DNA of 32,335 bases from NCBI GenBank assembly GCA_003963075.1, contig RXJV01000159.1, positions 1 to 32,335 on the forward strand. Direction: 5' to 3'. Under the pieces are notes generated by a model that was not told where the DNA came from, ran no database searches, and saw only the letters and a program-made list of their open reading frames with translations. A program made the translations under genes and the position numbers. Origin of the DNA: Burkholderiales bacterium (GTDB lineage Bacteria > Pseudomonadota > Gammaproteobacteria > Burkholderiales > Burkholderiaceae_C). Shown one piece after another: positions 1 to 32,335 of this stretch (its first letter is position 1; every line of letters begins with the position of its first letter).

Positions 1-223
1 CTTCAAGCACTGACTCCGCGCAACTGTTTGACCGGAGCGTAGCGGAGGGAGTTTTGCGCGGGCCCTCAAGGCCTGAGCAGCGCAGGGCACCCGCAGCTCC
101 GCTGCGGGCGGTGCGGTCGGGGGTCGCTTCTTTGCCTACTTTCTTGTCGACACAAGAAAGTAGGTCGCCCGCCGGGGCGAACTCCCGGCACCCCGCTGGG
201 CGGCAAGCACAAGGAGCCAAGGC
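1..223. other. Gene-free leader rich in hairpins, of the dispersed Burkholderiales intergenic type
   Basis: I see no open gene here. The stretch holds two strong inverted repeats, one at 90-108 (8-bp stem CCCGCAGC/GCTGCGGG, 3-nt loop) and one at 135-164. The wording of the block, including the stretch that ends just before the ribosome binding site, resembles intergenic filler I recall as recurring between genes in Comamonadaceae-like genomes; that is memory, not a search. The other Liv transporter genes expected near the following ATPase gene are not in this stretch. A good Shine-Dalgarno (AAGGAG, 211-216) belongs to the next gene. Confidence 0.5.
135..164. repeat. Perfect 13-bp inverted repeat
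   Basis: The arms CCTACTTTCTTGT (135-147) and ACAAGAAAGTAGG (152-164) are exact reverse complements around the loop CGAC. No T-run follows on either strand, so a simple intrinsic terminator is not obvious. It could act as a Rho-blocking or mRNA-protecting hairpin, or be the core of a dispersed repeat. Only its presence is certain. Confidence 0.75.
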
Positions 224-1039
224 ATGACCCAACCGCTGCTCAACGTCAACGGCATCGAGGTCATCTACAACCACGTCATCCTCGTGCTCAAGGGCGTGTC
301 CCTGCAGGTGCAGCAAGGCAGCGTCGTCGCCCTGCTGGGCGGCAACGGGGCCGGCAAGACGACCACGCTGCGCGCGGTGTCCAACCTGCTCGAAGGCGAG
401 CGCGGCGAGGTCACCAAGGGCAGCATCGAGCTGCGCGGCGAGCGCATCGAGAAGATGTCCACGGCAGCCATGGTGGAGCGTGGCGTGGTGCAGGTGATGG
501 AGGGGCGGCACTGCTTCGCCCACCTCACCATCGAGGAAAACCTGATGACCGGCGCCTACACCCGGCGAGACGGCCGCGTCGCCGTGATGGCGACGCTGGA
601 CAAGGTCTATGCCTACTTCCCGCGCCTCAAGACCCGCCGCAGCAGCCAGGCCGCCTACACCTCGGGCGGCGAGCAGCAGATGTGCGCCATCGGCCGCGCG
701 CTGATGGCCAACCCGAAGATGGTGCTGCTGGACGAGCCGTCGATGGGCCTGGCGCCGCAGATCGTCGAGGAGGTGTTCGAGATCGTGCGCGACCTCAATG
801 CCAAGGAGGGCACGACCTTCCTGCTCGCCGAGCAGAACACCAGCATGGCGCTGCGCTATGCCGATTACGGCTACATCCTGGAGAACGGCCGGGTCGTCAT
901 GGACGGCGCCGCCGCCGACCTGCGCGAGAACGAGGACGTCAAGGAGTTCTATCTCGGCACGGGCGGTAAAGACGGCGAAGGCCGGCGCAGCTTCAAGGAT
1001 GTGAAGAGCTACAAGCGAAGGAAGAGGTGGTTGGCATGA
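224..1039 (+). CDS. LivF-type ABC transporter ATP-binding protein
   Basis: Cytoplasmic ATPase subunit of a branched-chain amino acid/hydrophobic-substrate (HAAT) type ABC importer, 271 aa. The Walker A motif is GGNGAGKT (residues 39-46), the signature is TSGGEQQ (146-152) and Walker B is MVLLDE (166-171). The LAEQN segment near residue 202 is typical of LivF. A basic tail of about 25 residues (RRSFKDVKSYKRRKR) extends beyond the usual end. The start is fixed by AAGGAG at 211-216, 7 nt upstream. The stop overlaps the next start (ATGA), so translation is coupled to a small protein and a CoA-ligase-like enzyme. That context suggests import of an aromatic or fatty carboxylate rather than an amino acid (inference). 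Permease and LivG partners are not in the window. Confidence 0.9.
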   Translation: MTQPLLNVNGIEVIYNHVILVLKGVSLQVQQGSVVALLGGNGAGKTTTLRAVSNLLEGERGEVTKGSIELRGERIEKMSTAAMVERGVVQVMEGRHCFAHLTIEENLMTGAYTRRDGRVAVMATLDKVYAYFPRLKTRRSSQAAYTSGGEQQMCAIGRALMANPKMVLLDEPSMGLAPQIVEEVFEIVRDLNAKEGTTFLLAEQNTSMALRYADYGYILENGRVVMDGAAADLRENEDVKEFYLGTGGKDGEGRRSFKDVKSYKRRKRWLA

Positions 1040-1332
1040 GCGACGACGCTTGGGATATCGCGCTGCCGCCCTTCGACGCCGACAACGCGCTGCTCGCGCT
1101 CAAGCGCTTCGCGCGCGACCAGGGGCTGGCGGAGCGCAGCGAGGATTGGCTGCTGGCCGGCCAGGCGGTGCTCACGCTCGCGCTGGACGGCGCCACGATC
1201 CAGGCGCGGCTGGCCAAGCGCCCGGCGCGCTCGCCGGAATGGGAGGCCTTCACACTCCAGTCGGCGCCGGACGCCCGCCGCCTGCAGGACGAACTCAGGC
1301 GCCGCCTGTTGCGCTGGAAGGATGACCGGTGA
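1036..1332 (+). CDS. Small conserved-looking protein of unknown function
   Basis: A 98-residue protein that I do not recognise. It starts with MSDDAWDIALPPFDADNAL, is rich in Leu, Ala and Arg, has no signal peptide or membrane segment, and is probably mostly helical. I chose ATG 1036 over the GTG at 1027 because it forms an ATGA overlap with the preceding ABC ATPase gene and has a purine-rich stretch (AAGGAAGAGG) just upstream. Its own stop overlaps the GTG start of the downstream ligase (GTGA). Coupling on both sides suggests an accessory role to the ATPase or the ligase, but nothing in the sequence shows which. Confidence 0.75.
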   Translation: MSDDAWDIALPPFDADNALLALKRFARDQGLAERSEDWLLAGQAVLTLALDGATIQARLAKRPARSPEWEAFTLQSAPDARRLQDELRRRLLRWKDDR

Positions 1333-2570
1333 ACCGCGACACGTTTTACGACACGCTGGAGGCGCGCGACCCGATGGAGCGGGAAGCGGCGCTGATGGCG
1401 GCACTGCCGGCCCAGGTCGCCCATGCCCAGGCCAGCAGCCCGGCCTACACCGAGTTGCTGGCGGGCGTCGATGCCGCGGCCATCACCAGCCGCGCCGCGC
1501 TCGCCCAGCTGCCGCTGACCCGCAAGAGCAGCCTGGCTGCGGCCCAGGCCGCGCGCCGCGCGTTGCGCCTGGGCGGTTTTGCGGCCGGCATACCGCGGCG
1601 CATCTTCCAGTCGCCTGGCCCGCTGTACGAGCCGGAACCCGATGCCGATGGCGCCGACCCCTGGCGCATCGCGCGTGCCCTGCATGCGGCGGGCATCCGT
1701 CCCGGCCAGCTGGCCCATGTGGGCTTCAGCTATCACCTGACCCCGGCCGGCGCCATGATGGAAGCCGGCCTGCGCACCCTCGGGGCGGCCAGCTTTCCGG
1801 GCGGGGTGGGCAATACCGAGCTGCAGTTGCAGGCCCTGCTGGACCTGCAGCCCGAGGCCTATGCGGGCACGCCCAGCCTGCTGCGCATCCTGCTGGAGAA
1901 GGCGGCCGAGGGCGGCCGGGCGCTGGCCTATCTGCAGCGCGCCCTGGTCAGCGGCGAGGCCTGCCCGCCGGCGCTGGTGGCCTGGTTTGCCGAGCGCGGC
2001 GTCGATGCCTACCAGTGCTATGCCACGGCCGACCTGGGCCTGATCGCCTACCAGACCGTAGCGCGCGAGGGCCTGGTGGTGGACGAGGGCGTCATCGTCG
2101 AGATCGTGCGCCCGGGCAGCGGCGAGCCGGTGCCCGAGGGCGAGGTGGGCGAAGTCGTGGTGACGACGCTGTCGCCCGGCTATCCGCTGATCCGCTTCGC
2201 CACCGGCGACCTCTCCGCGGTGCTGCCGGGCACCAGCCCCTGCGGCCGCACCAACCAGCGGCTGCGCGGCTGGCTGGGCCGGGCCGACCAGTCGGCCAAG
2301 GTGCGCGGCATGTTCGTGCATGCCGGCCAGGTGACGGAGGTGCTGGCGCGCTGCGCCCAGCGTGGGCGCGCGCGCCTCGTCATCGACGGTGAGCTGGCCC
2401 AGGACCGGATGTGCCTGCGGGTCGAGGCCGAGCCGGCCGAGGGCTTGGTCGAGCGCTTGCAGGCGGCGCTGCGCGACGTCACCAAGCTGCGTGGCGAGGT
2501 GGTGCTGGTTGGCGCCGGCAGCCTGCCGAACGACGGCCTGGTGATCGAGGACGCACGCCGGCTGGAATGA
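1329..2570 (+). CDS. PaaK-like adenylate-forming (acyl/aryl-CoA ligase family) protein
   Basis: 413 aa, GTG start overlapping the previous stop. The fold assignment rests on PaaK-type features: the core segment around YAGTPSLLRILLEKA, the YQCYATADLGLIAYQ stretch in the position of the adenylate-binding region, ATGDLSAVLPG, and a C-terminal domain starting GRADQSAKVRGMFVHAGQV, as in phenylacetate-CoA ligases. The canonical Ser/Thr/Gly-rich phosphate loop (SSGTTG type) is absent; the equivalent place reads IFQSPGPLYEPEP. Such members are often annotated as AMP-binding proteins beside Liv-type transporters. A likely role is activation of the imported carboxylate, but the altered loop leaves activity open. 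The gene is last in its operon and convergent with the kinase gene. Confidence 0.75.
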   Translation: MNRDTFYDTLEARDPMEREAALMAALPAQVAHAQASSPAYTELLAGVDAAAITSRAALAQLPLTRKSSLAAAQAARRALRLGGFAAGIPRRIFQSPGPLYEPEPDADGADPWRIARALHAAGIRPGQLAHVGFSYHLTPAGAMMEAGLRTLGAASFPGGVGNTELQLQALLDLQPEAYAGTPSLLRILLEKAAEGGRALAYLQRALVSGEACPPALVAWFAERGVDAYQCYATADLGLIAYQTVAREGLVVDEGVIVEIVRPGSGEPVPEGEVGEVVVTTLSPGYPLIRFATGDLSAVLPGTSPCGRTNQRLRGWLGRADQSAKVRGMFVHAGQVTEVLARCAQRGRARLVIDGELAQDRMCLRVEAEPAEGLVERLQAALRDVTKLRGEVVLVGAGSLPNDGLVIEDARRLE

Positions 2571-2601
2571 GGGGCCTGCGCCGGTGGCCTGACCCGGTGC
2601 C

Positions 2602-4023
2602 TCAGCGGCCGGCGGTTGCGGCAGGCGTGTGCAGTTCGACGCGGAAGACACAACCCCGCCCCTCCGGGCCGCTCGTCAGGCTCAGGTCGCCGCCCAGCCG
2701 ATGCACCGCCTGCTTGACGATCGCCAGCCCGAGGCCCGAGCCCAGGCTGTGCTTCTGGTTGGCCTGCCGGCCGCGGTAGAAGCGTTCGAAGACGCGCTCA
2801 TGCTCGGCCGCGGCGATGCCGGGGCCGTTGTCCTGCACGACGATGGTCACGCCGGTGGCGCTGCGGCCGAGCCTGAGCTCCACCTGCGCGCCCGAGCCGG
2901 CGTAGCGCAGCGCGTTCTCCACCAGGTTGCCGACGATGCTGCACAGCGCCTGTCGGTCGCTGTCGACCTGCAGATGGTCGGGCGCATCGAGCGTCAGCTC
3001 GATGCCCTCGCGCGCCGCGAGCGCCGCGTGGTTGGCCAGTTGTTCGCGCAGCAGTTCGGCCAGATTCAGTGGCGCCGTGGCGGGCGGCGTGGCGCTGTCC
3101 ATGCGCGCCAGGCTCAGCAGCTGCTGCACCAGATGGGAGGCGCGCTCCATGGCGTGCGACATCTGCTGCTCGGCCTGGTCCCGCGCGTCCGGCGCCCGGG
3201 CGCGGGCCAGCACATGGGCCTGGGCCGCGATCACCGCCAGCGGTGTTCGCAACTCATGCGCTGCGTCCTCCACAAAGGCGCGCTCGCGCTCGATGCGCAG
3301 CCTGACCTTGCCGAACATCGTGTTCAGGGCCCGGCCCAGCGGCCGCAGTTCGCCGTAGTGCAGATCCTGCTCCAGCGGCGTCAGGTCCTCCGAGCGGCGT
3401 GCGGCGAGGTGGCGCGACAGCAGGCTCAAGGGGCGCATGCCGCCCGCCACGGCCAGCCACAAGGGCAGCAGCAGCAACGGGAAGGCCACCAGGAAGCGCG
3501 GCAGCAACAATTCGTTGGCGGCGACGAAGGCTCTCGGATAGCTCAGGTGCTCGCCGAACATCCGAAACTCCCAGCGCGGCGACAGCACCAGCACGCTGCT
3601 GCAGGGCTGGCCATGCAGCACGCAGGGCGCCTTGCCGTCCGTATCCAGCGCAATGCCGTCCAGCACCGCGGAGCGGTAGACGGTCTCCGGCACCGGCGTG
3701 CTGCGGTCGCGCAGCCACATGCCCGCGCCCGGCCGCTGGCCGTCGTTGCTCTTGGTTTGCGCGGCGACGACGCGGTCCAGCGCCGCGAGCGCGGCGCGCG
3801 CCGAAGCAGCGTCGTCGAGCGTGTCGATGGCGCCGAAGAACTGGCTGGCGAACTGCGGCAGCGTGTCGGGCATCTGGTGGCGAAAGGCATAAGTGCTCCA
3901 GGCCAGATTGACGAGGTAGGCGGCCGCGAACGCGAACATCAGCGCAAACACGACCCGCCTCACCAGCGTGGGCCGCAGCGGCGCGGTCAGCGCGCGCGCC
4001 AATGGCGCCACCCATGCCCTCAT
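2602..4023 (-). CDS. Sensor histidine kinase, OmpR-partner type (QseC/PmrB/TctE-like)
   Basis: 473-aa inner-membrane kinase. Membrane helix 1 spans about residues 22-42, the periplasmic sensor about 43-172 (with Cys134 and Cys141, which could form a disulfide), and helix 2 about 173-196, followed by a short HAMP-like linker. HisKA carries His256 in VEDAAHELRTPL, the N box is LVEN (Asn370), the G1 box is DNGPGI (398-403), the F box is FERFYRG, and the G2 box is GSGLGL (428-433). The start is ATG 4023, which overlaps the regulator stop (ATGA); a longer open frame further upstream only shadows the regulator gene. Phosphorylation partner: the regulator encoded immediately upstream. The signal is unknown. 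Confidence 0.93.
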   Translation of the reverse strand: MRAWVAPLARALTAPLRPTLVRRVVFALMFAFAAAYLVNLAWSTYAFRHQMPDTLPQFASQFFGAIDTLDDAASARAALAALDRVVAAQTKSNDGQRPGAGMWLRDRSTPVPETVYRSAVLDGIALDTDGKAPCVLHGQPCSSVLVLSPRWEFRMFGEHLSYPRAFVAANELLLPRFLVAFPLLLLPLWLAVAGGMRPLSLLSRHLAARRSEDLTPLEQDLHYGELRPLGRALNTMFGKVRLRIERERAFVEDAAHELRTPLAVIAAQAHVLARARAPDARDQAEQQMSHAMERASHLVQQLLSLARMDSATPPATAPLNLAELLREQLANHAALAAREGIELTLDAPDHLQVDSDRQALCSIVGNLVENALRYAGSGAQVELRLGRSATGVTIVVQDNGPGIAAAEHERVFERFYRGRQANQKHSLGSGLGLAIVKQAVHRLGGDLSLTSGPEGRGCVFRVELHTPAATAGR

Positions 4024-4679
4024 ACGGCCACGAGCATGTAGCCGACGCCGCGCAGTGTCTTGATGCGGCCGGCGCCGATCTTCTTGCGGACGTTGGACAC
4101 ATGCACCTCCAGCACCGTGAAGTCCAGTGCCTCGCCCAGCGGCTCCATGCGCTGGGCCAGCAGGTCCTTGGGCACGACCTGGCCGGGCTGGCGCGCCAGT
4201 TCCAGCAGCAGGCTGAACTCGCGTGGCGACAGGTCCAGCACCACGCCGTCGAGCCGTGCCACGCTGCCCCGGGGCAGCAGCTCCAGCGCCCCGCAACGCC
4301 AGACCTGGCTGGCCTGCTGCGAATAGCGGCGTTGTACCGCGCGCAGCCGCGACATCAGCTCGGGCATCGCAAATGGCTTGATGATGAAGTCGTCCGCGCC
4401 GCCATCGAGCCCTTGCAGCCTGTCCTCCAGACCGGAGCGGGCCGTGATCACGATCAATGGGGTCAAGGCGCCGCCCTGGCGCCACCGCGCCAGCAACTCG
4501 AAGCCGCTGCCGTCGGGCAGTGTCAGATCGAGCAGCACGCAATCGAAGCTGTCGAGCTCGGCCTTGGTCGGTGCGTCCGTCACACGGCGACGCCATTCAC
4601 AACTGATGCCCTCGGCTTTCAGGGCCTGGTGCAGTGCGCGGCCCAGGTCCAGGTCGTCTTCAATCAGCAGGATGTGCAT
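4020..4679 (-). CDS. OmpR/PhoB-family response regulator
   Basis: 219-aa transcription factor. The receiver domain (1-115) has acidic Asp8/Asp9, phospho-acceptor Asp51 (VLLDLTLPDGSG), Thr79 and Lys101. A winged-helix DNA-binding domain (about 130-219) ends in the standard VSNVRKKI...LRGVGYML signature. I chose ATG 4679 because MHILLIEDD is the classic start of the family; the 46 extra codons upstream are unlike it. No strong Shine-Dalgarno is visible. It forms a coupled pair with the kinase gene. The divergent intergenic region carries phased direct repeats (4756-4796) that may be its own binding site, suggesting autoregulation and control of the divergent lipoprotein gene. Confidence 0.94.
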   Translation of the reverse strand: MHILLIEDDLDLGRALHQALKAEGISCEWRRRVTDAPTKAELDSFDCVLLDLTLPDGSGFELLARWRQGGALTPLIVITARSGLEDRLQGLDGGADDFIIKPFAMPELMSRLRAVQRRYSQQASQVWRCGALELLPRGSVARLDGVVLDLSPREFSLLLELARQPGQVVPKDLLAQRMEPLGEALDFTVLEVHVSNVRKKIGAGRIKTLRGVGYMLVAV

Positions 4680-4755
4680 GGGCCGGGATTGTCGGCACGA
4701 AACCCTCAGCCTTCCCAAACCCCAGGCCGGTGCCCGCTCGCGCCGTGCCGACCCG

Positions 4756-4796
4756 GCCTGCAGCGCGCCGATCTTTGGCCTGGCTAAAGCCTGGCT
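4756..4796. promoter_or_regulatory. 11-bp-phased direct repeats, candidate response-regulator box
   Basis: GCCTGGCT occurs twice, at 4778-4785 and 4789-4796, exactly 11 bp apart. Two weaker matches sit in the same phase upstream: GCCGATCT at 4767 and GCCTGCAG at 4756. OmpR/PhoB-type regulators bind tandem half-sites about one helical turn apart. The block lies between the divergent regulator gene (start 4679) and lipoprotein gene (start 4863). Binding by the adjacent regulator is inferred. Confidence 0.55.
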
Positions 4797-4842
4797 CCGA
4801 ACAATGGCGCCTGTCATTCAACATCCCGGAGGAAGGCATCCG

Positions 4843-4872
4843 ATGGGACCACTGCAAGGAGCATGCGTTTGA
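4843..4872 (+). other. Nine-codon leader ORF overlapping the lipoprotein start
   Basis: ATG 4843 is preceded by an excellent Shine-Dalgarno (GGAGGAAGG, 4828-4836, 6-nt spacer) and encodes MGPLQGACV before TGA 4870-4872. The frame differs from that of the lipoprotein gene and overlaps its first codons, so ribosomes ending here could re-initiate on it. This could be translational coupling or a coincidence of purine-rich sequence. Confidence 0.4.
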
Positions 4873-5408
4873 AGCGGGTCATCACCACTCAACTCGTCGC
4901 CGTAGCACTCGCCGCCGCGGGCTGTACCACACCGACACCGCCGGACGTTGCGCCGCGCTTGCCCGAGAGGCCTGCCGTCCATGCCATGCACAAGGCGTCG
5001 GTGGGCGAGGTTCAGCTGGCCGCCAACGTGGCGGGGCTGCGACGCTGCCGATCGCTGCTGCAGCTGGAACTGCCCGGCACGCCCGAGAGCATGCTGCGCA
5101 CCGCCTTGACGACCCAGCTGGAGCAGGCCGGTCTGTATGACGCCGGCAGCGCGCATCGCCTGAACGTCGAGCTGCAGACCGCGGACTTTTCCAGCGGCTT
5201 TCTGGGTTCGGACGGCCACTGGCGGCTCGGCCTGAAGCTCAGCAATGAGCGGCAACAGTCGCTCCAGGTGGAGACCACGCTGGTGTTCCCCACGCATCCC
5301 GTGGGCTACCTGGCCTGTCGCTGCGTGGAGCAGGCCTTTGCGCCGGCCCTGCAACAACTGATGAACGAGCTCAGCCGGCAGCCGGCGTTCGACGCCCTGC
5401 TGGGCTGA
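4863..5408 (+). CDS. Putative lipoprotein, unknown function
   Basis: 181 aa with a lipoprotein signal peptide: basic MRLKRVITTQ, a hydrophobic stretch, then the lipobox AAGC with Cys21. The mature part is a compact domain of about 160 residues with an LQLELPGTPESMLRTALTTQ segment and a conserved-looking CRCVEQAF motif near the end. I do not recognise the family. The SD AAGGAG (4856-4861) lies only 1 nt from ATG 4863 but 7 nt from an in-frame TTG at 4869, which would give MKRVITTQ and still a perfect signal peptide, so the true start may be TTG. The gene is divergent from the two-component genes and likely their target. Its 3' end (from about 5366) has been duplicated downstream at 6307-6348. 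Confidence 0.8.
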   Translation: MRLKRVITTQLVAVALAAAGCTTPTPPDVAPRLPERPAVHAMHKASVGEVQLAANVAGLRRCRSLLQLELPGTPESMLRTALTTQLEQAGLYDAGSAHRLNVELQTADFSSGFLGSDGHWRLGLKLSNERQQSLQVETTLVFPTHPVGYLACRCVEQAFAPALQQLMNELSRQPAFDALLG

Positions 5409-5541
5409 CCGCAGCCCGCGGTCCGGCCCCGTCGTCACTGCTGACTGGTCACTGCCGACCGACATCGCTGCGGCCTCCGCACGGTGTGGGGCGGCGCACC
5501 CCCTGGGGCTCAACCCCATCCACCCACCTCAAGGAACCTCG

Positions 5542-5967
5542 ATGAAGTTACTCAGCACCCTGGCCATCAGCCTCTGCCTGTTCGCCAGCCCTGCGGCGCA
5601 GGCGCAGGACGCGGCCTCTGAAGCGCCGGCCAAGGCCGCCGCCTTGCAATGGCTGGCACTCTCTGACGCCGGCAACTACGCGGCCACCTGGGAGCAGGCT
5701 GCCAAGTCGCTCCAAAGCCAGCTCCCCAAAGCGACATGGCTGTCCCTGATGCAAACCCACCGCGCACCCAAGGGCGCCCTGAAGTCACGTCAGTTCAGCC
5801 AAGCGATGTTCACCAAGACTTGGCAAGGGCTGCCGGATGGCGAGTACGGCGTGTTGCAGTTCAACGCCACTTTCGAGCGCCCGCCCGCCTTGGCCGAAAC
5901 CGTGATGCTGCAAAAGGACGCCGACGGGGTCTGGCGTGTCAATGGCTATCTGATCAAGCCACGCTGA
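5542..5967 (+). CDS. DUF4019 family secreted protein, copy A
   Basis: 141 aa. A cleavable signal peptide (MKLLSTLAISLCLFASPAAQA) directs the product to the periplasm, and the mature protein is one DUF4019-like domain: ALQWLALSDAGNYAATWEQAA at the start, RAPKGALKSRQF in the middle, LPDGEYGVLQFNATFE, and a closing DGVWRVNGYLIKPR. The family is small, usually exported, and without an assigned function. The start is supported by AAGGAA at 5531-5536. A stem (TGGGG/CCCCA at 5504-5518) lies in the leader and is kept in copy B. Compared with copy B the first 53 residues differ at 2 positions, but residues 54-141 differ at about 34 of 88. Confidence 0.88.
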   Translation: MKLLSTLAISLCLFASPAAQAQDAASEAPAKAAALQWLALSDAGNYAATWEQAAKSLQSQLPKATWLSLMQTHRAPKGALKSRQFSQAMFTKTWQGLPDGEYGVLQFNATFERPPALAETVMLQKDADGVWRVNGYLIKPR

Positions 5968-6117
5968 TCCATGGGGCGACGAGTGGCGGTATGTGCTCGG
6001 CGCGCGTGTCGGCGGCGCCTTTGGGCTTCAACGCCTTTGCACGCCGTGGCGCGGCGGCTTTCGCTCGATCCAATCGACGCATGCCGCTTGAGCGGGCGTT
6101 TAGCTTCGGAAAGAACA

Positions 6118-6159
6118 ATGAAGCACACGATGAACTTCGACATCCGGGTGATGTCATGA
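6118..6159 (+). other. Short ORF MKHTMNFDIRVMS before the lipase fragment (unit 1)
   Basis: A 13-codon frame with a reasonable Shine-Dalgarno-like GGAAAG upstream. Its stop overlaps the ATG at 6156 of the truncated lipase frame (ATGA). The same peptide is encoded without change in unit 2 at 7044-7085. It may be a coupling leader; its identity in both units could also reflect recent duplication. Confidence 0.3.
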
Positions 6160-6308
6160 CACAGCGAGAGACCATGGTTTTGCAACGATTGAAGATGATT
6201 GGACTGACGGTTTTGTCAATCGGGCCGGTTGCCTGTGGCGGCGGTGGGCCGTCGGACAGTTCGACCCAGCGCGGGGTGTTGCTGGAAGCCGTGAACACCG
6301 AGCAATGA
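6156..6308 (+). pseudogene. Truncated 5' fragment of the lipase-like lipoprotein gene
   Basis: This frame encodes 50 residues homologous to the first 50 of the intact lipase at 7082, with the same GGGGPSDSSTQRG segment, then runs into the duplication junction and stops (TGA 6306-6308). The lipobox is damaged: the residues before Cys read GPVAC instead of ALTAC in the intact gene. It lacks the whole hydrolase domain, so no enzyme is possible. A short secreted peptide cannot be excluded. The junction at 6303-6309 joins the lipase 5' part directly to the lipoprotein 3' part. Confidence 0.88.
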
Positions 6309-6348
6309 GCTCCGCCAGCAGCGGGCCTTCGACGCCCTGCTGGGCTGA
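6307..6348 (+). pseudogene. 3' remnant of the lipoprotein gene
   Basis: From GAGCTC at 6307 the sequence matches the last codons of the lipoprotein gene (5366-5408), still reading ELRQQRAFDALLG before TGA 6346-6348, with four substitutions in the first 27 nt. There is no start codon or upstream part. It marks the right side of the tandem-duplication junction. Confidence 0.85.
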
Positions 6349-6467
6349 CCGAAGCCCGCGGTCCGACCCCACCGCCACTGCCCACCGATATCGCTGCGGC
6401 CTCCGCACGGTGTGGGGCGGCGCACCCCCTGGGGCTCAGCCCCATCCGACCACCTCAAGGAATCGCG

Positions 6468-6893
6468 ATGAAGTTTCTCAGCACCCTGGCCATCAGCCTC
6501 TGCCTGTTCGCCGGTCCTGCGGCGCAAGCCCAGGATGCGGCCTCCGAAGCGCCGGCCAAGGCCGCCGCCTTGCAATGGCTGGCACTGTCGGACGCCGGCA
6601 ACTACGCGGCCACTTGGGAGCAGGCGGGCAAGTCATTGAAGGACCAGGTCTCACGGTCGAAATGGCAGTCTGTGATGCAAAACGAACGCGCACCCCTTGG
6701 GGGCTTGAAGGCGCGGCAATTTAAGCGAGCAACCTTCATGAAGCAGGTGACCGGGCTTCCGGATGGCGAGTACTGTGAGCTCGAGTTCAATGCGACGTTC
6801 GAACGTCCGGCTGCTCTGGTCGAGGCCGTGGGTATGCAGAAGGACTCCGACGGAGTCTGGAGAGTCATCGGCTACTTTGCCAAGCCACGCTGA
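6468..6893 (+). CDS. DUF4019 family secreted protein, copy B
   Basis: 141 aa, same length as copy A, with signal peptide MKFLSTLAISLCLFAGPAAQA and a DUF4019 domain ending DGVWRVIGYFAKPR. AAGGAA lies upstream of ATG 6468. Overall identity to copy A is about 74% by hand alignment, spread unevenly: 51 of 53 N-terminal residues match, but only about 61% of the rest. Copy B gains a Cys (GEYCELEF, where A has GEYGVLQF) and more charged residues at 57-73. It sits directly upstream of the intact lipase gene and is probably co-transcribed with it. Function is unknown for the family. Confidence 0.88.
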   Translation: MKFLSTLAISLCLFAGPAAQAQDAASEAPAKAAALQWLALSDAGNYAATWEQAGKSLKDQVSRSKWQSVMQNERAPLGGLKARQFKRATFMKQVTGLPDGEYCELEFNATFERPAALVEAVGMQKDSDGVWRVIGYFAKPR

Positions 6894-7043
6894 TCCATGG
6901 GGCGACGAATGGCGGTACGTGCTCGGCGCGCGTGTCGGCGGCGCCTTTGGGCTTCAACGCCTTCACGCGCCGTGGCGCGGCGGATGCCGCTCGATCCAAT
7001 CGAGGCATGCCGCTTGAGCGGGCGTTTGGCTTCGGAATGAACA

Positions 7044-7085
7044 ATGAAGCACACGATGAACTTCGACATCCGGGTGATGTCATGA
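7044..7085 (+). other. Short ORF MKHTMNFDIRVMS overlapping the lipase start (unit 2)
   Basis: A 13-codon frame whose stop (TGA 7083-7085) overlaps the lipase ATG at 7082 as ATGA, like the coupled gene pairs elsewhere in the window. The peptide is identical in unit 1. The lipase start has no strong ribosome binding site of its own, which makes coupling plausible but unproven. Confidence 0.35.
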
Positions 7086-8455
7086 CACAGCGAGAGATCA
7101 TGGTTTTGCAACGAGTGAAGATGATTGGACTGACGGTTTTGTCGATCGCGCTAACAGCCTGTGGCGGCGGTGGGCCGTCGGACAGTTCGACCCAGCGCGG
7201 GGCGTTGCTGGAAGCCGTGACCACCGAGCAGTGGACTGCTGCCAGGTTGAAGTCCGCCATTGATGCCGCGCAATCGGGTGAGCTGCTGGGGGTTCCGCGC
7301 TGCGACGTGCAGTTGCGCCACATCCGCTATCGGACGCTCAACCCTGCAGGCCGGCCTGCCACGGCCGCCGCGGCCTTGATGCTGCCTCAGGGTAGCGATC
7401 CGGCCTGTCGCGGCGCGCGGCCGCAGTTGCTTTACGCGCACGGCACCAGTGAAGACAAGGCCCTTGACCTCGCGAACACAAAGACCTCGGCAATGGGCGA
7501 CACGCTACTGCTGATGGCTGCATTCGCCACCCAGGGCATCATCGTGATTGCGCCCAACATGCAGGGCTACGAGGGTTCGGATCAGGACTACCACCCCTAC
7601 CTGAACGCGGAGGCCCAGGCGGTCGACATGATCGACGCCGTGCGCGCCGGCAAGCGGGCGGTGCAGCAGGAGTCGTCGATCAGCCTGGGCTCGCAGCTCT
7701 TTCTGGCGGGCTATTCCGAGGGCGGTCATGTCGCGTTGGCCACGCAGCGGGTGATCGAGCGGGACCATGCCGCCGAGTTGCCGCTGGCGGCCGTCGTGCC
7801 GATGTCGGGGCCTTACAACCTGGTCGGCTTCGCCGACCAGATCTTCGGGGGCGGTCCAGTCAACGATGGCGCGACGATGTTTGCGCCGCTGCTGATCAAC
7901 GGCTACCAGCGGAGCGATGGCGACATCTACCAGCAGCCCGGAGACGTTTACCAGCCGGCGTTCGCCAGTACCGCGGCCGGGCTGTTGCCCAGCCAGAGCT
8001 CGTTGGCCGAGCTGCAGCGCGCCGGTCGGCTGCCGTCACCGGATGAGAACTTCAGCCGGCTGTTCGGGCCGGGTGGCTTGATCAATGACAGTTTCCGGCA
8101 GGCATTTCCCGGGTCCAAGCTGCGCCAGGCCATGCAGAAAAACACCCTGCTCGGCTTCACGCCCAAGGCGCCGCTGACGCTGTGCGGAGGGGCTGCCGAT
8201 CCGGTGGTGTTCTTTGCCGTCAACACCGTCGCCTTGCAGGCGGACCTGAGCGGCCGCGGCATCAAGGTGCCGGTCTGGAACATTGAGGACCGCGCGTCGC
8301 TGCCCGTCGGGCCGGGCGGTGATCGGCCCTATGGGTGGTTCGATCAGGTTCGAACCGCGGTTGGTGGCGCTGACGCGCTCAAGCCCACGTACCACGAAGT
8401 TGTCGCCTTCGCCTGTGCCAGCCTGGCGCAGCAGTACTTCCTCTCGCTGCGCTGA
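7082..8455 (+). CDS. Lipase-like alpha/beta-hydrolase lipoprotein
   Basis: 457 aa from ATG 7082 (ATG 7100 is also possible; both have weak ribosome sites). The signal peptide ends at lipobox ALTAC (Cys27), followed by a Gly/Ser linker GGGGPSDSS. The catalytic part resembles secretory lipases of the LIP family (PF03583-like): oxyanion-region LLYAHGTSED, nucleophile elbow GYSEGG (Ser212), acid in LCGGAADPV (Asp373) and PTYHEV (His438). Expected location is the outer membrane or periplasm, hydrolysing esters or lipids; the substrate is unknown. It lies downstream of two DUF4019 genes. The 5' 149 nt of this gene were duplicated upstream and survive as a broken copy at 6156-6308. Confidence 0.85.
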   Translation: MTQREIMVLQRVKMIGLTVLSIALTACGGGGPSDSSTQRGALLEAVTTEQWTAARLKSAIDAAQSGELLGVPRCDVQLRHIRYRTLNPAGRPATAAAALMLPQGSDPACRGARPQLLYAHGTSEDKALDLANTKTSAMGDTLLLMAAFATQGIIVIAPNMQGYEGSDQDYHPYLNAEAQAVDMIDAVRAGKRAVQQESSISLGSQLFLAGYSEGGHVALATQRVIERDHAAELPLAAVVPMSGPYNLVGFADQIFGGGPVNDGATMFAPLLINGYQRSDGDIYQQPGDVYQPAFASTAAGLLPSQSSLAELQRAGRLPSPDENFSRLFGPGGLINDSFRQAFPGSKLRQAMQKNTLLGFTPKAPLTLCGGAADPVVFFAVNTVALQADLSGRGIKVPVWNIEDRASLPVGPGGDRPYGWFDQVRTAVGGADALKPTYHEVVAFACASLAQQYFLSLR

Positions 8456-8482
8456 GACGGACCTAGCCGCGCCACGCGGCGC

Positions 8483-8923
8483 TTATCGGCAGTGCATCGG
8501 AATCGTGACCGGCCCGTCGTTGACCAGGTGCACCTGCATGTCGGCGCCGAACTCGCCGCTGGCGACGACCGGGTGCAGTCTGCGGGCGACGGCCAGCGTG
8601 TGCTCGTAGAGGTGCCGGCCCCATGCCGCCGGTGCCGCGCCGGAAAAGCTGGGTCGGTTGCCGCCCGAGGTGTCGGCCGCCAGCGTGAACTGGCTGACGA
8701 TCAGCAGGCCGCCGCCCACGTCCTGCAGGCTGAGGTTCATCTTGCCCGCCACATCGCTGAAGACGCGCAGCTTCAGCACCTTGGCGATCAGCTTGTCGGC
8801 GCTGGCCTCGGTGTCATCGGGCTCGGCGCAGACCAGCATCAGCAGGCCCGGGCCGATGGCGCCGACGGTGCGGCCGGCGATGTCCACGCGTGCCTCGCGA
8901 ACGCGCTGCAGCAGGGCGATCAC
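8483..8923 (-). CDS. dtd: D-aminoacyl-tRNA deacylase
   Basis: 146 aa. It removes D-amino acids (and glycine mischarged on tRNA-Ala) from tRNA in the cytoplasm, acting as a dimer. The family signatures are complete: the [17 protein letters not shown] active-site segment, the C-terminal NDGPVTI containing the Gly-Pro motif, and the start [12 protein letters not shown]. The GTG start at 8923 is chosen because family members begin MIALLQRV and because it overlaps the stop of the metal transporter gene (GTGA). It is convergent with the lipase gene; the 27-nt gap holds a small stem (GCCGCG/CGCGGC, 8466-8480) without a T-run. Confidence 0.95.
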
Positions 8924-9813
8924 TTCAGGTCCTTGGGGTCGTCGAAATGGGCTTCCACGTCCATCGGCAGCAGCTGGATGCTGGCGCGCAGGCCGGGCAC
9001 CGCGCTCATCAGCGCCTGCTCGACCGAGGTGCGCAGCGCCGCCGCGCGGCCCAGCGTCCAGGACGATGGCATGTGCATGTGCATGTCCACGAAGCGGCGC
9101 TGGCCGGCCACGCGGCTGGTGATGTGGTCGAAGCGGAGGGTGTTCGGATGGCGGAAGTCGTCCAGCACGGCCTGCACGCGCGCGAGGCTGTCGGCGTCCA
9201 AGGCCTCGTCCATCAACGCGTGCGTGGACTCGTGCAGCAGATGCACGCCCTCGCGCAGCACGTTGAGCGCCACAAGCACCGCCAGCAGCGGGTCCAGCCA
9301 TTGCCAGCCGGTCGCCATCACGCCCAGCAGGCCGACGACGACGCCGGCCGAGGTCCAGACGTCGGTGATCAGGTGGCGGGCATCGCCCTCCAGCGCCACT
9401 GAACGCGCCTCGCGGGCCTTGCGCAGCATCGCGAAGGCCAGGGCCCCATTCAGCGCCGAGCTGACGATGGCGAGCCCGACGCCCAGGCCGATGGACTCCA
9501 GCGGCTCCGGGTGCCGCCAATGCTCGTAGGCACCCCAGAAGATGCCCAGGCTGGCGGCAATGATCAGGATGCCCTCGAAGCCGCTAGAGAAATACTCCGC
9601 CTTGTGGTGGCCGTAGGGGTGCTCGGCATCCGGCGGCTGGGCCGCGAGCGTGACCATCGCGAGTGCGAACACGGCGCCTGCAAGGTTGACCAGCGACTCC
9701 AGCGCATCCGCCGCCAGGCTGACCGACCCGGTCCACCACCAGGCTGCGGTCTTCAGCGCGATGGTGACGAGGGCGGTGACGACGGAGAGCTTGAGATAGG
9801 CGCTGGCTTGCAT
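8920..9813 (-). CDS. Cation diffusion facilitator (CDF) family metal transporter
   Basis: 297-aa inner-membrane divalent-cation exporter with about six membrane helices and a cytoplasmic ferredoxin-like C-terminal domain (about 205-290) rich in His/Asp, including [12 protein letters not shown]. The helix-5 metal pair is present (His147 and Asp151 in ARHLITDVW). On helix 2 the usual Asp/His-x3-Asp pair reads Glu39-x3-Asn43 (DALESLVN), a variant that I recall from a large proteobacterial CDF subgroup. The metal is therefore not predictable from the classical Zn/Fe or Mn codes. It overlaps dtd by 4 nt. Start ATG 9813, weak ribosome site. Confidence 0.9.
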
Positions 9814-9850
9814 GGCGGCATTGTCGTGCCGCGATGCGGGGCCTGTGCAG

Positions 9851-9916
9851 GGGCGCGTGCTTGGGCGCGTGTGTGGGCCCGTTCGTGAGCCCGTTTGCGA
9901 GCCGGTTCACGAGCTC
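9851..9916. repeat. Degenerate 12-bp tandem repeat, 5.5 units
   Basis: Units begin at 9851, 9863, 9875, 9887, 9899 and 9911 (half): GGGCGCGTGCTT, GGGCGCGTGTGT, GGGCCCGTTCGT, GAGCCCGTTTGC, GAGCCGGTTCAC, GAGCTC. Consensus GRGCNCGTKYKY. It occupies the gap between the divergent CDF transporter and argB genes, just upstream of a TAGAAT hexamer. It may bind a regulator or be a slipped-strand expansion. Confidence 0.7.
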
Positions 9917-9919
9917 TTC

Positions 9920-9926
9920 CTAGAAT
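9920..9926 (+). promoter_or_regulatory. CTAGAAT, candidate -10 element of argB
   Basis: TAGAAT (9921-9926) differs from TATAAT at one position and lies 27 nt before the argB ATG. The same CTAGAAT heptamer precedes tatA, petA and the tRNA gene in this window. The best -35-like hexamer (TTGCGA, 9895-9900) is 20 nt away, longer than ideal. Confidence 0.4.
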
Positions 9927-9953
9927 GGGCGCCACCGAACCGGAGCCCTGCGC

Positions 9954-10859
9954 ATGACCACCTCCCACACCCCCGACCTGGCCCATATCGCCCCGCGCGA
10001 GAAGGCCGAGATCCTCTCCCAGGCGCTGCCCTACATCCGCAAGTTCCACGGCAAGACCATCGTCATCAAGTACGGCGGCAACGCGATGACCGACCCCGAG
10101 CTGCAGCAGGACTTCGCCGAGGATGTGGTGCTGCTCAAGCTGGTGGGCCTGAACCCGGTCGTCGTGCACGGCGGCGGCCCGCAGATCGAGGATGCGCTGA
10201 ACAAGCTCGGCAAGAAGGGCCACTTCATCCAGGGCATGCGCGTTACAGACGCCGAGACCATGGGCGTCGTCGAGTGGGTGCTTGCCGGCGAGGTGCAGCA
10301 GGACATCGTCGGCCTGATCAATGCTGCCGGCGGCAAGGCGGTGGGCCTGACCGGCCGTGACGGCGGCATGATCCGCGCCAAGCAGCTCAAGATGCTGGAC
10401 AAGGACGACCCGAGCAAGGAGCACGACATCGGCCAGGTGGGCGACATCGTCTCCATCGACCCGAGCGTCGTGAAGGCGCTGCAGGACGACCAGTTCATCC
10501 CCGTCGTCAGCCCGATCGGCTTCGGCGAGACCAACGAGAGCTACAACATCAATGCCGACGTCGTCGCGGCCAAGCTCGCCACCGTGCTGCAGGCCGAGAA
10601 GCTGCTGATGCTGACCAATATCCGCGGCGTGCTCGACAAGCAGGGCGAGCTGCTGACCGAGCTGACGCCGCGCCGCATCGACGAGCTGGTCGAAGACGGC
10701 ACGATCAGCGGCGGCATGATCCCCAAGATTGCAGGCGCCATTGACGCGGCCAAGAGCGGCGTGAATGCCGTGCACATCATCGACGGCCGTGTGCCGCATG
10801 CGATGCTGCTGGAAGTGCTGACCGACCAGGCCTACGGCACGATGATCTCGTCGCGGTGA
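9954..10859 (+). CDS. argB: Acetylglutamate kinase
   Basis: 301 aa, second step of arginine synthesis: ATP-dependent phosphorylation of N-acetylglutamate. Seen: KYGGNAM near residue 39 (catalytic Lys), [10 protein letters not shown] (about 78-87, substrate loop), [22 protein letters not shown] and GGMIPKI. The N-terminal stretch [17 protein letters not shown] matches the extra helix found in arginine-sensitive hexameric enzymes, so feedback inhibition by arginine is likely (inference). ATG 9954 follows CGGAGCCCTGCGC, a usable Shine-Dalgarno. It is followed after 7 nt by a HAD nucleotidase gene, an arrangement I recall as common in Burkholderiales. Confidence 0.97.
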
Positions 10860-10866
10860 TCGCCCG

Positions 10867-11547
10867 GTGACGCCCCGCGACCGCGTCTGGCTGTTCGACC
10901 TCGACGACACCCTGCACAACGCCTCGCACCGCGCGTTCCGGGAACTGAACGCGTCGATGACGGCCTATATCGAAACCCACCTCGGCCTGACGACGGACGA
11001 GGCCGTCGACCTGAGGCACCGCTACTGGATCCGCTATGGCGCGACGCTGACCGGGCTGCAGCGCCACCATGGCATCAAGCCCGCGCATTTCCTGCACGAG
11101 ACCCACCGGCTGCCGGGCCTGGAGGCGCATCTGCACGGCCATGCCCATGATCTGGCCGCATTGCGCCGGCTGCCCGGCCGCAAATTCCTGATGACCAATG
11201 CGCCGCGGGCCTATGCCGAGCGGGTGCTGGCCGCCATCGGCCTGAGCGCGGCCTTCGAGGGCCTGATCTGCATCGAGGACATGGCCTGCTTCGGTCACTC
11301 CCGCCCCAAGCCGGATGCGCGCATGTTCCGCATCGTGCTGGCCCGGCTGGGCCTGCGGCCGGAGCGCTGCGTGCTGGTCGAAGACACCCTGGTTCACCAG
11401 AAGACCGCCCATCAACTCGGCATGGCCACCGTGTGGATGCAGCGCTGGCTGCGCCGGGCCGGTGCCGCGCGTCTGCACCGGCGCCCGGTGTATGTGGGCC
11501 GGCGGGTCGGCTCACTGGCGGCGCTGGCACGGGCCCCCCACTTCTGA
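10867..11547 (+). CDS. HAD-family hydrolase, probable pyrimidine 5'-nucleotidase
   Basis: 226 aa, GTG start 7 nt after argB. HAD motif I is DLDDTLHN (nucleophile Asp11, acid Asp13), motif II has Thr110 (LMTNAP), motif III Lys148 (RPKPDARMF) and motif IV Glu172-Asp173 (LVEDTLVH). The helical cap (about 20-95) fits the SDT1/pyrimidine 5'-nucleotidase-like subfamily, which dephosphorylates pyrimidine nucleotides. In related genomes it is typically found between argB and slmA. Here an extra regulator gene lies between it and slmA. The Arg-rich C-terminus (WLRRAGAARLHRRPVYVGRR) may be an extension of the usual fold. Confidence 0.88.
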   Translation: MTPRDRVWLFDLDDTLHNASHRAFRELNASMTAYIETHLGLTTDEAVDLRHRYWIRYGATLTGLQRHHGIKPAHFLHETHRLPGLEAHLHGHAHDLAALRRLPGRKFLMTNAPRAYAERVLAAIGLSAAFEGLICIEDMACFGHSRPKPDARMFRIVLARLGLRPERCVLVEDTLVHQKTAHQLGMATVWMQRWLRRAGAARLHRRPVYVGRRVGSLAALARAPHF

Positions 11548-11624
11548 AGCCCGGCCTGCCGTGACGGCGCGGCGTTCTCGGCCGAGAATCAGTGCTTCGG
11601 GTTTTGAAGAGTCCATCTCAAGGC

Positions 11625-12320
11625 ATGACTCCGTTTTCGGTCCTGATCGTCGAAGACCAAGCCCGCTTCCGGGATGCGTTCACCCATGCCCTCGGCAGCG
11701 TGCCCGACATCGAACTGCTGGGCATTGCGCCCGACCTGCCCCAGGGCCGGCGCATGTTCGACCAACTGCAGCCCGATGTGCTGCTGGTGGACCTGGACCT
11801 GCCCGGTGGCAGCGGCATCGAGCTGATCCGCCACGCGGCGCAGACGCGGCCCCAGTGCGAGGTGATGGTGATTTCCGTGTTCGGCGATGAGCAGCATGTC
11901 GTTGCCAGCATCGAGGCGGGCGCCACCGGCTATCTGCTGAAGGACAGCCTGGCGCTGGACCTGCCTGGCCAGTTGCGCTCGCTGCGCGCGGGCGGCAGCC
12001 CGATCAGCCCGGTGATCGCGCGGCGGCTGCTGGTGCGGCTGGCGCCGGGTGCGCCGGGTGCGCAGGGGGGGCAAGGCCCGTCGCCCGAGGCCATGGCCGC
12101 TGCGCTGACGGACGAGGAGGTGGTGGCCCTGTCCGAGCAGGAGTCGCGCGTGCTGCACCTCGCGGCCAAGGGCTTCACCTTCGACGAGATCGCGCAGTTC
12201 ATGCAGGTCTCGCCGCACACGGTGATGACCTATGTGAAACGGGTCTACCGCAAGCTGCATGTGCGCTCCAAGGTGGAGGCGATCTACGAGGCGCGGCGCC
12301 TGGGCTGGCTGAGGGACTGA
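11625..12320 (+). CDS. NarL/LuxR-type response regulator (orphan)
   Basis: 231 aa. The receiver domain has Glu10/Asp11, phospho-acceptor Asp56 (VLLVDLDLPGGSG) and Lys106 (GYLLKDSLA). A linker rich in Gly, Ala and Pro (APGAPGAQGGQGPSPEA) precedes a LuxR-type helix-turn-helix from about residue 165 (LSEQESRVLHLAAKGFTFDE onward, then SPHTVMTYVKRVYRKLHVRS). ATG 11625 is preferred over GTG 11592 because MTPFSVLIVED is the normal family start and AAGG precedes it. No kinase gene is adjacent, so the partner is encoded elsewhere. It interrupts the usual argB - nucleotidase - slmA order, which suggests an insertion in this lineage. Confidence 0.92.
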   Translation: MTPFSVLIVEDQARFRDAFTHALGSVPDIELLGIAPDLPQGRRMFDQLQPDVLLVDLDLPGGSGIELIRHAAQTRPQCEVMVISVFGDEQHVVASIEAGATGYLLKDSLALDLPGQLRSLRAGGSPISPVIARRLLVRLAPGAPGAQGGQGPSPEAMAAALTDEEVVALSEQESRVLHLAAKGFTFDEIAQFMQVSPHTVMTYVKRVYRKLHVRSKVEAIYEARRLGWLRD

Positions 12321-12374
12321 GTTGGCCCACCCGCGGCGCGCTTCGCACGCCCGCTCATGGGGGCTGTCGAAGGA

Positions 12375-12391
12375 CAAGGCCTGTGGCCTTG
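12375..12391. promoter_or_regulatory. Short perfect hairpin upstream of slmA
   Basis: CAAGGCC (12375-12381) and GGCCTTG (12385-12391) form a 7-bp stem with a TGT loop in the 147-nt gap before slmA. No T-run follows, so it is not a typical intrinsic terminator for the regulator gene. It could be an operator or an mRNA structure. Confidence 0.35.
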
Positions 12392-12467
12392 GCAACTGCC
12401 AGCGGCCCGGCACAGCCGGTTCCACGCCCGTCACGCGGTCAGGCACTCTTGCGGCAAGATCGGCCTC

Positions 12468-13103
12468 GTGAACACCGAACCCACACCCGACGCCGCCGCC
12501 CGGTCTGCCGCATCGCCCAGGAAGCGCCCCAAGCCGGGCGAGCGCCGCACCCAGATCCTGCAGGTGCTGGCCGGCATGCTGGAGCAGCCCGGTGCCGAGC
12601 GCATCACGACCGCCGCGCTGGCGGCGCGGCTGGATGTCAGCGAGGCGGCGCTGTACCGCCACTTCGCCAGCAAGGCGCAGATGTTCGAGGCGCTGATCGA
12701 TTTCATCGAGACCAGCGTGTTCGGCATGGTCAACCAGATCGCCGACAACCCGCTTCCGCTGCCGCCGCCGGGCAAGGCGGCGCGTATCGCCAGCGTCATC
12801 CTGCAGTTCGGCGAGAAGAACCCGGGCATGACGCGCGTGATGGTCGGCGACGCGCTGGTCTTCGAGAACGAGCGCCTGACGGCGCGCGTCAACCAGCTGT
12901 TCGACCGCGTCGAGTCGGTGCTGCGCCAGGTGCTGCGCGCGGCGGCCGAGGCCCAGGGCTGCACGGCGCCCACGGCCCAGGCCCAGGTGCAGGCCTCGGT
13001 GCTGGTGAGCTTTGTGATCGGGCGGCTGCAGCGCTACGCCCGCTCCGGCTTCAAGCGTCTGCCCTGCGACCAGCTGGACGCGGCGCTGCGGCTGTTGGCC
13101 TAG
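12468..13103 (+). CDS. slmA: Nucleoid occlusion factor SlmA (TetR family)
   Basis: 211 aa from GTG 12468. SlmA binds specific chromosomal sites and blocks FtsZ ring formation over the nucleoid. Recognition rests on GERRTQILQVLAGMLEQPGA, then RITTAALAARLDVSEAALYR with HFASKAQMFEALIDFIE (DNA-binding helices about 45-75), and FGEKNPGMTRVMVGDALVFE in the middle, all characteristic of SlmA rather than generic TetR regulators. An earlier in-frame ATG (12357) would add 37 unlike residues. The N-terminal Ala/Pro/Arg-rich stretch is common in the betaproteobacterial form. It is convergent with the pseudoprotease gene, with a 16-nt gap. Confidence 0.93.
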   Translation: MNTEPTPDAAARSAASPRKRPKPGERRTQILQVLAGMLEQPGAERITTAALAARLDVSEAALYRHFASKAQMFEALIDFIETSVFGMVNQIADNPLPLPPPGKAARIASVILQFGEKNPGMTRVMVGDALVFENERLTARVNQLFDRVESVLRQVLRAAAEAQGCTAPTAQAQVQASVLVSFVIGRLQRYARSGFKRLPCDQLDAALRLLA

Positions 13104-13119
13104 GACTGGTGGGCCGGCC

Positions 13120-14325
13120 CTAGTGGCCCAGGACCTGCAGCGTGAAGGGCAGGGCCAGCTCGTAGAGGCGGTCGGGCTCCATCCTGGCCGCCTGCTCCGC
13201 GGTGGGCAGCCCGCTCAGCGCCGCATCCCCAGTCGCCAGCAGCCGGCTGAGCGGCAGGAGCTGAGGGGGCTGGCCGGTGGGCATCAGCGCGATGCCGATC
13301 AGCCGCCCGGCGTTGTCCAGCACCGGCCCGCCCGGGGTGCCGTGAGGCAGATCAAAGCCCAGGGCCTGGGCTTCGCGGCCGACGCGGCCGACGAAGCCCG
13401 AGCGCAGCGCCGGCCAGGCCGGATCGGCGCTGTCGCTGTCGAGCAGCATGACGGCGGCGGCCGGGCTGCCGGCAAAGGCGTCTCGTGGAGCGCGCGCGAG
13501 CGGCACGGCCGGCAGTGGCGTGGTCAGCCGCAGCAGGCTCAGGCCCAGGGCCGACAGGGCAGGCGTGGTGGGCGTCGGCTCAGCCCGGCGGGTCTGGCCC
13601 AGGCCGTTGCGCACCCAGAACGACTGGCGCGCGCCCAGGCTCTCGGAGGGCACCAGGGCGATGTCGCCATCACCCAGCAGCAGGCCGCTGCCGAGTTGCC
13701 GCGCCTCGGCCGGCGGCAGGGCGTCCGCGGGGCCGCTGGCCACGGGCTGAGGGCGCGGGCCGCGCGACAGCGCGGCGCTGCCGTCCTGCCAGCGCGCCAG
13801 GTCGGCGCGCAGCGCGAGCAGTCGGGGTTGCTCCGGCGCGCGCGCCAGGCCCTGCTCGAGCATGCGGCTTGCGTAGGCGTTCTGCTCGTTCAGCGCCAGC
13901 AGCCAGACGTACAGGGCCAGCGCCTCGGGCTCGTCGGCGTGGCCGACGGCGGCGTGGGCGGCAAAGGCCATGGCCTGGCGGAAGTCTCCGCGCTGCAGCT
14001 GGGCGTGCAGGATCAGCAGCTCGGTGTCGGCGGCATGGCTCATATTGGCCGCTGCCTGGAGGTGGTCCCCGGCGGCATCGGGATCGCCGCGGCGCAGCGC
14101 CGCGCGCGCCGTGTCGAGCAAGGCCCGTCGCTGGGCTTCAGCCGCCGGCGTGAGCCGGCTGCCTTGGTCGTGCTCGTCGTAGACAGCGCCAGAGGAGGGG
14201 GCGGAGGGGGAGGGCGGGGCAGGGGGCGCCGCCGTTGCGCCCTCCAGGCCAAGCACAAAGCACAACGCGGCGAGGCCCGAGAGCCTCGCCGCGCGCGCTG
14301 TGCGGGGTGCACAGCGTGGGGTCAT
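13120..14325 (-). CDS. Exported TPR protein with catalytically dead trypsin-like domain
   Basis: 401 aa. Signal peptide about 1-32 (LSGLAALCFVLGLEGATAA), Pro/Ser-rich linker, helical TPR-like repeats about 60-180, then a trypsin/HtrA-like beta domain from about 210. The three positions of the catalytic triad look lost: GSGLLLGDGDIALVPSESLG (212-231) aligns with the family's GSG...TNxHV segment but has no His; LGLSLLRL (260-267) aligns with DLALLKL but lacks Asp; and GTPGGPV (329-335) stands where GNSGGP is expected, with Pro for the nucleophile Ser. A likely role is binding or scaffolding in the periplasm. The gene starts 5 nt after the nucleotidase stop, so it belongs to the same operon. The triad alignment is by eye. 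Confidence 0.72.
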   Translation of the reverse strand: MTPRCAPRTARAARLSGLAALCFVLGLEGATAAPPAPPSPSAPSSGAVYDEHDQGSRLTPAAEAQRRALLDTARAALRRGDPDAAGDHLQAAANMSHAADTELLILHAQLQRGDFRQAMAFAAHAAVGHADEPEALALYVWLLALNEQNAYASRMLEQGLARAPEQPRLLALRADLARWQDGSAALSRGPRPQPVASGPADALPPAEARQLGSGLLLGDGDIALVPSESLGARQSFWVRNGLGQTRRAEPTPTTPALSALGLSLLRLTTPLPAVPLARAPRDAFAGSPAAAVMLLDSDSADPAWPALRSGFVGRVGREAQALGFDLPHGTPGGPVLDNAGRLIGIALMPTGQPPQLLPLSRLLATGDAALSGLPTAEQAARMEPDRLYELALPFTLQVLGH

Positions 14326-14330
14326 GTCGG

Positions 14331-16364
14331 TCAGTTCTTGGTGATGCGCGGCTTGCCCAGCACGGCGTCGGCCGGGTTGTAGGCCGCGGCCGGCGCCTTG
14401 TAACCGGCCAGATAGGCGGTCAGCGCGTCGATGTCCTGTGCGCCGCCGAGCTGGCTGGTGCCGCCGATCAGGGTCGTGAAGCCGTCACCGCCGGTGGCCA
14501 TGAAGTTGTTCACCGTCACGCGATAGGTCTTGGTCGGGTTCTGCACCACGCCGCCAATGACGATGTTGTCCGCCGGGCCGGTGATGGCGGGCGGGTACAC
14601 CGTCACGTCCGTCGGCGTGAAGGTCACGTCCTGGATGTAGTTGCATCCTGCGTTGTTGGTGGCACCGGAAGGAACCTTCCAGCTGTACTTCAGACCGTTG
14701 GAGATCTGCATGACGCGCTGTGCGGTCTGCCCGAGGCAGCCAGGGAACTGCTGCTCCAGCACGGTCTTGATCTGCTGTGCGGTCAGCGTCATCGTGACCA
14801 GGCTGTTGCCGAAGGGCTGGACCGTGAAGGCGTTGCCGTAAGTGAGGTCATACGGGTAGGTGCCAGCCGAGTTCAAGAAGCCGGGGCTGCGCACGCCACC
14901 GGCATTCATGAAAGCGATCTGGGCGCCGCCGAGCGACGCCGGCTGGGTGGCCTGCAACTGCGCGTCGGCGATCAGGTCACCCGCTTCCATTTCACCGGCG
15001 CCATTGGCCGTGTTGGTCATGCCAGAGGTGATGGTGGCGATGACCTTATTGGCCAAGGGAGCCTGGGCGGCCTTGTAGGCTGCGACGACGTTTGCCACGT
15101 CCGGATTGGCGGCGACATAGGCTTGGGCGGCGACCACCACGGGATCGGTGGCCGGGACCACATCGCCCTTCGATGAGTCCGCCGCCTGAGCCACGCGCTT
15201 GTTGCGGGCGACCAGCACATTGGTCGGGCTCACGTCGATCACGTCACGGGTGACCGGGTCGATCTGAAGATCGATCTCGGTCAGGATGCGGCCGAAGGCA
15301 CTGGCGCTGGTCACCGGGATCAGGCGACCGGTCTTGTTGGGCATGCCGGTGGGGCGAGCCGTGGTGGTGGCGCCGTTGGCGCTGACGTCGACGGTGTTCT
15401 TCGAGCAGTTGTAGGCGGCGTGGGTGTGAGCACTGATCACCAAATCGACGGCGTTGTCCAGACGCTTGACGATGGCGCGGATGTCGGAGTCGCTGCCGTC
15501 GCTGTTCTTCACGTCGCCGGTGCAGCCGTTGATGTCGCTGGTGGTCGGCTGGGTGCCGCCGCCAGTGATGGTGTTCTGGAAGCCGCCCTGGTGGACCAGC
15601 ACGACGATGGACTCGATGCCCTGGGCGCGCAGGCGCGGCACCAGCGCATTGACGGTGTCGGCCTCGTCATTGAAGGTCAGGCCGGCCACGCCGGTCGGCG
15701 TGACGATGCCCGGCGTGCCCTTGAGCGTCATGCCAATGAAGGCGATCTTGACGCCGCCGAACATCTTCACGCCATAGGGCGGCAGCAGCGAGCGGCCGGT
15801 GGCGTTGTCGATCACGTTGGCCGACAGCCACTTGAACTTGGCGCCGTCGAAGGTGCCGGGTGCCGACGAGCCGAAGCCCTTGCAGCTGTTGGGATCGGGC
15901 ACGCCGGCATTGAGCTTGCAGCCGCCGTTTTGCAGACGGCGCAGTTCGTCCTTGCCCTTGTCGAATTCGTGGTTGCCGACCGAGGAGAAGTCCAGGCCGA
16001 TCTTGTTGAGGGTTTCGACGGCAGGCTCGTCGAAGAACAGGGCCGAGATCAGCGGTGTGGCGCCGATCAGGTCGCCCGCACCGACCACAACGGTGTTCGG
16101 GTTCTTCGCCCTCATGGCGGCCACGTAGGCGGCCAAATATTCTGCACCGCCGACGTCAGGGCGGTTGCCGGCCTTGGAGTTGATGGTGCCGACCGTGTTG
16201 GGGCCGAAGGTGCCAGGCGATTCGAGGTTGCCGTGGTAGTCGTTGAAGGCCACGATCTTGACGCTGATCGGGCCGGCGACCGAGTTCTGGGCTTGAACGG
16301 CGGGGATGGCGAAACAGGCGCTCAGGGCGAGGGCCAGTGCGGCGGGGCGAAGGCAGAAGGGCAT
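14331..16364 (-). CDS. Secreted bifunctional 5'-nucleotidase / 2',3'-cyclic phosphodiesterase family
   Basis: 677 aa. Signal peptide MPFCLRPAALALALSACFAI...QAQ; start ATG 16364 with GGAG 6 nt upstream (the open frame extends 72 codons further, but into the spacer and PEP-CTERM gene). Metallophosphatase domain: NDYHGNLE (Asp42, His44), GAGDLIGATP (Asp98), GNHEFDKG (Asn131, His132), LVHQGG and SAHTHAAY. The C-terminal nucleotidase domain has NAGGVRSPG, YGNAFTVQPFGNSLV and ATGGDGFT. It hydrolyses extracellular nucleotides to nucleoside and phosphate. Cys pairs fit a secreted protein. It sits between a PEP-CTERM gene (43 nt upstream) and the TPR/pseudoprotease gene, suggesting a secretion or surface-linked phosphorus-scavenging operon. 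Confidence 0.93.
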   Translation of the reverse strand: MPFCLRPAALALALSACFAIPAVQAQNSVAGPISVKIVAFNDYHGNLESPGTFGPNTVGTINSKAGNRPDVGGAEYLAAYVAAMRAKNPNTVVVGAGDLIGATPLISALFFDEPAVETLNKIGLDFSSVGNHEFDKGKDELRRLQNGGCKLNAGVPDPNSCKGFGSSAPGTFDGAKFKWLSANVIDNATGRSLLPPYGVKMFGGVKIAFIGMTLKGTPGIVTPTGVAGLTFNDEADTVNALVPRLRAQGIESIVVLVHQGGFQNTITGGGTQPTTSDINGCTGDVKNSDGSDSDIRAIVKRLDNAVDLVISAHTHAAYNCSKNTVDVSANGATTTARPTGMPNKTGRLIPVTSASAFGRILTEIDLQIDPVTRDVIDVSPTNVLVARNKRVAQAADSSKGDVVPATDPVVVAAQAYVAANPDVANVVAAYKAAQAPLANKVIATITSGMTNTANGAGEMEAGDLIADAQLQATQPASLGGAQIAFMNAGGVRSPGFLNSAGTYPYDLTYGNAFTVQPFGNSLVTMTLTAQQIKTVLEQQFPGCLGQTAQRVMQISNGLKYSWKVPSGATNNAGCNYIQDVTFTPTDVTVYPPAITGPADNIVIGGVVQNPTKTYRVTVNNFMATGGDGFTTLIGGTSQLGGAQDIDALTAYLAGYKAPAAAYNPADAVLGKPRITKN

Positions 16365-16407
16365 GGGAGCTCCGGGGAAAGAGGGTCGGACGGCGGTCAG
16401 GCGGGCA

Positions 16408-16971
16408 TCAGGCAGCGCGACGGCGCGCGACGGCAGCGAGCAGCGCGAGGCCGGCGAGCAGGCTGAAAACGGTGGCCGGTTCCGGCACGGGTGCCAGCGT
16501 GACCCTGAGGCCGCCGGTGCTGGCGTTGATGCCCGAGAAGGTGCTGGCCAGCGAGCCGCTGATGCTGTGGCTGCCCTCACTCAGCGTGAAGCTGGCGCGG
16601 CTGTAGTTGGTGTTGGCCAACGCCGCGTCGAAGTTGGTGATGGAGGTCCCACCAAAGCCGTCAACCGCCGGGCCGGTCTGGCCGAGCAGGTTGCCGTTGT
16701 CGGTGACTTTGAAGGTCTCGCCCGAGTAGCCGGTGTCCACCACGGTCAGCGTGGCGACATAGCCGGTGGGCACCGTGAAGTCAAAGCTGATCGGGTTGTA
16801 GCTGACTTCGTCAAGCCAGACCAGCGGCGTCGCGAACGGGCCCTGCAGATCATCGGTCGTGAAACCGGCCCAGCTGCCGTTGGTGGCAAGGCTGACCGCG
16901 TGAGCAGGCATGGCGGCCAGCGAAGCGCCAAAGGCCAGGGCGACAGAGACGGTGGTCAGGAGGGAGCGCAT
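16408..16971 (-). CDS. PEP-CTERM sorting-domain protein
   Basis: 187 aa. Signal peptide 1-25 (MRSLLTTVSVALAFGASLAA followed by MPAHA), a Ser/Thr/Gly-rich beta-type extracellular domain (26-160), then the sorting tail: VPEPATVF (Pro163-Glu164-Pro165), a hydrophobic helix (LLAGLALLAAVA) and terminal RRRAA. The tail is the exosortase recognition signal, so the genome must encode an exosortase elsewhere; such proteins go to the cell surface or exopolysaccharide matrix. The body includes WLDEVSYNPISFDFTVP and YSGETFKVTDNG, resembling other short PEP-CTERM proteins without enzyme motifs. AGGA precedes ATG 16971. It is first in a probable three-gene operon. Confidence 0.92.
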   Translation of the reverse strand: MRSLLTTVSVALAFGASLAAMPAHAVSLATNGSWAGFTTDDLQGPFATPLVWLDEVSYNPISFDFTVPTGYVATLTVVDTGYSGETFKVTDNGNLLGQTGPAVDGFGGTSITNFDAALANTNYSRASFTLSEGSHSISGSLASTFSGINASTGGLRVTLAPVPEPATVFSLLAGLALLAAVARRRAA

Positions 16972-17062
16972 GAGAGTCCTTAGCGACGTGAAAAAGTACC
17001 GCAATGGTCTGTCGGCCCGGTGTCCTGCCGTTGACGCCATCGGCGCGGCGCCTGGGTCGTTG

Positions 17063-17074
17063 GGACCATGGTCC
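17063..17074. promoter_or_regulatory. 12-bp perfect palindrome between divergent genes
   Basis: GGACCATGGTCC is fully self-complementary and lies midway in the 143-nt gap between the leftward PEP-CTERM operon and the rightward DUF815 gene. It could be an operator for a dimeric regulator; no regulator gene is adjacent. Confidence 0.35.
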
Positions 17075-17114
17075 GTGAAGCTCGCGTGAAATTTCGGCCG
17101 CCTAAACTGCCCGG

Positions 17115-17981
17115 ATGACTGCCCCCCTGGAAACCCTGATCACCCGCGCCGAGGCCCTGCTGGGCCGGCTGGAAGCGGTGCTGCCGCCGGCTGCGACGCC
17201 GACTGACTGGACCGCGTCGACGGCGTTTCGCGCCCGGCGCCGTCACGGCCGCCTTTGCATCGAGCCGGTGGCCCAGGTCGCGCGCATCCGGCTGGCCGAT
17301 CTCAAGGAGGTCGAGCCGCAGAAAGAGCGCCTGCTGCGCAACACGGCCCAATTTGTCGCCTGCCGTCCGGCCAACAATGTCTTGCTGACCGGCGCCAAGG
17401 GCACCGGCAAGAGCTCGCTGATCAAGGCGGTGCTCAACGAGTTCGCCGGCCAGGGCCTGCGGCTGATCGAGGTCGACAAGGCCGATCTGGTGGAACTGCC
17501 CGACCTGATCGACCAGGTGTCCGGCCGGCCCGAGCGCTTTGTCGTCTTCTGCGATGACCTGAGCTTCGACGAGGGTGAAGCCGGCTACAAGGCGCTCAAG
17601 AGTGTGCTCGATGGCTCGGTCTCTGCAGCGGCAGACAACCTGCTGATCTACGCCACCAGCAACCGCCGCCATCTGCTGCCCGAGAAAATGGCCGACAACC
17701 TCGGCGGTACCCACGGCGAGCATGGCGAGATCCATCCCGGCGAGGCGGTCGAGGAGAAGATCTCGCTGTCCGAGCGCTTTGGCCTGTGGATCAGCTTCTA
17801 CCCGTTCAGCCAGAACGAATACCTGGCCATCGTGGCGCAGTGGCTGCGCCACTTCGGGCTGGACGATGCCGCCATCGAGGCCGCCCGTCAGCCGGCGCTG
17901 GTGTGGGCGCTGGAGCGCGGCTCGCGCTCGGGCCGTGTGGCCTGGCAGTTCGCGCGTGACTTGGCGGGGCGCCAGCCATGA
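17115..17981 (+). CDS. DUF815 family AAA-type ATPase
   Basis: 288 aa, cytoplasmic P-loop ATPase. Walker A is GAKGTGKSS (93-101), Walker B FVVFCDD (142-148), and YATSNRRHLLPE carries a sensor-1-like Asn, as in DUF815 proteins. An N-terminal helical region of about 60 residues precedes the ATPase core; a lid-like helical region ends the protein. The cellular role of the family is not established, to my knowledge. It overlaps the following Nudix gene (ATGA, 17978-17981) and is probably co-transcribed with mutT and hisI. Confidence 0.9.
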   Translation: MTAPLETLITRAEALLGRLEAVLPPAATPTDWTASTAFRARRRHGRLCIEPVAQVARIRLADLKEVEPQKERLLRNTAQFVACRPANNVLLTGAKGTGKSSLIKAVLNEFAGQGLRLIEVDKADLVELPDLIDQVSGRPERFVVFCDDLSFDEGEAGYKALKSVLDGSVSAAADNLLIYATSNRRHLLPEKMADNLGGTHGEHGEIHPGEAVEEKISLSERFGLWISFYPFSQNEYLAIVAQWLRHFGLDDAAIEAARQPALVWALERGSRSGRVAWQFARDLAGRQP

Positions 17982-18403
17982 CGGAACGCGCCATCACCGA
18001 GGTGGCCGTCGGCGTGCTGGTCGCGCCGGACGGCCAGTTCCTGCTGACCTCGCGGCCCGAGGGCAAGGTCTACGCCGGCTACTGGGAGTTCCCCGGCGGC
18101 AAGGTCGAGGCGGGCGAGAGCATCGAACAAGCCCTGGCCCGCGAGCTGCGCGAGGAGCTGGGCATCGAGATCGGCGCCGCCCACCCCTGGCAGACCCTGG
18201 TCATGGACTACCCCCACGCCCGCGTGCGCCTGAACTTCTGCAAGGTGTTCGAGTGGACGGGCGAGTTCCAGATGCTCGAAGGCCAGCAGATGGCCTGGGC
18301 CCAGCTGCCGGTGCAGGTGCGGCCCGTGCTGCCGGGCACCATCCCCGTGCTGCAGTGGTTTGCCACTGAGCTCGGCCATGCCGGTCCGACTCACCTAGAC
18401 TGA
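17978..18403 (+). CDS. mutT: MutT-like Nudix hydrolase (8-oxo-dGTP diphosphatase)
   Basis: 141 aa. The Nudix box [20 protein letters not shown] continues as ELGIE (40-64) with the catalytic REEL. The preceding [16 protein letters not shown] is the classic MutT substrate-loop context. It hydrolyses 8-oxo-dGTP to keep the nucleotide pool clean (family knowledge). The start ATG 17978 overlaps the DUF815 stop. In some beta- and gammaproteobacteria mutT sits close to ATPase or secretion genes; here it leads into the histidine genes only 4 nt away. Confidence 0.92.
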
Positions 18404-18407
18404 CGCG

Positions 18408-18797
18408 ATGGATTGGTTGGATCAGGTCAAGTGGGACGACAAGGGCCTCGTCCCCGTCATTGCCCAAGAGCGCGGCACAGGCGACGTGCTGATGTTTGCG
18501 TGGATGAACCGCGAGGCGCTGGCGCTGACGGCCGAACGCGGCCAGGCGGTGTACTGGAGCCGGTCACGCGGCAAGCTCTGGCACAAGGGCGAGGAGAGCG
18601 GGCACTTCCAGCAGGTGCACAGCATCCGGATGGACTGCGACAACGACGTGCTGCTGCTGACCATCACCCAGCTCGGCCACGACCCCGGCATTGCCTGCCA
18701 CACCGGCCGGCACAGCTGCTTTTTCCAGAGCCTGAAAGATGGCGTCTGGACCGCCACCGAGCCGGTGCTGAAGGACCCGAAGGCCATCTATGAGTGA
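18408..18797 (+). CDS. hisI: Phosphoribosyl-AMP cyclohydrolase
   Basis: 129 aa, third step of histidine biosynthesis (opening of the adenine ring of phosphoribosyl-AMP). The Mg/Zn site is visible: SIRMDCDND (Asp-Cys-Asp-x-Asp) and [13 protein letters not shown] with the conserved Cys residues; [19 protein letters not shown] is the core signature. In this organism hisI and hisE are separate genes overlapping by 8 nt, not fused as in enterobacteria. A 4-nt gap follows mutT. Confidence 0.97.
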
Positions 18798-19113
18798 CGA
18801 CATCCTCTCCCGCATCGGCGCGGTCATCGAATCGCGCAAGGGCGCCGACCCGGCCACCAGCTACGTGGCCAAGCTCTTCGACAAGGGCCTGGACACCATC
18901 CTGAAGAAGATCGGCGAGGAAGCCACCGAGACCGTCATGGCCGCCAAGGATGGCGACCCGCAGAAGCTGGTCTACGAGGTGGCCGACCTGTGGTTCCACA
19001 GCATGGTGGCACTCGCCCACTTCGGCCTGCAGCCCGCGGACGTGCTGGCCGAACTGGCCCGCCGCGAAGGCCTGTCGGGCCTGACCGAATTCGCGCAACG
19101 AGGAAACAATTGA
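18790..19113 (+). CDS. hisE: Phosphoribosyl-ATP pyrophosphatase
   Basis: 107 aa, second step of histidine biosynthesis, removing pyrophosphate from phosphoribosyl-ATP. The all-alpha MazG-like metal motif is present: [18 protein letters not shown] followed by [18 protein letters not shown]. The start lies inside the end of hisI (8-nt overlap) and the stop overlaps the start of the HIT gene (TGATG), so the three are translationally coupled. Confidence 0.96.
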
Positions 19114-19460
19114 TGAGCGCTGACCCGAACTGCATCTTCTGCAAGATCGTCGCCGGCCAGATCCCGAGCCGCAAGGCCTACGAGGACGAGGACCTGCTCG
19201 CCTTCCACGACATCCACCCCTGGGCGCCGGTCCACCTGCTCATCATCCCCAAGCGGCATATCGCGTCGATGGCCGAGGTGACCGAGGCCGAGGCGGCGCT
19301 GCTGGGCAAGATGACCACCTTGGGCCCGCGGCTGATGAAGGAGCTGGGCGTTACGGGGGGCTTCCGCCACGTCATCAACACGGGCCCGGACGGCGGCCAG
19401 GAGGTCTATCACCTGCATCTGCACGTGATGGGCGGGCCGCGGCCGTGGTTGAAGGGCTGA
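19113..19460 (+). CDS. HIT-domain protein (HinT-like nucleotide hydrolase)
   Basis: 115 aa. Zn-type ends CIFCKI near the start, HLLIIPKRHI in the middle and the triad HLHLHVMGG near the end identify a purine nucleoside phosphoramidase-like HIT protein. The start ATG 19113 has GAGGAA upstream and overlaps the hisE stop; a longer open frame beginning at 18990 only shadows hisE. It is followed by a 115-nt spacer before tatA that carries a CTAGAAT motif. Confidence 0.94.
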   Translation: MSADPNCIFCKIVAGQIPSRKAYEDEDLLAFHDIHPWAPVHLLIIPKRHIASMAEVTEAEAALLGKMTTLGPRLMKELGVTGGFRHVINTGPDGGQEVYHLHLHVMGGPRPWLKG

Positions 19461-19540
19461 AATCAGGCCCGGCGTCGGCGTTCCGCAGCGGTGATGGCCG
19501 TGGCTGCATCCTTGCGGGCCGGCGCAACGTAGACCGTCAC

Positions 19541-19547
19541 CTAGAAT
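19541..19547 (+). promoter_or_regulatory. CTAGAAT, candidate -10 element of tatABC
   Basis: TAGAAT lies 28 nt before the tatA ATG and 14 nt before its Shine-Dalgarno. No convincing -35 hexamer sits at 16-18 nt. The same heptamer recurs before argB, petA and tRNA-Thr. Confidence 0.4.
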
Positions 19548-19575
19548 TTGAGCCAGTCCACAAGGAGTCAACATC

Positions 19576-19809
19576 ATGGGTTCATTCAGCATCTGGCACT
19601 GGCTGATCGTCCTCGTCGTCGTCATCGCCATCTTCGGCACCAAGAAGCTGCGCAATGTCGGCTCCGACCTCGGTGCGGCGGTCAAGGGCTTCAAGGACGG
19701 CATGAAGGACGGCTCGTCCGACGCGCCGGCCGTGCCGCCGCAGCAGGTCACCGCCAACAAGGTCAACGACCCCAACACGGTCGACGTCGACGCCAAGACC
19801 AAGTCCTGA
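19576..19809 (+). CDS. tatA: Sec-independent translocase subunit TatA
   Basis: 77 aa. One N-terminal membrane helix ([16 protein letters not shown]), the FGTKKL hinge and an amphipathic helix ([20 protein letters not shown]), then a polar tail. TatA oligomers form the pore through which folded proteins cross the inner membrane. AAGGAG (19562-19567) is 8 nt before ATG. It is first of tatABC; 19 nt separate it from tatB. Confidence 0.97.
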
Positions 19810-19828
19810 GCCTAAAAGAAGCTGCTGA

Positions 19829-20305
19829 GTGCTGGACTTTGGCTTTGACAAGATCGCGCTGATCGGCGCGGTGGCCTTGATCGTCATCGGCCCCGAAAAG
19901 CTGCCGCGCGTGGCGCGCACGGTGGGCACCTTGCTGGGCAAGGCGCAGCGCTATGTGGCGGATGTGAAGGCCGAGGTGAACCGCTCGATCGAGCTGGAAG
20001 AGCTTCAGAAAATGAAGTCCCAGTTCCAGACCGCGGTTCACGACGTCGAGCAGAGCGTGCGCCAGGAGGTCGACAGCGCCAGCCAGGCCCTCAGCCAGAC
20101 CTGGGGCGACATCAGCGGCGATGGCGTCGGACACGACCACGGCATCGCGCCGCCGCCGCCCGAATACCGTCACCCGAAGAAGAACTGGCGGCTCAAGCGG
20201 GGCGCCACGCCGCTCTGGTACAAGCAGCGCACCGGCGTGAAGCGCCACAGCCAGTCCGGCGCCGCGCGGGTCGCGCGCTTTCGCCCCCCGAAGCGCGACA
20301 CATGA
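19829..20305 (+). CDS. tatB: Sec-independent translocase subunit TatB
   Basis: 158 aa from GTG 19829, giving [20 protein letters not shown], the standard TatB start; [13 protein letters not shown] is the conserved hinge. A long amphipathic/coiled region (about 30-95) and a basic, Pro-rich C-terminus follow. TatB and TatC form the receptor for twin-arginine signal peptides. It overlaps tatC by 4 nt (ATGA). Confidence 0.96.
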
Positions 20306-21087
20306 GCTCCTTCCAGAATCCCGACCACGACGAACTCGCCGGCACCGAACAGCCCTTCGTCTCTCATCTGATGGAGCTGCGCGACCGGCTGCTGCGGGCC
20401 GTGATCGCGATCGCGGTCTGCTTTGGCGCACTGTGCCTCTACCCCGGCCCGGGTCAGCTCTACGACCTGCTGGCCGCGCCGCTGGTGGCCAACCTGCCCG
20501 AGGGCACCAAGATGATCGCGACCAATGTCATCGCGCCCTTCTTCGTGCCGCTCAAGATCACGATGCTGGCCGGCTTCCTGCTGGCCCTGCCCATCGTGCT
20601 CTACCAGGCTTGGGCCTTCATCGCGCCGGGGCTGTACTCGCACGAGAAGCGGCTGGTGATGCCGCTGGTGGTCTCCAGCACGCTGCTGTTCTTCAGCGGC
20701 GTGGCCTTCTGCTACTTCTTCGTCTTCAAGAAGGTGTTCGCCTTCATCCAGAGCTTTGCGCCCAAGAGCATCGCGGCGGCGCCCGACATCGAGGCCTACC
20801 TCGGCTTCGTGATGAATATGTTCATCGCCTTCGGCGCGGCCTTCGAGGTGCCGGTGGTCGTCGTCGTGCTGGTGCGCATGGGCGTCGTGTCGGTCGAGAA
20901 ACTGCGCGAATGGCGCGGCTACTTCATCGTGGTGGCCTTCATCATCGCGGCCATCATCACGCCACCGGACATCGTCTCGCAGCTGGCCCTGGCGATCCCA
21001 ATGTGTCTGCTCTACGAGCTGGGCCTGTTGGCGGCGCGCTACTTCGTGCGCCACACCCAGGCGCCGGAGGACCGGCCCGGCGGCTGA
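20302..21087 (+). CDS. tatC: Sec-independent translocase subunit TatC
   Basis: 261 aa, six membrane helices. [17 protein letters not shown] is the conserved N-terminal signal-peptide-binding segment; [17 protein letters not shown] and the closing [20 protein letters not shown] are family signatures. The stop (21085-21087) directly abuts the stop of the convergent protease gene (21088-21090), forming TGATCA with no spacer. Confidence 0.97.
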
Positions 21088-22278
<1,191 letters not shown>

Positions 22279-22292
22279 ATCCTCTTCACGCC

Positions 22293-23039
22293 ATGACCGA
22301 CCGCGCCGCGCTGGAACGCCGCCTCAACGAGTTGCTGGAGCCCGGCCGGTTCAAGGATTATGGGCCGAACGGTCTGCAGGTCGAGGGCCGCAGCGAGGTC
22401 CGCCATCTCGTCTGTGGGGTCACGGCCAGCCTGGCGTTGATTGACGCCGCAATCGCGGCCCAGGCCGATGCCATCCTGGTCCACCATGGCCTGTTCTGGC
22501 GCGGCCAGGACGGCCGCGTCACGGGTTGGATGAGGCAGCGCCTGGCGCAGCTGCTGGCCCACGATATCAACCTGTTCGCCTACCACCTGCCTCTGGACGC
22601 TCATGCCGAGCTGGGCAACAACGCCCAGCTCGGCCGTCACCTGGGCTGGACGGCCGACCGCCGTTTTGGCGAGCAGGACCTGGGCTTCACCGCAGCCGTC
22701 GAGCCGACCACCGCGGAGGCGGTTGCCGCACAGCTCCGTGCGCTGACCGGCCGGGAGCCGACGCTGGTGGCCGGCGACGGCCGCCCGCTGCGCCGCACGG
22801 CCTGGTGCAGCGGCGGCGCCCAAGGCTATTTCGAAGCGGCCATCGCCGCGGGAGCGGATGTCTTCATCACCGGCGAGATCTCCGAGCCCCAGGCGCACTA
22901 CGCCCGCGAGACCGGCGTGGCCTTCATCGCCGCGGGTCACCACGCCACCGAGCGCTACGGTGTGCAGGCGGTGGGCGAGGCCCTCGCCGGCGCACTCGAC
23001 CTGACGGTCGAGTTCATTGACATCGCGAACCCGGCGTGA
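22293..23039 (+). CDS. Nif3-like dinuclear metal-centre protein
   Basis: 248 aa, conserved NIF3/YbgI family forming toroidal hexamers with a dimetal centre; often annotated as GTP cyclohydrolase I type 2, but its true role is unsettled. Metal ligands visible: VHHGLFW (His64, His65), YHLPLDAH (Asp102) and GHHATERYG (His216, Glu220); DYGPNGLQVEG is the family start signature. The stop overlaps the GTG option of the following pdxA-like gene. It is divergent from the protease gene with a 14-nt spacer, so its promoter must lie within the neighbouring coding sequence. Confidence 0.93.
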   Translation: MTDRAALERRLNELLEPGRFKDYGPNGLQVEGRSEVRHLVCGVTASLALIDAAIAAQADAILVHHGLFWRGQDGRVTGWMRQRLAQLLAHDINLFAYHLPLDAHAELGNNAQLGRHLGWTADRRFGEQDLGFTAAVEPTTAEAVAAQLRALTGREPTLVAGDGRPLRRTAWCSGGAQGYFEAAIAAGADVFITGEISEPQAHYARETGVAFIAAGHHATERYGVQAVGEALAGALDLTVEFIDIANPA

Positions 23040-23041
23040 CG

Positions 23042-24061
23042 ATGCATCCCATCGCGATCAGCATGGGCGATGCCTGCGGTATCGGCCCGGAGATCATCGC
23101 CAGCCTGTGGCGCCGTGAGGCGCCGGCCGACGCGGTCGTTGTCGGCGACGTGGCGGTGATGCGGCGGGCCGTCGCAGCCACGGGTGGCGGCCTGGCGGTG
23201 GCGTCGCTGGACCGCCTCGACGCGGCGCTGCCGCCGCGTTGCCTGCCGGTGTGGCAGCCCGACGGCCTGCCGGCCGACCTGCTCGCTGCGCCACTGGGCC
23301 GGGTGGACGCCCGAGCCGGCGCGGCGGCGGTGCGTTGCATCGAGGCGGCCGTGGGCCTGGTGCAGTCCGGCCAGGCGAGTGCCTTGGTGACGGCGCCCAT
23401 CCACAAAGAGGCATTGCACGCGGCGGGTTCGCCCCATCCGGGGCATACCGAGATGTTGCAGGCCCTGGCCGGCAGGGATGGGCAACTCCCGCCGGTGCGC
23501 ATGATGCTGGCCAATGAGGAGCTGCGCACGGTGCTGGTGACGGTGCATTGCTCCCTGCGCGCGGCGATCGACCGGATCAGCCGCGAGGCCGTGCTGCAGA
23601 CCTTGCGCATCACCGGTGCGGCGCTGCGTCGCATGGGCATCGCCGCGCCGCGCATCGCGGTGGCGGGGCTGAATCCGCATGCGGGCGAGGGCGGCCTGTT
23701 TGGTGATGAAGAAATCCTGCACATCGCGCCGGCCATTGCCGACGCGCGTGCCGAGGGCTGGAACGCGAGCGGCCCCTTCGCGCCGGACACGGTCTTCATG
23801 CGCGCGCGCCGCAGCGAGTTCGACGTGGTCGTTGCGATGACCCACGATCACGGGCTGATCCCGGTGAAGTACCTCGGCGTGGAGCAGGGCGTCAACATCA
23901 CACTGGGCCTGCCCTTCGTGCGCACCAGCCCCGACCATGGCACCGCCTTCGACATCGCGGGCCGCGGCGTGGCCGATGCGGCCAGCCTGGCGGCGGCGCT
24001 GGCGATGGCCCGGCGCCTGAACGCCGCAGCGCCGCGCACAGGGGCGCCTGATTCAGCGTGA
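23042..24061 (+). CDS. pdxA: PdxA-family 4-hydroxythreonine-4-phosphate dehydrogenase
   Basis: 339 aa from ATG 23042 (GTG 23036 would overlap the Nif3 stop as GTGA; either is possible). The PdxA metal-binding His residues are visible in PGHTEML, GLNPHAGEGG and THDHG; PIHKEAL carries the substrate-binding Lys; NITLGLPFVRTSPDHGTAFD is typical. In the B6 pathway the enzyme oxidises 4-phosphohydroxy-threonine. Two deviations: MGDACGIGPE where PdxA usually has MGDPAGIGPE, and THDHG where YHDQG is usual. The paralogous PdxA2/TphB-like dehydrogenases are therefore an alternative. It overlaps the convergent DUF1631 gene by 9 nt. Confidence 0.85.
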   Translation: MHPIAISMGDACGIGPEIIASLWRREAPADAVVVGDVAVMRRAVAATGGGLAVASLDRLDAALPPRCLPVWQPDGLPADLLAAPLGRVDARAGAAAVRCIEAAVGLVQSGQASALVTAPIHKEALHAAGSPHPGHTEMLQALAGRDGQLPPVRMMLANEELRTVLVTVHCSLRAAIDRISREAVLQTLRITGAALRRMGIAAPRIAVAGLNPHAGEGGLFGDEEILHIAPAIADARAEGWNASGPFAPDTVFMRARRSEFDVVVAMTHDHGLIPVKYLGVEQGVNITLGLPFVRTSPDHGTAFDIAGRGVADAASLAAALAMARRLNAAAPRTGAPDSA

Positions 24062-26521
24062 GCCGCCGAGTGCGGCCAGCTGCGCTCGGGCCCGCGCGGT
24101 CGCCCGCTCCAGCAGATAGGCCGGCTCGTAGGCGCGCATGCGGCCGGCCTCGCAGAGCTTCTTCAGCATGCGGGCCGTCATCGTGACGGTCTCCTGGTGG
24201 CGGCTGCCGTGGGTGAAGATGAAGAAGCTGCGGCCGCCGCTGACATGGGCCAGGCGCACCTTCTGCCATTCGCTGCCGGTGTGCATTTGGTAGGCGAAGC
24301 CAAGCTGCATGTTGTCGATCAGCAGGGCACCGCTGCTGGGTTCGGGGGCGCTCTCGGCGGCGGGCAGGCCGTCGATGGAAATGTCGACCGCGTCCAGCGC
24401 CGGCGTGGCGTCGTCGTTGCCCGACAGGTCCAGGTCGAGTTCGCCGTTCCAGTCGACGTTGGCGTCCTCCACCAGGCCCAGGCTCTTGGCCTCGGCCGGC
24501 GTCAGGCGCTGGCTGGCGTCGAGTTCGCCCGGCGCGCTTTCGCCAGCCATGGGCATGTCGAGATCGACCGCAGCCGGCGGCGGCACACCGAAGATCTGAT
24601 CGAGCTGCTTGATCAACAGGTTGGTGTCGAGGGCGCTCGGCGCCGCGCCCTTAAGCGATTCGGCATGGGCCGGCAGCAGCGCACCGAAGAAGTCTTTGCG
24701 GGGAGCGTCCGGCCAGCGGATCAGGTCCAGCCCCTCGTTGAGGGTGCGCATCAGATTGGGCAGTTCGCGCAGGAAGTCGGCCCGCGCCGCCGTGCCGCCC
24801 TTGGGCTGCACGCTCATCACCAGCGTGCGGCCCAGCTGGCGCAGCCGCAGTGCACGCTCGGGCGCGCCCTCGCGCGAGGCCAGCACGATGGCCTGGCTCC
24901 AGACCTGGGCGAGGAAGTTGCGCAGGAAGTCCTGCATCGGCACCTTGGCCAGCTGCTGCTGCAGTTGCAGCGCATAGCGCTGCTGCAGGCGAAGGTCGGT
25001 CTCGCGGCGTTCGACGACGGCGGCGGCGTCGCCGGCGGCCTTCAGCGTGTTGCGCGTCTCCTCGGCGATGAAGGATTCCAGCGCGTCCAGCTTGGTCGTG
25101 TAGACGTCCATGCGGTCGAAGTCGCCCTGGGCCACGTCCTGGACGAGGTCACGCACATGGGTGAGGAAGCTGCGACCGGGGTCATCGCTGAAGTCGTCGA
25201 AGGCGCAGGCCAGCGAGGCCATGCGGTTCACGAATTGGCGCACCGGATGACGGCGCGACGAGAAGAAGGTCTCGTCGCCTAGGGCCACGCGCAACACCGG
25301 CAGCTGCAGCCGGGCGAGCAGCCGCGCCATCTGCGGCGGCACCTTGGGGTCGGACAGGATCTGGTCGAACAGACCGGCGACGACGTCGATGACCATGTGG
25401 TCCAGGCGCCCCGTGGCGGCCTGGCGCAGTTCATCGCGGTGCTGGTGGATCAGATTGGTCGGCAGAGGCAGCTGACCCCAGGCGCTGCCGCTGCCGGTGC
25501 CGGCATCGCCGCTGAACGTGTCCAGACCGCCGCGCACGGACAGTTGCTGGCTGTCGTGGCCGGCGTCATGGCTGGCCGGCACATGGGCGAGCCGGCGCAG
25601 CAGATCCATCATTTGCGGGTCGACGCGGCCGATGCCGCCGGCATGCCCAGCACCCAGACCGGCACCGCGTCGGCCCGCTGGGCCGAGGTCGCCATGACCG
25701 GATCCACCGTGGCCGCCACCATGGCCAGCACCGTAGGCGCCAGCGTGGGCACCACCGTAGCCATTGCCGTTTCCGCCGCCATAGCCGCCGCCATAACCGC
25801 TGCCGCGCGTCGACATGCCGCCATGGCTGGAATCCAGCTCCGCGTGGCGGCTCGTGCCGCCGAGCCCACCGTGGCGTGACGCGCCGCTGTCCGGCGTGGC
25901 CCGGACCCGCAGATCCTGCGGGCGCAGGCCGCGCGAGCGCAACAGCTCGGCGATGTCGGCATAGCAGGCGCGCATCTCCTGCGCCAGTGAGCGGGTCAGC
26001 TCATCGGTCAGGGTCTGGCGGGTCTGCGGGTCGTCGGTGATGGACTGCACCGCATCGAGCAGGGCCTGGCCGATCAGTTCAGGCCGCAGCGGATTGCGCT
26101 CGCCGACCTGGACGCTGGACACGTAGGACTCGACCTCGCGCAGTTCCCATTCGCTGTGGTGGCTGATGGCCAGGCCGATGCGGTCCGCGGCGACCAGGTT
26201 GTTGACCTGGTCGTCATCCATCAGCGAGAGCTCGCCCCAGTTCTTCTTGGGCGCCGGTGCGACCTCGGGCTTGGCGTCGGTCTGCTCCGCGGCGACCTGC
26301 TTGCGCAGGCTTTGTACGAAGCGCTGCGAGAACACGCCTTGCTGCTGCCGGAACACGAACTGCGCCGCCAGCAGCGCGTCGCGGCGCTTGATCTGGCTGG
26401 CCGACAGTGCCGACAGCCCCAGGCCCTCCGCGCAGCGCTCCGCCGCTTGCTCAGCCGCAAGGCGGATGCGGGTGAGCGAGGCTTCGAGATGCGGGTTCAG
26501 ACGTAATTCGGGCGCGTTCAT
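24053..26521 (-). CDS. DUF1631 family protein with Gly/His-rich linker
   Basis: 822 aa, cytoplasmic, no membrane segment. I assign DUF1631 from the overall plan: a helical N-terminus with WGELSLMDDDQVNNLV and LEASLTRIR segments, a long helical middle (LPLPTNLIHQHRDELRQAAT, MARLLARLQLPVLRVALGDE, FFSSRRHPVRQFVNRMASLA) and a C-terminal PilZ-like beta region (YQMHTGSEWQKVRLAHVSGGRSFFIFTHGS). The function of the family is unclear; a PilZ-like end hints at c-di-GMP or surface-related signalling (weak inference). Residues 212-300 are an unusual Gly/His/Tyr-rich low-complexity insert. ATG 26521 is chosen since upstream codons look non-coding; no clear ribosome site. Confidence 0.82.
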   Translation of the reverse strand: MNAPELRLNPHLEASLTRIRLAAEQAAERCAEGLGLSALSASQIKRRDALLAAQFVFRQQQGVFSQRFVQSLRKQVAAEQTDAKPEVAPAPKKNWGELSLMDDDQVNNLVAADRIGLAISHHSEWELREVESYVSSVQVGERNPLRPELIGQALLDAVQSITDDPQTRQTLTDELTRSLAQEMRACYADIAELLRSRGLRPQDLRVRATPDSGASRHGGLGGTSRHAELDSSHGGMSTRGSGYGGGYGGGNGNGYGGAHAGAYGAGHGGGHGGSGHGDLGPAGRRGAGLGAGHAGGIGRVDPQMMDLLRRLAHVPASHDAGHDSQQLSVRGGLDTFSGDAGTGSGSAWGQLPLPTNLIHQHRDELRQAATGRLDHMVIDVVAGLFDQILSDPKVPPQMARLLARLQLPVLRVALGDETFFSSRRHPVRQFVNRMASLACAFDDFSDDPGRSFLTHVRDLVQDVAQGDFDRMDVYTTKLDALESFIAEETRNTLKAAGDAAAVVERRETDLRLQQRYALQLQQQLAKVPMQDFLRNFLAQVWSQAIVLASREGAPERALRLRQLGRTLVMSVQPKGGTAARADFLRELPNLMRTLNEGLDLIRWPDAPRKDFFGALLPAHAESLKGAAPSALDTNLLIKQLDQIFGVPPPAAVDLDMPMAGESAPGELDASQRLTPAEAKSLGLVEDANVDWNGELDLDLSGNDDATPALDAVDISIDGLPAAESAPEPSSGALLIDNMQLGFAYQMHTGSEWQKVRLAHVSGGRSFFIFTHGSRHQETVTMTARMLKKLCEAGRMRAYEPAYLLERATARARAQLAALGGSR

Positions 26522-26600
26522 CAACGACGGGCACAGGCTGCGCTGAAAGTATCGCGCGTGCAACAACTCCGGGTTTTCGGCAGGTTGCCAACTCCGTGGC

Positions 26601-26631
26601 AAAAAAAAGGGCAGTAACCAATCCTTACCGC
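26601..26631 (-). terminator. Intrinsic terminator of mscL
   Basis: On the minus strand GCGGTAA (26631-26625) pairs with TTACTGC (26617-26611) across a 7-nt loop with one G-T pair, then CC and eight T (26608-26601). It lies 20 nt after the mscL stop. Confidence 0.7.
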
Positions 26632-26651
26632 GCTGATCGCACGGACAGCGC

Positions 26652-27074
26652 TCAGCGCTTGAGCGAATCGCGGATTTCGCGCAGCAGTTGGATGTCTTCC
26701 GGCGTGGCGGGCGGCTCCGCCGGCGCGGGAGCGGCGGCCGGCTCGCGCTTGACACGGTTGATCTGCTTGATCATCAGGAAGATCACCAGGGCCAGGATGA
26801 GGAAGTTCAGCGAAACGGTGACGAAGCTGCCGTAGGCGAGCACGGCGCCGGCCTTCTTTGCTTCAGCCAGGGGGGCTGCAGTCTGCCCGGCCAACGGGAT
26901 GAAGTAGTTGCTGAAATCCAGGCCGCCGAAGATTTTGCTGATCACCGGCATGATGACATCGCCCACCAGGGAATCGACGATCTTGCCGAATGCGCCGCCG
27001 ATGATCACGCCGACAGCGAGGTCAACGACATTGCCTTTGACGGCGAACTCCTTGAATTCGGAGAAGAAACTCAT
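26652..27074 (-). CDS. mscL: Large-conductance mechanosensitive channel
   Basis: 140 aa inner-membrane channel that opens under hypo-osmotic stress. [20 protein letters not shown] (helix 1), [20 protein letters not shown], helix 2 ([19 protein letters not shown]) and the C-terminal bundle [14 protein letters not shown] are all present. AGGAG lies 5 nt before ATG 27074. It is single-gene, divergent from petABC, and ended by the terminator at 26601-26631. Confidence 0.97.
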
Positions 27075-27203
27075 TCAGGCTCCTGTGGCATCGTTTGGAA
27101 AACAGCGGGCGGCGATATTGTCGTCAATCAGGGGAGTCTAGAAGCCGGGTAAACCTTCGGGTTCCGGCAAGTCCGCAGCGGCCAGGCCCTCTATCGGCGT
27201 CCG

Positions 27204-27210
27204 CTAGAAT
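27204..27210 (+). promoter_or_regulatory. CTAGAAT, candidate -10 element of petABC
   Basis: TAGAAT is 56 nt before the petA ATG. A tandem GAAGTCTC (from 27230 and 27244, 14 nt apart) lies in the leader between it and the ribosome site AGAGGA (27255-27260). A small stem AACC-TTCG-GGTT is about 50 nt upstream. Confidence 0.4.
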
Positions 27211-27265
27211 CCCGCGCTGCCCCAGACCAGAAGTCTCCGATTCGAAGTCTCTTCAGAGGACCCCA

Positions 27266-27862
27266 ATGAGTGACCAGCAAGTGGACCAAGGCAAGCGCAC
27301 GTGGCTGATCGCGACGGGCTGCGCCGGCGCCGTTGGCGGCGTGGCGACCGCTGTGCCTTTTGTCAGCACGTTCTCACCGAGTGAGCGTGCCAAGGCCGCT
27401 GGCGCCCCGGTCGAGGTCGATATCGGCGCCATCAAGCCGGGCGAGAAGCTGACCGTTGAATGGCGCGGCAAGCCGGTCTGGGTCGTGCGCCGCACGCCGG
27501 AGCAGGTTGCCGCACTGAAAAACAACGACCCCCAGCTGGCTGATCCCAACTCCGAGCGCAAGGCGTTCCCGTTGCCAGACTACGTCGATCCCAAGACCCG
27601 CTCGATCAAGCCGGAGTATCTGGTGGTCGTTGGCATCTGCTCCCACCTCGGCTGCTCGCCGAGCGATAAGTTCACCGCGGGCGCGCAGCCCTCGCTGCCC
27701 GACGATTGGAACGGCGGCTTCCTTTGCCCCTGCCACGGCTCGACCTTCGACATGGCCGGCCGGGTCTTCAAGAACAAGCCGGCGCCCGACAACCTTGAAG
27801 TGCCGCCGCACATGTATCTCTCGGACACGCGTCTGCTGATCGGCGAGTACAAGAAGGCCTAA
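27266..27862 (+). CDS. petA: Ubiquinol-cytochrome c reductase, Rieske iron-sulfur subunit
   Basis: 198 aa. The single N-terminal membrane helix doubles as Tat signal (GKRTWLIATGCAGAVGG), and the 2Fe-2S domain has CSHLGC (Cys125, His127, Cys130) and CPCHGS (Cys154, Cys156, His157). It takes electrons from quinol at the Qo site of cytochrome bc1. The signal has Lys10-Arg11 rather than the normal Arg-Arg. Start ATG 27266 with AGAGGA 5 nt upstream; a longer open frame from 27095 crosses the promoter and is not used. First of petABC. Confidence 0.97.
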   Translation: MSDQQVDQGKRTWLIATGCAGAVGGVATAVPFVSTFSPSERAKAAGAPVEVDIGAIKPGEKLTVEWRGKPVWVVRRTPEQVAALKNNDPQLADPNSERKAFPLPDYVDPKTRSIKPEYLVVVGICSHLGCSPSDKFTAGAQPSLPDDWNGGFLCPCHGSTFDMAGRVFKNKPAPDNLEVPPHMYLSDTRLLIGEYKKA

Positions 27863-27888
27863 CGAGAACGAAAACGGGACGACGAGAC

Positions 27889-29352
27889 ATGGCTGAATTC
27901 AAGGAAGCTCCCGCAGGCGCCTCGGCTGGCGTGAAGACCCTGACATGGCTGGAGAACCGGTTTCCGACCGCGTTCGACGCCTACAAGGTCCACATGGCGG
28001 AGTACTACGCGCCGAAGAACTTCAACTGGTGGTACATCTTCGGTTCCCTGGCCCTGCTGGTGCTGGTGATTCAGATCGTCACCGGAATCTTCCTGGTGAT
28101 GCATTACAAGCCCGATGCCAACCTCGCGTTTGCCTCGGTCGAGTACATCATGCGAGACGTGCCCTGGGGCTGGCTGATCCGCTACATGCACAGCACCGGC
28201 GCCTCGGCCTTCTTCATCGTCGTCTACCTGCACATGTTCCGCGGGCTGATCTACGGCAGCTACCGCAAGCCGCGCGAGCTGGTCTGGATCTTCGGCTGCG
28301 CGATCTTCCTGTGCCTGATGGCCGAGGCCTTCATGGGCTATTTGCTGCCCTGGGGCCAGATGTCCTACTGGGGCGCCCAGGTCATCATCAATCTGTTCGC
28401 GGCCATCCCGCTCGTCGGCGAAGAACTGTCGACGCTGATCCGCGGCGACTTCGTCGTTGGCGACGCGACGCTGAACCGCTTCTTCAGCTTCCACGTCATC
28501 GCCGTGCCCCTGGTGCTGTTGGGCCTGGTGGTTGCGCACCTGCTGGCCTTGCACGATGTGGGTTCGAACAACCCCGATGGTGTGGAGATCAAGAAGCACA
28601 AGGATCCCAAGACCGGTATTCCGCTGGATGGTGTGCCCTTCCACCCGTACTACACGGTGCACGACATCTACGCGGCCTGCCTGTTCCTGATGGTCTTCAC
28701 ATCGATCATCTTCTTCGCACCGGAGTTCGGCGGCTACTTCCTCGAATACAACAACTTCATCCCGGCCGACCCGCTGAAGACGCCGCCGCATATCGCGCCG
28801 GTCTGGTACTTCACGCCGTTCTACTCGATGCTGCGGGCGACGACGTCGGATTTCATGCCCTTCCTGTGGGCCTTCCTGGGCCTCGTCGGCCTGGTGACCG
28901 TGCGCCGCTCCACCAGCCTGCCGTCGGTGGTCAAGGTCGGGTTCTGGGGCCTGATGGCCGTGCTCTTCTTCCTCTTCGACGTCCACGGCGTCGTGCTTGG
29001 ATGGCTCCACGTCAAGATCCCCGCGGTCATGCATGGGCTGGACGCCAAGTTCTGGGGCGTGGTCGTCATGGGCGGCTCGGTGCTGATCATGGCTTTCCTG
29101 CCGTGGCTGGACGACAGCCCGGTCAAGTCGATCCGCTATCGGCCGGACTGGCACCTGTACGTCTACGTCGTGTTCGTCGTGTTCTTCCTGATCCTGGGCT
29201 ATCTGGGGGTGCAGCCGCCGAGCGCTGGCGGCACGATCGTTTCCCAGGTCGGCACGCTGTTCTATTTCGGATTCTTCCTGCTGATGCCTTGGTGGAGCCG
29301 CCTCGGAACGCCCAAGCAGCCGCCCGAACGTGTGACCTTTCACGCCCACTGA
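27889..29352 (+). CDS. petB: Cytochrome b subunit of the bc1 complex
   Basis: 487 aa, eight or more membrane helices, carrying the two b hemes and both quinone sites. Heme-ligand regions MHSTGASAFFIVVYLHMFRG and FHVIAVPLVLLGLVVAHLLA are visible, as is PWGQMSYWGAQVI of the Qo cd region. The Qo signature reads PVWY (304-307) instead of the mitochondrial-type PEWY. The protein is longer than mitochondrial cytochrome b, with an extra C-terminal helix region, as usual for beta/gammaproteobacteria. 26 nt after petA, 21 nt before petC. Confidence 0.97.
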   Translation: MAEFKEAPAGASAGVKTLTWLENRFPTAFDAYKVHMAEYYAPKNFNWWYIFGSLALLVLVIQIVTGIFLVMHYKPDANLAFASVEYIMRDVPWGWLIRYMHSTGASAFFIVVYLHMFRGLIYGSYRKPRELVWIFGCAIFLCLMAEAFMGYLLPWGQMSYWGAQVIINLFAAIPLVGEELSTLIRGDFVVGDATLNRFFSFHVIAVPLVLLGLVVAHLLALHDVGSNNPDGVEIKKHKDPKTGIPLDGVPFHPYYTVHDIYAACLFLMVFTSIIFFAPEFGGYFLEYNNFIPADPLKTPPHIAPVWYFTPFYSMLRATTSDFMPFLWAFLGLVGLVTVRRSTSLPSVVKVGFWGLMAVLFFLFDVHGVVLGWLHVKIPAVMHGLDAKFWGVVVMGGSVLIMAFLPWLDDSPVKSIRYRPDWHLYVYVVFVVFFLILGYLGVQPPSAGGTIVSQVGTLFYFGFFLLMPWWSRLGTPKQPPERVTFHAH

Positions 29353-29373
29353 GCCCGCGGAGCAAGAACACCC

Positions 29374-30147
29374 ATGAAAAAGCTGATTGCCCTCCTGCTG
29401 GTCTCGCTGGGCCTGGTTGGTGCCGCGCAAGCCTCGAGCGGCGGCATTGAGTGGAGCAAGTTCCCCAAGGAGAAGATGTCGGACATGGCCGCGCTGCAGA
29501 GCGGCGCCAAACTGTTCGTCAATTACTGCCTGAACTGCCACTCGGCTGCCTACATGCGCTACAACCGCATGCGCGACCTGGGCCTGACCGAAGCCGAGAT
29601 CAAGAACAACCTGCTGTTCGCCGCCGAAAAGGTCGGCGAGACCATGAAGGTCAGCCTCGACCCCAAGGACGCCAAGGCCTGGTTCGGCGCCAACCCTCCG
29701 GATCTGTCCGTCATCGCGCGCTCGCGTGCCGACGGTGCCAAGGGTTCGGGCGCGGACTATCTCTACACCTATATGCGCAGCTTCTACCGCGATGACACGC
29801 GGCCGACGGGCTGGAACAACCTGGCCTTCCCAGGCGTCGCCATGCCGCATGTGATGTGGGAGTTGCAAGGCCAGCGTGTGGCCAAGTTTGAGCAGTTCGC
29901 CGACCCGCACGACCACAGCAAGACCGAGCATGTTTTCACCGGTAAGTACGAGCAACTGACGCCCGGCAAGCTGACCGAGCGTCAGTACGACGAGGCGATT
30001 GCCGACCTCGTCGCCTACCTGCAGTGGATGGGTGAGCCGGCCCAGGCACAACGCTTCCAGCTTGGCGTGATCGTGCTGATCTTCCTCGGTTTCCTGACCG
30101 TGTTTGCGTGGCGCTTGAACGCCTCGTACTGGAAGGACGTGAAGTAA
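29374..30147 (+). CDS. petC: Cytochrome c1 subunit of the bc1 complex
   Basis: 257 aa. Signal peptide MKKLIALLLVSLGLVGAAQA, covalent heme motif CLNCH (52-56), PGVAMPHVMW with the probable axial Met, and a C-terminal membrane anchor (FQLGVIVLIFLGFLTVFAW) followed by YWKDVK. It passes electrons from the Rieske centre to soluble cytochrome c. The end of petABC is marked by the terminator at 30190-30231. Confidence 0.97.
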   Translation: MKKLIALLLVSLGLVGAAQASSGGIEWSKFPKEKMSDMAALQSGAKLFVNYCLNCHSAAYMRYNRMRDLGLTEAEIKNNLLFAAEKVGETMKVSLDPKDAKAWFGANPPDLSVIARSRADGAKGSGADYLYTYMRSFYRDDTRPTGWNNLAFPGVAMPHVMWELQGQRVAKFEQFADPHDHSKTEHVFTGKYEQLTPGKLTERQYDEAIADLVAYLQWMGEPAQAQRFQLGVIVLIFLGFLTVFAWRLNASYWKDVK

Positions 30148-30189
30148 GCAGCTTCCGTCCCGGTGCCGCCGCCAAGCGGCGCCGAACCA

Positions 30190-30231
30190 CGCAGTGGGGC
30201 GCGCCTCGGCCACCCACTGCGTTTGCTTTTT
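30190..30231 (+). terminator. Intrinsic terminator after petABC
   Basis: CGCAGTGGG (30190-30198) pairs perfectly with CCCACTGCG (30213-30221) around a 14-nt GC-rich loop, followed by TTTGCTTTTT (30222-30231). It lies about 40 nt past the petC stop and before sspA. Confidence 0.85.
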
Positions 30232-30287
30232 CGGCGCGGCCACCCGCCGCGCGCTTTTGATTGACTGACCCCTCGGGAGCCCAAGCC

Positions 30288-30905
30288 ATGATGGTCCTCT
30301 ACTCTGGAACCACCGACCCCTACTCGCACCGCTGCCGTTTCGTGCTGTTCGAGAAAGGCATGGACTTCGAGATCCGCGACGTTGACCTGTTCGCGAAGCC
30401 TGAAGACATCGCTTTGATGAACCCCTACAACGAGGTGCCCATCCTCGTTGAGCGCGACCTCATCCTGTACGAATCGCACATCATCAACGAGTACATCGAC
30501 GAGCGCTTCCCGCATCCGCAGCTGATGCCCGGCGACCCGGTCGCCCGTGCCCGTGTGCGGCTGTTCCTGCTGAACTTTGAGAAGGAACTGTTCGCCCATG
30601 TGAATGTGCTCGAAGGTCGCGGTGCCACGACCAAGGCGACCGACAAGCAGCTCGAAAAAGCCCGGGCGCAGATCCGCGACCGCCTGACCCAGCTGGCGCC
30701 GATCTTCCTGAAGAACAAGTACATGCTGGGCGACGACTTCTCGATGCTCGACGTGGCCATCGCCCCGCTGCTGTGGCGCCTGGACTACTACGGCATCGAC
30801 ATGTCCAAGAACGCGCTGCCGCTGCTGAAGTATGCCGAGCGCATCTTCAGCCGCCCGGCCTATATCGAGGCGCTGACGCCGTCCGAAAAGGTGATGCGCC
30901 GCTGA
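30288..30905 (+). CDS. sspA: Stringent starvation protein A (GST fold)
   Basis: 205 aa. Glutathione-S-transferase fold without GST activity; SspA binds RNA polymerase and alters transcription in stationary phase. MVLYSGTTDPYSHRCRFVLF, NEVPILVERDLILYESHII and the PHP-containing EYIDERFPHPQLMP are characteristic. Start ATG 30288 (ATG 30291 is adjacent) with GGGAG 8 nt upstream. The stop overlaps the sspB start (TGATG). Confidence 0.95.
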   Translation: MMVLYSGTTDPYSHRCRFVLFEKGMDFEIRDVDLFAKPEDIALMNPYNEVPILVERDLILYESHIINEYIDERFPHPQLMPGDPVARARVRLFLLNFEKELFAHVNVLEGRGATTKATDKQLEKARAQIRDRLTQLAPIFLKNKYMLGDDFSMLDVAIAPLLWRLDYYGIDMSKNALPLLKYAERIFSRPAYIEALTPSEKVMRR

Positions 30906-31405
30906 TGGACCAGACCCCGGCTTCCGGCGGTGTGGGCGGCGGAACGTCCACACGTCCCTACCTGATCCGTGCGCTTCACGACTGGTGCACCGACAACGGC
31001 TTCACGCCTTACATCGCGGTCCACGTCGACCGTTCGGTTCAGGTGCCGCTGGAGTACGTGTCGAACAACGAGATCGTGCTCAACGTCGGTTTCGACGCGA
31101 CCAGCGGGCTGGACCTTGGCAACGAGTTCATCCAGTTCAAAGCACGCTTCGGTGGCGTGGCGCGCGAGATCGTCGTGCCGGTGGACCATGTCGTCGCGAT
31201 CTACGCCCGTGAAAACGGTCAAGGCATGGCCTTCCCGGCACCCGAGCCCGTCGCAGAAGGTGCAGCGCCGGCCACGGCCGCGCCAGCCGAACCGAGGCGC
31301 GGGCTGCGCCTCGCGTCCGAAGCCCAGGACGGCGAGCCGGACGACGGCCCACCGCATGACTCGCCCGGTGGCGGTGCCCGCCCCTCACTCAAACGTGTGA
31401 AGTGA
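30905..31405 (+). CDS. sspB: ClpXP protease specificity-enhancing factor SspB
   Basis: 166 aa. The folded domain (about 15-115: STRPYLIRALHDWCTDNGFT, then VQVPLEYVSNNEIVLNVG and ARFGGVAREIVVPVDHVVAI) binds ssrA-tagged proteins. A disordered Ala/Pro-rich linker follows, and the C-terminal RPSLKRVK is the tether that docks on ClpX. Start ATG 30905 overlaps the sspA stop. Cytoplasmic adaptor in trans-translation clean-up. Confidence 0.95.
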   Translation: MDQTPASGGVGGGTSTRPYLIRALHDWCTDNGFTPYIAVHVDRSVQVPLEYVSNNEIVLNVGFDATSGLDLGNEFIQFKARFGGVAREIVVPVDHVVAIYARENGQGMAFPAPEPVAEGAAPATAAPAEPRRGLRLASEAQDGEPDDGPPHDSPGGGARPSLKRVK

Positions 31406-31427
31406 CCGGCGAGCAGGCTGCGAGCGC

Positions 31428-31434
31428 CTAGAAT
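31428..31434 (+). promoter_or_regulatory. CTAGAAT, candidate -10 element of tRNA-Thr
   Basis: TAGAAT (31429-31434) ends 15 nt before the tRNA 5' end, a suitable distance for a transcription start a few bases upstream of the mature tRNA. No strong -35 is seen at 16-18 nt. Confidence 0.5.
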
Positions 31435-31449
31435 GGTGCGCAAACATTC

Positions 31450-31525
31450 GCCGGCTTAGCTCAGTTGGTAGAGCAACCGCCTTGTAAGCGGTAGGTCATC
31501 AGTTCGAATCCGATAGCCGGCACCA
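31450..31525 (+). tRNA. tRNA-Thr (anticodon TGT)
   Basis: A complete 76-nt cloverleaf with encoded CCA. The acceptor stem GCCGGCT (31450-31456) pairs with AGCCGGC (31515-31521). D loop AGCTCAGTTGGTAGAGC, anticodon stem ACCGC/GCGGT with loop CTTGTAA (anticodon TGT) and T loop TTCGAAT are all standard. It decodes ACA (and by wobble other ACN) threonine codons. The sharp composition change right after it suggests use as an integration site. Confidence 0.96.
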
Positions 31526-31531
31526 TTTAAA

Positions 31532-31579
31532 AACAGGGACTTAGATCGCTTTGGCGGTCTAGTCCCTGTTCCTGTTTTT
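31532..31579 (+). terminator. Strong terminator after tRNA-Thr
   Basis: AACAGGGAC (31532-31540) pairs perfectly with GTCCCTGTT (31562-31570). Inside, after one bulged T, TAGATCGC pairs with GCGGTCTA (one G-T) around TTTG. The 17-bp stem is followed by CCTG and five T (31575-31579). Confidence 0.85.
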
Positions 31580-31669
31580 GGGCTTGTGTACCACTTCGTG
31601 TACCAGTAGGCCCAGATCGCGGAACGGGGCGACTGGCCGCGCTGGGGTGTAGGACTGGCCCCAGACTCG
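31559..31669 (-). other. Gene-free stretch with possible integrase-tail remnant
   Basis: No start codon or full gene. On the minus strand the frame continuing past the stop of the lipoprotein gene reads ...RDLGLLVHEVVHKPKNRNRD to a TAG at 31559-31561. A VHEVVHKP-like tail beside a tRNA reminds me of phage integrase C-termini, but this is recollection only. The DNA holds GTGTACCA twice (31586-31593 and 31598-31605, 12-nt period), which generates the repeated VH. Confidence 0.25.
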
Positions 31670-32155
31670 TCAGTAGACGTTGATGGTTGACGGGCAGACA
31701 GCACCCGCAATGGTCTTAACAAAGGTTCTGCCGTTCAGGTTGTACTCGCAGTCGATGGCTAGTTGCCCGGAGACTGAGGTGCCGACCTTAGATCGGCCTG
31801 TATGGAAGGCTAAAAAGCCGCCGGTCGTGCTCGGTTGAAGCGGGACCACTGGTTGCACGGCCTGAACTGGCTGAAGTTGGATCGGAGTGAATTGAGCCTG
31901 TGGGCGCGGTTGTGCAGCAATCGCTAAGGCCGCCGCCTGCATGTTGGCGTTCTGCTGTATGCATTGGGCGAGGTATCCACGCTTCGTGAGTTCGCGTTCT
32001 GCTTGCCGTGCCGAGTCTGTTGGGACAAGGTAAACAGCGTGGTAGCTGCGACAAAGTTGATCCACTGTTAGCGAGTCAGCGTTTTCGGCAGTGACCATGG
32101 TCACACAGCCGCTCAGGCAGCTCACCAAAGCCAGGAGAAAAGCGATGCGGATCAT
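31670..32155 (-). CDS. Putative lipoprotein in a low-GC segment, unknown function
   Basis: 161 aa. Lipoprotein signal MIRIAFLLALVSCLSGC (lipobox LSGC, Cys17), then a domain with QLCRSYHAVYLVPTDSARQ and ERELTKRGYLAQCIQ, a Gln/Pro/Val-rich linker (QAQFTPIQLQPVQAVQPVVP) and a C-terminal part with four Cys in the mature protein overall. I do not recognise the family; small lipoproteins with a TxRGY...C motif occur widely in Proteobacteria. A strong AGGAGG-type ribosome site (GAGGAGG, minus strand) precedes ATG 32155. Sampled GC is about 53% against the high-GC housekeeping genes, which suggests recent acquisition. Confidence 0.8.
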   Translation of the reverse strand: MIRIAFLLALVSCLSGCVTMVTAENADSLTVDQLCRSYHAVYLVPTDSARQAERELTKRGYLAQCIQQNANMQAAALAIAAQPRPQAQFTPIQLQPVQAVQPVVPLQPSTTGGFLAFHTGRSKVGTSVSGQLAIDCEYNLNGRTFVKTIAGAVCPSTINVY

Positions 32156-32335
32156 TTAGGCCTCCTCACACGGTTGCAGCGTAATCCCGATACGTTGCGC
32201 CGCGCGAGCAGATCCAGAAAGAACGTAAACCCTAACCCCCTACAGGGACTTCCCGGTTAATCAAGCGGTTTGGTTTGAGGCGTTTTCGATACTTGCCTTC
32301 GTTGTTTTCCTCAAGACCCGAGTTCGGATCCGATG
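32156..32335. other. Gene-free low-GC edge with tRNA T-arm-like sequence
   Basis: No open gene is visible; part of it must be the leader and promoter of the leftward lipoprotein gene, but no convincing promoter stands out. ACAGGGACTT at 32242-32251 repeats the start of the tRNA terminator stem (31533-31542). The last bases contain AGTTCGGATCCGAT, one mismatch from AGTTCGAATCCGAT in the tRNA-Thr T arm (31501-31514). The window ends before it can be followed. Confidence 0.4.

What the first reader, a model, noticed from the sequence alone, without database searches (positions are those of the whole stretch)
5366..7230. Tandem segmental duplication with readable breakpoints
A unit of about 0.93 kb spanning the 3' end of a lipoprotein gene, a DUF4019 gene and the 5' end of a lipase gene is repeated directly. 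The outer genes survive intact, while the junction (6303-6309) fuses a truncated lipase start to a truncated lipoprotein end. The ancestral order and the event are reconstructable from sequence alone. Units share CAATGA/GAGC-like microhomology at the junction. The 14-nt offset change is explained by a small internal repeat in unit 1.
Basis: seen in the sequence. Interest (0 to 1): 0.75.

Follow-up and report, generated by a model that had tools for sequence, protein, structure and literature searches.

The report
Mosaic tandem duplication of DUF4019 gene
A bacterial chromosome carries a 0.93-kb block twice in a row, and the uneven differences between the copies suggest that after the duplication one copy of a small exported-protein gene had most of its coding part replaced by an older, related version; an ordinary kind of event, but readable in detail.

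Summary
The direct repeat is real: 5364-6307 and 6304-7233 align at 800 of 945 columns. The outer lipoprotein and lipase genes are whole; the junction near 6304-6308 fuses a lipase start to a lipoprotein end, with a stop codon at the seam. The 14-nt offset is a 12-of-14 internal repeat in unit 1. The claimed microhomology is not supported (at most 2 bp; similarity at chance level).
The single-event model is incomplete. Columns 5700-5954 differ at 81 of 254, the rest at 48 of 675 (likelihood ratio 84, at most 21 in 200 shuffles). Fourfold sites differ at 11 of 22 in that core, against 38 of 504 noncoding or relic sites. So codons 55-138 of the two DUF4019 genes separated long before the flanks. 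Best reading: illegitimate tandem duplication, then replacement of one DUF4019 core by a diverged relative's version (or two alleles met at the duplication).
The repeat sits in a genus-variable block between an AMP-binding gene and dtd; no relative with the simple gene order was found in the loci examined. Known processes, new instance; modest interest.

The parts
2571..8482 (.). Genus-variable block between the AMP-binding gene (1329-2570 +) and dtd (8483-8920 -); holds everything below
   Evidence: In 4 of 18 congener stretches the AMP-binding gene lies next to dtd without any of these genes; in G005 with about 50 bp between
2602..4101 (-). Sensor histidine kinase
   Evidence: HATPase_c, HisKA
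4020..4679 (-). OmpR-type response regulator
   Evidence: Response_reg, Trans_reg_C; best congener matches 60-63% identical, no nearer than a paralogue in the own genome at 61%
4863..5408 (+). Intact predicted lipoprotein gene; its last 45 nt (5364-5408) begin repeat unit 1
   Evidence: no Pfam match
5364..6307 (+). Repeat unit 1 (944 nt)
6304..7233 (+). Repeat unit 2 (930 nt); the alignment lets the units share 6304-6307
5434..5461 (+). Imperfect 14-nt tandem repeat in unit 1 that accounts for the offset change 940 to 926
   Evidence: 12 of 14 identical
5542..5967 (+). DUF4019 gene A, 141 aa
   Evidence: PF13211 102.6 bits, cut-off 26.5
6468..6893 (+). DUF4019 gene B, 141 aa, 74% identical to A overall, 51 of 54 in the first 54 residues, 52 of 85 in residues 55-139
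   Evidence: PF13211 105.6 bits, cut-off 26.5
5700..5954 (+). Divergent core of unit 1, 81 of 254 ungapped columns differ from unit 2
   Evidence: change-point scan
6626..6880 (+). Divergent core of unit 2
   Evidence: change-point scan; G+C 0.577 (6630-6875) against 0.614 in core 1 (5704-5949) and 0.691 in the shared 5' part
6156..6308 (+). Truncated lipase start (50 codons), stop codon formed at the seam; lipobox region changed
   Evidence: lipobox by recalled motif
6304..6308 (.). Duplication junction
   Evidence: likelihood of breakpoint position
6304..6348 (+). Relic of the lipoprotein 3' end (14 codons and stop)
7082..8455 (+). Intact predicted secreted lipase/hydrolase (start codon chosen by eye); its first 152 nt end repeat unit 2
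   Evidence: Peptidase_S9 over its cut-off, LIP just under its cut-off

Best explanation
Shown: a 0.93-kb block (lipoprotein end, DUF4019 gene, lipase start) stands twice in tandem, and about 250 nt inside the DUF4019 gene are much more diverged between the copies than everything around them. Inferred: the block was duplicated by illegitimate joining of a lipase site to a lipoprotein site, leaving the outer genes whole and a dead lipase-lipoprotein fusion in the middle; then (or in the same step, if two alleles met) homologous recombination between the well-matched gene start and gene end put a diverged DUF4019 core into one copy. The result is two predicted exported DUF4019 proteins with nearly the same leader, upstream region and first two helices but different (61% identical) remaining domains, the last two helices and all four strands of a predicted NTF2-like fold. 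Copy B is the weakly favoured recipient. Both genes look kept, so the pair probably gives two variants of one periplasmic protein with different surface or pocket.
For: Sharp two-rate pattern, 81 of 254 against 48 of 675. Fourfold sites 11 of 22 in the core against 6 of 30 in codons 1-54 (P 0.036) and 38 of 504 in noncoding or relic sequence (P 5e-7). dS 1.17, dN 0.30 in codons 55-139; dS 0.27, dN 0.025 in codons 1-54: the core protein is still constrained (dN/dS about 0.26), so fast protein change does not explain it. The two flanks have the same divergence (24 of 311 left, 23 of 353 right, P 0.55), relic ends included (5 of 45, 12 of 152), as one recent duplication predicts. The core ends at a 28-nt identical run (5955-5982) and begins about 40 nt after a 41-nt identical run (5620-5660), fit for homologous recombination. 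No donor copy in the own genome (2 DUF4019 matches, both in the window; assembly 95.65% complete). Fold: helices then four strands, mean pLDDT 88.4; weak matches to PARC6, PBP2a/PBP5 and NTF2-like or ketosteroid-isomerase-like structures, best E 4e-4, query TM 0.36-0.56 in the listed rows.
Against: No relative with either single-copy state and no donor was found, so order and direction are inferred. The two cores are each other's nearest kin (99/98 in a core-only tree of 44 rows chosen as nearest), which also fits an old duplication. Fourfold sites in codons 1-54 (6 of 30) exceed the noncoding rate (38 of 504, P 0.03), so the shared part may not be of one age, and the contrast of core to codons 1-54 at fourfold sites is only P 0.036. 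The lipase relic holds a patch of 7 changes in 15 nt (17 of 2000 shuffles) that the model does not explain. Transition and transversion counts do not separate core (37, 48) from flanks (28, 19) clearly (P 0.10). The choice of copy B as recipient rests on lower G+C, a longer branch, and A being closer in 57 and B in 29 of 106 related loci, all weak.
Confidence: 0.6

Rival explanations
1. Old duplication with concerted evolution: the tandem pair is as old as the cores, and gene conversion between the units later evened out both flanks but spared the cores.
For: The cores are sister sequences; tandem copies can convert each other (general knowledge); identical runs of 28-59 nt exist in the flanks.
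Against: Needs at least two conversions, one on each side, reaching the ends of homology; yet left and right flanks have equal divergence (24 of 311, 23 of 353), and the relic ends, presumably without function, are about as similar as the rest (5 of 45, 12 of 152).
Confidence: 0.25
2. One duplication followed by drift, with the core diverging faster because of relaxed or positive selection.
For: Repeat anatomy fits one event.
Against: Synonymous and fourfold sites share the excess; dN/dS in the core is about 0.26.
Confidence: 0.05
3. Assembly chimaera of two strains in a draft genome (173 contigs, 95.65% complete).
For: Draft assembly; no second genome confirms the junction.
Against: The relic pieces carry their own changes (a changed lipobox region, 12 of 152 and 5 of 45 differences), and the seam joins sites with almost no shared sequence, which read overlap would not create.
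Confidence: 0.08
4. Targeted diversification of the core, such as a diversity-generating retroelement.
For: A short variable tract with fixed edges.
Against: Substitutions fall on all base types, and third codon positions change most often (37 of 85, against 27 and 19); adenines are not favoured (18 and 19 of 83 changes). No reverse transcriptase appeared among the 12 window proteins scanned for Pfam families, but the rest of the window was not scanned.
Confidence: 0.02

Closest known systems
Tandem gene duplications by illegitimate recombination in bacteria (PMC11111574; abstract and section list read)
   Same: Direct repeat joined by illegitimate recombination; that truncated genes meet at the inner junction is general knowledge
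   Different: That paper uses designed 9-bp microhomology borders; here at most 2 bp are shared at the junction
Gene conversion between repeated genes in bacteria (PMC8022953 on rRNA operons; search listing and start of abstract seen)
   Same: Recombination between similar stretches makes patches of different age in repeated genes (general knowledge)
   Different: Conversion between copies usually evens them out (recalled); here the patch makes them less alike, and no donor is known
DUF4019 family, PF13211
   Same: Both genes score far above the family cut-off (102.6 and 105.6 against 26.5 bits)
   Different: No tandem pair in the 132 other loci examined, 115 of them fetched for DUF4019

Membership tests
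Tandem segmental duplication | Two homologous units in direct order, head to tail, with intact outer genes and one novel junction | tested here: met
Tandem segmental duplication | A relative with the single-unit order | tested here: inconclusive
   0 of 19 congeners match any of the three proteins; none of 132 other loci holds a DUF4019 gene next to a relative of the lipoprotein or lipase; none of 29 lipase loci holds a DUF4019 match
Microhomology-mediated duplication | Shared bases at the breakpoint beyond chance | tested here: not met
   0-2 exact bases; 14-mer match equalled by 728 of 5000 placements. Later drift could have removed some.
Recombinational (mosaic) replacement | Sharp change in neutral divergence with defined edges | tested here: met
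   likelihood ratio 84.3, at most 20.9 in 200 shuffles; fourfold sites
Recombinational (mosaic) replacement | Identified donor sequence | tested here: not met
   none in own genome; highest outside core identity 48%. Replacement by an unsampled donor stays an inference.
DUF4019 (PF13211) | Score over the curated cut-off | tested here: met
NTF2-like fold | Helices packed on a curved sheet, structural match to solved members | tested here: inconclusive
   model mean pLDDT 88.4; weak matches, query TM up to 0.56; no sequence match in PDB at E 0.1

The most novel reading that the evidence does not exclude
The pair is a recombinational switch: the near-identical gene starts and ends let RecA collapse or re-expand the tandem, so a population can hold A-only, B-only, mixed-core and A+B cells, giving different binding surfaces behind one leader and one upstream region. 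Nothing here tests it.
Probability: 0.06. Interest if true: 0.55.

Novelty: new member of a known kind. Interest (0 to 1): 0.3.

Why it matters
It is a clear small case of how one tandem duplication plus one recombination can give two distinct exported proteins while a dead fusion gene between them records the event. It also shows that the age of a duplication cannot be read from one stretch of coding sequence alone: the DUF4019 cores look several times older than the duplication of their surroundings. It says little about what DUF4019 does.

Tried and rejected
Simple drift after one duplication: rejected on fourfold sites. Microhomology at the junction: at chance level. Targeted hypermutation: base spectrum does not fit. 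Outside donor for one core: the core-only tree joins A and B (99/98), and the highest outside core identity among 106 related loci is 48%. Simple three-gene order elsewhere: the lipoprotein, DUF4019 and lipase proteins match 0 of 19 congeners. In family samples, own genome included, the lipase matches 134 of 399 genomes, the lipoprotein 18 of 399 at 33% identity or less and DUF4019 33 of 299. Neighbours were looked at only in fetched loci: 29 of the many lipase matches (L042-L070; no DUF4019 match), and 132 loci (35 DUF4019 loci from whole-genome searches, 17 lipoprotein loci, 80 named-genome DUF4019 loci, the best 80 of 264 relatives); none pairs DUF4019 with the other two. Flanks were about 1.5 kb in the whole-genome loci, up to 6 kb in the others, less at contig ends; the samples were drawn from a larger family. 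So this is a limited negative. First genome and viral scans with one protein gave nothing; 11 plasmid records gave 28-37% matches. RNA families: three miRNA-type matches far under their cut-offs, taken as chance. Promoter-like (0) and terminator-like (4, shuffled mean 3.0) scans were at the shuffled level. NCBIfam named none of the four genes of the repeat region. Papers: DUF4019 occurs in one held paper, of which I saw the listing and the start of the abstract; other searches gave listings of general background.
Full report
Observation. A scan of the window for direct repeats of 60 nt or more lists only pieces of one repeat. Units 5364-6307 and 6304-7233 align at 800 of 945 columns. Unit 1 starts 45 nt before the end of an intact lipoprotein gene (4863-5408); unit 2 ends 152 nt into an intact lipase gene (7082-8455). 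Each unit holds a full DUF4019 gene, 5542-5967 (A) and 6468-6893 (B), both well above the Pfam cut-off. Between them lie 50 codons of lipase, ended by a stop formed at the seam (6306-6308), and the last 14 codons of the lipoprotein. Its microhomology does not: 0-2 shared bases, and a 14-mer similarity met by 728 of 5000 random placements; drift since then could hide a little more.

What was missed. Identity per 50 columns is 64% in the window with the 14-nt gap, otherwise 84-100% outside the second half of the DUF4019 gene, and 64-76% inside it. A two-rate scan puts the diverged part at 5700-5954: 81 of 254 columns against 48 of 675 elsewhere, likelihood ratio 84.3 against a maximum of 20.9 in 200 shuffles. 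The contrast holds at sites that should be nearly neutral: fourfold sites 11 of 22 in the core, 6 of 30 in codons 1-54 (P 0.036 between these two), and 38 of 504 in noncoding and relic sequence (P 5e-7 against the core). By Nei-Gojobori-type counting, dS is 1.17 and dN 0.30 for codons 55-139, dS 0.27 and dN 0.025 for codons 1-54, dS 0.11 and dN 0.08 for the lipase start. The cores are therefore older than the duplication of the flanks, and they have been under constraint, as dN/dS is about 0.26. Transition and transversion counts (core 37 and 48, flanks 28 and 19) point the same way without reaching significance (P 0.10).

History. The flanks look like one age: left 24 of 311, right 23 of 353 (P 0.55), no excess clustering at 33 or 60 columns and no unusually long identical run; one 15-nt patch of 7 changes in the lipase relic is an exception (17 of 2000 shuffles). 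A single recent duplication explains this up to both ends of homology. The older core then needs one more recombination, or two alleles that met at the duplication. The rival, an old pair with conversion of both flanks, needs two tracts that end at the edges and have equal age. I put the first at 0.6 and the rival at 0.25. The fourfold excess in codons 1-54 over noncoding sequence (P 0.03) is a point against a single age for all shared sequence. The two cores are nearest kin of each other (61% identity, 99/98 support in a tree of 44 rows), with outside identities of 48% or less among 106 loci, and the own genome, 95.65% complete, shows no third DUF4019 gene, so any donor is an unsampled close relative. 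Lower G+C (0.577 against 0.614), a longer branch (0.44 against 0.28) and fewer closer kin (A closer in 57 loci, B in 29 of 106) hint that B is the changed copy.

Setting. The flanking genes look like core genes: dtd and fieF-type cation efflux on one side, an AMP-binding gene on the other. The efflux gene has a match of 79-89% in 18 of 19 congeners. I fetched stretches from those 18, three of them cut short by contig ends, one already inside dtd. None gives a match to the lipoprotein, DUF4019 or lipase; 4 of 18 show the AMP-binding gene beside dtd, with about 50 bp between in G005 and other small genes in G003, G006 and G014; in the other 14 it is not in the stretch. The response regulator has no congener match above 63%. 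So the block 2571-8482 is specific to this genome in the sample, and the place takes varied cargo. DUF4019 occurs in 33 of 299 family genomes, own included, and in many phyla. No tandem pair and no lipoprotein or lipase neighbour appeared in 132 other loci, 115 of them fetched for DUF4019, whose flanks were often short.

Function. The model of A (53 aligned sequences, mean pLDDT 88.4) has a long helix 18-42, three shorter helices and four strands. Foldseek finds weak matches: PARC6, PBP5/PBP2a and ketosteroid-isomerase or NTF2-like proteins, query TM 0.36-0.56 in the listed rows; no PDB sequence matches at E 0.1. The shared 54 residues are the leader and the first two helices (3 differences); the diverged part is helices three and four and the whole sheet. 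An export signal is inferred from the sequence by eye. I infer two variants of one periplasmic protein; ligand and role are unknown.

Literature. One held paper mentions DUF4019, seen as a listing. For duplications and conversion in bacteria I saw the abstract and section list of PMC11111574 and search listings only for the rest.

Noticed in passing
2571-8482; L091-L094: The gap between the AMP-binding gene and dtd holds different cargo in each of four congeners: nothing in G005, a small secreted-type ORF in G003, a TctC-like gene and a cupin-like ORF in G006, a cupin-like ORF in G014 (cargo named by eye). It looks like an integration hot spot.
   Followed up: partly
6113-6171 and 7039-7097: The longest identical run of the repeat (59 nt, not unusual by shuffling: 873 of 2000) contains a 13-codon ORF whose stop overlaps the first possible lipase ATG; possibly a leader peptide with coupled translation.
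   Followed up: no
6216-6230: Seven changes in 15 nt at the lipobox region of the truncated lipase, rare under shuffling (17 of 2000); a small conversion or a multiple-base event.
   Followed up: partly
L042-L070: Lipase relatives at 39-49% identity are common in the family (134 of 399 genomes with any match, own included); none of these 29 loci holds a DUF4019 match.
   Followed up: partly
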